A DNA stretch of 64,000 bases from Actinomycetota bacterium. GTDB taxonomy: Bacteria; Actinomycetota; Actinomycetes; S36-B12; UBA5976. Of this stretch, positions 1 to 64,000 are shown piece by piece. The notes beneath the pieces were generated by a model. The model had not been told where the DNA came from. It saw nothing but the letters and a program-made list of their open reading frames with translations, and made no database searches. The stretch is taken from contig JAPLBY010000033.1 of the NCBI GenBank assembly GCA_026392515.1, forward strand, positions 1-64,000. The letters are read 5' to 3'. Position 1 is the first letter of the stretch, and each line of letters opens with the position of its first letter. The position numbers and the translations under genes are program-made.

Positions 1-614
1 AGCGGAAGTAAGTCATTCATCAAGGCATAGCCGATGACTTTATCAACCGCATTGTGCCTGCCAACGTCTTCCCGAACCACAATCAACTTTCCTTGTGGAT
101 CAAACAGGCCAGCCGCGTGAAGTCCGCCAGTCTTATCAAAAATCTTTTGCTTAGGTCGCATCAACTCCGGCAACTTCAACAATTCTGATTCCGAAATGCC
201 AGGTGCAGCAACGTTTCCACAACCGCGACCACGCAAATCTTCAATGTGGGTAGATCCACACACACCACAAGCACTCGATATTGTGAAACGTCGTTCAAGA
301 GTTCGAGTAACGGCAGGAGCATCTGGGACAACTCGAGCCACAATCACATTTTCTTGCTCACGCGGAGTTAACTCTTTATCTTTACAAGTTGTGATGCCAA
401 TCAAATCTTCCCGAGTGCGTAACAAACCTTCAGTCCAAAGAAAGCCTGCACCCAATTCAATGTCTGCACCGGGTGTTCGCATAGTTATGGCTAACTGCTG
501 CAAGCCTGCTCCACCATCAATTCGAATCTCAAGTGGCTCCTCCCCAACCACATGATCACTAACGGTGGTGTTGGATCTAGTCTTTACCACTTGAATCCGC
601 TGGGATGGATTCAT
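1..614 (-). CDS. fdhD: FdhD, formate dehydrogenase accessory sulfurtransferase (partial, 3' end outside window)
   Basis: FdhD passes sulfur to the molybdenum cofactor of formate dehydrogenase. Reverse translation from the ATG at 614 gives about 204 residues and runs off the left edge, so the C-terminus is missing (family about 270 aa). Visible motifs are the sulfur-relay loop SACGVCGST and the later REDVGRHNAVDKVIG block, both diagnostic for FdhD. The start lies 10 nt after the mobA stop on the same strand, so the two are probably co-transcribed. With mobA, moeA and the fds genes alongside, this completes a cofactor-maturation set for the FDH. Confidence 0.95.
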   Translation of the reverse strand, partial: MNPSQRIQVVKTRSNTTVSDHVVGEEPLEIRIDGGAGLQQLAITMRTPGADIELGAGFLWTEGLLRTREDLIGITTCKDKELTPREQENVIVARVVPDAPAVTRTLERRFTISSACGVCGSTHIEDLRGRGCGNVAAPGISESELLKLPELMRPKQKIFDKTGGLHAAGLFDPQGKLIVVREDVGRHNAVDKVIGYALMNDLLP

Positions 615-624
615 CGGTTCTTGG

Positions 625-1458
625 CTAGTCAACGATTTGCCATTCTGCTACCGCATTTGAAACGGTCTCGATTAACCTGCGAACCTCATCTGGACTTAAG
701 GAATCTTTACCTGCGGCATAGCCAAGTAAGAAAGTGGTTAGCGGCGCTGACTTACGTTCGACTCCGTGTGCTACTTCCCGAGTTAAATCCAACAACTCAG
801 ATGTCAGAACTTCGTGCGGATCAACGTCAAGCAAGGTTGCTACTCGAGTCATCCACATTTGAGTGATTTGATCCATCGCTTCGCTCCCGTTAACAGCCTT
901 AGCAACATCCTGCCACGAGTCAAAGTCAACTACTTGATCAGGATTAACGTTTACTCCAACCATCTTTAGCGTTGAAAGCAGGCGCAATGGCGATTGGTTA
1001 ACCCCCTGGGTTGGCAAGAGCAATTCCCGCAATAAAACAGTTCGAACGCAGGCACACAATGGCTGCCCACTGCCATCACTTCGAATCGCCCAAGCCCCAT
1101 CGCTGCCAAGTGCAGCTGAAATCAATGCCGAAACAGTGTCACTAGAAAGCGTTTGATCTGCCGCCGAGATGAAGACGTATTCACTCGTCACACTTGCCAT
1201 CCCTGACCAGAGCCCGGCCGCCGGTCCCCCATTTGGATTCAAGTCTGGAACCCAGGTAACGTCGGCGCCTTCAATTCCAATTTCACGCGGGTTACCCACT
1301 ACATAAACTTTTCCTGGACAGGACTTGATGATGTCCTCAAGTAAAGTCTTTCCACTTAGCCCAAGTGGCAACATCGCCTTATCTAAACCACCCATGCGGG
1401 TTGCTTTACCACCAGCAACAATGATCGAATCAGGAATTGATGCGGTAACAGCGCTCAT
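625..1458 (-). CDS. mobA: Molybdenum cofactor guanylyltransferase MobA with C-terminal DUF6457 domain
   Basis: MobA attaches GMP to molybdopterin to make the MGD cofactor used by formate dehydrogenase. The N-terminus has the NTP-transferase signature IIVAGGKATRMGGLDKAML, and FISAADQTLSS is the acidic metal-binding region. The last ~80 residues (from MDQITQMWMTRV) form a helical DUF6457-like tail, a fusion I associate with actinobacterial MobA. I chose the second ATG (1458) because it is close to the nucleotide-binding motif; the ATG at 1476 is in frame and would add six residues. It is divergent from moeA. Confidence 0.88.
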   Translation of the reverse strand: MSAVTASIPDSIIVAGGKATRMGGLDKAMLPLGLSGKTLLEDIIKSCPGKVYVVGNPREIGIEGADVTWVPDLNPNGGPAAGLWSGMASVTSEYVFISAADQTLSSDTVSALISAALGSDGAWAIRSDGSGQPLCACVRTVLLRELLLPTQGVNQSPLRLLSTLKMVGVNVNPDQVVDFDSWQDVAKAVNGSEAMDQITQMWMTRVATLLDVDPHEVLTSELLDLTREVAHGVERKSAPLTTFLLGYAAGKDSLSPDEVRRLIETVSNAVAEWQIVD

Positions 1459-1484
1459 AGTTATCAAGCATGACATGGGTTCGA

Positions 1485-1497
1485 TAGATTGTGACTA
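1485..1497 (+). promoter_or_regulatory. Likely leaderless promoter of moeA
   Basis: A TAGATT -10 box is followed by exactly 6 nt and then the ATG at 1497, the arrangement seen for leaderless actinobacterial transcripts. No Shine-Dalgarno sequence is visible. This spacing favours ATG 1497 over the in-frame GTG at 1491. Confidence 0.5.
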
Positions 1498-2669
1498 TGT
1501 CAGCGGAGATTAATCACAATGTGGAATGGGACTTGGCCTTAGCGCTGAGCTTCGAATCCGTGGTTCCTAAATCTGCGGTCCAGTTACCACTAGCGCAAGC
1601 CATCAACATGGTCTTGGCGCAGGACTTAACTTCAGACATTGATCTGCCACCGGCTCACACCGCAATGATGGATGGCTACGCAGTATTTGGACAAGGCCCA
1701 TGGCGAATCGTTGGCGAACTTCATGCCGGAAGTTTTTTGCCTTACCTAGAAACCGGCTGTGCCCTAAAGGTAAGTACTGGCGCTCACCTACCTCCACACT
1801 GTTCATTTGTGATCCCGCAAGAAATGGCAACCCTTTTCGAAGATGATGTGGCCAGCAAAAGCTCGTTCACGCCTGGCCAACACATTCGCCAACCAGGTGA
1901 TGAAGCCCTTGCCGGCGAAAGTATTGCGGCCGCTGGAACATTACTAACTCCAGCCATTGCCGGTCTAGCAGCCAGCTCAGGCATCGATGAAGTTTCGGTT
2001 TATCGGTCTCCAACAGTTGCAGTAGTTGTAACGGGTAGCGAACTAGCAACTACTGGAACGCCTGGACCCGGTCAGATCCGTGATTCTCTTTCTGTGCAAG
2101 TTACTCCGTGGTCGCAATACCTAGGAGCGACAGTGAACTCAAGTGTTAACTGTGCCGATGACTTAACTGAGCTATGTGCAGCCATTACAAAAGCTGACGG
2201 TGACATCGTGGTCGTTACAGGTGGAAGTTCATTCGGTGAACACGATTACTTGCGACCTGCGCTCGAGCAACTTGGTGCCATTTATGTCGTCAGTGAAATT
2301 TGGATGCGCCCTGGTCATCCGTCTCTGCTAGCTAAACTTCCTGATGGCAAGTTAATTGCAGGTCTACCTGGAAACCCACTTGCTGCCCTCGTAAGTTTTA
2401 TGACTGTTGTTGCGCCTGCGCTTCGTGGACTCTCTGGTCAAAGTGAATACCGAATGGGTAAGATTGCACTGGCCAAGGATTTCGCATGTGACCGCACTCG
2501 AGTAGTGCCAATTGTGGTGTCTTCTGGAATGGCGGAAATGACTGAATTCCGCGGCTCGGCTATGTTGCGCGGACTTTCGCACGCGGATGCACTCGGAGTT
2601 ATTTCTCCTGGTGACAATCCAGCGGGAACTTTGATTAGAGTTCTTCCGCTACCTTGGCGAGTTAACTAA
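1497..2669 (+). CDS. moeA: Molybdopterin molybdenumtransferase MoeA
   Basis: MoeA inserts molybdate into adenylylated molybdopterin. The protein has about 390 residues, normal for the family. Visible motifs include the N-terminal MDGYAV loop, VVTGSEL, VVVTGGSSFGEHDY (the MoCF-domain signature) and RPGHPSLLAKLPDGKLIAGLPGNP split over the active-site region. It stands alone on the plus strand between mobA and the fds operon, and its stop codon overlaps the end of fdsD by 4 bp, tail to tail. No separate terminator is visible between them. Confidence 0.93.
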   Translation: MSAEINHNVEWDLALALSFESVVPKSAVQLPLAQAINMVLAQDLTSDIDLPPAHTAMMDGYAVFGQGPWRIVGELHAGSFLPYLETGCALKVSTGAHLPPHCSFVIPQEMATLFEDDVASKSSFTPGQHIRQPGDEALAGESIAAAGTLLTPAIAGLAASSGIDEVSVYRSPTVAVVVTGSELATTGTPGPGQIRDSLSVQVTPWSQYLGATVNSSVNCADDLTELCAAITKADGDIVVVTGGSSFGEHDYLRPALEQLGAIYVVSEIWMRPGHPSLLAKLPDGKLIAGLPGNPLAALVSFMTVVAPALRGLSGQSEYRMGKIALAKDFACDRTRVVPIVVSSGMAEMTEFRGSAMLRGLSHADALGVISPGDNPAGTLIRVLPLPWRVN

Positions 2670-2881
2670 GCATTAGCCTTAGCGCGAAGTTCATCAACAA
2701 CTTTGTTTAAAGTCTCACTAAAGTCATTTCGATTACTCGTTACATGCTGATAAAAATCAGAACGCATTTTAGGCGTCCAGAATTTCACTAGGTGCTCAGA
2801 AATTCGTAAATAAGTTTCTTTGTGGACCGGAATATTCTTTTCGATGTCCCCCGCCATGCGAGTAAGAATTGAAATATCCAC
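2666..2881 (-). CDS. fdsD: Formate dehydrogenase delta subunit FdsD
   Basis: A small 71-residue protein, the last gene of the fds operon, starting 2 nt after the fdsA stop. It fits the FdsD family (70-80 aa) required for active soluble NAD-dependent FDH: it begins MDISILTRMAGDIEKNIP and contains SEHLVKFWTPKMRSDF. The assignment rests on its position after fdsA and on the recognisable 'MAxDI..NI' and 'H...FW.P.MR' segments. Confidence 0.85.
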   Translation of the reverse strand: MDISILTRMAGDIEKNIPVHKETYLRISEHLVKFWTPKMRSDFYQHVTSNRNDFSETLNKVVDELRAKANA

Positions 2882-2883
2882 GA

Positions 2884-5733
2884 TTAGGCCTTGGTCAGAA
2901 CAGATTCGAGCGAATTAGTTGCTGGTGCACTGGAATCAGCTGGGCGAATTTCAACGGCTGTCACTTTAAATTCTGGACAGTTAGTTGCCCAGTCTGAAAA
3001 TTCAGTTGTAATGACATTTGCACCACTAGTTGGGTGGTGGAATGTTGTGTGAACTACGCCAGCTGGAACTCGATCGCTCACCAATGCAGTCAAAATAGTT
3101 TCACCAATTCGACTCGACACTGCAATCTTTTGACCATCAGCAATTCCGCGCATCGCAGCATCTGCCTCATGAATTTCTAGAACATCTTCTGGATGCCAAG
3201 TTACGTTTGCGGTTCGACGGGTTTGAGCGCCAACGTTGTACTGGCTCAGAATGCGACCTGTTGTAAGCAAAAGTGGGAACTTACGATTTGAACGCTCTTC
3301 AGTTGGCACAAATGGGGTTTCCATGAACTGGCCTTGGCCACGCACAAAGCCTTCAACGTGCATGATTGGAGTTCCAGTTGGAGCCGCGTCGTTGCACGGC
3401 CACTGCACGCTGCCAACTTCATCAAGCATTGCAAAGCTAACGCCCTTGAAGGTTGGAGTGATCTCGGCAATTTCGTCCATGATTTGCGCCGCATTGTCGT
3501 AGTGCATTTCATAGCCCATGGCTTGGGATAGCTCACAAATGATTTGCCATTCTTGCTTGCCATTCTTGGCAGCCATTACTGGACGGACGCGGTTGATACG
3601 ACGCTCAGCATTAGTAAACGTTCCATCCTTTTCCAAGAATGAAGTTCCGGGCAGGAATACATGAGCAAACTTCGAAGTTTCATTCAGGAATAAGTCCTGC
3701 ACTACAACGAGATCCATCGCCTTAAGCGACTTTTCCACGTGCATAGTGTTTGGGTCAGATTGTGCAATGTCTTCACCATGCACAAACAGACCACGGAATT
3801 CGCCAGAGATCGCATTGTCGAACATATTTGGAATTCGCATACCTGGATCAGACATGAGTTTTACATCCCAAAGCATTTCAAATTGCTCGCGAACTGCATT
3901 GTCAGAAACATGTCGGTATCCAGAAAGCTCATGTGGGAAGGAACCCATGTCACACGCGCCTTGCACATTGTTCTGGCCACGAAGTGGGTTAACTCCCACG
4001 CCATCACGGCCAATGTTTCCGGTAGCCATAGCAAGATTTGCCATACCCATAACCATGGTTGATCCCTGGGAATGTTCGGTAACGCCTAGACCGTAGTAAA
4101 TCGCAGCATTCTTGCCAGTTGCGTACATGCGCGCGGCCTGACGAATGGTTTCGGCTGGAACTCCAGATTGTGCCTCGACTACTTCTGGACTGTTCTCAGG
4201 AAGCTCAATAAATTTGCGCCAGCGATTAAACGGTCCTGGATCGCAACGCTCAGCTACAAACTCTTCATCAATCAAGCCTTCAGTTGCAATTACGTGTGCG
4301 ATTGCATTAACCACTGCAACGTTGGTTCCTGGCTGTAGCTGTAAATGGTGATCAGCCTTAATGTGTGCTGATTCAACTAGATCAATCTTGCGAGGGTCGA
4401 TAACAATTAAGTTTGCGCCTTCGCGAATGCGGCGCTTCATGCGAGAGGCAAATACTGGATGAGCGTCAGTTGGATTAGCGCCAATAACCACGATTACATC
4501 GGTCTTTGCTACTGACTTAAAGTCTTGAGTTCCAGCGGAAGTTCCAAACGTAGTGCTTAAGCCATATCCAGTTGGTGAGTGGCAAACTCGGGCGCAGGTA
4601 TCAATATTGTTGTTTCCAAAAGCAGCGCGAACCATTTTTTGTACGACAAAGATTTCCTCGTTGGTACATCTTGACGACGAGATTCCACCAATGCTGTTAT
4701 CGCCATACTTTTCTTGAATCGCCTTTAGCTTGGTCGCGGTGTATTGAATTGCCTCGTCCCACGAAACTTCACGCCATTCATCGGTGATCTTTTCGCGAAG
4801 CATTGGCTTCGTAATGCGATCAGAGTGCGATGCGTAACCCCAAGCAAATCGACCCTTGACGCAACTGTGGCCCTCGTTGGCGCCACCAGTTTTAGTTGGG
4901 ACCATTCGAACTAATTCGTCGCCACGTAATTCAGCATTAAAAGAGCAACCAACGCCACAGTAGGCACAAGTTGTTTGAACTGTGCGAGTAGGCATACCAA
5001 GATCGATTACTGACTTTTCTTGCAAAGTTGCTGTTGGGCAAGCTTGAACGCAAGCTCCACAGGAAACACATTCACTAGAAAGGAAGTTCAAGCCACCAGG
5101 ACTTACCTTCGAGTTAAAGCCACGGCCTTCGATGGTTAGTGCGAGAGTTCCTTGAACTTCATCACAAGCGCGAACGCATCGATTACAAACAATGCATTTG
5201 CTTTCATCGAATGAGAAGTAAGGATTTGAAGCATCTGTTGGAGCATCTAAGTGGTTCTTGCCATCCATGCCGTAGCGAACTTCGCGAAGTCCTGCTACCC
5301 CAGCCATGTCTTGTAGTTCGCAATCGCCATTAGCGGAACAAGTTAAGCAGTCCAGAGGGTGGTCGGAAATGTAAAGTTCCATGACATTCTTGCGAAGTCT
5401 GGCAACCTTGGCGGTCTGGGTACGAACAACCATGCCATCTTCAACCGGAGTTGTGCACGAAGCTGGTGTGCCACGGCGACCATCGATTTCAACAATGCAC
5501 ATGCGGCAAGAACCAAATGGCTGAAGTGAATCTGTGGCGCAAAGTTTTGGAATATCACAGCCAGATTCTCCAGCTGCGCGCATTACCGAAGTGCCTTCGG
5601 GAACTAAGTGAGTTTCGCCATCAATCGTGACGCTAACCATGACATCAGAGTTTGATTTTGGGGTACCGTAATCGGCTTCACCGATACCAGAGCGCATCGG
5701 CATAGTTCCGCGTGGATCTGAAAGTAATGTCAT
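2884..5733 (-). CDS. fdsA: NAD-dependent formate dehydrogenase, molybdenum catalytic subunit FdsA
   Basis: The catalytic alpha subunit of soluble NAD-dependent FDH (formate to CO2). I take the ATG at 5733, which overlaps the fdsB stop as TGATG and follows GAGGTG; this gives 949 residues. The order is: 2Fe-2S ferredoxin-like domain (Cys 59/65/76/79/93 region), a His-Cys 4Fe-4S NuoG-type motif (LDCLTCSANGDCELQ, near 128-140), two 4Fe-4S motifs (CIVCNRCVRAC 180-190; CVSCGACVQACP 222-232), the CAYCGVGC cluster (256-263) and the MGD-binding dehydrogenase domain. The active-site residue is Cys384 in RVCHSP; it is not selenocysteine and there is no internal TGA. The protein should be cytoplasmic because no Tat signal is present. 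Confidence 0.96.
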   Translation of the reverse strand: MTLLSDPRGTMPMRSGIGEADYGTPKSNSDVMVSVTIDGETHLVPEGTSVMRAAGESGCDIPKLCATDSLQPFGSCRMCIVEIDGRRGTPASCTTPVEDGMVVRTQTAKVARLRKNVMELYISDHPLDCLTCSANGDCELQDMAGVAGLREVRYGMDGKNHLDAPTDASNPYFSFDESKCIVCNRCVRACDEVQGTLALTIEGRGFNSKVSPGGLNFLSSECVSCGACVQACPTATLQEKSVIDLGMPTRTVQTTCAYCGVGCSFNAELRGDELVRMVPTKTGGANEGHSCVKGRFAWGYASHSDRITKPMLREKITDEWREVSWDEAIQYTATKLKAIQEKYGDNSIGGISSSRCTNEEIFVVQKMVRAAFGNNNIDTCARVCHSPTGYGLSTTFGTSAGTQDFKSVAKTDVIVVIGANPTDAHPVFASRMKRRIREGANLIVIDPRKIDLVESAHIKADHHLQLQPGTNVAVVNAIAHVIATEGLIDEEFVAERCDPGPFNRWRKFIELPENSPEVVEAQSGVPAETIRQAARMYATGKNAAIYYGLGVTEHSQGSTMVMGMANLAMATGNIGRDGVGVNPLRGQNNVQGACDMGSFPHELSGYRHVSDNAVREQFEMLWDVKLMSDPGMRIPNMFDNAISGEFRGLFVHGEDIAQSDPNTMHVEKSLKAMDLVVVQDLFLNETSKFAHVFLPGTSFLEKDGTFTNAERRINRVRPVMAAKNGKQEWQIICELSQAMGYEMHYDNAAQIMDEIAEITPTFKGVSFAMLDEVGSVQWPCNDAAPTGTPIMHVEGFVRGQGQFMETPFVPTEERSNRKFPLLLTTGRILSQYNVGAQTRRTANVTWHPEDVLEIHEADAAMRGIADGQKIAVSSRIGETILTALVSDRVPAGVVHTTFHHPTSGANVITTEFSDWATNCPEFKVTAVEIRPADSSAPATNSLESVLTKA

Positions 5734-7277
5734 CACTTCACCTCTACCTTTATACCAAAATCTGCCGGGAATAACTTGAGTGCGCTTCGAACTGGTAGTG
5801 GCGTTAAGCCACCCATTGCACATAGTGAGCCATCAGTCATGACTTCGCATAAATCTTCAAGAAGTTCAAGGTTTTTGGCTTGCTCTTCACCGGCAACAAT
5901 GCGATCAATAACTTCAACGCCACGCGTTGAACCAATTCGACAAGGTGTGCACTTGCCGCAAGATTCTTCGGCACAAAATTCCATTGCAAAGCGAGCTTGT
6001 TTAGCCATATTCACAGTGTCATCAAAAATTACGATGCCACCGTGGCCAAGCATGCCGCCAACTTCGGCTAAGGATTCATAGCCCATTGGAACGTCCCATG
6101 ATTCAACACCAAGGTAAGCGCCTAGTGGCCCACCAATTTGAACCGTCTTAACTGGTCGTCCACTATGAGTGCCGCCGCCAACTTTGTTCACCAGATCGCC
6201 AAGTGTGATTCCAAATGGAAGTTCAACTATGCCACCTCGCAAAATGTTTCCAGCCAGTTGGAAAACTTGAGTTCCGCGCGAACGATCCACTCCAAAGGAT
6301 TGATATGAAGCGGCGCCATCAGCCAGAATCATTGGCACAGCTGCCAAAGTCATTACGTTATTGATAACAGTTGGCTTACCAAACAATCCAACTAATGCCG
6401 GGATCGGTGGCTTGGCACGAACCATGCCGCGCTTACCTTCTAGGCTCTCCAACATTGCGGTTTCTTCGCCGCAAACATAACTGCCGGCGCCGACTCTTAC
6501 TTCTAGATTGAAGGAAAACTCCGAACCTAAAACTGAAGTGCCAAGAACTTTGTGTTCGATTGCGATTTGGATTGCTTGATTCAGAACATCAATTGCATGC
6601 GGGTATTCAGATCTGACATAGATCAAGCCTTGAGTTGCGCCCACTGCGATTCCAGCAATGATCATGCCTTCGATCAGGGTGAAAGGGTCGCCTTCCATCA
6701 GCATTCGATCGGCAAAAGTTCCACTGTCGCCTTCATCAGCGTTACAGCAAATGTACTTTTGATCAGATTCTGTGTTGAGAACCGTTTTCCATTTGATGCC
6801 CGCCGGGAAACCAGCTCCACCACGGCCGCGAAGTCCGGAATCCGTAACTTCATCAACGATTTTTGCTGGAGTCATAGCAATTGCATTTCGCAAACCTTTA
6901 AGTCCACCGTTGGCTTCGTAATCCACCAAGGAAAGTGGATCGGTGACGCCAACCCTGGCAAAAGTAATTCGAGTTTGATTCTTAAGGAAATCCAACTCTT
7001 CGACAAGTCCTAAGCAAGAGTCATGTGAACTTCCAGACAGTAGCCCAGTAGCAATCAGGTCAGGGATCTGATCTGCCGAAACATTTGCATAGCCAATTCG
7101 TCCAGCCTCAGTTTCAACTTCGACTAGTGGCTCAAGCCAAAGCATGCCGCGGGAACCATTTCGTACAACTGTGACATCAAGTCCACTTTTGGTTGCCTGA
7201 TCGGTAATTGCCTGAGCGACTTCATTTGCGCCCATTGATAGTGCTGCCGAGTCCATAGGGACGAAAACTTTTGTCAT
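5733..7277 (-). CDS. fdsB: NAD-dependent formate dehydrogenase, NADH-binding subunit FdsB
   Basis: The NuoF-like beta subunit carrying FMN, NAD and 4Fe-4S sites; it passes electrons from FdsA to NAD. The ATG at 7277 forms a 4-nt overlap with fdsG, giving 514 residues. An N-terminal thioredoxin-like segment (about 1-100, beginning MTKVFVPMDSAAL) is followed by the NuoF core: GLRGRGGAGFPAGIKW (NADH site), CNADEGDSGTFADR (FMN site), and ESCGKCTPCRIG plus a distal Cys (4Fe-4S). This layout matches bacterial FdsB and not plain NuoF. Confidence 0.95.
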   Translation of the reverse strand: MTKVFVPMDSAALSMGANEVAQAITDQATKSGLDVTVVRNGSRGMLWLEPLVEVETEAGRIGYANVSADQIPDLIATGLLSGSSHDSCLGLVEELDFLKNQTRITFARVGVTDPLSLVDYEANGGLKGLRNAIAMTPAKIVDEVTDSGLRGRGGAGFPAGIKWKTVLNTESDQKYICCNADEGDSGTFADRMLMEGDPFTLIEGMIIAGIAVGATQGLIYVRSEYPHAIDVLNQAIQIAIEHKVLGTSVLGSEFSFNLEVRVGAGSYVCGEETAMLESLEGKRGMVRAKPPIPALVGLFGKPTVINNVMTLAAVPMILADGAASYQSFGVDRSRGTQVFQLAGNILRGGIVELPFGITLGDLVNKVGGGTHSGRPVKTVQIGGPLGAYLGVESWDVPMGYESLAEVGGMLGHGGIVIFDDTVNMAKQARFAMEFCAEESCGKCTPCRIGSTRGVEVIDRIVAGEEQAKNLELLEDLCEVMTDGSLCAMGGLTPLPVRSALKLFPADFGIKVEVK

Positions 7278-7735
7278 GCGGTCACCGCCGAAGTTGCGGC
7301 AAAGATTTTTGCACAAGTTGCTCTGCCGATTGGCGCACCGTTGACCATGGCTGCTGGGCCTAGTGCGCAATTACCTAAGCAAAAAGTCTGCTCCATTTGG
7401 ATGTCGTCCTTGATGTTTCCCTTATGGATGTCATAGCCCTTGTCATGTAGTTCGCTGATCAGGCTGGCACTTCCTGATGCTTGGCAGGCTTCAGCAACGC
7501 AAACCTTGACTACTGCCTTTGCCGGTGGTGTTGAGCGGAAGTCACTATAGAAAGTGAAAACGCCATAAACCTCAGCGCGCGAAACATTGGAATTCTTCGC
7601 GATTATGTCCAAAGCACTATCAGGTACGTAGCCAAGGAGTTCCTGCACAAGTTGCAATGAGCGCAGAACTGCAGATCCATCCCCTTTGTAAGGTCCTAAG
7701 TAATTAAGGATGCTTTCTTCCGAGAAGTTACTCAC
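7274..7735 (-). CDS. fdsG: NAD-dependent formate dehydrogenase gamma subunit FdsG (NuoE-like)
   Basis: A thioredoxin-fold 2Fe-2S protein of the NuoE family, the small electron-transfer subunit of FDH. I chose the GTG at 7735 because GGAG lies 6 nt upstream; an in-frame TTG at 7747 would add four residues. The protein is 153 aa. The four cluster ligands lie in VCVAEACQASGS and TFCLGNCALGPA. It overlaps the preceding DUF1638 gene by 8 nt and fdsB by 4 nt, so translation is coupled through the operon. Confidence 0.93.
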   Translation of the reverse strand: MSNFSEESILNYLGPYKGDGSAVLRSLQLVQELLGYVPDSALDIIAKNSNVSRAEVYGVFTFYSDFRSTPPAKAVVKVCVAEACQASGSASLISELHDKGYDIHKGNIKDDIQMEQTFCLGNCALGPAAMVNGAPIGRATCAKIFAATSAVTA

Positions 7736-8321
7736 TTGGTACTCCAATTAGTTTTAGTAGCTGTTCTTCAAGGTGCTTGTCGCCAACCTGAATGATTTCA
7801 AGTGGTAATCCGATTAACTCAGCAGCGTCTTTTGCGGCAGCTTCTAGTTCAGGAGTTTGATGTTGCGCTAGCCATAAAACTCTTTTGTACGAATGAAAGT
7901 AGTCATCTCGCAATTCTGGATAGCGATCCAGGCCCATTTCCGTCATGACGCTTCGGCGAAAAGTCTTAACTAAGTAATCCGTGAACACATAAGTTCCTGG
8001 AACGGCCTCAAACTCAGCTTTCATTTTTTCAGCAGTTGCAAACACGTCATAGCAATGGTCGCCTGATAAGCGGGAAACTTGATACTTGTCGCAAAGTGCA
8101 TCTATCGCCCCATAAGTTCCACAATCTGCGTAGGCAATCGCTACCTGATCAAATGTTGGCTGCAGTTCTAAAATCATTTTTTCAACTTCAGGTGCAATAC
8201 CTTCAGGACGATTGTGCAGCAATGGATTAATTGGTTCGATCCGTAATGTCAGATTTCGACGATCGGCAATTTCGTGCACGTGGGCTGCCAGTGCACCGCA
8301 AGCTATAACAGCGACGCTCAT
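7728..8321 (-). CDS. DUF1638 protein, corrinoid methyltransferase-associated
   Basis: A 197-residue protein of the DUF1638 family, of unknown biochemical role. Visible family features are VIACGALAAHVHEI near the N-terminus, LLHNRPEGI, and YADCGTYGAID with a conserved cysteine; GDHCYDVF holds a further Cys-His pair. DUF1638 genes are commonly found beside corrinoid methyltransferases of the MttB/MtgB type, and here the gene overlaps by 4 nt the activator upstream. A part in corrinoid handling or activation is inferred from that context only. Confidence 0.8.
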   Translation of the reverse strand: MSVAVIACGALAAHVHEIADRRNLTLRIEPINPLLHNRPEGIAPEVEKMILELQPTFDQVAIAYADCGTYGAIDALCDKYQVSRLSGDHCYDVFATAEKMKAEFEAVPGTYVFTDYLVKTFRRSVMTEMGLDRYPELRDDYFHSYKRVLWLAQHQTPELEAAAKDAAELIGLPLEIIQVGDKHLEEQLLKLIGVPSE

Positions 8322-10186
8322 GATGGAAGCGCCAGCTCCAAGAAGAATTTGTCATTAAAGTCCGGGCGATCGGAAAGTTCTACGTAATCAACCTCATCCA
8401 GCAAAGTTGTTGCGCCGCTTCGCTCTGTACTTGAAAGCAGAACCATCTTTGCGCCTTCGCCTGCAACGTTTCCAGCACTAACGATTCGCATCACTGGAAG
8501 TTTTGGAACAAGTCCAATGCCAATTGCCGAAGCAGGTGACAAGTAAGAACCAAATGAGCCAGCTAACAGAACCTGCTGAACATCGTCATCCACAAGGCCT
8601 ACTTCTTCAAGCAGTAGGCGCCAACCGGTTGCAATCGATGCTTTTGCGAATTGGAGTTCGCGAACGTCGCGCTGTGACAAGTAAACCGTTGGTTCTTCGC
8701 CATCCCAGTGCAATACAAAGATTCGATCTCCAGCTTCCCGGCTCAAAAGTCGCGAAGCTAAATGTGGTGCGATTTCCAAAGCAACTTCGTCCGTTACAAA
8801 TCGACCTGAATCATCAATTAACTTGGCTTTATGCAGAACGTAGACTGCATCAACTAAGCCAGAGCCGCAAATGCCTACTGGAGTTGTATCTCCGATGACT
8901 CCAAGTTTGATTCCTTCGTCAGTAACTTGAACAACTTCGATTGCGCCATCAGCTGCGCGCATTCCGCAAGCAATCGAAGCAGCCTCGAAGGCTGGGCCAG
9001 CTGGGGCTGCAGTTGTAAGGATTTGATCGCCATTTGAAAGTACGATTTCGCAGTTAGTGCCGACATCGATCAATAAGCGGACTCGCTTATCGCGATCCAT
9101 TCCAGTTGCTAGGACACCAGCAACAATGTCGCCGCCAACATATGCGCCAAATGCCGGGAATAAGAAAACTCGCGCTGATGGCAATAGTTCAATGCCAATT
9201 TCAGCCGCTGTAAAGATCGGCCATTTCTGAGCAGCAGTAATGAACGGTGCAACGCCAACTGGCTCTGGATCTACGCCAAGCAAAATCTCAACCATTGTGG
9301 CGTTACCAGCGATCGCAATTTCATAAACCTGGTCTGCAGAAACTTCAGCTTCGGTGCAAACTTCAGCAATCAGTTCATTCAATGTGGCAAGACCCGCAGT
9401 TTGCATCAAACCAGCTGCTAACGGATCCATCATGGTTGCTGAAATTCGTGAGATAACGTCGGCGCCAAATGGCTGCTGCTTATTCAGCATTGACTTAACT
9501 GCCATTGGAGTTCCAGTAACAAGGTCTAGCAGGGTTGCTACAACAGTCGTAGTTCCAAGGTCAATGCCAATTGCGTAGTTTTGCGCCGAGGTATCCCCTG
9601 GCTCTACTGCAATCAAAGCTTCATTCACAACAACTGCAGTGACTTTGAAATCGTTCTTGCGAAGAACAGTTGGAAGTGTCTTAAGTACTGACAGATCAGC
9701 TTCAAATTCCAAGTCATCCATAGCATCGCGCAAGCGATCAATGTCCGGGCGCTGATCGTGAAGGGTTGGTTCAACAAGTTCCACGTAACGCTTTTGAACT
9801 GCCGGTCGCAAAATTACTTGGCGGCCAACTCCAACTGTTGCTGCCTTTGGACGAGTTGAAAGTGGCGGAACATCAACCTTTAGATTTCCATTTGCTCGAG
9901 CAACACATGCCAAACGCCAGCCATCGGCTAGTTGCTCTGGACTGAAAGCTCGAATGTCCAAGCGTGAAACCGGAACTTCACCTTCGATGACCTGGATCTT
10001 GCACTTCTTGCAAGTTCCGTGGCCACCACAGGTTGAGTCAATTGCTAAACCATTCCAAGAAGCTGCGTCAAAGACGGTTACACCAGGTGGCACGCGAACA
10101 TCAGTTCCACTTGGTGTGAACTGTAATTGAACGCGACCAAGCCCACTGACAGTTGTGTCAGCCTTTGTGCTTTCTTCGTTTGGCAC
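8318..10186 (-). CDS. Reductive activator of corrinoid protein (RACo/RamA-like, 2Fe-2S + ASKHA ATPase)
   Basis: This protein should return inactive Co(II) corrinoid to Co(I) with ATP, which corrinoid methyltransferases need after accidental oxidation. It has 622 residues. The N-terminal ~110 form a plant-type ferredoxin domain with Cys53, Cys59, Cys62 and Cys94 (STCGGHGTCKKC ... LACVA). A middle linker is followed by an ASKHA ATPase fold with GIDLGTTTVVATLLDL (phosphate 1), IDVGTNCEIVL (phosphate 2) and LAGSFGSYLSP near the C-terminus. The 2Fe-2S domain makes it RACo-like, not the 4Fe-4S RamA of methanogens. It is the only corrinoid-repair gene in the window. Confidence 0.9.
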   Translation of the reverse strand: MPNEESTKADTTVSGLGRVQLQFTPSGTDVRVPPGVTVFDAASWNGLAIDSTCGGHGTCKKCKIQVIEGEVPVSRLDIRAFSPEQLADGWRLACVARANGNLKVDVPPLSTRPKAATVGVGRQVILRPAVQKRYVELVEPTLHDQRPDIDRLRDAMDDLEFEADLSVLKTLPTVLRKNDFKVTAVVVNEALIAVEPGDTSAQNYAIGIDLGTTTVVATLLDLVTGTPMAVKSMLNKQQPFGADVISRISATMMDPLAAGLMQTAGLATLNELIAEVCTEAEVSADQVYEIAIAGNATMVEILLGVDPEPVGVAPFITAAQKWPIFTAAEIGIELLPSARVFLFPAFGAYVGGDIVAGVLATGMDRDKRVRLLIDVGTNCEIVLSNGDQILTTAAPAGPAFEAASIACGMRAADGAIEVVQVTDEGIKLGVIGDTTPVGICGSGLVDAVYVLHKAKLIDDSGRFVTDEVALEIAPHLASRLLSREAGDRIFVLHWDGEEPTVYLSQRDVRELQFAKASIATGWRLLLEEVGLVDDDVQQVLLAGSFGSYLSPASAIGIGLVPKLPVMRIVSAGNVAGEGAKMVLLSSTERSGATTLLDEVDYVELSDRPDFNDKFFLELALPS

Positions 10187-10211
10187 GGTTTATCTCTCGC
10201 TTAGTTTGAAA

Positions 10212-11063
10212 TTACGCTTCTTTGTTTGCGCGGAAATTGCTGATCCAATTTGCGCCCCACTGGTCTAAACCAAGTAGTAAATCCGCAGCACGAACTGCTT
10301 GCACTACTTCTGGAGTACGGCCATCCATGATCGCCGAGGTTAGACCCATTGACATCGCCATTGGCATGAATGCTGAGTTCAAAGCATGACGATTTGGCAG
10401 ACCGAATGAAACGTTGGATGCACCGATCGACATGTTTAAGCCGTACTTTTCTTTAATCAAGTAAATGGTTTCAAGCGTGTGCTTAACATTCTCAGGATCA
10501 GCACCAACTGGCATGGCTAGTGGATCGATCAAAAGGTTGTCTAGTGAGATGCCTTCTTTTTCAACGCGTCGCACAATCTTCTCCACAATCACCATGCGGT
10601 CCTTGGCAAGCATTGGAATTTCAATTTCATCATTTGGTAACGCCAGGATGGCAGCGTCATATTTCTTTACCAAAGGAAGAATTATGTCCATGCGCTCGTC
10701 TTCACCAGTCATTGAGTTAACTAGTGCCTTGCCTTCATAAACAGCTAGACCAGCATCAAGTGCCTCAATGACTGATGAGTCAATGCAGATTGGCAGGTCA
10801 GTTAGTGACTGAACTAGCGTGATGGCTCGGGCTAAAAGTGCTGGTTCATCGGTGAGCGGCACACCCATGTTTACGTCAAGCATGTCGCAGCCACCGGCAA
10901 CCTGGTCAGCAACGTCGATGTTGATTGTGGAGAGATCATCAGCACGAAGCTTTTCCTGGAAGATCTTGCGGCCAGTTGGGTTTAGACGTTCGCCAATGAT
11001 TACGAACGGTACATCGTCACCAATCGTTACGGTCTTGGTGGCGGAACTAAGCACTGTATGCAT
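10212..11063 (-). CDS. Methylcorrinoid:tetrahydrofolate methyltransferase (MtgA-like, pterin-binding TIM barrel)
   Basis: A 283-residue dihydropteroate-synthase-fold protein of the MeTr/AcsE/MtgA group that moves methyl groups between a corrinoid protein and THF. Visible motifs are IIGERLNPTGRK (first strand, folate site), MLDVNMGVP, ICIDSS, ALVNSMTG and GASNVSFGLPNRHALN, the classic MeTr signatures. The gene lies between MetF and the corrinoid activator and overlaps the metF stop by 17 nt. With the mtgC-like and mtgB-like genes nearby, the likely direction is methyl-corrinoid + THF to methyl-THF. Confidence 0.9.
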   Translation of the reverse strand: MHTVLSSATKTVTIGDDVPFVIIGERLNPTGRKIFQEKLRADDLSTINIDVADQVAGGCDMLDVNMGVPLTDEPALLARAITLVQSLTDLPICIDSSVIEALDAGLAVYEGKALVNSMTGEDERMDIILPLVKKYDAAILALPNDEIEIPMLAKDRMVIVEKIVRRVEKEGISLDNLLIDPLAMPVGADPENVKHTLETIYLIKEKYGLNMSIGASNVSFGLPNRHALNSAFMPMAMSMGLTSAIMDGRTPEVVQAVRAADLLLGLDQWGANWISNFRANKEA

Positions 11064-12003
11064 GGTCGTCCTTTACTTCGTTTGGGATTGAGCTATTAGT
11101 TGCTGTTTGGCGAATTCTGCCGAGATCTGACATAAGTCTTTCTAGTGTCTCATCATTTCTAAAGTCCGTTATGTGCAGCCCACGCACGCCTGGTTGAGCC
11201 AATGCGTGCTGGGCAAACTCCAAAGTTTGTAAATATGCTTCTTCAGCTGGGTCAGCCGCTTTTTCAACGCGAGCAATTTGATCTGCTGGAACATCGATAC
11301 CAGGCACACTGTTATGCATAAAGTTCAGCGGCCGAGCGCCCTTAACTAAAACAACAGTGGGAATGATTGCGATCTTGCCAGCAAGTCCGGCATCACGAAC
11401 GCCAGCGCAGAATTTCTCAAGCCGATCTTGGTGGTAGCAAATCTGAAGCTGAAGGAACTTTGCGCCAGCTGCATACTTCTTGGCTACACGTTGTACTCGA
11501 TACTCAAACGGTGGGGCGCCGGGATTTTCAACTGCCCCAATGAACATGTGCGGAGCTGGATCAATCTTGCGACCAGACATGTACTCCCCGCGCTTGAGAG
11601 TTCCCATCAGGCGAACAAGTTGTGGACCATCGGTATCAAAAACTCTTCGGGCTTCAGGCTCATCGCCTGCGGTTACATCATCACCCGTAAGTGCAACATA
11701 ATTTTCCACCCCAAACATTGAGGCGCCCATGATGTCGGCTTGTTGAGCTAGGCGATTCTTGTCGCGGCAGACAATCTGCAAAATTGGCTCTAAGCCAAGT
11801 TGCTTAATTGCAATTGCAGTTGCCACGTTTGATGCGTGTGCATGCGCTGCGGTGTTGTCCGTCGCATTGACACCGTCAAACCAGCCACGGAACCGATCTG
11901 CATACTTTTTTGCCTTTTCAAGTCCATTGCCATCGAGGGTGTGGAACTCAGCAGTAAATACCGTTTCAGTTGTCTTCATTAACTTGTGCTCAAGCGTTGA
12001 CAT
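11047..12003 (-). CDS. metF: Methylenetetrahydrofolate reductase (MetF-like, probably oxidative direction)
   Basis: A 318-residue MetF TIM-barrel flavoprotein that interconverts methyl-THF and methylene-THF. Recognisable stretches include the N-terminal AEFHTLDG, VNATDNTAAH, LGLEPILQIVCRDKNR and FLQLQICY. The start overlaps the stop of the MetV-like gene as TAATG; an alternative ATG eight codons in is possible. The pairing with a MetV-like partner resembles acetogen MetFV enzymes more than stand-alone biosynthetic MetF. Its place in a demethylation operon next to FDH suggests it runs from methyl-THF towards methylene-THF. Confidence 0.88.
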   Translation of the reverse strand: MSTLEHKLMKTTETVFTAEFHTLDGNGLEKAKKYADRFRGWFDGVNATDNTAAHAHASNVATAIAIKQLGLEPILQIVCRDKNRLAQQADIMGASMFGVENYVALTGDDVTAGDEPEARRVFDTDGPQLVRLMGTLKRGEYMSGRKIDPAPHMFIGAVENPGAPPFEYRVQRVAKKYAAGAKFLQLQICYHQDRLEKFCAGVRDAGLAGKIAIIPTVVLVKGARPLNFMHNSVPGIDVPADQIARVEKAADPAEEAYLQTLEFAQHALAQPGVRGLHITDFRNDETLERLMSDLGRIRQTATNSSIPNEVKDDHAYSA

Positions 12004-12401
12004 TAATGATCAACTCCTTGCGCAACGACTTCTTCAGTTGTGTTCTTCCAACCAGCTGGAGTCCAACGATCGCGCTTAGTGAAGAAGTTCTTCCAAGAAG
12101 AGGTTCCCTTTAGGCGGTTATCAACTGGTGGACGCAAATGGTTGTATTCATCCTTCCAAGATGACGGCAATGGCCAATCTTGCGTACGGTCATAAGCCTT
12201 TAGCCAGACACATTTCATCTCGGGCTTAACTTCGCAATGACCGTTTTCGCGCACGCCACCACATGGACCGTTGCGCAATGTTTTTGGACAATTCATTGGG
12301 CAAGTCATTCCGGTTGAATGCAAAACACATTGCCCGCAGTCTTGGCATCCCCATACGGGACCCTTAACTACGTGCTCAATAGTGGCGATAAAGGTTGTCA
12401 T
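12003..12401 (-). CDS. MetV-like cysteine-rich methylenetetrahydrofolate reductase C-terminal domain protein
   Basis: A 132-residue protein holding little more than the Cys-rich 'methylene-THF reductase C-terminal' domain: CQDCGQCVLHSTGMTCPMNCPKTL, then RNGPCGGVRENGHCEVKP and KCVWLKAYDRT. I count about nine cysteines between residues 19 and 63, enough for a metal or Fe-S site. It is shorter than the ~200 aa MetV of acetogens. It is directly upstream of and coupled to metF, so it is probably its partner subunit. Confidence 0.82.
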   Translation of the reverse strand: MTTFIATIEHVVKGPVWGCQDCGQCVLHSTGMTCPMNCPKTLRNGPCGGVRENGHCEVKPEMKCVWLKAYDRTQDWPLPSSWKDEYNHLRPPVDNRLKGTSSWKNFFTKRDRWTPAGWKNTTEEVVAQGVDH

Positions 12402-12409
12402 GGTGGTGT

Positions 12410-13066
12410 TTACTTGCCACGCTTAACGGCGATTAGTTCCTTAGCTTTGCGAACTGCAGTTGAAGCATCTGCTGCGTAACCGTCAGCGCCAACAACATCA
12501 GCGTATTCCTGGGTAACCGGAGCTCCACCAACCATGATGATTACGTCATCGCGCATTCCAGCCTTGGTAATTTCATGAATATTTACCTTGAACATCGGCA
12601 TTGTGGTTGTTAGGAATGCGGACATACCAACAACGTCTGGCTGATGTTCCTTGATTGCATCAATGAACTTCTCAGGGGCACACTGCACACCGATATCAAT
12701 AACTTGGAAGCCAGCGCCTTCAAGCATGATGTTCACTAAATTCTTGCCAATGTCGTGAACGTCACCCTTAACAGTTCCCATAAGGAATGTTCCTACGATC
12801 TCAGCACCAGTGTCGGCAAGTAGCGGACGAAGCACATCTAATGCGCCACTCATGGCACGACCAGCAATCAACATTTCTGGCACGAAGTAGTCGCCGCGCT
12901 CGAAACGTGCGCCAACTTCTTCAAGCGAAGGGATCAATGCATCGAACAGGATTGAGTCAGGTGTTAGCCCTTCCTCAAGTCCCATGTGAGTTAGCTCTAG
13001 CACGCGAGGTGCATTGCCTTCCATGGTGCGTTCGTACATTTCCTTTAGAATTTCGTCGGGTGTCAT
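12410..13066 (-). CDS. Corrinoid (B12-binding) methyl-carrier protein, MtgC/MtbC family
   Basis: A 218-residue carrier that shuttles the methyl group between MtgB-like and MtgA-like enzymes. Residues 1-90 form the B12-binding helical cap (MTPDEILKEMYERTMEGNA...). Residues 90-215 form the Rossmann-like cobalamin domain with GDVHDIGKN (102-109), where His104 is the predicted lower axial cobalt ligand, and MVGGAPVT later. It overlaps the upstream iclR gene by 4 nt, so it is the first enzyme gene of the minus-strand operon. Confidence 0.93.
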   Translation of the reverse strand: MTPDEILKEMYERTMEGNAPRVLELTHMGLEEGLTPDSILFDALIPSLEEVGARFERGDYFVPEMLIAGRAMSGALDVLRPLLADTGAEIVGTFLMGTVKGDVHDIGKNLVNIMLEGAGFQVIDIGVQCAPEKFIDAIKEHQPDVVGMSAFLTTTMPMFKVNIHEITKAGMRDDVIIMVGGAPVTQEYADVVGADGYAADASTAVRKAKELIAVKRGK

Positions 13067-13830
13067 GCCGCTCCTTCTTGTTGTAAGCCTTGCACTTGGT
13101 TTAATTCTCGACGCATAAGTTGGGCGATGTGCAATTCATCGCCTGGAGTAATTCTCTCAGCCGGGCCACTAACTGACAAAGCCGCGATTGCCTTACCGTT
13201 GGCACCTAGAACAGGAATCGCAACTGCAATCAGACCTTGTTCAAGTTCGTTACGAATAACGGCGTAACCGACTTCGCGAGCTTTTCGAATGTGCTGATCT
13301 AGTAATGCAAAATCTGTAATTGTTTCTGTAGTGCGCGGCGCCAAAGTGCTCGGCACGGTAGCTCCACCAAAGGCAATCAGCACTTTGCCGGCTGCTGAAC
13401 AATGTGATGGCACGCTTTCGCCTACCCAGTTACGGCTTCCTAATAGATAGGAGCCTTCAACCTGGGCTATGTTGTCGATACCGTTATGTCCGGTTACCGC
13501 AAGGCTCACAGTTTCATGAGTAATGTCAGCAATCCGTTCCATGGCTGGAGTTAAAGAGCCAATCAAAGCCGTGTAAGCGCCGCCGCGAACCGCGAACTGG
13601 TTTAGAACTGGGCCGGCTTCAAAGCCGCCAACCGTACTTCGGGCCAATAGTCCGCTTCGTTCTAAGGCGCTAAGGATGCGGGATGTTGTTCCCTTAGCCA
13701 GACCGGTGGCTACAACTAATTCACTTAAAGTTTGCGGATCCTCAGAGTGAATAACTCGGATCAAAAGGTCACAGGCGCGGTCGATGGATTGTGTTCCAGT
13801 TACTGGCTTTTCGCCTAACTCTTCGCTCAT
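13063..13830 (-). CDS. IclR-family transcriptional regulator (first gene of the corrinoid/FDH operon)
   Basis: A 255-residue IclR protein with an N-terminal winged helix (TLSELVVATGLAKGTTSRIL recognition region, about 36-55) and a C-terminal GAF-like effector domain (HCSAAGKVLIAFGG, VAIPVLGANGKAIAALSVSGP). The start at 13830 follows GGGGGAGGCG; an upstream ATG at 13857 lacks a good site. It opens the operon that continues with mtgC and is divergent from mtgB, so it most likely controls both directions through the shared 174-bp region, with betaine or a demethylation intermediate as ligand (inference). Confidence 0.9.
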   Translation of the reverse strand: MSEELGEKPVTGTQSIDRACDLLIRVIHSEDPQTLSELVVATGLAKGTTSRILSALERSGLLARSTVGGFEAGPVLNQFAVRGGAYTALIGSLTPAMERIADITHETVSLAVTGHNGIDNIAQVEGSYLLGSRNWVGESVPSHCSAAGKVLIAFGGATVPSTLAPRTTETITDFALLDQHIRKAREVGYAVIRNELEQGLIAVAIPVLGANGKAIAALSVSGPAERITPGDELHIAQLMRRELNQVQGLQQEGAA

Positions 13831-13893
13831 CTCGCCTCCCCCTATATAAGAGGTCAAATCCAGATTCGAAGCTTTAGATAAAGTTTCACGATC

Positions 13894-13909
13894 TGGAACC
13901 TATGTTCCA
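13894..13909. promoter_or_regulatory. Palindromic operator candidate between iclR operon and mtgB
   Basis: TGGAACCTATGTTCCA has perfect 6-bp arms (TGGAAC / GTTCCA) around a 4-bp centre. It lies 64 bp before the iclR start and 95 bp before the mtgB start, the only strong palindrome in this divergent promoter region. IclR regulators often bind such short palindromes, so it is the best candidate site for the adjacent IclR protein. Confidence 0.55.
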
Positions 13910-14004
13910 CATCGTACGCTAACATATCGGGTATTCGTCAAGCCTTTTTGATGAAAAGTTACAAATTGTTTTGTAACTGGATAGCTGAACAACAGGAGCC
14001 CCTT

Positions 14005-15444
14005 ATGTTCCAAAACAAGAGCCCACGTTATGAAATTCTTTCGCAGGACGCCATGGCAGTCCTGGATAAGGGTTGGCGACGTATTGTTTCCGAAATGGGA
14101 GTCGAGTTTATGCACGAGCGCGCATTGGACCTGTTCCGCGCTGCTGGTCAAAAAGTTGAGGGTAACAACGTTAAGTTCGATCCAGATTGGATTCTGGAGC
14201 AAGTAGCAAAGGCTCCGAGTGAATTCACATTGCAGGCACGCAACCCAGAGAAGAACGTAATCATCGGCGGCGACAACATGGTTTTTGCTGGCGTTTACGG
14301 TCCGCCGTTTGTGCGCGACTTGGGTGAGCGCCGCGACGGAACTCTCAAAGACTTCCAAAACTTCACCAAGCTTGGTCACATGTTTGGTGATCTAGACGTA
14401 TCAAGCAGTGTTGTAGTTGAACCAAACGATGCCCACCTTGATACTCGTCACATCGACATGATCTATAACTTGATGACACTTAGCGATAAGCCATTTATGG
14501 GCAACGTTGTAACCGGCCTTAACGCCAGAGACACAATCAAAATGTCTGAAATTGTTTTCGGTTCCCGCGCAAGCATTGAAAAGACTCCAGCCATCATTTC
14601 TTTGATTAACTGCAACTCCCCACTTCGCTGGGATGATCGCATGTTGGAATCACTGTTTGAATACGGCGAAGCTGGACAGCCTTGCGTACTAACGCCATTC
14701 CTATTGATGGGTGCAATGAGCCCAGTAACAATTCCAGCATCTTTGGTTCAGCAGATTGCTGAAGCTTTGAGCGGTATTGCCTTGGCGCAGCTGGTTCGCC
14801 CAGGTTGCCCGGTTGTCTTTGGTTCATTCCTTTCAAACATTGACATGCAGTCCGGTTCCCCAATGTTTGGTACTCCAGAATCAGCAATGGGTCTGCTTTG
14901 CACTGGCCAGATTGCCCGCCACTTCAAATTGCCATTCCGTGGTGGTGGTGGACTAAACGCTGCCCAGACTGTTGATGCTCAGGCTGGTTACCAAACTTTG
15001 ATGACTATGCACGCAACCTTCTTGGCTGGAACTAACTTCGTTATGCACGCCGCTGGCTGGCTTGAAGGTGGCCTCGTAGCTTGTTATGAAAAGTTTGTTA
15101 TGGACGTCGAAATTCTTCAGGCCATGCAGGCTGAGTTCACTCCATTTGAAATCGATGAAGCATCGTTGGCATTCGAAGCTCATGAAGAATCTGGTCATGG
15201 TGGTCACTTCCTAGGAACTCAGCACACTATGGAGCGATTCCGCGATTGCTTCTACCGACCATTCCTGTCGTCAGCGGATAACTTCGATCGCTGGTCACGC
15301 AATGGTTCAAAGACGACAGATGTGCGTGCCAACGAAATTGCGCACAAAATGATCGAAGAGTACGAACCTCCAGCAATGGATTCCGCAATCAAAGAAGAGC
15401 TTGACGAATGGGTCGACAAGCGCAAAAAGGAGTTACTAGCATGA
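14005..15444 (+). CDS. Non-pyrrolysine MttB-family methyltransferase, probable glycine betaine:corrinoid methyltransferase (MtgB-like)
   Basis: A member of the trimethylamine methyltransferase superfamily (COG5598). I chose the ATG at 14005 because AGGAG sits 6 nt upstream; the frame is open from 13948. The product is 479 aa, the size of MtgB and kin. There is no in-frame TAG, so it lacks the pyrrolysine of true MttB and belongs to the group that takes quaternary amines such as glycine betaine, proline betaine, carnitine or butyrobetaine. The betaine transporter and betB, dmgdh and sox genes downstream favour glycine betaine. Family-like segments include [16 protein letters not shown] and [20 protein letters not shown]. 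It is coupled to fhs by a 4-nt overlap. Confidence 0.88.
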
Positions 15445-17108
15445 AATCTGATATCGATATTGCTCGGGCAGCTACAACTGAATCTATTGTTTCGGTTGCA
15501 GCAAAAATCGGTATTCCTGCAGATGCAGTTCTGAACTATGGTCCAACCAAGGCCAAGATCAATATGGAATTCATCTCCTCGCTTAAATCAAAGCCAAATG
15601 GCAAGTTAGTTCTTGTTACGGCAATGACTCCAACTCCTGCGGGTGAAGGTAAAACAACAACCACTGTTGGTTTAGGTGACGGTCTAAACGCCATCGGTAA
15701 AAAGGCAATTGTTTGTCTACGCGAACCATCCCTTGGACCATGCTTTGGCATGAAGGGTGGCGCTGCTGGTGGCGGATTTGCTCAGGTAGTTCCAATGGAA
15801 GACATTAACCTTCACTTCACTGGCGACTTCCATGCAATCGGTGCTGCACACAATCTGCTTTCCGCAATGCTTGATAACCACATTTACTGGGGTAACGAAC
15901 TAGGCATTGACGTGCGTCGTATCGCTTGGAAGCGCGTTATCGATATGAACGATCGTGCCTTGCGTGAAATCACAGCTGCACTTGGTGGACCTGGAAATGG
16001 TTACCCACGTGAAGCAGGCTTTGACATCACAGTTGCAAGCGAAGTTATGGCAATTCTTTGTCTCGCAATGGATCTAGAAGATCTAGAGCGTCGCCTTGGA
16101 AACATTGTTGTTGGCTACACCCGCGACAAAGTTGCGATTACTGCAGCACAACTAAATGCAAATGGTGCGATGACCGTACTTCTAAAGGATGCACTGATGC
16201 CTAACTTGGTTCAGACTCTTGAGAACAACCCGGCATTTGTACACGGAGGACCATTTGCAAACATTGCTCATGGTTGCAACACAGTATTGGCAACACATAC
16301 TGCACTAAAGCTTGGTGACTATGTAGTTACTGAAGCTGGCTTCGGAGCTGACCTTGGTGCTGAGAAATTCTTCGACATTAAATGTCGTAAAGCCGGTCTA
16401 GAACCAGCTGCGGCAGTAATCGTTGCCACAGTTCGTGCGCTAAAAATGCATGGCGGTGTTGCAAAGGATGATCTTGGTAAAGAAAATGTTTCAGCCGTTG
16501 AAGCTGGACTTGCAAACCTTGGTCGTCACATCCGCAATGTACAAAAATTTGGCGTACCGGTAATTGTTGGCGTCAACAACTTCACAACTGATACTGATGC
16601 TGAGTTTGCAGCGGTCCAGAAGTACTGTGCCGAAATGGGCGTTGACGCTATTCGCTGTACTCACTGGGCCGAAGGTAGCAAGGGAACAACTGAGCTTGCG
16701 AAAAAGGTTGTTGAAATTGTTGAAGGTGGAACTGCATCTTTCAAGCCGCTCTACCCAGACACCATGTCACTTTGGGACAAGGTCTCGACGATTGCAACTG
16801 AAATCTATGATGCTGGCGAAGTAGTTGCTGACAAGAGCGTGAAGGATCAGTTCAAGGTATTTGAAGATGCCGGTTACGGTCACTTCCCGATCTGTATGGC
16901 TAAGACGCAGTACTCATTCTCAACAGATGCAGCAGCGAAGGGCGCGCCATCTGGCCACACTGTTGCGATTCGGGAAATCCGCTTAAGTGCGGGTGCAGAG
17001 TTCATCGTGGTTGTAACTGGAGACATCATGACAATGCCAGGCCTGCCTAAGGTTCCGGCTGCAAATAGCATCAAGCTCGAAAATGGAGAAGTTGTAGGTT
17101 TGTTCTAA
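15441..17108 (+). CDS. fhs: Formate-tetrahydrofolate ligase (formyl-THF synthetase)
   Basis: Fhs interconverts formate + THF + ATP and 10-formyl-THF. The 555-residue protein has the P-loop [19 protein letters not shown] near residues 65-83 and the conserved [20 protein letters not shown]. The start overlaps the mtgB stop (ATGA) and follows AAGGAG. In this setting, with an oxidative methyl-THF route and FDH, it could run in reverse and yield ATP; that direction is inference. Confidence 0.96.
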
Positions 17109-17132
17109 CAAGTTTGTAAAACGCCAGACAGG

Positions 17133-17170
17133 TGTTGCCCATGACGCATAATGTTGCGCCATGGGCAACA
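17133..17170. promoter_or_regulatory. Tandem 19-bp operators over the iclR2 promoter/start
   Basis: Two copies of TGTTGC-N7-GCA start at 17133 and 17152, exactly 19 bp apart. The second copy is fully symmetrical (TGTTGC, 7 bp, GCAACA) and covers the ATG at 17161. A -10 box TAATGT (17149-17154) lies 6 nt before that ATG, so the mRNA is probably leaderless and binding would block initiation. The outer arms also pair over 12 bp (17132-17143 with 17160-17171). The same tandem layout occurs before the dimethylglycine dehydrogenase gene. Confidence 0.6.
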
Positions 17171-17940
17171 CTCATTTGACGGAAAGTAGTTCCGTTCAAT
17201 CGGTAGATCGAGCCTTAATGATCCTTGAGATATTGGCGCAACGCGGTGAATCTGGTGTTACTGAAATCGCGGCCGACCTTGGAGTTCATAAATCGACCGC
17301 ATCCAGACTTATGTCTGCCCTATTGAATCGCGGTCTGGTTGATCAAGTTTCCGATCGTGGTCGCTACCGATTAGGACTTGGCTTAGTTCGTCTTGCCGGC
17401 TCAGTTACTAGTTCACTAGATGCAGTTTCAGGATCCCGAGCTGTCACCAAGGCCTTGGCTACTGAAGTCGGAGAAACCGTAAACATTGCAGTACTGGATA
17501 ACAATCGGGTTTTGTACGTTGACCAAGTCATCGGCCCCTCGATGGTGTCCATGCGAAGTTGGCTTGGACATAGTGTTCCGACTCATTGCACAGCCAGCGG
17601 CAAAGTCCTGACTGCCTGGCTCGATGAATCTGATCGGATTTCAGCTCGCCCAAGTTCTTGGAAAAAGTTGGCAGCCAACACAATCACTTCTGGTGACGCA
17701 CTGGAGAAAGAACTTAAGCGAGTGCGCGAACTTGGATACGCGGTGGCAAATCAGGAGATGGAGCCAGACTTTATGGCAGTCGCTGCGCCCATTAGAGACG
17801 AACACGATGAGGTAACTGCCGCACTAGTTATTTCCGGGCCTGCCAGTCGTATTAAGTCTGAAGATTTTGAGTCGTTAGGCCACATTGTGAAACAGAGTGC
17901 ATCCAAGCTTTCGGGTAATCCGAACTTCTGGCGAGAGTAA
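17161..17940 (+). CDS. IclR-family transcriptional regulator (betaine/sarcosine branch)
   Basis: A second IclR regulator of 259 residues. The N-terminal winged helix includes SGVTEIAADLGVHKSTASRL, and the C-terminal effector domain carries HCTASGKVLTAWLDESD and MAVAAPIRDEHDEVTAALVISGP. It precedes betB and the betaine transporter genes in the same direction (11 nt to betB). Tandem sites at its own promoter and at the dmgdh promoter suggest autoregulation plus control of the demethylation genes. Confidence 0.9.
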   Translation: MGNTHLTESSSVQSVDRALMILEILAQRGESGVTEIAADLGVHKSTASRLMSALLNRGLVDQVSDRGRYRLGLGLVRLAGSVTSSLDAVSGSRAVTKALATEVGETVNIAVLDNNRVLYVDQVIGPSMVSMRSWLGHSVPTHCTASGKVLTAWLDESDRISARPSSWKKLAANTITSGDALEKELKRVRELGYAVANQEMEPDFMAVAAPIRDEHDEVTAALVISGPASRIKSEDFESLGHIVKQSASKLSGNPNFWRE

Positions 17941-17951
17941 GGTTTTTACTT

Positions 17952-19457
17952 ATGAAATACGAAAAAGTGACTGAACTGTTTATCAACGGAAAACGTCAAG
18001 GCAGCTCCTCAGGAGAAATCCGAAATGTCTTGCATCCCGCTGATGGACACTTAGTTGCCACGTTCCATGAGGGCGGCGCAGCTGACACGGTCTCGGCTAT
18101 CGATGCCGCGCGAAATACTTTTGATGGCATGCACTGGCCGTCGTTTAGTGGTGAGCAACGTGGAAAGATTCTGGAACAAGTTGCCGAGATTCTGGAGCGC
18201 GACAAAGAACTATTCGCCCAGGCTGAATCAGAAGACACTGCCAAAAGAATTGTTGAAGCCCGTTATGACATCGATGATGTAATTTCCGTATTTAGATACT
18301 TTGCCAAGTTGGCACCAAAGTCGCATGATCGAGAAGTTGATCCAGGTCGTGAAAACGTTCGCAGCACTATGACATCTGAACCTATTGGCGTGGTTGCAAT
18401 GATTACCCCTTGGAACTATCCCCTATTGCAAGCTTCTTGGAAGATGGCGCCAGCAATTGCCACTGGTTGCACATTTGTGATTAAGCCAAGTGAACTTACG
18501 CCAACAACAACGTCCATGATGATGGACGTGTTTGCTGAAGCTGGTCTCCCGGCTGGGGTTGCCAATCTTGTTCTTGGCTCAGGAGCTGTTGCAGGTGGAC
18601 CACTTAGCACTCATCCAGGCGTTGACATGGTTTCATTTACTGGAAGCTTGGCAACTGGCAAGCGGTTAATGATTAATTCTGCCGAGACGATCAAACGAGT
18701 CGCCCTTGAGCTCGGTGGTAAGAATCCAAACATTATTTTTGCTGATGCAGATTTAGACGCTGCGATCGATAACGCACTAACTGCTGTCTTCTTGCACTCA
18801 GGTCAAGTGTGTTCAGCAGGCGCGAGACTTCTAGTCGAGAAAAAAGTTCATGACCAAGTTGTCAATGAGATTGCTCGTCGAGCTGAACTAATCCGCCTCG
18901 GTGGCGCTCACGATGAAGATGCTGAAACCGGCGCTCTAATCAGCTCAGCTCATCGCGACAAAGTAGAACGTTATGTGGCTGATGCCCTTGCCGAAGGCGC
19001 AGTACTACGTGCCGGAGGAAAGCGTCCTGAAGGATCGCAGTTTGCAAATGGCTTCTTTTATCGCCCAACTGTTTTAGACAACTGCACTACTGAGATGTCC
19101 TGTGTTCAAGATGAATCTTTTGGGCCGATCTTGACTGTCGAAACTTTTGAAACTGAAGATGAAGCGATCAAACTTGGCAATGACACTATCTTTGGTCTAG
19201 CCGGAGCTGTATGGACTAGTGATTCAGAAAAAGCACAACGCATGGCACGTCGGCTTCGTCATGGAACAATCTGGATCAACGATTATCATCCTTATGTTGC
19301 GCAAGCAGAATGGGGTGGCTTCAAGCAATCAGGTAACGGCCGCGAGCTTGGCGAAGCGGGCCTTGCAGAATATCTAGAGCACAAGCACATTTGGCAAAAT
19401 CTAGCTCCAGCACCATCGGAGTGGTTCACACCAGCGAAAGGGCAAGTAAATGTCTAA
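17952..19457 (+). CDS. betB: Betaine aldehyde dehydrogenase (aldehyde dehydrogenase family)
   Basis: Oxidises betaine aldehyde to glycine betaine with NAD(P). The protein has 501 residues with the ALDH motifs [23 protein letters not shown], the catalytic Glu in [11 protein letters not shown] and the catalytic Cys in [12 protein letters not shown]. The C-terminal segment [20 protein letters not shown] is typical of BetB and close relatives. Its position before proVWX and upstream of a choline dehydrogenase supports the substrate call, but other aminoaldehydes are possible. It overlaps proV by 8 nt. Confidence 0.85.
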
Positions 19458-20484
19458 TAACTCGAGTGCAATCTCAGTAAAGAACCTTTGGCAGGTCTTT
19501 GGGCCTAACCCAGAAAAGATTGTTGATAGTCCGGACGCTCGTTTGCCTCGCGCTGAACTACGCGAAAAAACCGGTAATACCGCCGCGGTTCAAGATGTGT
19601 CCTTTGATGTTGCACCTGGCGAAGTATTCGTAGTTATGGGTCTTTCGGGATCAGGCAAATCAACTCTGGTTCGTTGTTTAACCAGACTTATTGAGCCAAC
19701 TGCTGGAAGCGTTGTATTAAACGGCGAAAACATAATGGAGGCAAATGCTGCCCGGCTTCGGGAACTGCGCCGGACAAAGTTTTCTATGGTGTTCCAAAAC
19801 TTTGGCCTACTGCCACATCGCAAAGTTATTGACAACATTGCCTTCGCACTTGAAGTTAACGGCGTCAGTAAAGAAAAGCGTCATGCTCGTGCGAACGAAG
19901 TTATTGAACTTGTAGGACTTCAAGGTTTTGCGTACGCATATCCAGAACAGCTTTCGGGCGGTATGCAACAACGTGTGGGTCTAGCTCGCGCACTTGCTGT
20001 AGATCCGGAAGTTATGTTCCTAGATGAACCATTCTCAGCACTTGATCCATTAATTCGCCGGGATATGCAGACCGAAGTTATTCGACTTCACGAAGAACTT
20101 GGCAAGACCATGGTTTTCATTACGCATGATCTGTCCGAAGCTCTAAAGCTTGGTGATCGCATTGCGATTATGCGTGATGGTGCAGTTGTACAAATGGGAA
20201 CTGCTGAAGAACTGATTGCGAATCCTGCAGATGCATATGTTGAAGACTTCACTCGCGATGTTCCTAAGTCACATGTTTTGACAGTTCGCACCATCGCACG
20301 ACCATTAGCAGATTCAGAAACTGCAACTGGACGCACAATTCCAGCCGACACAATCATCCGCGATGCGACAGCGGCAGTACTTGATGCAAACGGTCCAGTA
20401 GGAGTTGTCGAAGGTGGAAACATAATTGGCTACATAAAATCTCGCGACATCTTGCAGGTTGTCGGAGGCGGTACTCACGCATGA
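19450..20484 (+). CDS. proV: Glycine betaine/proline betaine ABC transporter ATP-binding protein (ProV/OpuAA)
   Basis: The ATPase of a ProU/OpuA-type betaine importer, 344 residues. The N-terminus resembles ProV ([14 protein letters not shown] ... [16 protein letters not shown]). Walker A is [13 protein letters not shown], the signature [15 protein letters not shown] and Walker [12 protein letters not shown]. The C-terminal ~70 residues correspond to the CBS-type regulatory region but hold only a short, incomplete version. The start lies inside the end of betB and the stop overlaps proW (ATGA). Confidence 0.93.
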
Positions 20485-22460
20485 GCGTTAGGACTGAACC
20501 AGCAATAAAGATTGCGCCTAAATCAATTAGGCGTAGTTGGCTTCTTGGTGGCCTGTTAATCATTTGGGTTGCCGTTGCCCAAATCTTGCAAGGTAAAGCA
20601 ACTTTGGAGCTAGCCGTTCCAGAGAACTCAAAGTTCACTGCCTGGGCGGGAGAAGTTGCTGACTCAATTAGAGATAACCGAAATGATGGCCTTGCTTTTA
20701 AGTATTTCTTTAATCCAATTCGAGAGTTTGTTGATGGTTTCGTAAATATCATTCGCGAATTCATTGCGATTCCTAATGGCAGCTCGAGTATTCCTGTCCT
20801 TGGATGGCTTGGTGTTATTTCATTAATTGGCTTTGTGGTTTTTGCAGTCTCGAACGTTCGCATGGCTTTTGCTGCAGTTGCTTTAACGTTCGCTTGCGGC
20901 GCCCTAGGTCTATGGACAGATTCCATGGATACCTTGGCAATGACTTTCGCTGCTGTGATCCTTTCGCTAGCAATTGGAATTCCAGTTGGTATTTGGGCCG
21001 GCCTGTCGGATCGGGTGCTTAAAGTAGTGACGCCGATTCTCGACTTGGCGCAGATCTTGCCAACTTTGGTTTACTTGGCTCCCCTTGCCCTTTTCTTCCT
21101 AATTGGTCCTGCTTCGGCAACGATTGCCACGATGGTTTATAGCATTCCGATCGCAGTTCGCTTAACCGCATTTGGAATTCGTGGTGTGCCAACCAGTCCG
21201 GTTGAAGCTGGAACTTCAATGGGTACAACTAAGCGACAACTATTGCGTAAAGTTCAACTCCCGATGTCGTCACGCACAATCATTATGGGAATTAATCAAA
21301 CGGTTATGGCAGCGCTTTCCTTTGTGGTTATTGCGGCACTTATTGGCGCACCTGGACTTGGTAAGCCAGTTATTGATGCCTTGATCATTCGAAATGTTGG
21401 CGATGGGTTTGTTGCTGGCATTGCAGTTGTCTTGATTGCCATCATGTTAGATCGCAGTACTTCTGCTGCGATCACCAAGAAGGATACATTTGTTCCACCT
21501 TCTGAAGCGGATCGAAAGCGCAGAAAACTTGCTCTCATAACTGCTGGAATCGCAGCGATCGTTGGCATTGTGTTGTCACGTCAAATGGCTTGGGCAGCAT
21601 TCTTTCCAAAACAGATAGACATTGGCTCACAAGTTGCAAATGCATCCGACTCAGCTGTGACTTGGGTGACTGAAAACATGGAACTGCTAACTGCAGGCCT
21701 AAGTAAAGCAGTCACAGTTGGTGTACTAAATCCACTTGAAAGCATCCTTGCTAACTCACCTTGGTACTTAACCATCGCGATGATCACTTTAATCTCGCTA
21801 ATTCTTGGTGGAATTAGATCGGCAATTGTTTCTGCTACTTTGTTAATTGCCGTTGTTGCAACTGGTCTTTGGTACGACACAATGATCACATTCACACAAA
21901 CCATTGTGGCCACGATGCTCACCATGCTTGTTGGTGTGGTACTTGGCGTTTGGATCGGCCGAAGTGTCCGTGCCGAGCGAGCCTTACGACCAATTCTGGA
22001 TGCAGGGCAAACCTTGCCTGCTTTTGTGTACCTAATCCCAATGCTTGGCTTCTTTGGACCATCAAGATTCACTGCGATTGCCACCGGCATCCTCTATTCG
22101 ATCCCGATTGTGGTGAAAATCGTGGGTCAGGGCATTCGAGAAGTGCCAGTAAACATGGTCGAAGCGGCTACTTCAACAGGTTCCACCAAGTGGCAACTTA
22201 TAACGAAAGTACAACTTCCAGCCGCAAAGAAGTCCTTGCTGCTGGCAACTAATCAAGGGTTGATATTTGTACTAGCAGTTGTGGTTATCGGTGGCCTTGT
22301 GGGCGGCGGTGGCCTTGGCTACTTGGTGCTACTCGGATCCTCAAAGCCCGAACTTCAAGGAAAAGGCCTGGTCGCAGGCTTCTGTATCTTGTTGCTCGGC
22401 GTGATGATTGACCGAATCGCACAGTACATGGTGGCCCGAAATTCGGCCCCAAAGCACTAG
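20481..22460 (+). CDS. proW: Betaine ABC transporter permease with two fused ProW domains
   Basis: A 659-residue inner-membrane permease, about twice the usual ProW/OpuAB length. Two homologous binding-protein-dependent transport modules follow each other: the first around residues 140-330 ([26 protein letters not shown] ... [21 protein letters not shown]) and the second around 460-640 ([15 protein letters not shown] ... [21 protein letters not shown]). Each has its own EAA loop. The chain could form the whole membrane channel as a single polypeptide. N-terminal TM segments and a long linker with extra TM helices flank the modules. Confidence 0.92.
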
Positions 22461-22467
22461 ATTTCAA
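22455..22467 (+). promoter_or_regulatory. Possible internal promoter for proX sharing a 13-mer with the dmgdh promoter
   Basis: CACTAGATTTCAA occurs here and again at 23638-23650 in the dmgdh promoter; both contain TAGATT, a good -10 box. Here it overlaps the proW stop and lies 64 nt before proX. A separate promoter would allow more binding protein than permease. A small inverted repeat CAAAC-GTTG-GTTTG (22473-22486) follows. Confidence 0.35.
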
Positions 22468-22530
22468 ACTAACAAACGTTGGTTTGAGGGACTGTCGCAA
22501 GATGGTTCATTTCCTAGCGAGGAGATAAGA

Positions 22531-23499
22531 ATGGTTCGAAACAAAAGAGTTGGTGCAAAAGCCTCTGTGCTTGCCGCAGCAGCTGCATTGTTGCTAACTG
22601 CATGTGGTGGCGCAGGCGTTGATGCAGAAGCATCAGCAGCCCCATCAGGGGATGCAGCACTAGCAGAGTGTGGTTCATACGCAATCGCAATGCACGCTTG
22701 GGTTGGTTACACAGCTTCAGCACAGGTCATAACCGAAGTTGCCAAAGCAAACGGTTGCGACATTTCGCAGGTCACACTTGCTGAAGCAGGCGTAACTTAC
22801 GATGCAATGGAAAGTGGATCTGTTGACCTTGTCGTAGAAGACTGGGGCGGCGGCCGCTGGCAAGAATGGGCAGATCGTGGCGCCCTTGTTGAAGTTGGCG
22901 ACAACGGAAACGTAGGCATCATCGGTATGTACGTTCCACAGTGGATGGCTGATAAGTACCCAGATATCACTGATTCAGCAAATCTAAACAAGTACGCTGA
23001 ACTATTCGTCACTGACGAATCAAAGGGCAAGGGTGCTTGGTACGAAGGTCCTCCGGGATACACAACAATTGGCGAAAAGCTGGTTTCTGCAAACAACCTT
23101 AACTTCACAGTTCTTCCGCAGGGTACAGAGGCAGCTTTGATTGATGTGTTCACCAAGGCAGCAGAAAACGAGACTCCTGCAATCGGTTATTGGTGGACGC
23201 CACAGAACTTCCTAGCGAAGGTTCCTATGGCTCGCGTCAATTTCCCAACTAATGACTGGACAGATGCTGCAGAAGCTTCAGGTCTAACTGACTACCCAGA
23301 GTTGCCTCTGATTAAGTTAGCAACACCTAAGGCTATGGACGCTAACGATGCATTCACGAAGATCGTTAAGAACTTCAAATGGACAAATGATGACCAGAAT
23401 GCAGTAGCAGCTGACATCGAATCCGGAACTGATCCTGCAGTTGCAGCTCAGAAGTGGATCGATGCAAACGCAGACACAGTAGCTGGCTGGCTTAAGTAA
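22531..23499 (+). CDS. proX: Glycine betaine ABC transporter substrate-binding lipoprotein (ProX/OpuAC)
   Basis: A 322-residue secreted lipoprotein that delivers betaine to the ProVW complex. I use the ATG at 22531 after GAGGAG. The signal peptide (KRVGAKASVLAAAAALLLTAC) ends in the lipobox LTAC with the acylated Cys near residue 21. The mature part contains HAWVGYTASAQVITEVAKA, VEDWGGGRWQEW and GYWWTPQNFL, with Trp residues of the type that form the quaternary-amine cage in OpuAC proteins. It is the last gene of the unit and is followed by a strong terminator. Confidence 0.93.
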   Translation: MVRNKRVGAKASVLAAAAALLLTACGGAGVDAEASAAPSGDAALAECGSYAIAMHAWVGYTASAQVITEVAKANGCDISQVTLAEAGVTYDAMESGSVDLVVEDWGGGRWQEWADRGALVEVGDNGNVGIIGMYVPQWMADKYPDITDSANLNKYAELFVTDESKGKGAWYEGPPGYTTIGEKLVSANNLNFTVLPQGTEAALIDVFTKAAENETPAIGYWWTPQNFLAKVPMARVNFPTNDWTDAAEASGLTDYPELPLIKLATPKAMDANDAFTKIVKNFKWTNDDQNAVAADIESGTDPAVAAQKWIDANADTVAGWLK

Positions 23500-23521
23500 G
23501 CCTGGCTATTAAGTCACCTAA

Positions 23522-23559
23522 AACTGGCGGGTCCAAGCAATTGGACCCGCCAGTTTTTT
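23522..23559 (+). terminator. Rho-independent terminator after proX
   Basis: A perfect 15-bp GC-rich stem (AACTGGCGGGTCCAA with TTGGACCCGCCAGTT), loop GCAA, and a T6 run ending the 3' arm. It closes the betB-proVWX unit. Confidence 0.93.
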
Positions 23560-23601
23560 CATTCCGCTTGACCTTGTGCGCCTACAAGAGGACGATTATC
23601 T

Positions 23602-23646
23602 TGTTGCGCACAACGCACTCTGTTGCATAGTTCGCAACACTAGATT
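23602..23646 (+). promoter_or_regulatory. dmgdh promoter with tandem TGTTGC-N7-GCAACA operators
   Basis: Sites begin at 23602 (TGTTGC-N7-GCACTC) and 23621 (TGTTGC-N7-GCAACA), 19 bp apart, with the second copy symmetrical, exactly as at the iclR2 promoter. A -10 box TAGATT (23641-23646) follows directly, so the operators cover the -35/spacer region. A GAGGG ribosome site lies before the GTG start at 23668. Confidence 0.6.
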
Positions 23647-23667
23647 TCAAGCGAATGAGGGTTACTC

Positions 23668-26091
23668 GTGAAAAAAATCGTAATCATCGGTGGCGGAATT
23701 GTTGGCAGCTCACTTGCCGACGAGTTAACGGAACGCGGTTGGACTGATGTAACAGTTCTTGAGCAAGGACCAATGCCCGCACCAGGTGGATCAACTTCAC
23801 ATGCGCCTGGCTTAGTGCAAAAAGTAACTGGCAGCAAGACTCTTGCTGCGATGGCTGACCAAACAATTAACAAACTTTTGACGATTGAACACGAAGAAGG
23901 ACCGGGCTTCTACCAAGTTGGTTCTCTTGAAGTCGCAACTACCCCAGAGCGCCTTAAAGAATTACACCGCCGCACAGCTTGGTTGCATGCTTACGGATAC
24001 GAAGCAGAAGTAATCTCACCAGAACGAGCCGGTGAGCTTCATCCAGTGCTCGATCCAAAATCAATTCTTGGTGCGATCTACTGCCCTACTGATGGCATAG
24101 CTAAAGCAGTTCGCTCAGTTCAAGCGCTACAACGTCTTGCTGAATCTCGCGGAGCAATCTTCAAAGATCGCACCGAAGTTATTTCGATCGAACAAGAAGC
24201 TGGTCAAGTAACTGGCGTAATGACAGATCAAGGATTCTTCCCGGCTGAGATCGTCATCTCTTGTGCTGGAATTTGGGGTCCAAAGGTTGGCCGCATGTTT
24301 GGCATGGCAAAAGCTTTCCAACCTCTTGCGCATCAACTTGCTTGGACTGAAGACATCCCTTCCCTTGCGGATCAAACTGAAGAAATCACAATTCCGATCA
24401 TGCGTCATCAAGGCGAGGATCTTTACTTCCGCCAACGTTTCAATGGCATGGGAATTGGTTCGTACTTGCATCGTCCACTCATGGTTGAATCTGAAGAAAT
24501 CTTGCCATTCAATCAGGCAGAGATCATGCCAAGCCAGATGCCGTTTACGGCACCGGAGTGGGAACCAGTTCAAGGCTTAGCTGGACAAATTTTGCCTGAA
24601 CTAAAAGACGCCAAGATCGTCGATGGCATGAACGGAATGTTCTCGTTCACCGTTGACACTTTCCCACTTATGGGTGAATGGAACGGCCTTAAGGGATTCT
24701 GGGTTGCTGAAGCAGTTTGGGTAACTCAGGCTGTTGGCGTTGCTCGCGCTACTGCGGAATGGATCATTGATGGTCATCCAAAACTTGCAGTTCACGAATG
24801 CGATGTAAATCGTTTTGAACAACATCAACTTGGGCCAAACCACATTTCAATGCGTGGTGCCCAGAACTACATTGAGGTTTACGACATCATTCATCCATTG
24901 CAGCCAATGGAAAAGCCTCGCCCACTTCGCACTACAGGCTTCTACCATCGCCAACAAGAACTAGGTGGCTACTTCCTCGAAGCATCTGGCTTTGAACGCC
25001 CACAGTGGTACGAAGCTAACAAGGATCTTGTTTCGAAGTACCCAACTCCAGCTCGCGATGAATGGTCAGCACGTTACTGGTCACCAATCATTGGTGCCGA
25101 GGCTCAGTACGTTCGTGAAAATGTTGGTTTGTTCGACATCACTGCACTAAAGCGAATTGAAGTAACCGGCAAGGGCTCAATGGAGTTCTTGATGGAACAA
25201 ACCACAGGAAAACTTGATAAGGCGCCAGGTTCGGTTACTTACTGTCTAATGCTTACTAAGGACGCTGGAATTCTTTCTGACGTAACCGTTACTCGCCTGG
25301 CCGAAACTCACTTCATGATTGGTGCAAACAGTGCAATCGATGTGGCTCGCCTAAAGTCCGCAGCTCCAGACACAGTTCACATCAAGGATGTAACTTCTGG
25401 AACAGTTGGTCTTGGTTTGTTCGGGCCGCATGCTCGCAAAGTTGTTGAGAAGTTAACAAACGTTGATGTATCAAATGAAGCCTTCGGTTACTTCAAGGCG
25501 AAGTCACTTTACTTAGATCAGGTTCCAGCAACACTTTGGCGCTTGTCCTACGTTGGCGAACTTGGTTACGAGATTTATACCGATGCTGACATGGCTCTAA
25601 AGCTTTGGGACACCTTGATGGAAGCCGGCAAAGAATTCGGGATCATTCCTGCAGGTCGTGGCGCGTTTAACTCAATGCGCCTAGAAAAGGGTTACCGCTC
25701 ATACGGAACTGATATGACTAGCGAGCACAATCCACATGAAGCTGGTTTGGCATTCTCAGTTCGCAAGGGTGGTGGCTACATCGGAGCTGAAGCGTTCGAA
25801 GCCCTTGACCCGGCAGCAATCACTCGAAAATTGGTTTGTCTAGTCTTTGATAACCCAGAGCATGTTTTGATGGGTAAAGAGCCAGTCTTTGTCAACGGTG
25901 TGCCAAGTGGTTACACAACTAGTTCCTACTTCGGACATTCAATTGGCAAGCAAATTGCTTACGCGTGGTTGCCAATTGGCCACACCACTCTTGGTACCCA
26001 AGTAACCGTTAAGTACTTCGACTTGATGTATCCAGCTGTAGTCAGCGATGACCCACAGTTCGATCCATCGATGTCCAGACTGCGCTCCTAA
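23668..26091 (+). CDS. Dimethylglycine dehydrogenase-like FAD/THF-dependent demethylase (DAO + GcvT)
   Basis: An 807-residue flavoprotein of the dimethylglycine dehydrogenase/sarcosine dehydrogenase family. Residues 1-370 are a D-amino-acid-oxidase (DAO) FAD domain (IVIIGGGIVGSSLADEL at the N-terminus; LEQGPMPAPGGSTSHAPGLV near the flavin attachment region). An FAO_M linker follows, and from about 420 a GcvT-like aminomethyltransferase domain that binds THF (LFDITALKRIEVTG, YGTDMTSEHNPHEAGL). It probably turns dimethylglycine into sarcosine and gives methylene-THF. Context alone separates it from sarcosine dehydrogenase. It has its own operator-bearing promoter and stands just before soxBDAG. 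Confidence 0.87.
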   Translation: MKKIVIIGGGIVGSSLADELTERGWTDVTVLEQGPMPAPGGSTSHAPGLVQKVTGSKTLAAMADQTINKLLTIEHEEGPGFYQVGSLEVATTPERLKELHRRTAWLHAYGYEAEVISPERAGELHPVLDPKSILGAIYCPTDGIAKAVRSVQALQRLAESRGAIFKDRTEVISIEQEAGQVTGVMTDQGFFPAEIVISCAGIWGPKVGRMFGMAKAFQPLAHQLAWTEDIPSLADQTEEITIPIMRHQGEDLYFRQRFNGMGIGSYLHRPLMVESEEILPFNQAEIMPSQMPFTAPEWEPVQGLAGQILPELKDAKIVDGMNGMFSFTVDTFPLMGEWNGLKGFWVAEAVWVTQAVGVARATAEWIIDGHPKLAVHECDVNRFEQHQLGPNHISMRGAQNYIEVYDIIHPLQPMEKPRPLRTTGFYHRQQELGGYFLEASGFERPQWYEANKDLVSKYPTPARDEWSARYWSPIIGAEAQYVRENVGLFDITALKRIEVTGKGSMEFLMEQTTGKLDKAPGSVTYCLMLTKDAGILSDVTVTRLAETHFMIGANSAIDVARLKSAAPDTVHIKDVTSGTVGLGLFGPHARKVVEKLTNVDVSNEAFGYFKAKSLYLDQVPATLWRLSYVGELGYEIYTDADMALKLWDTLMEAGKEFGIIPAGRGAFNSMRLEKGYRSYGTDMTSEHNPHEAGLAFSVRKGGGYIGAEAFEALDPAAITRKLVCLVFDNPEHVLMGKEPVFVNGVPSGYTTSSYFGHSIGKQIAYAWLPIGHTTLGTQVTVKYFDLMYPAVVSDDPQFDPSMSRLRS

Positions 26092-26102
26092 TCCAGCAAA
26101 GA

Positions 26103-26118
26103 TAAGATTTCTCTTATG
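26103..26118 (+). promoter_or_regulatory. Likely leaderless promoter of soxB
   Basis: TAAGAT (26103-26108) is followed by 7 nt and the ATG at 26116. No ribosome-binding site is seen. This gives the sox operon a start separate from the dmgdh transcript, although read-through over the 24-bp gap is also possible. Confidence 0.45.
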
Positions 26119-27357
26119 GCGAATATGACTCGTAGACGTACCGTAGAACTTCCAGACCACCCTGATTTTCTGTGGGTTGCTGACCAAAAACCTAAGAAGT
26201 CCTACGACGTAATCATCATTGGCGCTGGCGGTCATGGCCTTGCTACTGCTTACTACTTAGCGAAGAACCACGGCATTACCAATGTGGCTGTCATTGAAAA
26301 AGGTTGGTTAGCCGGTGGAAACATGGGTCGCAATACGACAATCATTCGCTCCAATTATCTGTGGGATGAATCTGCTGGCATTTACGATCACTCACTAAAG
26401 CTTTGGGAAAACCTCGAAGAAGAAGTTGGCTACGAAATGTTCTTTAGTCAGCGTGGAGTTATGACACTTGCCCACAGCGTGAGCGATGTTCGATCCAAGC
26501 AGCGCAACTTCTACGCTAACCATGTAAATGCGGTAGACAGTGTTTGGTTGACTCCGGAAGAAGTTAAAGAAATTGCTCCGATCGTAAACATCAGCGAAGA
26601 CATTCGTTATCCAGTTATGGGTGCTACTTTCCAGCCACGCGGTGGAATTGCAAAGCATGACTGGGTTGCTTGGGGTTATGCGAAAGCTGCTGCTGACCTG
26701 GGTGTTGACATTATTCAAAACTGTGAAGTAACTGGGTTCAAGATTGTTGATGGCAAAGTCCAAGGAATCAAAACGACGCAAGGTGACATCGCTGCGAACA
26801 AAGTTGGAATGGTTGCTGCTGGTCATACTTCAGTTCTGGCAAACATGGCTGGCTTTGATGTTCCGCTACAGAGTCGCCCATTGCAGGCACTGGTTTCTGA
26901 ACTAAATGAGCAAGTTTTAGATACCGTAATCATGTCTGGCGCAGTTCACGTTTATGTAAGTCAGGCACACAAGGGCGAATTAGTTATGGGTGCAGGTACT
27001 GACTCTTACAACTCTTATGCGCAGCGCGGTGGCTTCCATGTTATTGAGCACCAGCTTGCAGCAGCCTGCGAACTGTTCCCAATCTTTGAACGCGCTCACA
27101 TGCTTCGCACTTGGGGTGGCATCGTAGACATTGCACCTGATGCATCTCCAATCATCGGCCTAACGCCAGTAGAGAATCTATTCATAAACTCCGGTTGGGG
27201 TACTGGCGGATTCAAAGCCACACCAGGATCTGGCTGGGTAATGGCAGCCACAATTGCAAACGGTGAACCTGATGCACTTGCTAAGCCGTATGCTCTGGAT
27301 CGTTTTATCTCCGGTCACTTAATCGACGAGCATGGCGCTGCCGGCGTGGCCCACTAA
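26116..27357 (+). CDS. soxB: Sarcosine oxidase beta subunit SoxB
   Basis: The FMN/FAD-bearing beta subunit of heterotetrameric sarcosine oxidase, 413 residues. The dinucleotide site [20 protein letters not shown] and the subunit-typical [20 protein letters not shown] are plain, as is [15 protein letters not shown] near the C-terminus. It opens the soxBDAG set, which oxidises sarcosine to glycine, forming methylene-THF and H2O2. Confidence 0.96.
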
Positions 27358-27366
27358 GGAATCACA

Positions 27367-27648
27367 ATGTTGCATATCCCTTGCCCTTACTGCGGCCCAC
27401 GAGATGAAACTGAGTTTCACTACGGTTCCGAAGCCCACGTTGCTTACCCAGAAGACTCCGCGAACTTAACTGACGAAGAGTGGGCCAAGTTTGTGTTCAT
27501 TCGTTCAAATCCAAAAGGCTGGATGGCTGAACGCTGGGTACATAGCGCCGGTTGCCGCCGGTGGTTCAACGTTTGGCGTAACACGATTAACCACGAATTC
27601 GGACCGTCCTACAAACCATTCACCCAACAGCCAAAGAGTCCAGCATGA
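27367..27648 (+). CDS. soxD: Sarcosine oxidase delta subunit SoxD
   Basis: A small 93-residue subunit with the family zinc site: CPYCGPRDETEF at the start and HSAGCRRWFNV later. GWMAERWVHSAGCRRWF is the conserved core. The gene starts 9 nt after soxB and overlaps soxA by 4 nt, the normal gene order. Confidence 0.96.
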   Translation: MLHIPCPYCGPRDETEFHYGSEAHVAYPEDSANLTDEEWAKFVFIRSNPKGWMAERWVHSAGCRRWFNVWRNTINHEFGPSYKPFTQQPKSPA

Positions 27649-30332
27649 GCACAGTAACTTTCACATTTGATGGCAAGCAGTACTCGGGAGAAAAAGGCGA
27701 AAGCCTAGCGTCTGCCCTACTGCGTAACGGGGTATTGCATTTCACCGATAGCTCTTACAAAGATCGTCCGCGCGGCGTCATGGGACTCTGGGTTGAAGAA
27801 ACCAATGCTCTAGTGAATGTTGACTCTGGTGCTGGCGAACCACTTAAGCCAGCTACGACCATCGAGATCGTTGAAGGGCTAGTTGTTCGCAGCGCTCAAG
27901 GCGTAGGCGACTTGCCAGATACCCGCGACAATTCCCGATACGACAAGGCAAACCGTCACGTTGATGTGCTGGTAGTAGGTGCTGGAACTTCTGGTCTTGA
28001 AGCCGCAAAGAAGTTTTCAGATCTTGGCAAGAGCGTCATAGTTATTGATGACAAGCCAACTGCTGGTGGCCATCTGGTTTATCTAGGTCAGCCAGTTCCA
28101 GCTGATTTATTGTCAGTACTTGATCGCGAAAACGTAACTTACTTGCCGCGCACCACAGTGCAAGGTTTGTATGACCAGGGATATTCAGTTGCAACGGAAC
28201 GTCGCACTGATCATCTTGATGTAAACGTACATACCGAAATGTCACGCATTAGGACTTGGCACATTCGTGCTGAGCATACTGTGCTTGCAACTGGCGCATT
28301 CCAGCGTCATTTGGTTTTTGCCAACAATGACCGACCAGGAATTATGCTTTCGCACGCGGCAGCCACTTATGTTTCAAATGGTGCTAACCCATTTAAGACA
28401 GCGGTTGTCGTCACCGTTGACAATCAGGGTTACCGCGACGCAATTAGATTGCACAAAGCTGGAGTTCATGTAGCTGCTGTTGTTGACATAAGAAAGAAAG
28501 TCTCTAAGTCTTCAAAGAAGTCATCGCGCAAAGCTGTCGAGAAACTTGGTATTCGTTTAATCAAGGGCGCTACCGTTATTGATACCCAAGCAAACCTTGA
28601 TGGCTTGCTCAGCAGCGTCACAATTGTGGATGCAAAATCAGATCTTCAGGAAACGATCAAAACAGATCTGCTAGCTGTTTCGGGCGGCTGGACTCCGATT
28701 GTTCACTTGGCAACATTTATTGGCATTAAGCCAACTTGGAGTGTCAAGCGCGCTGCGTTCATCGTTAAGCACAAGGATTCCCTAACGAGCACAACTGGAA
28801 TGTTGGCTGGTGATTTTGGTGATGATGATGAGGCTGCCATTTTCTTTGGTCCAAAGCTTTCAACTGAGCAAGCACTTGTTGCCTTCGTTGATTACCAGCG
28901 TGATGCAACCTACCGTGATTTCAAGCGCGCAATAGATGCTGGCATGAGAAGTATCGAACATGTAAAGCGATACACAGCAATTGGTACTGCGCATGATCAA
29001 GGTAAGACCAGCGGCACCGTAACCATGGGTCTGATTGGTCAAGCCATTGGCAAGGCACCAGATGAAATTGGTTCCTTAACTTTCCGTCCGCCATACATTT
29101 CAATTCCATTTGCAGCTCTTGCGGGTCGCGATCGTGGATTGCTTTCTGACCCAGAGCGAACTACTCCAATTCATTCTTGGCATCGAGCAAGTGGCGCTCC
29201 GATGGAAGATGTCGGCCAATGGAAGCGACCTTGGTACTTCCCTATGCCTGGTGAATCCATGCATGCCGCGGTACTGCGCGAATGTGCTGCAGTTCGTGAA
29301 GGTGTTGGCGTTATGGATGCCTCAACCCTTGGCAAGATCGACATCCAAGGTAAAGATGCCGGCCAGTTCTTGGATTTGATCTACACCAACATGTTCTCAA
29401 CTTTAAAAGTTGGCATGAGCCGTTACGGCTTAATGTGCGGCATTGATGGCATGGTCTTTGACGATGGCGTGACTACTCGAATCAGTGAGAACCACTGGCT
29501 GATGACTACGACTACTGGTGGCGCAGCTAAGGTTCTGGACTGGCTTGAGGAATGGCTACAAACTGAATGGCCACATCTTGAGGTTTACTGCACTTCAGTA
29601 ACGGAACAGATTTCAACAGTTGCAATCGTCGGTCCAAAGAGTCGTGAATTGATGAAGCGTCTGGCTCCATCATTAGATGTCTCGAATGAAGCTTTTGCCT
29701 TTATGGAGAATAAGCATGCAGATGTTGCTGGAGTCCCGGCGCGCATTGCCCGAATCTCATTCTCTGGTGAACTTGCTTACGAAATCAACGTGCCAGCAAT
29801 CTATGGTTTGCACATTTGGGAATCTGTCATGGCAAAGGGTGCTGACTTAAACATCACGCCATACGGCACCGAATCTATGCACGTGCTTCGTGCTGAAAAG
29901 GGATTCGTAATCGTTGGTCAGGAAACCGATGGAACTCAGACTCCTGATGACTTAGACATGAATTGGATTGTTTCCAAGAAGAAGGATGACTTCATTGGTA
30001 AGCGTTCATTTAGCCGAGCCGACACCGCTCGCGATGGACGTCATCAATTGGTAGGAATTCTGGCTGATGATGGCTCTTATGTGATTCCAGAAGGCGCTTA
30101 CATAGTTGCTGGTGCAGACGAAAAAACTGCACCGCCGGTTAAGCACATTGGTTACATCACTAGTTCTTATGACTCAGCTGCATTAGGTCGTTCATTTGCA
30201 CTTGCATTGGTTGCTAATGGTCTGGCTCGTAAGGGCGAAAAGATTGCCATCCCAATGGCTGATCGTGTTGTAACTGGCGTAATCACCGATTCAGTATTTG
30301 TTGACAAGGAGAACACACGTCGTGACGGTTAA
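27645..30332 (+). CDS. soxA: Sarcosine oxidase alpha subunit SoxA
   Basis: The large subunit, 895 residues. The N-terminus is a 2Fe-2S-ferredoxin-like domain (VTFTFDGKQYSGEKGESLASALLRNG). Then comes an NAD-binding pyridine-nucleotide-disulfide region (VLVVGAGTSGLEAAKKF, near 105) and a C-terminal GcvT-type folate domain (VREGVGVMDASTLGKIDIQG from about 545). This is the full SoxA architecture, a little shorter than the ~960 aa of characterised enzymes. The stop lies inside soxG. Confidence 0.95.
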   Translation: MSTVTFTFDGKQYSGEKGESLASALLRNGVLHFTDSSYKDRPRGVMGLWVEETNALVNVDSGAGEPLKPATTIEIVEGLVVRSAQGVGDLPDTRDNSRYDKANRHVDVLVVGAGTSGLEAAKKFSDLGKSVIVIDDKPTAGGHLVYLGQPVPADLLSVLDRENVTYLPRTTVQGLYDQGYSVATERRTDHLDVNVHTEMSRIRTWHIRAEHTVLATGAFQRHLVFANNDRPGIMLSHAAATYVSNGANPFKTAVVVTVDNQGYRDAIRLHKAGVHVAAVVDIRKKVSKSSKKSSRKAVEKLGIRLIKGATVIDTQANLDGLLSSVTIVDAKSDLQETIKTDLLAVSGGWTPIVHLATFIGIKPTWSVKRAAFIVKHKDSLTSTTGMLAGDFGDDDEAAIFFGPKLSTEQALVAFVDYQRDATYRDFKRAIDAGMRSIEHVKRYTAIGTAHDQGKTSGTVTMGLIGQAIGKAPDEIGSLTFRPPYISIPFAALAGRDRGLLSDPERTTPIHSWHRASGAPMEDVGQWKRPWYFPMPGESMHAAVLRECAAVREGVGVMDASTLGKIDIQGKDAGQFLDLIYTNMFSTLKVGMSRYGLMCGIDGMVFDDGVTTRISENHWLMTTTTGGAAKVLDWLEEWLQTEWPHLEVYCTSVTEQISTVAIVGPKSRELMKRLAPSLDVSNEAFAFMENKHADVAGVPARIARISFSGELAYEINVPAIYGLHIWESVMAKGADLNITPYGTESMHVLRAEKGFVIVGQETDGTQTPDDLDMNWIVSKKKDDFIGKRSFSRADTARDGRHQLVGILADDGSYVIPEGAYIVAGADEKTAPPVKHIGYITSSYDSAALGRSFALALVANGLARKGEKIAIPMADRVVTGVITDSVFVDKENTRRDG

Positions 30333-30921
30333 TCTCGAATTTGCAAAAAGCCCACTTGGTGGCGCGAAGCACGGTGGCCTTGATAAAGCTGTCTTGATTC
30401 AAGAAGTTCCATTTACTCCTGGCTTTGATTTGCGAGTGAATCCAGACTCAAGTGGATTCGCAGCGGTAAACCAAGCATTAGGCCTTACCTTGAATCCAAA
30501 AGTCGGAACGGTAGTTCGCAATAATGCTGCATGCATTGTTGGCGATGAATTGCCAGCAGCCGGCGGAATTAGTGCACTATGCCTAGGTCCAGATTGGTGG
30601 TACTTAACTGGTACTGCTGATATTCAGGCACTGCTAAAGCCAGTCCAGGAAGCACATCACATTTCACTGGTGGACGTAAGTTCCCAGCGAACCAAGATTG
30701 AAGTTTATGGACCAAATGCTAAAGATGTACTTGCGCATTATTGGGAACAAGACCTTCGGGATGAACACTTCCCTATTGATGCCTGCAGCCAAGGAGTTCT
30801 AGCTAAGGCTCCACTCATAATGTGGCACTGTTGCGAAAATTGCTACTTGCTATTCCCACGTGCATCATTTGCAAACCATCTTTGGACTGCTTTGACTGAT
30901 GCCGCAGTTGAGTACCTGTAA
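30322..30921 (+). CDS. soxG: Sarcosine oxidase gamma subunit SoxG
   Basis: The gamma subunit, about 199 residues. The GTG at 30322 has AAGGAG 10 nt upstream and overlaps soxA by 11 nt; the frame is open further upstream but those starts lack a ribosome site. The sequence shows the folate-fold segments VRNNAACIVGDEL, CLGPDWWYLTG and LVDVSSQRTKIEVYGPNA that mark SoxG. Confidence 0.92.
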   Translation: MTVNLEFAKSPLGGAKHGGLDKAVLIQEVPFTPGFDLRVNPDSSGFAAVNQALGLTLNPKVGTVVRNNAACIVGDELPAAGGISALCLGPDWWYLTGTADIQALLKPVQEAHHISLVDVSSQRTKIEVYGPNAKDVLAHYWEQDLRDEHFPIDACSQGVLAKAPLIMWHCCENCYLLFPRASFANHLWTALTDAAVEYL

Positions 30922-30957
30922 AATCAGTTAACACTTTCTAACTTAAAAGTAGGCACC

Positions 30958-31806
30958 ATGACTGCGGTCATTCTCGATGGAAAAGCTACTGCTGCTGCAG
31001 TAAAGGCGAATCTAGCAACGAGAGTTGCTGCCTTAAATGCTAAAGGGATCTTTCCCGGTCTTGGCACAGTCTTAGTTGGCGATGATCCAGGTTCGCACTC
31101 TTACGTTGGTGGCAAACATAAAGACTGTCATGAAGTTGGAATCACTTCAGTTCGTGAAGATCTACCAGCCTCCGCTACCCAGCAAGACGTTTTGGATGCA
31201 ATTGCGCGACTTAACGCTGACCCAGCCTGCACTGGATACATTGTGCAGTTGCCACTTCCAAAAGGACTTGACTCTAATGCTGCACTCGAAGCAATCGACC
31301 CACGCAAAGATGCCGATGGCCTACATCCAACAAACCTTGGTCGCTTAGTTCTTGGCGAACCTGCACCACTACCTTGCACCCCACGTGGCATCGTAGAGTT
31401 ACTTCGCGCTTACGACGTGAACATAGATGGCGCTGAAGTTTGCATCATCGGTCGTGGCGTTACTGTCGGTCGTCCACTTGGACTTTTGTTAACCCGCCGC
31501 AGTGAAAATGCAACGGTTACGTTATGTCACACCGGAACGAAAGACATGACTTCGCATATCAAACGTGCTGATATCGTCGTAGCTGCTGCTGGTGTCCCCC
31601 ATTTCATTAAGCCCGACATGATCAAGCCAGGCGCTGCGCTACTTGATGTTGGTATTACTCGCACTGATGCGGGCTTGCTTGGTGACCTAGATCCGGCATG
31701 TGCTGAAGTTGCTGGCTGGATTGCTCCAATGCCAGGTGGAACTGGCCCAATGACTCGTGCCATGTTGCTCGCCAACGTAGTCGATACTGCAGAAGGAAAT
31801 CTCTAA
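30958..31806 (+). CDS. folD: Bifunctional methylene-THF dehydrogenase/methenyl-THF cyclohydrolase FolD
   Basis: FolD converts methylene-THF to 10-formyl-THF, linking the sox/DMGDH and MetF outputs to Fhs. The 282-residue protein has [15 protein letters not shown] with the catalytic Lys, YIVQLPLP, and [17 protein letters not shown] of the NADP domain, then [15 protein letters not shown]. It lies 36 nt after soxG and its stop overlaps betA (TAATG), so it is wired into the demethylation transcript. Confidence 0.96.
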
Positions 31807-33458
31807 TGATCATAAAGGAATATGACTACGTAATCATTGGTGGTGGATCTGCAGGATCAGTTCTAGGTAATCGCCTTTCTGAGAATCCAGATAATGAAGT
31901 ATTAGTACTTGAAGCTGGGCGCAAAGACTCTTGGTGGGATCTATACATCCAGATGCCCGCAGCACTGACTTTTCCTATTGGCAGCAAGTTCTACGACTGG
32001 ATGTATGAAACTGATCCAGAACCATACATGGGTGGCCGAAAGGTATATCAAGGTCGTGGAAAAATTCTTGGCGGCTCAGGATCTATTAATGGCATGATTT
32101 TCCAGCGCGGCAATCCAATGGACTACGAACGCTGGGCAGCCGATAAAGGTATGGAGAACTGGGATTATGCCCACTGTCTGCCGTACTTCAAGAAAATGGA
32201 AAATGCCACTGGCGTTCCAAATGACAAAAAGTACCGTGGCCACGACGGTCCGCTTTATCTAGAAAAAGGCCCAGCAAAGAATCCGCTGTTCAAGGCATTC
32301 TTTGATGCTGCAGTAGCTGCTGGCTTCAAGCGAACAGATGACGTCAATGGCTACAGCCAAGAAGGTTTTGGCCCGTTTGATAAAAACGTTAAGAACGGTC
32401 GACGTTGGTCTTCGTCTACTGCATATCTTCATCCGGTAATGAACCGCAAAAACTTAACAATTCAAACTCGTCACCAAGTTCATCGAGTAATTTTTGAAGG
32501 CGACAAGGCTGTTGGCGTGGTTGCTCAGCGTGGCAAGACCATTACTGAGTACCGCGCGAAGAATGTGGTTCTAAGTGGTGGTGCAATCAATACCCCACAA
32601 GTTCTGCAGCTTTCCGGAATTGGTCCAGCTGAACTACTTAAAAAGCATGGCATTGCAGTCGTCAAGGATCTGCCAGGTGTTGGTCAGAACTTGCAGGACC
32701 ATCTTGAGGTCTACATTCAGCATGCGTGCAAGCAGCCAATCACTATGAATCCAAACCTAAAGCTTTGGAGGCGACCATTTATCGGTGCAGCTTGGTTATT
32801 TGCTCGAAAAGGCCCGGCAGCTTCAAATCACTTCGAAGGTGGTGGCTTTGCCTGCTCCAATGACACTGTGAAATATCCAAACTTGATGTACCACTTCTTG
32901 CCAATTGCGGTTCGTTATGACGGAACCGGAATTGAACAAGGCCACGGTTACCAAGTTCACGTCGGGCCGATGTATTCAGATGCCCGTGGTCGAGTTGAAA
33001 TCAAAAGTGCTGACCCGATGGCTAAGCCTTCGATCCTGTTTAATTACTTATCAACTGATCAAGATCGTCGGGAATGGGTTGAAGCAATTCAGGTAACTCG
33101 TAACATCTTGGCGCAATCTGCTTTTGATCAATACAGCGATGGTGAACTCTCCCCTGGCCCAGAAGTAGAGACACCGGAACAAATTCTGGAATGGGTTGCT
33201 AAAGATGCTGAAACTGCTTACCACCCATCATGTACCGCAAAAATGGGTACTGATGAAATGAGTGTGGTAGATCCAAACACTATGAAGGTGCATGGCGTCG
33301 AAGGTCTATTCGTAGTCGATGCTTCAGTATTCCCTTATGTAACCAACGCCAACCTTTATGCTCCAACCATGATGGTTGCAGAACGTGCAGCTGACTTAAT
33401 TCAGGAAAAGCCAACTTTGGCTCCTGAATATGTTGAATGGCACAAGCGAACCGTTTAA
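31806..33458 (+). CDS. betA: GMC-family choline dehydrogenase (BetA-like)
   Basis: A 550-residue FAD-dependent GMC oxidoreductase. The FAD-binding signature [19 protein letters not shown], the GMC signature 1 ([20 protein letters not shown]), signature 2 ([17 protein letters not shown]) and the C-terminal catalytic region ([10 protein letters not shown] ... [13 protein letters not shown]) are all present. Similarity and context (betB, betaine transporter) indicate choline oxidation to betaine aldehyde. Other alcohols remain possible for this broad family. It ends the plus-strand C1 region. Confidence 0.86.
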
Positions 33459-33464
33459 GGAATT

Positions 33465-33512
33465 AACCCCAGTCGTTATCTCATTCTTATGGGGTGATGG
33501 CTGGGGTTTTTT
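33465..33512. terminator. Terminator between betA and the convergent EamA gene
   Basis: AACCCCAG (33465-33472) pairs with CTGGGGTT (33501-33508), followed by a T6 run on the plus strand. The last codons and stop of the minus-strand EamA gene lie within it, so it can serve the plus transcript and perhaps both. Confidence 0.75.
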
Positions 33513-34395
33513 CTTTGGTATTGATGATTACTAAACCAACAAGGATTAAAGCGGATCCAATTATCTGCCAAACGTTGATCGCCTCACCCAAGACAACAAT
33601 GCCAAGCATGATGGCTACAAACAGAATTACATAAGTAGTGTCGCTTGCTACGCCAGCACCAGATTGCTTGATCAAAGTTTGAATCATGATGTAAGTAATC
33701 CCTGTTCCGACAACACCCAAAATCAACAACGAGATCAATGAAATCGTTGAGGCGTCAGTCGTGATGGTTACAAACCACGGCAAAATCAATGTGAAGTGAA
33801 TAGAAGCACAGAGCATTTGCCCAGCCGCGATAGATGTTGGGGTATCTTTCACATTGACAAAGTTACGTCTGGCATAAACCAAACCAGCTGCATAGCTAGT
33901 GGTTCCGACCATGATTGCTCCGGTACCAATTGCATCAAAATCTCCAAGGCCCGACCAAGGGTGAGCAATAAATAAGGCTCCTAAGAAGCCCATACTCAAA
34001 CCGGTTACTCGACGCCAAGTCGGGTTTTCTTCTGGGATAAACACCAGCACAAAACCAAGAGTCACCAACGGAACTAACGCATTCCAAATACTCACTTGCA
34101 CTGTCGAAATTCGACTAACGGCTGTAGCCATGCCAACAAAGGAAACGGTGTTAAACAGGATGGCTGCAATGTTTAACTTGATCCAGATTTCTTTGCCGCG
34201 TGGGTAATGATCCTTAGTTATCAGCAGGACAATCGCCAATGTTGCAGCAGCCAGAACAGTGCGACCCCAAGCAACTTCAAGAGCAGAAAATGACTGCAGC
34301 GCAAAGTGCGCCCACATGTAGTTGCCGCCAAAAAGTACTGAGACTGTAAGGAATAGCGCAGTATGAGATTTTGCAGGTTGAGTCAGAGTTGTCAT
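33487..34395 (-). CDS. EamA/DMT-family transporter
   Basis: A 302-residue membrane protein with ten predicted hydrophobic segments arranged as two EamA repeats (first LFLTVSVLFGGNYMWAHFAL; second starting near GAIMVGTTSYAAGLVY). The ending TKEKTPAITP is cytosolic-type. Such proteins export or import small metabolites, but the substrate cannot be read from sequence. The start overlaps the upstream transketolase-like gene by 4 nt, so it belongs to the acd1-MFS-E1 operon. Confidence 0.88.
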   Translation of the reverse strand: MTTLTQPAKSHTALFLTVSVLFGGNYMWAHFALQSFSALEVAWGRTVLAAATLAIVLLITKDHYPRGKEIWIKLNIAAILFNTVSFVGMATAVSRISTVQVSIWNALVPLVTLGFVLVFIPEENPTWRRVTGLSMGFLGALFIAHPWSGLGDFDAIGTGAIMVGTTSYAAGLVYARRNFVNVKDTPTSIAAGQMLCASIHFTLILPWFVTITTDASTISLISLLILGVVGTGITYIMIQTLIKQSGAGVASDTTYVILFVAIMLGIVVLGEAINVWQIIGSALILVGLVIINTKEKTPAITP

Positions 34396-36779
34396 CGATT
34401 ATCTAGCGCTAGCGAAGCAAGAGCTGCGTTAACAATCGCACCGGATGACAGATCATTGATGTTGTAAAGATCCTTAACAGTTCCTGACTGACCGAAAGAA
34501 TCCACACCAAGAGATACGCAAGGCACACCGATGGCTGATCCCATCCATGCCATGGCATGGCTTGAAGCATCCTGAATCGTCACAATAGGAGCGCGGTCTC
34601 CAAGTACTGACCAAAGTGGACCAGGCAGACTCGGCGCCGAAGCGGTTCGCACAGCCTGACGTAAAGTACGTTGCCAAGCTCCGTACCAACGATCTGCACT
34701 GGTCACATCAATAACGTGAGCGGCCACACCTTCGCTGCAGAGTTCTTGAGCTGCTGCTAAAACTTCAGGCATAACTGCGCCAGATGCAACTAAGTGAACC
34801 ATTGGCACGCGTTCACTATCGTCAGCCCCGCGAAGTTCTGGGAACTGCTCGAAGGCATCAAATAATCGGTACCCACCACTAAGGACTTGGCGCTTTAATA
34901 CGGCATCACCAATTCGCTTGCGAGCAGCTTCAAATGGTGCCTGATCAAGTGGTCTAGTTGTTAGTCGGAAGTAGAACGCACCGTCGTCGTAAGGCGCGGC
35001 AGTCTTTAGCTCTGACGGGCCAGCGGCAACGCGAGTGATTGCATCGGCCAGCATCCAACTCAATGCCGTTCCATAAGTAGGTTCAATAAATGTAACTCCC
35101 GGTAATTCCATACCAATGGAAGCGGTAATTGTTGACTGGTGTGCGCCACCTTCTGGCGCCAACGTAACGCCACTTGGGGTACCAGCAATGATGAATCGAG
35201 CTGCGGAATAAGTTCCATAGATAAATGCATCGAGACCGCGGCAAACGAATGGATCGTAAACCGTTCCAATTGGAATCAAAGGTTGATCTGACAAGTCCCA
35301 TGACAGGCCAAGTTGGCCTAGCAATAGGAACAAGTTCATCTCGCTAATTCCAAGTTCAATGTGTTGACCAGTTGGACCTTCAGCCCACTTCAACATTGGA
35401 TCTTCATTCCAAGCCCGGCGTTCATCTGGTGAATAGATGCCATTGCGATTAATAAAGCCTGCAAGGTTTGTAGACGTTGCAACGTCAGGTGCAGTAGTCA
35501 CCATGTACTTATTGATTTCTTCGATTCGGGATAGATCTACCAGTACCCGACCGAAGGCCTCTTGAGTGCTAAGTGGCTTAGTGCCAGTCGCGATCTCAGG
35601 TGCTGGCACATTTAGTTCAACACCTTTTGATGTTGGCGGGCGATGCAAATCATGTCTGCGCTGTGCTGACAGAACACCGGCTGGACTTTGTGGTTCGAAA
35701 TCTGACCATTCATTTTCCTTGGTAAGTCCAAGTTCACTTCTGAAGTTATCGATCTGCTCACCACTTAGCAACGCTGAGTGATTTCTTGGGTTACCTGCCA
35801 TTGGCAAACCCCAACCCTTGATTGTGTATGCAAAAACCACGCTTGGACGATCGGTAACACTGTCGCAAACTGCAAACGCATCACGCAGACTGTCTAGATT
35901 ATGTCCACCAAGATCTGTAACTAGTTCGTATAGGTCTTCATCGTTTAGCTCGGCAACAGAAAGTCCAACTTCAGCTGGCGCCCCTTCTAAAAATCTAGTG
36001 CGCAATTCTTGACCTCTAAAGCCAAACAAAGATTGGTACTGCTCGTTGGCCATGGCATCGATCCAGGCTTCAAGGTCCTTACCAAACGGCTGAGCAAACT
36101 TTGCTTGCAATTTCTTTCCATACTTAACTTCAATTACATGCCAACCAGCTGCTTCAAATTGAGCGCGCCATTGCATGATGCGAATTCCAGGAATAACGCG
36201 ATCAAGTGACTGTCGATTAAAGTCAACAACCCACATCACATTTCCAAGTTCGGTTGTTGCTGGGTCGGCTACCGCTTCCCAAACGTTGCCTTCATCCAGT
36301 TCGGCATCACCGATCAAGGCAATGAAGCGAGAATGTGGTCGCTCACCAAAATGTGAGTCGACGTAACGTCTGGTTGCTGCCGCAAAAAGTGGAGCTGCTG
36401 CGCCTAGGCCAACCGAGCCAGTTGAAAAGTCTGGTGCATCTGGATCTTTAGTTCGTGATGGATACGACTGCAAGCCGCCAAATTCGCGCAAGCGCTTTAA
36501 GTAGCTTTCATCAAGATTTCCAAGCAAGTACTGAATTGCGTGAAAAACTGGAGATGCGTGTGGCTTAACACTGACTCGATCTGGTCCATCTAGATGGTCA
36601 AAATAGAGCGCAGTCATGATTGAAGTTAGGGATGCGCTTGAGGCCTGATGTCCACCAACTTTGACGTCGTCCTTTAGTTCGCGTTCCCGGTTTGCAAAGT
36701 CAACCATTCGGACAGCAAGCCATAAAACTCGTCGCTGAATCTCATCCAAAAGATCCGTATCAACGCGTTGCTTACTCAT
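34392..36779 (-). CDS. Homodimeric E1 / transketolase-like thiamine pyrophosphate enzyme (AceE-related)
   Basis: A 795-residue TPP enzyme resembling the homodimeric pyruvate dehydrogenase E1 (COG2609) and transketolase. The N-terminal half has GGHQASSASLTSIMTALYFDHLD, HASPVFHAIQYLLG, and the TPP motif ALIGDAELDEGNVWEA ending in VVDFNRQSLD. The middle domain contains LAPEGGAHQS and TFIEPTYGTALSW, and the C-terminal transketolase domain follows. It is about 100 residues shorter than AceE. No E2 or E3 gene is in the window, so it may act as a free decarboxylase, transketolase or on an unusual 2-oxo acid. Linked to acd1 and two transporters. Confidence 0.75.
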   Translation of the reverse strand: MSKQRVDTDLLDEIQRRVLWLAVRMVDFANRERELKDDVKVGGHQASSASLTSIMTALYFDHLDGPDRVSVKPHASPVFHAIQYLLGNLDESYLKRLREFGGLQSYPSRTKDPDAPDFSTGSVGLGAAAPLFAAATRRYVDSHFGERPHSRFIALIGDAELDEGNVWEAVADPATTELGNVMWVVDFNRQSLDRVIPGIRIMQWRAQFEAAGWHVIEVKYGKKLQAKFAQPFGKDLEAWIDAMANEQYQSLFGFRGQELRTRFLEGAPAEVGLSVAELNDEDLYELVTDLGGHNLDSLRDAFAVCDSVTDRPSVVFAYTIKGWGLPMAGNPRNHSALLSGEQIDNFRSELGLTKENEWSDFEPQSPAGVLSAQRRHDLHRPPTSKGVELNVPAPEIATGTKPLSTQEAFGRVLVDLSRIEEINKYMVTTAPDVATSTNLAGFINRNGIYSPDERRAWNEDPMLKWAEGPTGQHIELGISEMNLFLLLGQLGLSWDLSDQPLIPIGTVYDPFVCRGLDAFIYGTYSAARFIIAGTPSGVTLAPEGGAHQSTITASIGMELPGVTFIEPTYGTALSWMLADAITRVAAGPSELKTAAPYDDGAFYFRLTTRPLDQAPFEAARKRIGDAVLKRQVLSGGYRLFDAFEQFPELRGADDSERVPMVHLVASGAVMPEVLAAAQELCSEGVAAHVIDVTSADRWYGAWQRTLRQAVRTASAPSLPGPLWSVLGDRAPIVTIQDASSHAMAWMGSAIGVPCVSLGVDSFGQSGTVKDLYNINDLSSGAIVNAALASLALDNR

Positions 36780-37975
36780 GCCATTTCCTTTGTCTTGGCT
36801 GGTGAAGGGTCAAACATTTTTAACGAAACCGCTGCCATAACTGAGCATATCGCCATTACAGTCCAGGCAGCCTGCCAACTGAAGGATTCAACTATTTGGG
36901 ACATGATGATTGGCGAAATTCCACCAGCGGCGAAGATAAAGCTGTGCAAAACCCCTTGGGTGAAGCCGACTCGCTCAGATGGCACTGCCATCACAGCAGT
37001 TGTAAACAGTAGGCCGTTCCAACCCATTGCTGTAATTCCAGCGAGGAAAAGTAGTGGCACAACGATTGCGTACTGTTCAAGTACTGCACAGAGTATGAGC
37101 AAAGTTGCACCCAATAGCGCAATCACAATTTGAAATTTAACGCGCTGTGTTGGGTGTCGATCGCTAATCACCCCAAGTCGAATTCGCAATGGGATAACAA
37201 ACGCCATCATCAAGGCATAAAGCTGTCCAGCATGAGTTGGTGTCCATCCCCTGCTGCCACTTAAGTAAAGAGTAAGTAGCGCGACGATTCCTAATTGGGT
37301 CAGACAAAAGAATGCAGCAGCAATCAATATCGGTGAAAGTCTGCGCCAATTCACCGGTGGTAGATTCTCGGCCTTTAGTCGGGGTGGTTCAGGAACTCCA
37401 ATTGGAGCAAAGATTACAAAAAGTCCGCTCAGCACGATCAGTCCCGCCAGGGCATAAAGTGCAGCGCTTAATCCATATGAAACTGCGATGCCAGTTAAAA
37501 CAATGCCGCCAATAACACCACCGACTGGGACTGCAGCCTGTCTGGTTGAAAGCGCAAAGCCAATGTTTCCTAAGTGAACAAAATTTCTTGCTAAACCCTT
37601 AGTCATTGCAACCGTCGGCGATGCCATCATGATGCCGGCAAAGATAAGTGCAAAATGTGCGACTTCTGATGCTTTGAAGAATGCGGCAATCACAAAACAT
37701 GTTGCAGTACCCATTAGGCCTATAAGAGCTACGAATCGGTCATTCATTCGATCGGCTAAATTACCCCAGAAAATCACAGCTCCTGCAGTACCGAGGCTGA
37801 TCGTTCCAAGCAGTAGGCCAACACCTGATGTCGTTAAATCAAATGTGCTCGCCAGGATTGGGCCCATAGCAGGCAAGCCCTGTTGCGCAGTCGATACAGC
37901 TAATTGCGCAGCAATTGCGGCAGCCAAAATTCCAAGCGCATCTCGGCGCAATTTTTCCGGAGATGCTTGTGACAT
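36776..37975 (-). CDS. Major facilitator superfamily transporter
   Basis: A 399-residue MFS permease with about 12 hydrophobic segments. The loop 2-3 signature GNLADRMNDRFVALIG and its second-half counterpart RIRLGVISDRHPTQRVKF are visible. It overlaps the E1-like gene by 4 nt and starts 3 nt after acd1. Substrate unknown; the operator upstream of acd1 suggests uptake of an acid or intermediate of the GntR-controlled pathway. Confidence 0.9.
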   Translation of the reverse strand: MSQASPEKLRRDALGILAAAIAAQLAVSTAQQGLPAMGPILASTFDLTTSGVGLLLGTISLGTAGAVIFWGNLADRMNDRFVALIGLMGTATCFVIAAFFKASEVAHFALIFAGIMMASPTVAMTKGLARNFVHLGNIGFALSTRQAAVPVGGVIGGIVLTGIAVSYGLSAALYALAGLIVLSGLFVIFAPIGVPEPPRLKAENLPPVNWRRLSPILIAAAFFCLTQLGIVALLTLYLSGSRGWTPTHAGQLYALMMAFVIPLRIRLGVISDRHPTQRVKFQIVIALLGATLLILCAVLEQYAIVVPLLFLAGITAMGWNGLLFTTAVMAVPSERVGFTQGVLHSFIFAAGGISPIIMSQIVESFSWQAAWTVMAICSVMAAVSLKMFDPSPAKTKEMA

Positions 37976-37978
37976 TGG

Positions 37979-39139
37979 TTATCTAGATGCCAAAGTGTGA
38001 CGCGACATCACAATGCGCTGAACCTGGTTAGTGCCTTCGTAAATCTGGGTGATCTTGGCATCACGCATCATGCGCTCAACAGGATAGTCACGGCTGTAGC
38101 CATAGCCACCAAGTAACTGAACCGCATCAGTAGTAATTTCCATTGCCACATCTGAGGCAAAGCATTTACTTGCAGCGCCAAAGAAAGTTAAATCAACATC
38201 ATTGCGTTCACTTCGGGCTGCTGCTGCATATGTAAGTTGGCGCGCAGCTTCAAGTTTCATAGACATATCTGCAACCATGAATTGGATACCTTGGAATTCG
38301 GCAATTGCCTTACCGAATTGCTTGCGCTCCTTGATATAACCGGCTGCGAAATCCAATGCGCCCTGAGCAATACCAACTGCTTGAGCCGCAATTGCAATGC
38401 GACTGTGATCAAGTGTTGACATCGCAATGCCAAAGCCTGATCCGACTTCGCCAATTCGACGAGAATCCGGAATAACTACGTTGTCTAAATAAACTTCGCG
38501 AGTCGGTGATCCCTTGATTCCAAGCTTCTTTTCTGGCACGCCGAAACTTACGCCTGGATCGTCTTTCTTCACAATGAATGCTGTGATGCCACCGCGAGCA
38601 CCTTTTTCTTTATCGGTTACAGCAAGTACGGTATAGATATGGCTTTCGCCAGCGTTGGTGATCCATTTTTTCGAACCGTTCAAAGTCCACGAGTCCCCAT
38701 TTGCTACAGCTGTAGTTTTCATTGCGCCCGCATCACTGCCTGCATCCGTTTCAGAAAGTGCATACGACCAAAGGGTCTCGCCCGAGGCAAGACCTGGCAA
38801 GAACTCTTTCTTTAGATCTTCACTGCCGCTATGGATAACCGGCAGTGAAGCAAGCTTGTTTACACCCGGAATCAAACTGCTGGAAGCACAGGCTCTGGCG
38901 ACTTCTTCCACCACAATTGCTGAAGCCAACGCGTCACCGCCAGCGCCGCCGTAAGCCTCAGGCACATGGATGGCCTGAAGTTCCGCGCCAATTAGTGCGT
39001 CATACGCCTCTTGTGGGAAGCGGGCATCTTCATCCACTTCCGCTGCGAAGGGAGCAATCTTGGCATCTGCCAAAGCTCGGACCACTGATCTAAGTTCTTC
39101 GTGTTCGTCAGCGGTCTTATAAAGGTCGAAACTACTCAC
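37979..39139 (-). CDS. Acyl-CoA dehydrogenase (acd1)
   Basis: A 386-residue FAD enzyme that introduces a 2,3-double bond in an acyl-CoA. Signature 1 (ALSETDAGSDAGAM) and signature 2 (QLLGGYGYSRDYPVERMMRDAKI) are intact, and the catalytic Glu is in YEGTNQVQR. The GTG start follows CAGGAG. It is the first gene of an operon with MFS, E1-like and EamA genes, and an operator-type palindrome lies 22 bp upstream. Substrate chain is not predictable; butyryl-/isobutyryl-CoA-type enzymes are similar. Confidence 0.93.
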   Translation of the reverse strand: MSSFDLYKTADEHEELRSVVRALADAKIAPFAAEVDEDARFPQEAYDALIGAELQAIHVPEAYGGAGGDALASAIVVEEVARACASSSLIPGVNKLASLPVIHSGSEDLKKEFLPGLASGETLWSYALSETDAGSDAGAMKTTAVANGDSWTLNGSKKWITNAGESHIYTVLAVTDKEKGARGGITAFIVKKDDPGVSFGVPEKKLGIKGSPTREVYLDNVVIPDSRRIGEVGSGFGIAMSTLDHSRIAIAAQAVGIAQGALDFAAGYIKERKQFGKAIAEFQGIQFMVADMSMKLEAARQLTYAAAARSERNDVDLTFFGAASKCFASDVAMEITTDAVQLLGGYGYSRDYPVERMMRDAKITQIYEGTNQVQRIVMSRHTLASR

Positions 39140-39160
39140 TTGTTCTCCTGATTAGCCGAA

Positions 39161-39170
39161 TTGCATACAA
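39161..39170. promoter_or_regulatory. GntR-type operator 1 (before acd1)
   Basis: TTGCATACAA inside the wider palindrome AATTGCATACAATT, 22 bp before the acd1 start. One of seven sites close to TTGTATACAA in the island. Confidence 0.6.
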
Positions 39171-39244
39171 TTCTGTCACTTTTCGTTGCCAACTGCCATC
39201 GAAAGCCTTAATTTGGTCAAAACCCAGCAAGGATTCCTGAATAG

Positions 39245-39254
39245 ATGTATACAA
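39245..39254. promoter_or_regulatory. GntR-type operator 2 (before the isochorismatase operon)
   Basis: ATGTATACAA with the perfect core TGTATACA, 31 bp before the start at 39285. It and operator 1 lie 84 bp apart in the divergent promoter region and could control both directions. Confidence 0.6.
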
Positions 39255-39284
39255 GAAGTGGGTATTTTGCCATTTGGAGGGCAC

Positions 39285-39899
39285 ATGTCAGATTCATTCG
39301 AAAATGCTGGTTACGGACAAGGCGAAGTTGGCTGGGGTACCAGACCTGCAATTATTGCCGTTGACTTTCAGATGTCATTTTGTGACCCAAAGTTTGCTTT
39401 AGGTCGAAGTGAGCACGCCCAACGGGCAATCAAGAACGCTGCCCGCCTATTCCCTGCTGCGCGAGCTGCTGGAATTCCAATCATTCACACTGCAGTTGCA
39501 TGGTCCACTGACACTGAGTTCGCTCGCTGGAAAGTTCCGGCCCTGCGCGACATTCATCCTGGATCTTACGAAGCTCAAATTCATCCAGATCTATGGGATG
39601 ACAGTGACGTATACATTTTGAAGCGCTTCCCTTCCGCATTCTTTGGAACTGACATGAGCAGTATCTTGACTACAAACGGCATCGATACCGTTCTAGTTAC
39701 TGGCGTGACTTCATCAGGTTGCGTTCGTGCAACCATAGTTGATTCGTTCTCCTACGGTTTCCGCACAATTGCAATTGATGACGCCTGTGGCGATCAGGAT
39801 GCCGGCCCACACGATGCCAACATGCAAGATGTTGGTCGCCGTTATGCCGATGTCATTCAAACTGATGACGCAATTGCCAAGATCAAAGCACTCGGTTAA
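39285..39899 (+). CDS. Isochorismatase-family amidohydrolase (N-carbamoylsarcosine amidase/maleamate amidase-like)
   Basis: A 204-residue cysteine hydrolase. I chose the ATG at 39285 after GGAGGG. The catalytic triad is visible as Asp27 (IAVDFQ), Lys113 (LKRFPSAFFGTD) and Cys146 (TSSGCVRATIVDSFSYGF). KRFPSAFFGT and SGCVRATxVDS are shared by N-carbamoylsarcosine amidase and maleamate amidohydrolase. RutB, which cleaves ureidoacrylate, belongs to the same superfamily, so with rutA in the island this protein or the nitrilase may take that step (inference). It is the first gene of a ten-gene plus-strand operon. Confidence 0.85.
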   Translation: MSDSFENAGYGQGEVGWGTRPAIIAVDFQMSFCDPKFALGRSEHAQRAIKNAARLFPAARAAGIPIIHTAVAWSTDTEFARWKVPALRDIHPGSYEAQIHPDLWDDSDVYILKRFPSAFFGTDMSSILTTNGIDTVLVTGVTSSGCVRATIVDSFSYGFRTIAIDDACGDQDAGPHDANMQDVGRRYADVIQTDDAIAKIKALG

Positions 39900-39910
39900 A
39901 CATTTAAAAA

Positions 39911-40456
39911 ATGACTCAGCGCGTGGCTTGCTTCACAGGCAGATTCCAACCCTTCCACAATCAACACTTGGAAGTGCTGTCTGCGTTAAGCCACAAATTT
40001 GATCGCATCATTATTGCAATAACAAATCCAGACATCGAAAATCTGTTCGAACATGCGGCAAGTCAGCACCGTCATACTGATGCCGCTAATCCGTTTTCCT
40101 ATGAGTCCCGCGTCCAGATCATTGAAGATTCGATTTCCGAGCTAACTGATCTAAATCATGTGGAAATTGAAATCATTCCGTTTGATTTAACCCAACCAAG
40201 TTCCTGGGCAGTACCTGCCGAAACGGTATTTGCATTGCGCATCTTTAGTTCCTGGGAGGCAAGTAAGTTGGATCTCTTTACTGGCCAAGGATTTGAAGTT
40301 CTTGAGTTACCAGCGCCAGCAACGAAGTTATCTGCATCTGATATTCGCGAGGCACTAACAACAAATGACTCGACCTGGCATTCACATGTCGCTCCAGGCG
40401 CAGTTTCCACGATCCAACAGGAATGGGATAACGCAACATCCAAGGTGAGTGCTTAA
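39911..40456 (+). CDS. NadM-like nucleotidyltransferase of unknown substrate
   Basis: A 181-residue Rossmann nucleotidyltransferase. The opening MTQRVACFTGRFQPFHNQHLEVL matches the GRFQPFHxGH motif of archaeal NMN adenylyltransferase, with FHNQH in place of FHxGH, and LSASDIREAL stands for the ISSTxIR motif. It is close to full family length (~170-180). The substrate may be NMN, but its place between a hydrolase and an ApgM-like gene is not typical of NAD salvage. The next gene begins immediately at its stop. Confidence 0.72.
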   Translation: MTQRVACFTGRFQPFHNQHLEVLSALSHKFDRIIIAITNPDIENLFEHAASQHRHTDAANPFSYESRVQIIEDSISELTDLNHVEIEIIPFDLTQPSSWAVPAETVFALRIFSSWEASKLDLFTGQGFEVLELPAPATKLSASDIREALTTNDSTWHSHVAPGAVSTIQQEWDNATSKVSA

Positions 40457-41833
40457 GTGAAGCCAGCACCGATGTGGGATGACCGAACCCCAATGATTCT
40501 GATTACTTTTGATGGACTCGGCGATCGGCCTTGTGAAGAATTGAACGGGCAAACTCCTTTGGAAGCAGCCAATACTCCCAATCTTGATGAACTAACTCGA
40601 ATTGGTGTCTCCGGAATCCATCAACCATTTGGTCCAGGGCGAGCAACTTCAAGTGAGCGCAGTCACTGGGCAATGTTTGGCCAGACTCAAACTTTCCCTG
40701 GCCGAGCTCTGTTTGAAGCAACCGGTATGGGAATTGAGATTCCATCGCAGCGACCTCATTTTCATCTTGCGCTTCGACCTGCCGAGATTCGGGACGGTCA
40801 ACTTCATGCCATTGGTCGAGTCAGCGCTGATGATGCAACTGATTGTTTAGATCTATTTGATGCGCTTCGAGTCATGCCACACGAATTAAATCCTGTGTTG
40901 CATCCACTTCGCAACGGTGAATGCATTCTCGAGTCGGCCACACTGTCATCACATGAGATAAGTGACAGTGATCCACTATTTGGTCACCTGCATCCAGTAT
41001 TGAAGCCACTGCCACTTGATGATGCTTCAGATTCAGCAGCAGCGCATAACTCAGCGGAGTTAATGACTAGTTGGCTTAGCGCTGCAGTAAAGATGTTGCA
41101 AGATCATCCGATAAACAAAGCCAGACGTGAAGCGGAAAAGCTTGAACTAATTGCTCCTGTAACAAAATGGGCAAGTAACAAAACTGAGTTGAAAACATTC
41201 GAGCAGTCCACTGGATTGACGGGCGCCGCAGTTACGAGTTCTGCTCTGTATCGCGGATTAGCCGAAACATTGGGCATGACTCAGACTCACATTCCAAGTG
41301 ACATGGAAAACATTCAAGAAGATTTTGAAGCCAGAATCTTGGCTGGTATTGAATTGAGCAAAACTCATTCGTTTGTTCACATTCACACCAAGGCAACAGA
41401 TGAAGCTGGTCACACCAAATCCCCTTCATTAAAGCGAGATGTGATCGAGGCCTTAGATCGTGCCTGTCATTCACTTATTGAACTAGCGCAGACCAAAACG
41501 ATCATGATTACAGGAGATCACGCAACACCTTCAACTGGTGGGATCATGCACTCGGCACATCCGACTTCAATAGTTTTAGTTGGTCCGCACGTTCATCCTG
41601 ATGTGGCAATTACATGTGGTGAAAGCTCTCACAAATCCGGTGACCTTGGAAAAATTGCAGCAAGTGATATCTTGCCCCTTATGTCGCATTACTCACATCG
41701 AGCTGCCTTCAAGGGGCATGCAACTGGATCTTGCGAAACAATAGCCTTACCTGACAACCCGATCGCCCTAGATTTCTCGGAACCAACAAATGAAAATCAA
41801 GTCACTCAAATAAACCGAACAGGAATCAAATGA
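40457..41833 (+). CDS. ApgM-like alkaline-phosphatase-superfamily phosphomutase/metalloenzyme
   Basis: A 458-residue metalloenzyme similar to archaeal-type cofactor-independent phosphoglycerate mutase (COG3635). The N-terminus has FDGLGDRPCEELNGQTPLEAANTPNLD; RATSSERSHWAMFG carries the likely Ser nucleophile; HTKATDEAGH and ITGDHATPS supply the remaining metal ligands. All key residues appear intact. The GTG start touches the stop of the preceding gene, and the stop overlaps acd2 (ATGA). Glycolytic use is unlikely in this operon; a phosphonate or phosphoester substrate is possible. Confidence 0.75.
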   Translation: MKPAPMWDDRTPMILITFDGLGDRPCEELNGQTPLEAANTPNLDELTRIGVSGIHQPFGPGRATSSERSHWAMFGQTQTFPGRALFEATGMGIEIPSQRPHFHLALRPAEIRDGQLHAIGRVSADDATDCLDLFDALRVMPHELNPVLHPLRNGECILESATLSSHEISDSDPLFGHLHPVLKPLPLDDASDSAAAHNSAELMTSWLSAAVKMLQDHPINKARREAEKLELIAPVTKWASNKTELKTFEQSTGLTGAAVTSSALYRGLAETLGMTQTHIPSDMENIQEDFEARILAGIELSKTHSFVHIHTKATDEAGHTKSPSLKRDVIEALDRACHSLIELAQTKTIMITGDHATPSTGGIMHSAHPTSIVLVGPHVHPDVAITCGESSHKSGDLGKIAASDILPLMSHYSHRAAFKGHATGSCETIALPDNPIALDFSEPTNENQVTQINRTGIK

Positions 41834-43092
41834 CTAGCCACGTAACGTCCCCACTCGATGTAGAACTTCACATTCCCGCACATCTAGATGGTGTAATTGC
41901 AGAAGTAACTGATCTATATGAAAATGAGGTCGCACCTCGGGAACGAGCGCTTGATCACTTACTTAGCGATCAATCAAAGTTCCTTGACCAAGATGGTCGC
42001 CTACATAAGGACATCATTGCCGCCCGCCGCGAAATCATGGCAGCTGCCGGTGCGAAAAACATTTACAGTGCACACCTTCCAGAATCTTTAGGTGGTCGGG
42101 GTCTTGGCCGCGAAGACATGATCTATGTCGAAGAAAAGGTTTATGGCTACGGTGTTGGCCTGAACCCAGCACTTCTGTCCTGGTCTGAAGGTGCAACCCC
42201 TCGACTACTTCATGCGCACGCACATCAAAAAGAACAGTTCACTGATCCGCTAGTCAAAGGTCTCAAGACCAGTTTGCATGGAGTTACTGAAACCGGTGCT
42301 GGCTCAAACCTTTACGACATGAAAACCAATGCGGTTCGCAAGGGATCTGACTGGGTACTTAATGGCACTAAGGCTTACATCACCAATTACTTTGACGCCG
42401 ATGTTGCGCAAGTTTTGGCAATCACAAATCCTGGTGGTGGCCGTCAATCCTTCACTTACTTCATGTTTGATACCAAAGAGTATGCAAACAAGGGTTACAA
42501 AATTGGCAAGCTTTACCAGACCATGTTTGGTGATGGCTACACCGGCGAAATTCACTTCGAAGATATGGTGCTGCCAGAAAGTGCAGTACTTGGTGAAGTA
42601 AACGGTGGCTTTGACATTGCAGTCATGTCCTTCAATTACACCCGAATGCGTCGAGCCGGCATGTGTTCTGGTTGGAATAAGTACCTAATCGAAAAGACGC
42701 TAGAGCGCGTAAAGACTCGAATTGTTGGCGGAGAGCCACTCGGAGCTAAGCAAGGCATCCAGTGGATGATCGCTGACATGTATCTAGATTGGCAGCAGAC
42801 TCGTTCGCTTTCCCTTGATGTTGCTAGAGCGATTGATACTCCTGGTCCTTGGTGGAACTTGCCTCGTCCAAGTGATGAAGTTCGACGAATTTGCGCCCTC
42901 AAGCTAAGCAATGATGAGTCGTTCTATCGAGTGGCAGATCGTGCACTTCAGATTCACGGTGGCTCCGGAGTGCTTCGGGACACCGACATTAACAAGCTGT
43001 TCCAAATCGCACGTAACTTACGAATTCCAGGCGGTACCGATGAAGTACAGCGCACAACTATCGCCGAAACGCTCGGCTTACGATTCAACTAG
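41830..43092 (+). CDS. Acyl-CoA dehydrogenase-like protein (acd2) lacking the canonical catalytic Glu
   Basis: A 420-residue ACAD-fold flavoprotein with GVTETGAGSNLYDM (signature 1) and ALQIHGGSGVLRDTDINKLFQIARN (signature 2). At the position of the usual base, where acd1 has YEGT and acd3 GEGT, this protein reads IPGGTDEVQRT, so the Glu is replaced by Gly. The alternative isovaleryl-type position (SFNYTRMRRAG) also lacks Glu. It may work on a different reaction (lyase, oxidase, hydroxylase-like) or place the base elsewhere. The N-terminus is longer than in acd1. Confidence 0.85.
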   Translation: MTSHVTSPLDVELHIPAHLDGVIAEVTDLYENEVAPRERALDHLLSDQSKFLDQDGRLHKDIIAARREIMAAAGAKNIYSAHLPESLGGRGLGREDMIYVEEKVYGYGVGLNPALLSWSEGATPRLLHAHAHQKEQFTDPLVKGLKTSLHGVTETGAGSNLYDMKTNAVRKGSDWVLNGTKAYITNYFDADVAQVLAITNPGGGRQSFTYFMFDTKEYANKGYKIGKLYQTMFGDGYTGEIHFEDMVLPESAVLGEVNGGFDIAVMSFNYTRMRRAGMCSGWNKYLIEKTLERVKTRIVGGEPLGAKQGIQWMIADMYLDWQQTRSLSLDVARAIDTPGPWWNLPRPSDEVRRICALKLSNDESFYRVADRALQIHGGSGVLRDTDINKLFQIARNLRIPGGTDEVQRTTIAETLGLRFN

Positions 43093-43100
43093 GGGTAACC

Positions 43101-44486
43101 ATGTCAAACAATGAAACTTTGTCACTTGAGATCGGTACTTGGGCGCAGACTGTTTCGATAACTGACGTTCCAAAGCATGTTCAGGACCAAGCATTACTAA
43201 ACATTCTTGATGCCGTTGGAATCGCGTTCGCATCCACTCACTATGAATTTGCAACTCGTAGTATTGCCGCATCCGTAGCCCTGGGCTCAGGCCCTCGTGG
43301 CGTTATCGCTTGTTCTGAGCGCCTAACAGTCCGCGATCAAGCAATGCTTAACGGCATCTTGATTCATGGTTTGGATTTTGACGATACCCACGTTCCTGGT
43401 GTTATTCATGCCACTGCAAGCGCGCTACCAACAGCGATCGCTATTGCTGACGATCGCGAACTTAGTGGTAACGATCTAGTGCTGGGCTTTCTAGTTGCGT
43501 TAGAAATTGGTGCCCGCGTTGGTACTGCTGCTAATGGCGGATTCCATTCTCAAGGCTTCCATCCAACTGGCCTTGCTGGTGCGTTTGGCGCTGCCACCGC
43601 AGCAGCCAAAATGATCGGCCTTGATGCGCACGGTATCGCCAGCGCTCAAGGAATTGTTGGGTCATTAGCTTCCGGATCTATGGAGTTCTTAGAAACTGGT
43701 GCTTGGACTAAGCGCCTGCATCCAGGTTGGGCAGCAGTTACAGGTATCACTGCTGCGGAACTTGCAAAGGCCAAGTTTGAAGCACCACTAGCAATTTATG
43801 AAGGCCGATTTGGTCTCTACACAACACACACTCCAGCAGGCCATGACCTAAAGATGGATGCAGTTGCTGCGGACTTGGGTTCGGCTTGGGAATTGATGCG
43901 AGTGGCAATTAAGCCTTACGCAGCGTGTCACTTCACACATGCCTGTATTGATATTGCAATTGAACTAGTAACGGAAAACAACCTAACTGCCGCAGACATC
44001 GAATCAGTTACCACGATTGTGCCATCGCAAGTTGTTCCTGTGGTTTGCGAACCAGCACAGGCAAAGCTAACTCCACGCAGTGATTACGATGCTAAATTCT
44101 CATTGCCGTTCATTGTGGCTACTGCAATTGCAAAGCGTCGCTTTACTTTGGCAGACCTGGATGATGATTGCCTAGTTGATCCTGAGTTGCTGGAATTGGC
44201 CGCAAAGGTTTCCTACCAAAATGATCCAAATCCAACATTCCCTAAGTACTTCCATGGCGAAGTAATCATTCAGACTAAGGATGGCCGTACGCTTCGCAAG
44301 CGCGAAGACATAAATCGTGGTGCTGATGAACGTCCACTATCGGTAAGTGATGTTGAAACTAAGTTCCGTGACAATGTTTCATTAGTCGCCGGAACAGATG
44401 TTGCAGATCGAGTGCTAAACGCAGTCATGTCGCTGCCAACAACTAAGAACTCACGTGACTTTGTTGAGGCCTTAACAACTAAATGA
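43101..44486 (+). CDS. MmgE/PrpD family protein
   Basis: A 461-residue member of the MmgE/PrpD family, which includes 2-methylcitrate dehydratase and cis-aconitate decarboxylase. Typical stretches are LNILDAVGIAFAST, LNGILIHGLDFDDTH, GFHPTGLAGAFGAATAAAKM and KPYAACHFTHACID. The exact reaction cannot be settled. No prpB or prpC is near, so a methylcitrate cycle role is unlikely; dehydration or decarboxylation of a di- or tricarboxylate is a reasonable guess. It overlaps selD by 4 nt. Confidence 0.88.
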   Translation: MSNNETLSLEIGTWAQTVSITDVPKHVQDQALLNILDAVGIAFASTHYEFATRSIAASVALGSGPRGVIACSERLTVRDQAMLNGILIHGLDFDDTHVPGVIHATASALPTAIAIADDRELSGNDLVLGFLVALEIGARVGTAANGGFHSQGFHPTGLAGAFGAATAAAKMIGLDAHGIASAQGIVGSLASGSMEFLETGAWTKRLHPGWAAVTGITAAELAKAKFEAPLAIYEGRFGLYTTHTPAGHDLKMDAVAADLGSAWELMRVAIKPYAACHFTHACIDIAIELVTENNLTAADIESVTTIVPSQVVPVVCEPAQAKLTPRSDYDAKFSLPFIVATAIAKRRFTLADLDDDCLVDPELLELAAKVSYQNDPNPTFPKYFHGEVIIQTKDGRTLRKREDINRGADERPLSVSDVETKFRDNVSLVAGTDVADRVLNAVMSLPTTKNSRDFVEALTTK

Positions 44487-45499
44487 CACTTGATGTAACG
44501 GGCTTAAGTCTTAGGGATTTAACTTCATGTGGTGGCTGTGCTGCAAAAGCAGACGCATCCCTATTGAAGTTACTTCGGTCTGCCGCTTACGACCAGCAAG
44601 GAATTGAAACCCTTGTTGGTCTAGCGGCCCCTGATGATGCAGCCGTTACCGCAATGAACGAAACAACATCACTTATTACAACTGTCGACTTCTTTCCTCC
44701 TGTTGTTAGCGATGCCTTTGAATACGGTTACGTAAGTGCGCTGAATTCACTTTCTGACATTTATGCCATGGGTGGCTTAGCAAAAACGGCGCTATTGGTT
44801 TGTGGCTTTCCAAGAGAAATAGCTGATTCGGAAATCTCAGCATGTGTTGCTGGAGCAGCTTTAGCTTGCAAGGAAGCCGGAGTTGAAATTCTTGGTGGTC
44901 ACACAGTCCGGATTGCTGAGCCAATTTTTGGTTTAGCAGCTACTGGCTACGTTCACCCAAATGAGATCTGGCGCAAAACTGGAATGGCCGATGGCGACTT
45001 GTTGATGCTTTCTAAGCCATTGGGTGTTGGGGTCCTGCTATCTACTAGAGAGCAAAGTGATGAAGAAATCGCCCTGGAGCAAATGAAGGTTTCAAACTTA
45101 AGTGCCCGTAATTCCCTAGTTCAATTAGGTTCGGCAGTCCACGCAGTAACTGATGTAACTGGATTTGGATTGATCGGTCACCTAAGCGAAATGCTTGGAA
45201 CCTCATTCCTAAATGCTCAAGTGAACTTGCCTTCGCAGGCAGTCTTGCCTCAAGCGCAGTCACTATTTGACTCCGGGAAACGAACTTCAGCAGATGCTCG
45301 CAACCGGGATGCCTTAGATCGAGAAGTCTTGGGTTTAACGCAGAGCCATTCTCAAGCCGCCCTATTTGATCCACAGACTAATGGCGGACTCTTGGCCAGT
45401 ATTAATCCTGCGTTTGAAATTCAACTAGTTGAGCAAGGATTTATCACGGTAGGTAAAGTTGTAACAGGTTCAGGGAAAATCGAAGTTTTAAGTAATTAA
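44483..45499 (+). CDS. selD: Selenophosphate synthetase SelD
   Basis: Makes selenophosphate from selenide and ATP. It is 338 residues with the catalytic region LTSCGGCAAKAD: Cys16, Cys19 and Lys22 match the active-site Cys/Lys of SelD. ATP-binding segments DDAAV, ITTVDFFPPV and ILGGHTVR are present. No selA, selB, tRNA-Sec, mnmH or selenoprotein is in the window, and the FDH uses Cys. It is embedded in a catabolic operon, coupled to mmgE and 20 nt before caiB1. Confidence 0.92.
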   Translation: MTLDVTGLSLRDLTSCGGCAAKADASLLKLLRSAAYDQQGIETLVGLAAPDDAAVTAMNETTSLITTVDFFPPVVSDAFEYGYVSALNSLSDIYAMGGLAKTALLVCGFPREIADSEISACVAGAALACKEAGVEILGGHTVRIAEPIFGLAATGYVHPNEIWRKTGMADGDLLMLSKPLGVGVLLSTREQSDEEIALEQMKVSNLSARNSLVQLGSAVHAVTDVTGFGLIGHLSEMLGTSFLNAQVNLPSQAVLPQAQSLFDSGKRTSADARNRDALDREVLGLTQSHSQAALFDPQTNGGLLASINPAFEIQLVEQGFITVGKVVTGSGKIEVLSN

Positions 45500-45519
45500 T
45501 AGCAAACAAAAGGATAAAA

Positions 45520-46725
45520 ATGCCACGCCCCCTAGAAGGAATTACAGTTCTCTCCCTTGAGCAATTCGGAGCGGGACCTTTTGGCACTGTCCATCTTGCA
45601 GATCTTGGGGCTCGCATTATCAAGATTGAAGATCCAAGTTCCGGTGGTGATGTCGGCAGGTACGTTCCGCCTTACGCACACGAAGAAGATTCTCTATTCT
45701 TTGAGGCTTTCAATCGCAATAAGGAATCAATCTCATTAGATCTTTCATCCCCAGCTGGCCGGGCAACTTTTGAGGATTTAGTAAAACAAAGCGATGCTGT
45801 CTACTCAAACTTGCGCGGTGACGTTCCAGCGAAACTGAAAATCACTTACGAAGACCTAAAACATCTAAATCCCGCAATTGTCTGCTGTTCGCTAAGTGGC
45901 TTTGGCATGAGTGGTCCGCGTTCAAAAGAACCGGGCTATGACTACATGCTGCAGGGACTCGCTGGCTGGATGTCCTTAACTGGGGAACCTGATGGTCCCC
46001 CAACCAAGAGTGGACTTTCCTTGGTTGATTTCTCTGGCGGCTTCGTTGCAGCGCTTGCGCTCGTCAGCGGTATTCACGCAGCCAGGCGTGACGGTGTTGG
46101 CATGGACTGCGATGTATCGCTCTATGACACTGCGCTTTCAATGACTAGCTACATCGGAGCTTGGCATTTATCAGGTGGCCACGAACCAATCCGTCACTCG
46201 CATTCTGCGCATCCTTCGTTAGTGCCATTCCAGGTTTTCCAGACTAAGGACTACTGGATCGTTATCGGTTGTGCCAAGGAAAAGTTCTATGAGCGCCTGT
46301 GCGAAGTTATTAAGCGTCCGGACCTGGCTACTAATCCAGATTTCGCTAACTTCACGGTCCGTTATGAAAATCGTGATGCTTTGGTTTCGCAACTTGATGA
46401 CATTTTCAAGACTCGAACTACGGCAGAGTGGCTAGCAGATTTAGTCCCAGCCGGCGTACCAAGCGCGCCCGTGAACACTATCGAACAAGCATTCAAAGAA
46501 GAGCACACAATTGCTCGCGAGATGATTGCCCACAGTGAGCATGAATACTTTGGCAAACTTCGCACGCCAGCATCGCCAGTTAACGTTGGACCAAAGCGTC
46601 AGACATATCAACGCGCTCCAAAGCGCGGCGAGCACACTATTTCAGTTCTAAAAGAACTGCTGGACTTAACTGACGAACAAATCAAAGCGCTTGAGGCAAC
46701 CGGAGCTTTCGGAGAAGTCAAGTGA
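45520..46725 (+). CDS. Class III (CaiB/BaiF) CoA transferase, copy 1
   Basis: A 401-residue formyl-CoA transferase-type enzyme. Motifs include LEQFGAGPFGTVHLADLGARIIKIED, the FNRNKESISLDL block, SGFGMSGP and the catalytic Asp in LSLVDFSGG. It moves CoA between carboxylic acids. Substrates are unknown; company with acd2 and MmgE/PrpD suggests activation of an organic acid. It overlaps the methyltransferase gene by 4 nt. Confidence 0.9.
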   Translation: MPRPLEGITVLSLEQFGAGPFGTVHLADLGARIIKIEDPSSGGDVGRYVPPYAHEEDSLFFEAFNRNKESISLDLSSPAGRATFEDLVKQSDAVYSNLRGDVPAKLKITYEDLKHLNPAIVCCSLSGFGMSGPRSKEPGYDYMLQGLAGWMSLTGEPDGPPTKSGLSLVDFSGGFVAALALVSGIHAARRDGVGMDCDVSLYDTALSMTSYIGAWHLSGGHEPIRHSHSAHPSLVPFQVFQTKDYWIVIGCAKEKFYERLCEVIKRPDLATNPDFANFTVRYENRDALVSQLDDIFKTRTTAEWLADLVPAGVPSAPVNTIEQAFKEEHTIAREMIAHSEHEYFGKLRTPASPVNVGPKRQTYQRAPKRGEHTISVLKELLDLTDEQIKALEATGAFGEVK

Positions 46726-47438
46726 AAGCCTGGGATGGCGTCGCCTATGACGCACTACCGCTACCCCACGAGCAATGGGGAATTAGAACCATTGAAGCGC
46801 TGAACCTGCAGCCCAACGAGACCTTACTTGATGCTGGTTGTGGAACTGGACGAGATGCTCAGTTAGCTCTAGCGCAACTTTCAAATGGCAACTTGGTTTG
46901 CGTTGATCAAAGCACCACCATGCTGGACCAATGCCGAACCAGATTTGGTGATGATTCTCGCGTGCAAATCTTGGAAGGTGATTTAGATCAAGCGCTTCCT
47001 GTCGAGGTCGAAAGCGTTGATGCGATCATGTCAGTTGCTGCTCTTCATTGGCTGGCTCATCACAACAACGTTTGGCAACATTTCTTTAAGGGCCTAAAGC
47101 CTGGCGGTCGTATCGCAACTGATTGTGGCGGGTTTGGAAACTTAGAAAAGACCTTGGCTTTAGTGCCACAAATTGATCCAAACATTAAGTTTCCTAATTG
47201 GTACTACGCAAATGTGTCTGATACTGAGGCGCTACTTAAAGCAGCTGGATTTGTTGACATCGAAGTAAGTCTTCGTCCGCATCCAACACCACTTCCAGAT
47301 AAGGAAACTCTGGCAACATACTTAAAGACTTTGGTATTCCGGGAATGGAATGATGACCAGATTGCCAAGATGTCAGAATTGCTAACTGATAACACGCTTG
47401 ACTATGTCCGGCTTGAAGTTCGCGCCCGCAAGGCTTAA
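46722..47438 (+). CDS. SAM-dependent methyltransferase (trans-aconitate methyltransferase-like)
   Basis: A 238-residue class I methyltransferase. Motif I is LLDAGCGTGRDAQLAL, followed by VCVDQSTTMLDQC and the AALHWLAHHNNVW stretch that recalls the Tam family (trans-aconitate 2-methyltransferase). LKPGGRIATDCGG is the post-III motif. Neighbouring MmgE/PrpD and CoA transferase genes fit a carboxylate substrate, but the resemblance to Tam is only moderate and the true acceptor is unknown. Confidence 0.78.
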   Translation: MKAWDGVAYDALPLPHEQWGIRTIEALNLQPNETLLDAGCGTGRDAQLALAQLSNGNLVCVDQSTTMLDQCRTRFGDDSRVQILEGDLDQALPVEVESVDAIMSVAALHWLAHHNNVWQHFFKGLKPGGRIATDCGGFGNLEKTLALVPQIDPNIKFPNWYYANVSDTEALLKAAGFVDIEVSLRPHPTPLPDKETLATYLKTLVFREWNDDQIAKMSELLTDNTLDYVRLEVRARKA

Positions 47439-47447
47439 GTGAATTAA

Positions 47448-48824
47448 GTGATCGAGAGTGAACTTAAGATTGGCGTCCTTTCTCGGCGGGCACCGATCGG
47501 TAACGCTGCAGATTTAACTGCAACCCTTGAGCATGTTGGTGGCTTGACCAGAGTTCTACCTGCACTTGCCGAATTTGCCAACATCGATTGGACAGCCCTA
47601 ACTACCCAAAGCCAAGTAGGGCTGCCTCGGTATTACTCATTTTCCGAAATCTCAAATCAGGTTTATCAACACGACATCAACATATTTCTAGCTGAAATCG
47701 ATTCCAAGGAATTGGATCTGAGCGATTGGTTTTGTGCGCACTATATATGGCCATTGCTACATGGCCTCCCAATCCCCGAGCTTGCCGATGCGGAACTAAG
47801 CGAGCGTTTAAACGCCGTCCGAAGTACCAGTCAAGCGTTGGCAGCTGAATCTGTCGATGTCGATAATCACGGCTACCTTGTTAATGATTTCCAACTCTCC
47901 CAAGTCCCAGTAGCCCTACGAGAACTTGAACCAAGTAAGCAAATTTCATTCTTTCTCCACACGCCTTGGCCAAAATCAGTTCCAAGCAGCAACATTGCCA
48001 CCAATATTCTGGAATTCTTGGCCTCTGGAATGTTGGCTGCAGATGTAATTCAATTTCAAACTCAAAAAGATTTGCGAGCATTTGAAAACTTTGTCATTAC
48101 ACACCTGCCATTGGAGCTGGAGGACGTGAAACTGGAAGTTAATCCAGTGTCAGTAAATGTTCAACAATTGAATCTGCAGTCTTTGAACACAGAAGACTTG
48201 TTAAATCTTCGTGAGGACGAAATCAGCTATGTGCACATTGCTCGAAGTGATCCAATAAAGAACACGCTGGCAAGTATCAATGCGTTTACTGAGCTTGCAC
48301 GGGACTTCAAGGATTCTGCGCCCCGCAGTTACCTGGACCTATACATCGTGCCTTCTCGACAACAATGGCCAATGTATCAAGTGCTACTTTCTGAGATCGT
48401 AAAAACAGTCGAGCAATGCAACTCAAAACTTTCTTCACTTAACTACGCTCCAATCCGACTCCACATTGGCAATGACTACCAACGAGCCAGTCAGGCACTT
48501 ACTCGTTATAACTTCTTGATTGCTTGCTCGGTAGCCGATGGTCTCAATCTGGTAGTCAAAGAGGGTGCGATCCTGAATGATCGAAATGGAGCCATCGTAA
48601 GCACCAAAAACGTTGGTGCCATTGCTGAGCTTGGAAACTTCTGCATCGTTGCTAAGGAGGCGACTGCAATAGGAATAATTGAATCCCTAAGAGAAGCGCG
48701 TAACCTAAGTTCTGAATCGCGTAGAAATATGTCAGCCGAGCTTAAGCGGCATATCCAAGAATTTGATTCGAGCAACTGGGCCCAAAACGCTGTTGCGAAC
48801 TTTAAGGTTTTAGAAAAAGTTTAG
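47448..48824 (+). CDS. Divergent GT20 (OtsA-like) glycosyltransferase
   Basis: A 458-residue protein related to trehalose-6-phosphate synthase. Shared points are GGL at 31-33, NDFQLSQVP (146-154; OtsA has HDYHLxLxP), FFLHTPWPKS (168-177), a phosphate-binding RSDPIK (266-271; OtsA RLDYSKG) and DGLNLVVKE (364-372). The acceptor loop differs from OtsA, and no otsB phosphatase is nearby. It ends the plus-strand operon 3 nt before the converging ABC ATPase. A donor sugar nucleotide and an acceptor other than glucose-6-phosphate are likely. Confidence 0.7.
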   Translation: MIESELKIGVLSRRAPIGNAADLTATLEHVGGLTRVLPALAEFANIDWTALTTQSQVGLPRYYSFSEISNQVYQHDINIFLAEIDSKELDLSDWFCAHYIWPLLHGLPIPELADAELSERLNAVRSTSQALAAESVDVDNHGYLVNDFQLSQVPVALRELEPSKQISFFLHTPWPKSVPSSNIATNILEFLASGMLAADVIQFQTQKDLRAFENFVITHLPLELEDVKLEVNPVSVNVQQLNLQSLNTEDLLNLREDEISYVHIARSDPIKNTLASINAFTELARDFKDSAPRSYLDLYIVPSRQQWPMYQVLLSEIVKTVEQCNSKLSSLNYAPIRLHIGNDYQRASQALTRYNFLIACSVADGLNLVVKEGAILNDRNGAIVSTKNVGAIAELGNFCIVAKEATAIGIIESLREARNLSSESRRNMSAELKRHIQEFDSSNWAQNAVANFKVLEKV

Positions 48825-48827
48825 AAA

Positions 48828-51047
48828 TCAAGACTTTTCAGGCTGCAGGCTCACATCAGTGATGTGGACGCCGTTTACATCAACCACATTCTGATCCATG
48901 TTCAGCAAAGCAAACTTCAGACGATCGATGTCAGAAAGATTTCCTTTGTTACGAGTGCGAACATCAAGTTCAATAGTTACGCGCAAATCTTGTGCTTGAC
49001 CTACTGTTACTCCGGCTGCCTTTGCCATCTTGTCCGCAACAATTGACGTGATTTCGCCGCGGGCAACCATTGCTGCCAATGATGCAGCTAGCTCAACCTT
49101 CCACTTGTCGGCATCCTTTGGACCCAAGTAAACCGGTTCGTTGTTTCCAACGTAATGCGGACGCCAGACGAAGAAGGAACTTAGCTCACCAGTTGGAACC
49201 AAGGTGAACTCACGTTCCACCTTGACTCGGCGTGGACCTGGGTAAGGCATTGGAGTGTTCTGTACACCAATTGTGTGTGGGAACCAGCGGAATTCGCGCT
49301 TAACGAATCCAACTGAATGTGGCGACCAAACAAATGTGGATGGCTGCTTTTCGTACTGAACAGCCGGCGGTGCTGGAGTTGGCCATTCAACTTCAGTCTT
49401 GTAGCCAATCTTGTGTGGCGACCAGGTGTAGTTTCGGGTGACGTGAAGATAAGGACCCTTAAGGCCATTCATGTGAGGACGCCAGACGAAGCCGCGCTTG
49501 ATGCCGCCGCCCTTACGAGTTCCTAGGTAACTTAGTTCAACAATCTTTTCGGGTGTTAACTCTCGGCCTGTTAGTTCTGCAACAACCTTACCTTCAGCAA
49601 AGATGAGTACCCGGTTGCAAATATTCGCCAAGTCTTCATGTTCTGCAGAAGCAACGATTACGCCAGCACCAGCACGAGCGGCATCGGCAATCTTTTCAAA
49701 GATCGCAGCCTTGCTACCTACGTCAACGCCTTGAGTTGGTTCGTGCAACAAAAGTACATCTGGCTTAATCTGAATCCACTTAGCCAGCAAAGCTTTCTGC
49801 TGATTTCCACCGGAAAGTTTACGTAACTCGATGCCTGGAACCGGCGGCTTAACATCAAAGCGACGAAGTAACTCGCCTACATCTTTCTTCAACTTATTCT
49901 TACGAAGACGTCCTGTTGTGAAGTATTTGCCAAGTACCGGCATACCCACGTTGTCAGTAAGAGTTGCAAGTAGAACTCCACTTGCTCCAGTGCGGTCCCC
50001 AGGAAGTAGGGCAACTCCAGCGTCAACTGCCTTACGTGGATTTAAATCCTCTTTTTCATACTTCTTACTCTTGATTGTTATCGTGCCATCGGTGTGTTCA
50101 AGCGCGCCGAATAGCGCGTAAGGAACTTGATCGTGACCTGCGCCCATAAGGCCAGTCATACCAAGTACTTCACCGCGGCGAAGTGTGATGTTTAGTTTTG
50201 GAATTGTGCCAGCGGCCATGTTCTTTGTCTGCAGCACAACTTCCTTGGAGGGAGTTGGAACATGGTCTGGGTAGAACGCATTCATTGATTGACCAAGAAT
50301 CATGGCTACCAAATCTGCTTCTTTGGTTTCCTTGGTATTAACCGTGGCAACCTTGCGGCCATCGCGCAGAACCGAGATTCGATCAGTTAAGTTCAAGATT
50401 TCATCGGTACGGTGACTGATGAAAACTACGCCAGTTCCCTGTCGAGTTACTTTCTTGACCGCATCGAAAAGCTTGTCGACTGATTCACTAGGCAGATAAG
50501 CGGTTGGCTCATCGAGAACTAGAACGTGACCCTCAGGGTTGGTCGCAATTTCGCGAATCGCGCGCGCGATGGCAACAATTGCCCGGTCAACTGGAGGAAG
50601 GGCTCCAACTGGAGTTAATGGATCCCACTTCAACCCAAACTGCGAAAGCTGATAGGCAACTGCACTTTTTTCGTCAGCCCATGGAATCTTAGAAAGGCCA
50701 CCGCGTCGCCAAGTACCAAGACGCAAGTTTTCCAAAATGCTAAATGCTGGAACCAAACCTAAGTCTTGGTGAACGAAAACCATGCCAAGTTGCGCAGCAT
50801 CGCTGCCACGTAGCGGTAGTTCAATATTTTCGCCGCGTAAAACTAATTTGGTTCCGCGGTCAGGCTCATGGAAGCCACTTAAAACTTTGATGAGTGTTGA
50901 TTTACCGGAACCATTGCGACCTACCAGGCCATGAATTTCTCCGGGACGTACGTCGAAATCAACATTGGAAAGCGCTTTGGTCGGTCCAAAAGTTTTGGAC
51001 AGATTTGTGAACTCAAGGACTGGGCTTACGCCAGTATCTTCAGCCAC
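48828..51047 (-). CDS. Sugar-type ABC transporter ATP-binding protein with novel C-terminal WxPHxxG extension
   Basis: A 739-residue ATPase; RbsA/MglA relatives are about 500. Residues 1-255 and 270-510 are tandem ABC domains. Domain 1 has Walker A LVGRNGSGKST (42-52), Q-loop VHQDLGL and Walker B LVLDEPTAYLP (176-186). Domain 2 has the degenerate P-loop GLMGAG typical of this family, signature LSGGNQQKALLAKW (411-424) and LLLHEPTQGVDVG. Residues 517-739 are extra: five W-x-P-H-x-x-G repeats, then about 90 residues without a recognised domain. The GTG start follows AGGAGA. It is the last gene after permease and binding protein. Confidence 0.88.
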   Translation of the reverse strand: MAEDTGVSPVLEFTNLSKTFGPTKALSNVDFDVRPGEIHGLVGRNGSGKSTLIKVLSGFHEPDRGTKLVLRGENIELPLRGSDAAQLGMVFVHQDLGLVPAFSILENLRLGTWRRGGLSKIPWADEKSAVAYQLSQFGLKWDPLTPVGALPPVDRAIVAIARAIREIATNPEGHVLVLDEPTAYLPSESVDKLFDAVKKVTRQGTGVVFISHRTDEILNLTDRISVLRDGRKVATVNTKETKEADLVAMILGQSMNAFYPDHVPTPSKEVVLQTKNMAAGTIPKLNITLRRGEVLGMTGLMGAGHDQVPYALFGALEHTDGTITIKSKKYEKEDLNPRKAVDAGVALLPGDRTGASGVLLATLTDNVGMPVLGKYFTTGRLRKNKLKKDVGELLRRFDVKPPVPGIELRKLSGGNQQKALLAKWIQIKPDVLLLHEPTQGVDVGSKAAIFEKIADAARAGAGVIVASAEHEDLANICNRVLIFAEGKVVAELTGRELTPEKIVELSYLGTRKGGGIKRGFVWRPHMNGLKGPYLHVTRNYTWSPHKIGYKTEVEWPTPAPPAVQYEKQPSTFVWSPHSVGFVKREFRWFPHTIGVQNTPMPYPGPRRVKVEREFTLVPTGELSSFFVWRPHYVGNNEPVYLGPKDADKWKVELAASLAAMVARGEITSIVADKMAKAAGVTVGQAQDLRVTIELDVRTRNKGNLSDIDRLKFALLNMDQNVVDVNGVHITDVSLQPEKS
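49146..49490 (-). repeat. Five WxPHxxG protein repeats in the ABC ATPase tail
   Basis: Repeat units at residues 520-528 FVWRPHMNG, 540-548 YTWSPHKIG, 572-580 FVWSPHSVG, 586-594 FRWFPHTIG and 626-634 FVWRPHYVG of the ATPase. Spacings are 20, 32, 14 and 40 residues. Each is aromatic-x-Trp-x-Pro-His-x-x-Gly. The DNA copies are also alike but not identical (several read gacgccagac on the plus strand), so they look like old internal duplications. Confidence 0.85.
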
Positions 51048-51108
51048 TTTTATCTCCTACGCGATCAATTACTTTAAAGAATTTACACTTGCGGTCTTAA
51101 AGAAGAGT

Positions 51109-51146
51109 GTGACTGGTTGGAGTCATTTCTGACTCCAACCAGTCAC
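51109..51146 (-). promoter_or_regulatory. Long intercistronic stem-loop between binding-protein and ATPase genes
   Basis: A perfect 17-bp stem with a 4-nt loop, 10 nt after the binding-protein stop. No T-run follows on the transcribed strand. Such hairpins protect upstream mRNA from 3' decay or partly stop transcription, giving more binding protein than ATPase. Confidence 0.7.
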
Positions 51147-51155
51147 AACTAATTA

Positions 51156-52307
51156 CTAGCTAGCGGTCCAGAACTTTGCGAATTCTGCTGCAAAGTCAAT
51201 GCCGTACCAGTTAACAGAATTTTCTACAGAAGTATCGATTGAACCAATGTTGGATTCATCGAATACCTTGCAGGTGATTCCGTAGTTGTCTGGAACTGCA
51301 TTACCAGTTAGCAGGCGTAGGCCAGCGTCAACTGTTGCGTATGAGAACCAGTCATTTGGACAACCGACGTCCATCTTTACTGAACTTGTACCGATACCAG
51401 CTGCAACTGCAGGAGTCATGTTGAATGACGACTGAATTGCGGCTGAACCTGCTGCGTCAAGACCAGCGCCAGTAGCGATAGTCATGCCGTCGTAGATTGG
51501 CATCAAGTGAGTGATAGTTGCATCTGCAGTAACTGCGTTCTTTGCAACACCATCAAGTGTTCCATCGAACCAAGTTGCAAGCGGAGCATCCTGGTAGTCA
51601 ACCTTGGCGTCTGGGCAAACTTCTGCCACACGGTCCTTGATTGTCTGAATCATGATTGGGCTGGAGGCTTGGCCTTCAGAACCCCACACAACAGCGTTAC
51701 CAGCACCAGCACCAGTTACACAGAACCAGTCAGCCATCAAGCTAGCTGCAAGTGTGTAATCGAATGATGGATCTGCAGCAATACCAGCAGCTACTGCAAC
51801 ACCTGGGGCTGCAGTCTGGTTGGTTGTCATTACTGGAATGTCACCCAAATCAGTTAGCGGAATAAGAGCTGCTGGAACTGCGTTGGTGATGATTAGATCA
51901 ACCTTGTCAGTTACTGCCTGTGCGAAGAACTTAGGAAGTGGATCGATAACGCCACCTGCATCGCTCTTCTGAGTAACAGTTACACCCTGGCTTTCTAGGC
52001 CAGCTGCAATTGTGTCTGTCCACTGCTTTAGAACTGGAATCTGGTCGTTGATCGAAATCATCGCAACCTTCTTGCCAGAAGCAGCTGAAGCATCAAACGC
52101 ATCGCCTGGGTATGCAAATGTCAAAGAAGCAGCAAGTGCAGCATCGTATGATGCCTTCGCTGTTGCTAAGCCATCGGCAGCCGCAGGTGCGCTAGCAGCC
52201 TCGGTAGGTGCTGCTTCTTCAGACGAGCTTGAGCAACCGCTCAAAACTAGTCCAGCAGCAAGTGCGGCGGCTACGAAGCCGAAACGCATTTTCTTTTGTG
52301 CTTGCAT
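51156..52307 (-). CDS. ABC transporter periplasmic-type substrate-binding lipoprotein (sugar-binding fold)
   Basis: A 383-residue lipoprotein: signal peptide KMRFGFVAAALAAGLVLSGC with lipobox LSGC, then a low-complexity Ser/Ala/Glu linker (about 25-50) and a type I periplasmic-binding domain (KVAMISINDQIPVLKQWTDT; VDLIITNAVPAALIPL). The fold matches RbsB-like proteins for sugars and nucleoside-like ligands. The ligand is not readable. The operator upstream of the operon suggests the substrate of the GntR island. Confidence 0.88.
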   Translation of the reverse strand: MQAQKKMRFGFVAAALAAGLVLSGCSSSSEEAAPTEAASAPAAADGLATAKASYDAALAASLTFAYPGDAFDASAASGKKVAMISINDQIPVLKQWTDTIAAGLESQGVTVTQKSDAGGVIDPLPKFFAQAVTDKVDLIITNAVPAALIPLTDLGDIPVMTTNQTAAPGVAVAAGIAADPSFDYTLAASLMADWFCVTGAGAGNAVVWGSEGQASSPIMIQTIKDRVAEVCPDAKVDYQDAPLATWFDGTLDGVAKNAVTADATITHLMPIYDGMTIATGAGLDAAGSAAIQSSFNMTPAVAAGIGTSSVKMDVGCPNDWFSYATVDAGLRLLTGNAVPDNYGITCKVFDESNIGSIDTSVENSVNWYGIDFAAEFAKFWTAS

Positions 52308-52334
52308 TAGACGTACCTTTCCCGTTGTTTTGAT

Positions 52335-53360
52335 TCAGTCACTCGACCGCGACCGAAGGTTGGATGCCACCGTGGCTACGAGCACGCCAATAACAAGCGC
52401 GAGTCCGTAGAACACATCTGTAATCCAAACCTCGAAGCCCTTGAGCTGTAAGCCCGTGATTCCGGTTTCGAGGAAATATACAGCTACAACTGTGCCCCAG
52501 ACGTTGAAGCGTCCTGGCCTAATTGCAGTTGAACCTAGGAATGCTGCTGCGAACGCAGGCAACACATATGATTTGCCGATGCTGGATTGTGCAGCACCTG
52601 CAGTTGTTAAAACCATGGCGCCAGCAAGAGCTGCCAAAGTTGAGCACGCAATCAAGGAGTAATAGCGGTATGCGTTTGTCCGAATACCAGCAAGGCGAGC
52701 AACTTCACGTCCCTGACCGACAAAGTAAAGCTGTCGTCCAATTGGAGTGTGTTCCAGGATGTACCAAGCAATGAAGGCTAAAATCAGCATGAACCAGAAA
52801 GCTGCGTAAAAACCAAAGATACGAGTCTTTACAAGCGCTACGAATGAGAAAGTTTGGACGCTTAAGGTTGTATTACCCGCGAGGCCACTGACTATGCCGC
52901 CGAGCGCCGTACCAGTTCCGAGCGTTACTACCAGCGATGGAATCTTGCCTTTAACACTGAGCAGACCATTGATAAATCCGAATGCAGCTGCAAAAACTAG
53001 TGCGATCAGAATTGCAATTGGTAGCGAGATCCCATGCACGGTTGCCAGCCAAGCTGGAATTGCAGCACCTAATGAAACGGCGCCGCCAATCGAAAGATCA
53101 AACTCACCGGCAGAAAGTGCGAACACCAAGCCAAGGGTTAACAAAACAGTTGCAGCTTTTTGATTTGCAATCGAAGTTACGTTTTGCCACGTTGGGAACA
53201 CTTCTGGAAGCAACAAACTGAAGACCGCAAAAAGCACGAACCAAGCAACCAAAATTGCATAAGCCTGAATCCGGTAGCTTGTTGAAACCGCAGCACTGGT
53301 GTTGTCCTTGCTGCCTTTACGTCGAAGGTTCAACCGACGTAACGAAACGGTTTGTGACAC
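52335..53360 (-). CDS. ABC transporter permease (RbsC-like)
   Basis: A 341-residue membrane permease with about ten hydrophobic segments. The conserved RbsC-type motif GEFDLSIGGAVSLGAAIPAWL is present, as are FINGLLSVKGKIPSLVVTLGTGTALGGIV and QSSIGKSYVLPAFAAAFLGSTA. It is the first gene of the operon (permease, binding protein, ATPase) and lies downstream of operator 3. Basic N-terminus inside. Confidence 0.92.
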   Translation of the reverse strand: MSQTVSLRRLNLRRKGSKDNTSAAVSTSYRIQAYAILVAWFVLFAVFSLLLPEVFPTWQNVTSIANQKAATVLLTLGLVFALSAGEFDLSIGGAVSLGAAIPAWLATVHGISLPIAILIALVFAAAFGFINGLLSVKGKIPSLVVTLGTGTALGGIVSGLAGNTTLSVQTFSFVALVKTRIFGFYAAFWFMLILAFIAWYILEHTPIGRQLYFVGQGREVARLAGIRTNAYRYYSLIACSTLAALAGAMVLTTAGAAQSSIGKSYVLPAFAAAFLGSTAIRPGRFNVWGTVVAVYFLETGITGLQLKGFEVWITDVFYGLALVIGVLVATVASNLRSRSSD

Positions 53361-53462
53361 TTAATCTCCTTATTGCCTCGGCTTAAATCATCCCAAGAAA
53401 CGGCTGCCGATGAGTGTAAGTCTGGGGGAAAAATGGCGCTAGCGCAGGACTAATCGGGAACT

Positions 53463-53472
53463 TTGCATACAA
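53463..53472. promoter_or_regulatory. GntR-type operator 3 (before the ABC operon)
   Basis: TTGCATACAA, 103 bp before the permease start, identical to operator 1. The surrounding 303-bp gap (53361-53663) holds only operators 3 and 4 and presumably two divergent promoters; I see no gene or RNA structure in it. Confidence 0.6.
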
Positions 53473-53603
53473 CATTCAGATAACGGTCTTTTCCAATTTC
53501 CCCCATAAAATCGGACTTTTCAGGGAATTGTGCTACTTTTTGGGCGCAATGGGGCAAATATCCGAACTCTATGGGCCTGCACAAATCGGGCATTGTTTCG
53601 AAT

Positions 53604-53613
53604 TTGTATACGA
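53604..53613. promoter_or_regulatory. GntR-type operator 4 (before the nitrilase gene)
   Basis: TTGTATACGA, one mismatch from the consensus, 51 bp before the nitrilase start, which follows a full AGGAGG ribosome site. Confidence 0.55.
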
Positions 53614-53663
53614 AGTAATGGAAAGTCCATTAGTTTGGGCACATATTCAATTCAGGAGGATCC

Positions 53664-54536
53664 GTGAAGGTTTCAGTAGTTCAGAGCGGCAATTGCACGC
53701 AAGATGTCTCAGAAAACGTGGCAATGTTGCTCGAATTATCCGAACAGGCAGCAAGTACAAATCCTGACTTAATTCTGTTGCCAGAGCTTGCCACTACTCC
53801 TTATTTTGCGGCTGGCGATAAAAGCCCGAAGTATCGCAACTGGGCTGAGCCTGTCGTTGGTGGAGCTTCAACTGCAGCTTTTGCAAAGTTCGCAAAAGAT
53901 CACAACACGGCCCTTGGTTTTGGCATGTACGAGATCGACAACGACGTTCGGTACAACTCGCTTGTGATTCTTAATCGCAACGGTGAAGTTGTGCATGGCA
54001 AAACTCACGACGGAAAAACTTACCCAGCGTTTCGCAAACTAACTGCGCCTTCGGTTCACATGCCAACACTTGATGTGCATGAAGATGAATACTGCACTGC
54101 TGGTCCCGGTCCAATGAATTTCGATATTGACGGAGTCTCAACCGGTGCCTTGATCTGTTACGACCGCGCTTTCTCCGAACCTTGGATGGCTAACCGCGCA
54201 CTTGGCGCCGATGTTGTTTTGCTTGCTGTGTCATCTTTGGGTTGGCGTGAATCTTTGTTCATTAATGACCTTCGACTTCGCGCCATGGAGATGGGCGTAT
54301 TTGTCATCGCTTCAAATCGTTCGGGCGAAGAAACTTGCGGTGGAAAAACTCACGACTTCTTCGGCCGGTCTTGTGTTATTGCTCCAACTGGTGAAGTTCT
54401 TGCTGAAGCTGGTGGTCACAACTACCCCGAAATCATTCATGCGGAACTCGACATGTCGTTACTTGCGCAGGCGCGCAAAGACTGGCCAGTTTGGAACGAT
54501 CGTCGTCCAGAAATCTATTCCTGGATGTACAAGTAA
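53664..54536 (+). CDS. Nitrilase-superfamily C-N hydrolase (N-carbamoyl amidase-like)
   Basis: A 290-residue carbon-nitrogen hydrolase. The triad is Glu41 (PELATTPYF), Lys113 (GKTHDG) and Cys165 (GALICYDRAFSEP). The ICYDRAFPE-type box and length resemble N-carbamoyl-amino-acid/putrescine amidases and beta-ureidopropionase. It is a single-gene unit with its own operator and could cleave a ureido or amide product of the RutA reaction. The true substrate is open. Confidence 0.88.
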   Translation: MKVSVVQSGNCTQDVSENVAMLLELSEQAASTNPDLILLPELATTPYFAAGDKSPKYRNWAEPVVGGASTAAFAKFAKDHNTALGFGMYEIDNDVRYNSLVILNRNGEVVHGKTHDGKTYPAFRKLTAPSVHMPTLDVHEDEYCTAGPGPMNFDIDGVSTGALICYDRAFSEPWMANRALGADVVLLAVSSLGWRESLFINDLRLRAMEMGVFVIASNRSGEETCGGKTHDFFGRSCVIAPTGEVLAEAGGHNYPEIIHAELDMSLLAQARKDWPVWNDRRPEIYSWMYK

Positions 54537-54569
54537 ATCTGGTTTGCTAGCAATCCCAGTAACTTCTAG

Positions 54570-55766
54570 TTACTTAATGATTCCCTTGGCGCGCAGGTCA
54601 GCTAACTTCGCTGCGTCGTAACCAAGTAGATCTCCATAAACTTCGTCAGTGTGCTCGCCATGGGCTGGACCACTCCAACGAATCGATGGCTTGGTATCTG
54701 AGAAGAACGGGAAGATGTTCTGCATTGGGAATTCGCCAACACCGGGAACATCAACATTAATAATCGACTCACGAGCTTGAATGTGTGGATCAGCAATCAT
54801 GTCTTTTGCGGTGTAAACCAAGCCATGCGGAACTTCTTCTTCGATCAAGTGATTGATCAAATCCTTCATTTCCCAGGTCCGACTCCAGTCGCCAATCATG
54901 GCATCTAGCTCGGCGGTGTTGTCGCCGCGTGCAATGTGAGTTGCATACTTTGGATCATCAGCAAGTTCTGGCTTACCCATTGCATGAGCAAGGCGCTTAA
55001 ATACTGTGTCCATGTTTGCTGCAATCAAAAGCATTTCGCCAGACTTAGTTGGGTAAACGTTACTTGGAGTGATCTTTGGCAGAACTGAACCAGTGCGCTC
55101 ACGTTGGTAGCCACCAATTGCCCATTCTGGAATCAAAGATTCCATGTAAGCCATTACAGATTCGTAAATCGAAGCATCGATGACCTGGCCCTTGCCGGTC
55201 TTTTCTTTGGAGTGAAGAGCGGCCAATGCGCCAAGGGTTGCAAATGTCGCAGCCAAGGAATCACCAAGTGAAATACCAGCTCGAGCTGGCATGCGATCTG
55301 GCTCACCGATTACATAGCGAAGTCCACCCATAGCTTCACCGACTGATGCATAACCTGGGCGAGGTGCGTAAGGACCGGTTTGTCCGTAGCCACTTACACG
55401 AATCAAAATTAAACCTGGATTGATCTTGGATAAAACGTCGTAACCAAGTCCCCAGCGCTCAAGTGTGCCTGGACGGAAGTTTTCCAGAAGCATGTCGGAC
55501 TGTTCAACCAGTTCTTTTACGATCTGTTGACCTTCAGGTGTACGTAGATCTGCAGTCACACACTTCTTGTTACGAGCAGCAATCGGCCACCAAAGTGACT
55601 TGCCATGTGCCTTTTCTTGACCCCAGTCGCGCAGTGGGTCGCCGCGCTTTGGATCTTCAATCTTGATGACTTCCGCGCCGTAATCGCCCAAGAGCTGGCC
55701 ACAATATGGTCCGGCAAGTAATTGACCTAGTTCAACAAGTCGTAGGTCACTTAGTGGTCCAGTCAC
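54570..55766 (-). CDS. Class III (CaiB/BaiF) CoA transferase, copy 2
   Basis: A 398-residue CoA transferase. The GTG at 55766 after AAAGGA is preferred; an upstream in-frame ATG lies inside operator 5. Motifs are RLVELGQLLAGPYCGQLLGDYGAEVIKIED, ENFRPGTLERWGLG, RVSGYGQTGPYAPRPGY and the catalytic Asp in ISLGDSLAA. The two CaiB proteins differ clearly, so they probably serve different acids. It converges on the nitrilase gene with a weak 7-bp hairpin (54558-54574) between and overlapping its stop. Confidence 0.92.
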   Translation of the reverse strand: MTGPLSDLRLVELGQLLAGPYCGQLLGDYGAEVIKIEDPKRGDPLRDWGQEKAHGKSLWWPIAARNKKCVTADLRTPEGQQIVKELVEQSDMLLENFRPGTLERWGLGYDVLSKINPGLILIRVSGYGQTGPYAPRPGYASVGEAMGGLRYVIGEPDRMPARAGISLGDSLAATFATLGALAALHSKEKTGKGQVIDASIYESVMAYMESLIPEWAIGGYQRERTGSVLPKITPSNVYPTKSGEMLLIAANMDTVFKRLAHAMGKPELADDPKYATHIARGDNTAELDAMIGDWSRTWEMKDLINHLIEEEVPHGLVYTAKDMIADPHIQARESIINVDVPGVGEFPMQNIFPFFSDTKPSIRWSGPAHGEHTDEVYGDLLGYDAAKLADLRAKGIIK

Positions 55767-55795
55767 AATTAATCCTTTTCGATTGGCTGCTCTAT

Positions 55796-55805
55796 TTGTA
55801 TACAA
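55796..55805. promoter_or_regulatory. GntR-type operator 5 (before caiB2)
   Basis: TTGTATACAA, the fully symmetrical form, inside the 12-bp perfect palindrome TTTGTATACAAA (55795-55806). 30 bp before the chosen caiB2 start. Confidence 0.65.
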
Positions 55806-55880
55806 AATTTAACGTATTTGCCACTCAAATTCTAAAAAACCCGATAAATCAGGGAAATCCATATCCCGATTCAGGTAGAC

Positions 55881-55902
55881 TTGTATACCATCTCGTACGA
55901 GA
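55881..55902. promoter_or_regulatory. GntR-type operator 6 plus a second perfect palindrome (before the HMGL operon)
   Basis: TTGTATACCA (55881-55890) is followed directly by the perfect 12-bp palindrome TCTCGTACGAGA (55891-55902), only 8 nt before the ATG at 55911. The second palindrome is not seen elsewhere and may bind another factor. Confidence 0.55.
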
Positions 55903-55910
55903 ATAGGCCT

Positions 55911-56840
55911 ATGACCGCCACAATACCCACTCCTCGCAGCGATATTTCCATTATTGAAGTCTCTCCCCGAGATGGCCTTCAGAATGAAAAAATCCCACTT
56001 TCGGTAGATCAGCGCATTGACTTGATCACCCAACTGGGCAATGCCGGAGCTAAGCGGATTGAGGCCGTGGCCTTTGTGCACCCGACTCGAGTCCCCCAGA
56101 TGGCTAATGCCGAAGAAGTTATGGCTGGACTGCCTCGCGGTAATGGAGTTTCTTACTCAGGTTTGATTTTGAACCGTAAGGGCCTAGATCGGGCGCTTGA
56201 TAGCAAAGTAGATGAAGTTCATTTAGTTATTCCAGGTACCGACGAGATGAGTCTTGCTAATCAGAATGTAACTGTTGCCGAGATGTTGGTTCTGGCTAAA
56301 GAAGTTTCTGATGTTTGTAAAGAAGAAAACGCTCCATTAACAATGACTGTTGCTGTGGCATTTGGCTGTCCATTCGCAGGCGAAGTTCCAACTGATCAAG
56401 TAGCGCGTGTTCTTGATGGCATGGTTGGACTTCACTTGGCTGAAGTTGGCTTGGCTGACACCATCGGCGTTGGCGTGCCTTGGCAGGTTCGCGCTTTGGG
56501 TAACGCAGTACGAGAGCGCTTTGCAACTGAGCCAATGCGCCTTCACCTTCACAACACTCGCAACAACGGTTATGCCAATGCGCTTGCTGGTTTAGAAGCT
56601 GGCTTTGTTGGCTTCGACAGCAGTGTTGGTGGATTTGGTGGCTGTCCGTTTGCGCCTAATGCAACTGGAAACATTGCCACTGAAGATTTGAACTACATGC
56701 TTGAACGATCCGGTGTTAGCACCGGGTTGAACCATGACGCTCTAGTACATACGGCATCATGGTTATCTAAAGCGCTTGAAAAAGATGCCCCAGGATTAGT
56801 TGGCCGCGCCGGCCAATTCCCAGCTAAGGAAACAAAATGA
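55911..56840 (+). CDS. HMG-CoA lyase-family aldolase (hydroxymethylglutaryl-CoA lyase-like)
   Basis: A 309-residue DRE-TIM metalloenzyme. The metal/catalytic motifs are VSPRDGLQNEK at the N-terminus, VAVAFGCPFAGEV, MRLHLHNTRNNGYANA (His pair for the metal) and SVGGFGGCPFAPNATGN with the loop cysteine. It cleaves a 3-hydroxy-3-methylacyl-CoA such as HMG-CoA, or a related branched hydroxyacyl-CoA. It heads an operon HMGL - WrbA-like - flavin reductase - gntR, coupled by a 4-nt overlap to the next gene. Confidence 0.9.
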   Translation: MTATIPTPRSDISIIEVSPRDGLQNEKIPLSVDQRIDLITQLGNAGAKRIEAVAFVHPTRVPQMANAEEVMAGLPRGNGVSYSGLILNRKGLDRALDSKVDEVHLVIPGTDEMSLANQNVTVAEMLVLAKEVSDVCKEENAPLTMTVAVAFGCPFAGEVPTDQVARVLDGMVGLHLAEVGLADTIGVGVPWQVRALGNAVRERFATEPMRLHLHNTRNNGYANALAGLEAGFVGFDSSVGGFGGCPFAPNATGNIATEDLNYMLERSGVSTGLNHDALVHTASWLSKALEKDAPGLVGRAGQFPAKETK

Positions 56841-57448
56841 CCAACATTGCAATCGTCTATTACTCCGCAACCGGAAACATTGCAGCCATGGCTAATGCCA
56901 TTGGCGAAGGTGCCGCAAGCGTAGGCGCCGAAGTTCGAGTTCGCCGCGTTGCTGAAACTGCGCCAGCAGACGCAATTGCCAGCAATCCAAAATGGCAAGC
57001 TCACTTCGATGCCATGGCTAACGAGCCGCTTGCAACCCTTGATGATTTGGAATGGGCCGACGGTATTGCACTAGGTAGTCCAACTCGCTTTGGTGGACCC
57101 GCTTCCCAGTTGAAATCTTTCCTAGACACAACTGGTGGACTTTGGTTCAAGGGAGTGCTTGTGAACACAGTTGGTACAGCATTCACAACTGCTTCAACTG
57201 CACATGGCGGCCTTGAGTCAACAACCTTGGCAATCAACAATCACTTTTACCACTGGGGTTCGTTGATCATGCCACTTGGTTATGGCGACGAGCACGTGAG
57301 CAAAGTTTCTGGAAATCCATACGGCGCCTCACACGTTTCACGCAAGGGTTCAGTCCCAGATGAAGATTCACTTAAGGCCTGCTTTGTGCAAGGCCGTCAG
57401 TTAGCGCAAGTTGCTGGCTGGGTTGCAGCTGGAAAATCAGGAGCTTAG
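56837..57448 (+). CDS. WrbA-like NAD(P)H:quinone oxidoreductase/flavodoxin-fold protein
   Basis: A 203-residue flavodoxin-fold protein: IVYYSATGNIAAMANAIGEGA (FMN phosphate loop), GIALGSPTRFGG and STAHGGLESTTLAINNHFYHWG as in WrbA. It could reduce FMN or quinones. Its place in an operon with a second flavin reductase and near rutA makes supply of reduced flavin to the RutA monooxygenase a plausible role (RutF analogue), not shown by sequence. Confidence 0.88.
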   Translation: MTNIAIVYYSATGNIAAMANAIGEGAASVGAEVRVRRVAETAPADAIASNPKWQAHFDAMANEPLATLDDLEWADGIALGSPTRFGGPASQLKSFLDTTGGLWFKGVLVNTVGTAFTTASTAHGGLESTTLAINNHFYHWGSLIMPLGYGDEHVSKVSGNPYGASHVSRKGSVPDEDSLKACFVQGRQLAQVAGWVAAGKSGA

Positions 57449-57450
57449 TT

Positions 57451-58011
57451 ATGACAATCAACATTCTTGCAATTGGTGGCAGCACTCGCCCAGGCTCTTC
57501 CAGCGAACAAGCACTTCGGGTTGCCGGTCGTGGCGCCGAAGGTGCGGGCGCAAAAGTTACTTACATAACCGGTCGCGATCTAATGTTCCCGATCTATGAC
57601 ACCGAAACTCCAGATCGCAGCGACAATGCCAAGAAGTTTCTTGAAGTGGTTGCAGCCGCTGATGGCTTAATCATTAGCACTCCTGGTTACCACGGTGGCA
57701 TGTCCGGAATGATCAAGAATGCTTTGGATTACATCGAAGATCTTCGCGAAGGTCCACGGGTTTACTTAGACGGCATGGCAGTTGGCTGCATTGCTGTTGC
57801 ATACGGTTGGCAAGCAACCGCAACGACTTTGTTGCAAATCCGAGTAGTTGCTCACGCCCTTCGCGCTTGGCCAACTCCCCTTGGCGCAACTATCAATGCC
57901 TCAGTTACGAAGTTTTCTGCCGATGGAACCACAGATGATGAGGGTGCACGAAGTAACCTTGAGACTGTCGGGCGCCAGGTTGAACAATTCGCAACTTGGT
58001 CACGTAGATAG
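57451..58011 (+). CDS. NADPH-dependent FMN reductase-family protein
   Basis: A 186-residue NAD(P)H-dependent FMN reductase fold, with the phosphate loop IGGSTRPGSSSEQALRVAG and the family motif ISTPGYHGGMSGMIKNALDYIEDL. No RutF-like flavin reductase (flavin_reductase domain) exists in the window, so this enzyme is the best candidate to provide FMNH2 to RutA. It starts 2 nt after the WrbA-like gene. Confidence 0.87.
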   Translation: MTINILAIGGSTRPGSSSEQALRVAGRGAEGAGAKVTYITGRDLMFPIYDTETPDRSDNAKKFLEVVAAADGLIISTPGYHGGMSGMIKNALDYIEDLREGPRVYLDGMAVGCIAVAYGWQATATTLLQIRVVAHALRAWPTPLGATINASVTKFSADGTTDDEGARSNLETVGRQVEQFATWSRR

Positions 58012-58036
58012 CCACTAGCTTTCGGGAGCAAACAGT

Positions 58037-58690
58037 ATGGCAAAGATCGCAACTACGGTTTACGAACAGATTAGAACTGCCATTCTCAATGGCGAGCTCT
58101 CTAACTCAGAGCGATTAGTCGAAGAAGATCTTGCTGTCAGCATGGGCATTTCACGCACACCTGTGCGAGAAGCGCTTCGTCGATTAGCAGCTGAAGGTTT
58201 AGTGGATGTTTCACCAAACCGTGGCGCGCGAGTTGCTGAGTGGGACGTTCATGATTTGCGCGAAATTTTCGATCTTCGCTCCATCCTTGAATCACATGCT
58301 TGCGAACTAGCTACTCCCCGTGCCTCAGCTGCAGAGATTGAGTTCCTAGAAAACATTTGCACCGAAATGGAAGAGTTAGCCGAAACAGATCTTTCTTCGG
58401 AAACGCGATTGCCAGCACTAGCTGCGCGAAACCGAATTTTCCACGGCAAAATAATTGAGATGTCGAATTCAACTCGACTTGGACTATTGATTGAAACTTT
58501 GATCCACGTACCAATCGTGATGCAGACTTACAAGGTTTATTCCCCAGAAGCGCTACAGCGAAGTCTGCACCATCACCGTGAGATTGTTAATGCCATGAAA
58601 GCCGGAGATGAAGTTTGGGCATCGAGCGTTATGCGCGCTCACGTACTTGCAGCTCGGGAAGAAATCCTTGGCCAACCAGATCCGGCATAA
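58037..58690 (+). CDS. GntR-family regulator, FadR/FCD subfamily
   Basis: A 217-residue repressor/activator candidate for the island. The N-terminal winged helix is VEEDLAVSMGISRTPVREALRRLAAEGLV (about 30-60), and the C-terminal helical FCD domain includes VHDLREIFDLRSILESHACELA and HHREIVNAMKAGDE with likely metal/ligand His residues. FCD GntR proteins bind short palindromes of the TNGTNNNACNA kind; the repeated TTGTATACAA sites fit. It is last in the HMGL operon, itself preceded by operator 6 (autoregulation). Confidence 0.93.
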   Translation: MAKIATTVYEQIRTAILNGELSNSERLVEEDLAVSMGISRTPVREALRRLAAEGLVDVSPNRGARVAEWDVHDLREIFDLRSILESHACELATPRASAAEIEFLENICTEMEELAETDLSSETRLPALAARNRIFHGKIIEMSNSTRLGLLIETLIHVPIVMQTYKVYSPEALQRSLHHHREIVNAMKAGDEVWASSVMRAHVLAAREEILGQPDPA

Positions 58691-58701
58691 AGTTTTAGAA
58701 C

Positions 58702-58740
58702 AAAAAAACGAGCGCCTGCATCTGCAGGTGCTCGTTTTTT
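58702..58740. terminator. Bidirectional terminator between gntR and rutA
   Basis: A 13-bp stem (58708-58720 with 58723-58735, one G-T pair) with A-tract before and T6 after, so it can end transcription on either strand. It separates the converging gntR and rutA transcripts. Confidence 0.9.
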
Positions 58741-58751
58741 AACGAGAGGTA

Positions 58752-59822
58752 TTACTTGCCTACGCGGGTCTTCATCAAAGGCTGAACCTTTGTACCGAAG
58801 ATGTCCATGCCAGTTACGAAGTCATCGAATGTCAACATGACACCCTTAACTCCATTTACGGTGTCAATTTCATCCAACATGCGAGCCACTGAGGCGTATG
58901 AGCCAACAAGTGTTCCCATGTTGAAGTTGATTGCACCTTCTGGAAGTGCGATTGTCGCGGCGGTACTGGTTCCATCTGCATTAGTTGTATCCGCAGCAGC
59001 TTGGCCAGCCATCCATGACAATGCGCCAGCGTCTGCACCAGCGTTGTAGTGCTTCCACTTAGCCATGGCCTTTTCGTCTGTTTCGTCAACGATAACCATG
59101 AACAGCACGTATGCACCGATGTCACGGCCAGTTTCCTTGGCAGCACGAAGTAGTTGGTCGGCTGATGGCTTAAACGCAGTCGGTGTATTTACACCGGTGC
59201 CCAGAATGAACTGGTAGTCACCATACTCAGCACAGAAACGCATACCGCGTTCTGACTGACCGGCACAAACTAATGGAATCTTCGAAGAAGGCTTTGGCAA
59301 CATTACGCAGTCATCCATCTTGAAGAACTGACCCTTGAAGTCTGATGAGCCCTTGGTCCAAAGTTCTTGCATAACGCGTACGTACTCTTCGGAGTATTCG
59401 TAGCGGTAGCCGAAGTATTCGTCTCCTGGCCACAGACCCATTTGATCGTATTCACCCTTTGCCCAACCGGACACGATGTTTACGCCAAATCGACCTGGCG
59501 CGATTGAGTCAATGGTTGATGCCATGCGAGCAACAATCGCTGGAGGCAAAGTAAGGATTGCAGTTGAAGCGAAAAGTTTGATCTTTTCGGTCTTTGCAGC
59601 AAGTGCAGCCATCAAAGTGAATGACTCTAGGTTGTAATCCCAGAATTCGCTCTGGCCACCAAAGCCGCGAAGCTTGATCATTGAAAGTGCGAACTCAAAG
59701 CCATACTTTTCAGCGCGCTGAACACATTCAAGGTTTAGCTCGTAGGACGGCTTGTATTGCGGCGACGTAGTTGAGATGAGCCAACCATTGTTGCCAATTG
59801 GAATAAATACTCCGAGATCCAC
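58752..59822 (-). CDS. rutA: Pyrimidine monooxygenase RutA (luciferase-like FMN enzyme)
   Basis: Strikingly close to E. coli RutA, which opens the uracil ring with FMNH2 and O2. The GTG at 59822 follows GGAAGGAG and gives 356 residues. Stretches such as [53 protein letters not shown] and [16 protein letters not shown] are shared nearly word for word. It may act on uracil, thymine or another amide-bearing ring. It is divergent from the rutD-like gene, and operator 7 lies between. No rutC, rutF or rutG homologue accompanies it. Confidence 0.93.
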
Positions 59823-59972
59823 AGGGGAACTCCTTCCGGTTTTAAATCGCAATAGAGACTGAGCGGACACAAATCCACACAAAGCGTTTCTCTGAAACTT
59901 AGTGCGAAAACCTAACTTTGTCCTAGAGAATGTGCATTTTGTGTCCAAAGAGAACATTTTGCAACGCAGTTA

Positions 59973-60010
59973 TTGGGTTTTTGAGCCAAAAAACCCAACT
60001 TTGTATACAT
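59973..60010. promoter_or_regulatory. rutA/rutD divergent promoter: inverted repeat and GntR-type operator 7
   Basis: A 10-bp inverted repeat (TTGGGTTTTT with AAAAACCCAA, 59973-59982 and 59989-59998) is followed by operator 7, TTGTATACAT (60001-60010), 34 bp before the rutD-like start. It is the only operator in the rutA-rutD intergenic region. Confidence 0.6.
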
Positions 60011-60044
60011 TTGGAGTAATTGACCCCTCGATCCTGGAGCTTTC

Positions 60045-60854
60045 ATGCCGACGTTAGATGTAAATGGCCATTCAATGTATTACGAAGTTTCCGGTATTCC
60101 GGGAGCCGATAAAGCAGTCGTTATGGGCGGCTGGGGAACTTTTTGTCACGGAAAACAAAAAGATGCGCCGCGTTACTTATTTGAAACGTACGAAGTATTG
60201 ACCTTTGACTACCGCGGTATGCGCGATAGCACTGACGACTACACACGCGAAGCAACTATGCAGTTATTTGCTGATGACTTAGCGCAGCTTCTTGATCATC
60301 TTGGTTGGACCAACGTTCACATTGTTGGCATGGTCGGCATGGGTGCCTGCATCGGGCAAGAACTTGCTTACGCGCGTCCAGACTTAGCTCGCTCATTAGT
60401 AATGACTGGCACTTGGGCTTATGCAGATCCAATCATGGTTGATCAGCTCGACAGCATGACAACCATGCATCAAGAGTCTGGCTTCTACGCTTTCCAGAAG
60501 TTCGTTGCATCATTTTCCTTCCCAGGAGATTTCTACAACGAAAACCGCGATCGCTTATTAGGCGACAACGGCACTTGGGCAGACTTAAACGGAAACCTTG
60601 CTGCACATGAGCGTTACGTCCATGCTTGCAACATCCACGATTCCCGTGAGCGCCTGCCACACATCAAGACTCCGTCGCTTGTGTTGCATGCACTTCAGGA
60701 TTCAATTACCACCGCGCGTCACACGCAAGTGATTGAAGACTTGATTCCAAACTGCATCGGCATTACTTGGCCAGATGCATCCCACGTAATTGCGGGTAAA
60801 GAGCAGCGCATTCGATTCGATGCACTTCTTAAAGAATTCCTTGAGGCCAATTAA
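60045..60854 (+). CDS. RutD-like alpha/beta hydrolase without an elbow serine
   Basis: A 269-residue alpha/beta-hydrolase-fold protein. The oxyanion region GGWGTFCHG, FDYRGMRDST and the C-terminal DASHVIAG (catalytic-type His) are in place, but the nucleophile elbow reads VGMVGMGA (residues 94-101) with no Ser/Cys/Asp. E. coli RutD, the aminoacrylate hydrolase, also deviates at the elbow, so a RutD-like role opposite rutA is the best guess. Overlaps acd3 (TAATG). Confidence 0.75.
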   Translation: MPTLDVNGHSMYYEVSGIPGADKAVVMGGWGTFCHGKQKDAPRYLFETYEVLTFDYRGMRDSTDDYTREATMQLFADDLAQLLDHLGWTNVHIVGMVGMGACIGQELAYARPDLARSLVMTGTWAYADPIMVDQLDSMTTMHQESGFYAFQKFVASFSFPGDFYNENRDRLLGDNGTWADLNGNLAAHERYVHACNIHDSRERLPHIKTPSLVLHALQDSITTARHTQVIEDLIPNCIGITWPDASHVIAGKEQRIRFDALLKEFLEAN

Positions 60855-62002
60855 TGACAATTCAGTTAACGCAAGACCAGAAAGATTTCCAAGAAGCCAT
60901 TCGTGCGTTCGTAGATAAGGAAATCATTCCGGTTGCTCGCGACATGGAACATTCGGGTGAATACCCAACTGCCATCGTTGAGCACATGAAGGAAATGGGA
61001 CTTTTTGGAATGACAATTCCAGAAGAGTTCGGTGGCCTTGGCGTTGACATGACAACGTTCTCCATTGTTTTCGAAGAACTATCCCGTGGCTGGATGGGTG
61101 TAGCCGGAATCTTGGGATCGCACTCCATGGCTTGTTTCATAATTTCTAAAAATGGCACACCTGAACAGAAGGCAAAATACCTGCCTGAGTTAGCAACCGG
61201 TGCTCGTCGAAGTGGTCTAGGGCTAACTGAGCCAGGTGCTGGAACCGACCTGCAAGGAATCACGACTACCGCAACTCTTGATGGCGACCATTACATAGTG
61301 CGTGGGTCTAAGACCTGGATCACAAACGCCCGTCACGCTGACCCACTTCCAGTACTTGTTAAGACTGACCCAAAGGCAGATCCTCGTCATAAAGGAATGT
61401 CAGTACTACTTATTGATGCTGGAACTCCTGGTTTCACTATTGGTAAAGACATTCCAAAAATGGGTTACAAGGGTCCAGAGTCTTGCGAAGTCATCCTTGA
61501 TGAAGTACGGGTACCTGTTGAAAATCTCCTCGGTGGCGTTGAGGGCCGCGGTATGCAGCAGGTACTTTCTGCGCTTGAGACCGGTCGCCTTAACATTGCA
61601 GCTCGCTCGGTTGGCATTGCAGCTCGTGCTTACGAAGAAGCTGTTAAGTACGCCGAGTCTCGTATGGCTTTTGGTAAGAGCATCTCTGAGTTCCAAGCTA
61701 TCCAGCTAAAGATTGCTGATATGGCAACAGATCTGCAAGCTGCTCGCCTACTTACTTATTGGGCTGCTTCTGAAGCAGATCAAGGTAAGCGCGTTGACTT
61801 GCAGACCGCACAAGCCAAGGTTTTTGCCTCCGAAGTTGCAATTCAGAACTCACTTCGAGCCATGCAAGTTCATGGCGGCTACGGCTATTCAACAGAGTAT
61901 GAAATTGAACGTTTGTATCGCGATGCCCCATTAATGAGCATTGGCGAAGGCACAAATGACATCATGCGAATGGTTATTGCCAAGCAGATTTTTGCTGACT
62001 AG
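60854..62002 (+). CDS. Acyl-CoA dehydrogenase (acd3)
   Basis: A 382-residue acyl-CoA dehydrogenase with signatures LGLTEPGAGTDLQG and MQVHGGYGYSTEYEIERLYRDAPLM and the catalytic Glu in GEGTNDIMR. It forms a two-gene operon with the rutD-like gene, tying ring opening to CoA-ester oxidation. A weak 7-bp inverted repeat (61998-62004 with 62016-62022) lies at its 3' end and may help to terminate. Confidence 0.93.
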   Translation: MTIQLTQDQKDFQEAIRAFVDKEIIPVARDMEHSGEYPTAIVEHMKEMGLFGMTIPEEFGGLGVDMTTFSIVFEELSRGWMGVAGILGSHSMACFIISKNGTPEQKAKYLPELATGARRSGLGLTEPGAGTDLQGITTTATLDGDHYIVRGSKTWITNARHADPLPVLVKTDPKADPRHKGMSVLLIDAGTPGFTIGKDIPKMGYKGPESCEVILDEVRVPVENLLGGVEGRGMQQVLSALETGRLNIAARSVGIAARAYEEAVKYAESRMAFGKSISEFQAIQLKIADMATDLQAARLLTYWAASEADQGKRVDLQTAQAKVFASEVAIQNSLRAMQVHGGYGYSTEYEIERLYRDAPLMSIGEGTNDIMRMVIAKQIFAD

Positions 62003-62045
62003 TTCAGGTTTCATTAACTAGTTGATTTTCCGAGATGCTTGATCC

Positions 62046-63014
62046 ATGTTGCACGCCAATAAATACCTAATTGCCATGATGCTTGCCATGGTCAGTTGGG
62101 GAGTTGGAAATCCAATTGCTGACATCGCTATTGAGCATGTTGATCCGGTTTCCGTAACCGTAATTGAGCTGTGTTGTGGGTTAATCGTTTTCTTTATGGT
62201 GGCAATCGTTCTCCCATCACTTCGAAATGCGATTAAGCACGTACCATGGCGAATTGCTATTCCATTTGGACTACTGCAACCCGGCTTGGCATATTTTCTT
62301 GGCAACATTGGCTGGCAGTACGGAACGGTTACCACTGGCGCAATCTTGATGTCTAGCGAAGTTATCTTCTTAGCGATTGGTGGCGCACTTTTCTTACGAG
62401 AGAAACTTAACCTTTGGTCAGTTGTGGCGCTGCTCGTTGGCGTCACCGGCGCAATCATTGTCGGGATAGCCGGACAATCAACAAATCCAGAAACTTCTGG
62501 TCAATATGTGACCGTTCTTGGAATGTCAGTCTCAGCTGGATTGATTGGTGCGCTGGCATTCCTTGGCGTTGGTTTATCAGGTGCGATCTATGGATTGTTC
62601 ATGCGCAGATTGAAATCGGAAGTTAACACGATTGCGCTAACACTCGGGCAAATGACAGCCGCCAGTTCGTTATCTATATTGGTTTTGATTCTTACTCAAA
62701 CGGACATTCCAACACCACAATCAGTTGGAAACTACTTTTATATGGCTGTGCTTGCCGGCGTCATAGGAACTACCTTGCCGTTCCTGCTCTTTAACTTTGC
62801 AGCGCCAAACTTAACAACTAAGCAAACCGCACTATCTCTCAATATCATCCCGGTGGTAGCAATTTTGTTTGGAGCCGTACTGGGACGTGGACTTCCTGTT
62901 GGAACGCAGTACCTGGGGATCCTTCTAGTCCTCGCTAGCTTGCTCGCACTCGAATCTGGACATGACAAAGAGACAGACTCCGCCTTAACCTCCCCAGCTT
63001 TTCCTAAGTCCTGA
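62046..63014 (+). CDS. EamA/DMT-family transporter
   Basis: A 322-residue protein with ten hydrophobic segments in two EamA repeats; LIAMMLAMVSWGVGNPIADIAI opens the first and GVGLSGAIYGLFMRRLKSE the second. Function is export or uptake of a small metabolite, unknown. No GntR-type site is seen before it, so it may lie outside the regulon. No clear ribosome site is visible. Confidence 0.87.
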   Translation: MLHANKYLIAMMLAMVSWGVGNPIADIAIEHVDPVSVTVIELCCGLIVFFMVAIVLPSLRNAIKHVPWRIAIPFGLLQPGLAYFLGNIGWQYGTVTTGAILMSSEVIFLAIGGALFLREKLNLWSVVALLVGVTGAIIVGIAGQSTNPETSGQYVTVLGMSVSAGLIGALAFLGVGLSGAIYGLFMRRLKSEVNTIALTLGQMTAASSLSILVLILTQTDIPTPQSVGNYFYMAVLAGVIGTTLPFLLFNFAAPNLTTKQTALSLNIIPVVAILFGAVLGRGLPVGTQYLGILLVLASLLALESGHDKETDSALTSPAFPKS

Positions 63015-63068
63015 CCTACTGCTAATGTTCACTTGTACTAAATCAATACGAATAACCATTACGACCAA

Positions 63069-63141
<73 letters not shown>

Positions 63142-63144
63142 CTC

Positions 63145-63192
63145 ACATTTATGCCTTTCTGGCATAAATGTTCGTCTTGCGCTTCGCGCAAG
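63145..63192 (+). terminator. Two hairpins after tRNA-Lys
   Basis: Perfect 11-bp arms (63145-63155 with 63161-63171, loop TTTCT), then a second hairpin CTTGCGC-TTC-GCGCAAG (63176-63192). Neither has a T-run; they may end or process the tRNA transcript. The rest of 63193-63315 shows nothing I can name. Confidence 0.5.
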
Positions 63193-63315
63193 TTACTCGT
63201 CTCAAATGCTTCGTTCAAGTTACTCAAGCACTTGTTGCTCGGTTTTACGAAATGGGTCAGTAGGCATTATCTGCGTAATGCTGGATTGATCTTTAAATAG
63301 GTCTATGGTCAAAAC

Positions 63316-63849
63316 ATGAGCAATAAAAATCCAAATTCTGCTGACTTAATCAACGCAGCGAAAGATGCATTTTCAAGATTTATTGACTTTACTGGCGTTT
63401 CAACCAGACCACAGTTTTGGTATTACATTTTAACTACAGCGATTGCCTCTGTAGTTGTTAACTTAGCGTTTGGTAAGAATGGACAAAATGCTCTTACCCT
63501 CATCACGTTACTTCCGACCATTGCCGTTTCCATTCGCAGAATGCATGACGTCGGTAAGAGTGGTTGGTTCATTTTGATACCGATTTATAACATTGTGCTT
63601 CTGGCGTCTCCAACTACATTCGCAGCAACAGTCCGTAAGAAACCATTCCTTGTCCGAGCTGGTCAATTAGTTGCAGTAAGTCCAATCATTGGTGCTTTCT
63701 TGTACTCACTCCTGGCGGGAGGATCAATGTTTAATGAGAGCACAGGTGGTGGTGCCCTTATTTGGCTGTTATTTACCACTGTGCCAATTGGGTTGATACT
63801 AATGGCTGTAGGCGTGACTGTTGAGTTATCTAAGCGCTCAAAGTCCTAA
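63316..63849 (+). CDS. DUF805 membrane protein
   Basis: A 177-residue DUF805 protein of unknown role. It has the family opening FSRFIDFTGVSTRPQFWYYIL, then ISIRRMHDVGKSGWF-like text (SIRRMHDVGKSGWFILIPIYN) and about four TM segments. The gene lies between tRNA-Lys and a copy of the tRNA's 3' part, so it could be cargo of a small integrated piece. Its stop touches the tRNA-like repeat region. Confidence 0.82.
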   Translation: MSNKNPNSADLINAAKDAFSRFIDFTGVSTRPQFWYYILTTAIASVVVNLAFGKNGQNALTLITLLPTIAVSIRRMHDVGKSGWFILIPIYNIVLLASPTTFAATVRKKPFLVRAGQLVAVSPIIGAFLYSLLAGGSMFNESTGGGALIWLLFTTVPIGLILMAVGVTVELSKRSKS

Positions 63850-64000
63850 TCAAGGATTTGGGGGTTCGAGTCCATCGCGGTGTACTCAATATCGGATTGC
63901 AACATAGTTCGCCAATTGTTCACAAAAATCTGGGCCATATCCGTTGCTGAACGATCCAAATTCCAATAAGTTTTCTGCATGTCAAATTTGCAGCTTGGTT
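63846..64000 (-). CDS. Unidentified C-terminal ORF fragment running in from the right edge
   Basis: The minus strand is open from the right edge for about 51 codons to a TAG at 63848. It reads ... TYWNLDRSATDMAQIFVNNW ... and its last ~13 codons use the tRNA-like repeat. It overlaps the stop of the DUF805 gene. It could be the end of a real gene, possibly one belonging to the inserted piece, but too little is present to identify a family or exclude chance. Confidence 0.3.
   Translation of the reverse strand, partial: PSCKFDMQKTYWNLDRSATDMAQIFVNNWRTMLQSDIEYTAMDSNPQILD
63858..63888 (+). repeat. Duplicated tRNA-Lys 3' segment (att-like site)
   Basis: A 31-nt segment matching the 3' part of tRNA-Lys (63115-63145) with two mismatches (A/G and C/A). 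The likeness extends weakly upstream through TAATCA of the anticodon arm. Only the 3' half of a tRNA is present, as left behind by site-specific integration at a tRNA gene. No integrase is recognisable in the window. Confidence 0.7.

Follow-up and report, generated by a model that had tools for sequence, protein, structure and literature searches.

The window, by which we mean the whole stretch of 64,000 nucleotides that was analysed, encodes on its minus strand an ABC importer whose ATPase carries a long C-terminal tail (Table 1). The reading frame of the ATPase is open on the minus strand, and the plus strand across the same interval is full of stops. Two ABC domains are fused in the single chain, recognised by Pfam as two stretches of ABC_tran. 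NBD1 contains the Walker A sequence GRNGSGKST and the Walker B sequence VLVLDEPT, and NBD2 contains the signature LSGGNQQK and a degenerate Walker A (GLMGAGHDQ), as is usual in tandem ABC ATPases of the RbsA/XylG/AraG type. The NBD2 Walker B, at residues 431-438 of the ABC body, reads LLLHEPT, with histidine replacing the usual aspartate, a feature common to several tail-less relatives. The best NCBIfam relatives are the XylG-like PRK13549 and AraG, within the ATPases of xylose, arabinose and ribose importers, and all scores fall far under the equivalog cut-offs of XylG, AraG and RbsA (356/699 bits at best, then 350/689 and 327/745). The protein belongs to the ribose/xylose-importer (CUT2, RbsA-like) type of tandem ABC ATPases. 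The genes for an RbsC-type permease and a lipoprotein, the putative substrate-binding protein, adjoin it here and in relatives; the lipoprotein matches nothing in Pfam, NCBIfam or the PDB sequences, in contrast to the permease and the ATPase, which are of known types.

Table 1. Features of the tailed ATPase and its neighbours in the window.
Feature	Coordinates	Strand	Basis or remark
ABC importer ATPase with motif tail	48828..51047	-	739 aa, GTG start; translation, Pfam ABC_tran x2
Tandem ABC body, residues 1-512	49512..51047	-	Translation, Pfam ABC_tran
Motif 1, FVWRPHMNGL, residues 520-529	49461..49490	-	
Motif 2, YTWSPHKIGY, residues 540-549	49401..49430	-	
Motif 3, FVWSPHSVGF, residues 572-581	49305..49334	-	
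Motif 4, FRWFPHTIGV, residues 586-595	49263..49292	-	
Putative decayed sixth unit, FTLVPTGELS, residues 614-623	49179..49208	-	Read from sequence
Motif 5, FVWRPHYVGN, residues 626-635	49143..49172	-	
C-terminal domain (predicted), residues 641-739	48831..49127	-	AlphaFold2; no fold match, no family match
Importer lipoprotein, putative substrate-binding protein	51156..52307	-	Adjoins ATPase in relatives
Importer permease, BPD_transp_2, RbsC type	52335..53360	-	PF02653, 1.2e-33; adjoins ATPase in relatives
Carbon-nitrogen hydrolase, carbamoyl-amidase type	53664..54536	+	Conserved neighbour
RutA, pyrimidine monooxygenase, in conserved cluster	58752..59957	-	TIGR03612 601 bits, cut-off 498

Beyond the ABC body, the tail extends for ∼225 residues. 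It contains five intact copies of an FxWxPHxxG motif and apparently one decayed copy, and a last domain of ∼100 residues closes the protein. The motif consensus is [FY]-x-W-x-P-H-x-[VI]-G-[YF], and the tryptophan, proline, histidine and glycine are invariant across the five copies, as a preliminary description of this DNA had stated; that invariance is true within the 739-residue protein, and among the motifs of relatives tyrosine replaces histidine in the first copies of family f6 and alanine replaces proline once (G162). The decayed unit sits between motifs 4 and 5 (REFTLVPTGEL, residues 612-622), and its identification as a sixth copy is suggested by its resemblance to the neighbouring unit VKREFRWFPHTIG. 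The array is non-random: W-x-P-H-x-x-G occurs five times in the 231-residue tail, compared to a mean of 0.0013 per shuffle and a maximum of one in any of 200,000 shuffles, and W-x-P-H is absent from the ABC body. The terminal tail noted earlier after the repeats is present, but it runs for ∼104 residues beyond the last motif and not 90. A match to a known domain, which would have spoken against the preliminary reading of the tail as unrecognised, did not appear in Pfam, NCBIfam, PHROGs, PDB sequence or PDB fold (Foldseek) searches; in Pfam and NCBIfam nothing in the tail scored better than E 0.1, and no TOBE, NIL/C2 or CBS profile matched. None of the papers searched for the motif strings contained them, and the motif tail is previously undescribed as far as these searches reach.

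Structure prediction, which had been suggested as a check on the tail, gave the repeats very low confidence. In the full AlphaFold2 model (15 orthologues), the repeats have a pLDDT of 20-30 and the C-terminal domain ∼55, rising to ∼50-80 when the domain is modelled alone from a shallow alignment, where it is predicted to be helix-helix-strand-helix-strand. The low confidence points to short motifs strung on linkers, and away from a folded domain that binds a ligand. The repeat region is likely, rather than certainly, disordered, and a small fold is possible because the alignments are shallow (15 rows). The C-terminal domain occurs only in the window's genus, plus remnants in G040 and G041. Foldseek against the PDB gave no match to it better than E 2.4, and a search for remote relatives gave, apart from weak matches due to chance, only the G040 remnant of 30 residues.

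The tail is not a local oddity. A tail query found it in 12 of 23 genomes (species) of the same genus, the others among the 12 at 70-98% identity to the window, and the remaining 11 have neither tail nor ATPase. Public copies come from metagenome-assembled genomes labelled mostly Actinomycetota or Candidatus Nanopelagicales. With the ABC body as query, seven genomes of family f6 were found at 54-57% identity, and all seven proteins end in the motif. All 19 intact ATPases of the clade (12 from the genus and seven from f6) therefore carry it, which disposes of the concern that the tail might be a rare local elongation. The next relatives, at ≤49% identity, lack the motif in all those read, and the tail-bearing ATPases are monophyletic with 100/100 support in a tree containing 11 clade members. 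The profile search with the repeat proposed in the preliminary description has been run: across 395 genomes of the class and 396 of the phylum nothing comparable lies outside the tail-bearing ATPases, and searches of the own set, the class and the phylum gave no convincing match on any other protein. The motif was on none of the other open reading frames of the catabolic clusters searched, and a plasmid search gave no match. It is thus restricted to one ATPase clade. Two sets of candidates look like chance resemblances of 7-10 residues in unrelated contexts, namely WRPHRAGIVNVW near the N-terminus of SMC-like ATPases (L032, L035 and L036) and WFPHYVGF in histone-deacetylase-like proteins (L039 and L041).

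Copy number differs within f6: one motif in G045 and G047, three in G048, four in G040, five in G043 and G044, and four in G036, the first of which has arginine in place of glycine. The units recur every 31-35 residues, and their number shifts when 31-35 (or 62) residues are duplicated in frame, the copies being 95-99% identical in DNA, as between units 1 and 2 of G040 (99% over 35 residues), units 1-2 and 3-4 of G044 (95% over 62 residues) and units 2 and 3 of G036 (99%). In G045 and G047 the lone motif lies at the extreme C-terminus (FRWRPHRVGYxx-end), ∼11-15 residues past the aligned ABC body; this single copy could be ancestral or the result of loss. Both G048 and g23 have a distinct type of first unit, FQWRPYRVGF, and two units may thus have been present in the ancestor already. 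In the window's genus, the spacing of the motifs is fixed at 20, 32, 14 and 40 residues in the four members measured, and copies within one gene share only ∼39% identity, although the species agree at each position. The array changes through in-frame duplication in f6 and is frozen at five copies in the window's genus.

Substitution rates in the window's genus indicate strong purifying selection on the array at the sequence level. The ABC body has a dN/dS of 0.022, compared to 0.056 in the repeats and 0.075 in the last domain, and these ratios are rough because synonymous distances are near saturation. Within the repeats, dN is 0.009 for W, P, H and G with the aromatic core, compared to 0.081 for the linkers, of which 65% of sites are nevertheless invariant.

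In both families, the tailed importer always lies within one conserved catabolic cluster, some members of which are missing in some genomes. The cluster includes genes for a RutD-like protein, RutA, GntR, FMN reductase, WrbA, an HMG-CoA-lyase-like protein, a class III CoA-transferase and a carbon-nitrogen hydrolase, together with the importer (ATPase, lipoprotein and permease), a methyltransferase, MmgE/PrpD, a RutB-like protein and others. The RutA product also matches RutA structures at E 1e-155, and the RutB and RutD candidates fall short of their equivalog cut-offs (47/378 and 84/238 bits). Because a close RutA relative belongs to the conserved cluster, the cargo of the importer is probably a pyrimidine-like ring, and the earlier guess of a ring-like cargo fits this neighbourhood. 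Tail-less importer relatives often lie beside CoA-transferase and HMG-CoA-lyase genes, and RutA was not found beside them in the stretches read.

Other genes of the region deserve mention in their own right. A SAM methyltransferase gene (46722-47438, plus strand) adjoins the ATPase gene convergently in both families, and its product could in principle modify the tail. A selD gene (44483-45499, plus strand; 280 bits against a cut-off of 125) lies inside the catabolic cluster. At 39911-41833 (plus strand), an NMNAT-like nucleotidyltransferase adjoins an apgM-like mutase, a pair reminiscent of PhpF/PhpG of phosphonate metabolism; the mutase reaches only 155/545 bits against PhpG. The NMNAT-like, apgM-like, SelD and acyl-CoA dehydrogenase genes co-occur across the clusters read and are all absent in L089, L092 and L093. 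The first of these is the own cluster of G040, and that genome has a second, g1-like half cluster (L124:1-9463, G040:C9) that supplies the four genes. Most genes of the half cluster are 65-95% identical to those of the window, and it ends in the 30-residue remnant of a g1-type ATPase tail, which looks like transfer between families. In G041, a g23 genome, a further g1-like half cluster (L096:487-858) has ATPase residues 315-385 fused in frame to 699-739, which may be a deletion remnant, an assembly error or contamination.

We tentatively propose, at somewhat less than an even chance, that the tail strings together short docking motifs on flexible, proline-rich linkers and binds a putative partner protein at the importer. 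The proposal draws on the lone terminal copy, the tandem multiplication, the selected ten-residue aromatic-Pro-His-Gly core and the lack of a predicted fold. Each copy would dock into a pocket on the putative partner, probably one of the cluster's cytosolic proteins or the adjacent transporter subunit. Several partner molecules could be held in this way beneath the importer, at its cytoplasmic face. Holding them there would either hand the imported ring compound on to the enzymes that act on it first or adjust transport. In the window's genus, the five-copy array is capped by the extra domain of ∼100 residues. One terminal copy suffices in G045 and G047, so a unit needs no others beside it, and further copies would raise the valency. 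Against docking, the linkers of the window's genus are more conserved than free linkers need to be. The presence and absence of cluster genes across genomes picked out no single partner. A transporter-tethered metabolon, in which the multivalent, copy-number-variable motif would recruit co-encoded pyrimidine-pathway enzymes to the membrane exit site, is doubtful.

The main rival to partner docking, though somewhat unlikely, is that the motifs bind the protein's own ABC domains or a neighbouring subunit, as a latch that stabilises the assembly or holds it off. The lone motif of G045 and G047 is near enough to the ABC body to reach it, the motif turned up solely on the tailed ATPase in the searches above, and the C-terminal extension of MlaF, which docks on a neighbouring subunit, provides a precedent (PMC7367683). 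Five spaced copies, however, exceed what one subunit pocket needs, and the AlphaFold2 model, of low confidence, does not place the motifs confidently on the body. The preliminary description had suggested binding of a metal, a flavin, nucleotide-like rings or the transported ligand, with feedback control of transport. In this reading, histidine, tryptophan and tyrosine of the motifs would bind the imported ring, a flavin or a metal and inhibit transport by feedback. The conserved residues are indeed aromatics and histidine, the cargo is probably a pyrimidine-like ring, and C-terminal domains of other ATPases are known to relay substrate feedback (PMC10710835). This role appears improbable all the same: each motif has a single histidine, replaced by tyrosine in several copies, no folded pocket is predicted (the pLDDT of 20-30 comes from a shallow alignment), and G045 and G047 have just one copy.

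Two further readings bear on what the conserved residues are for. Insertion of Trp, Phe and Tyr with Arg at the lipid surface, keeping the ATPase at the membrane, would suit the aromatic and basic motifs of f6 (FRWRPHRVGY; net charge of the units +1 to +4). It is weakened by a motif charge that varies (0 to +3 in the window's genus); lipid contact does not need the conserved Pro, His and Gly, and the permease already holds the ATPase, so that we regard it as quite improbable. That the tail is a functionless elongation through slipped-strand duplication is hardly credible. The near-identical recent duplications in G040, G044 and G036 do indicate that the region expands easily, but neutrality is contradicted by the selection data (dN/dS of the repeats), by retention of the motif in two families whose ABC bodies are ∼55% identical, and by the fixed spacing.

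What emerges is an importer ATPase with a real and conserved C-terminal accessory region, the function of which we infer. To our knowledge, regulation or scaffolding of an ABC importer through short repeated motifs instead of folded domains has not been described, and the importer tails that we know of are single domains or single peptides. Since close relatives differ naturally in copy number (1, 3, 4 and 5), the valency hypothesis is directly testable with these variants. The findings also suggest that uncultured water actinobacteria take up pyrimidine-like compounds by way of an ABC importer.

Compared to known systems, the importer resembles RbsA/XylG/AraG (CUT2) in its fused ABC domains, its adjoining RbsC-type permease and lipoprotein (the putative binding protein), and the LSGGNQQK of NBD2. 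It differs in falling under every equivalog cut-off, in the tail itself, in the NBD2 Walker B and in a putative binding protein outside any Pfam family. The MlaF extension of MlaFEDB is functional and docks at the MlaF-MlaB interface (PMC7367683); it resembles the tail in prolonging an ABC ATPase at the C-terminus by a peptide with hydrophobic residues for docking, but it is a single element of ∼25 residues, whereas the tailed ATPases have 1-5 tandem motifs of different sequence. Other importer ATPases carry C-terminal additions, such as MetN C2, the ModC regulatory domain and MalK TOBE, some with substrate feedback (PMC10710835; PMC7367683), as exemplified by MetNI and ModABC (PMC10710835). 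These are folded domains with known profiles, and none matches the tail.

The cluster resembles the Rut pathway in a RutA above the curated cut-off, with RutD- and RutB-like hydrolases and a flavin reductase alongside. It differs in that the RutB and RutD matches are under equivalog level and in its extra CoA-transferases, HMG-CoA-lyase-like and MmgE/PrpD enzymes. E. coli uses RutG in its pyrimidine degradation pathway, and in place of RutG this cluster has an ABC importer.
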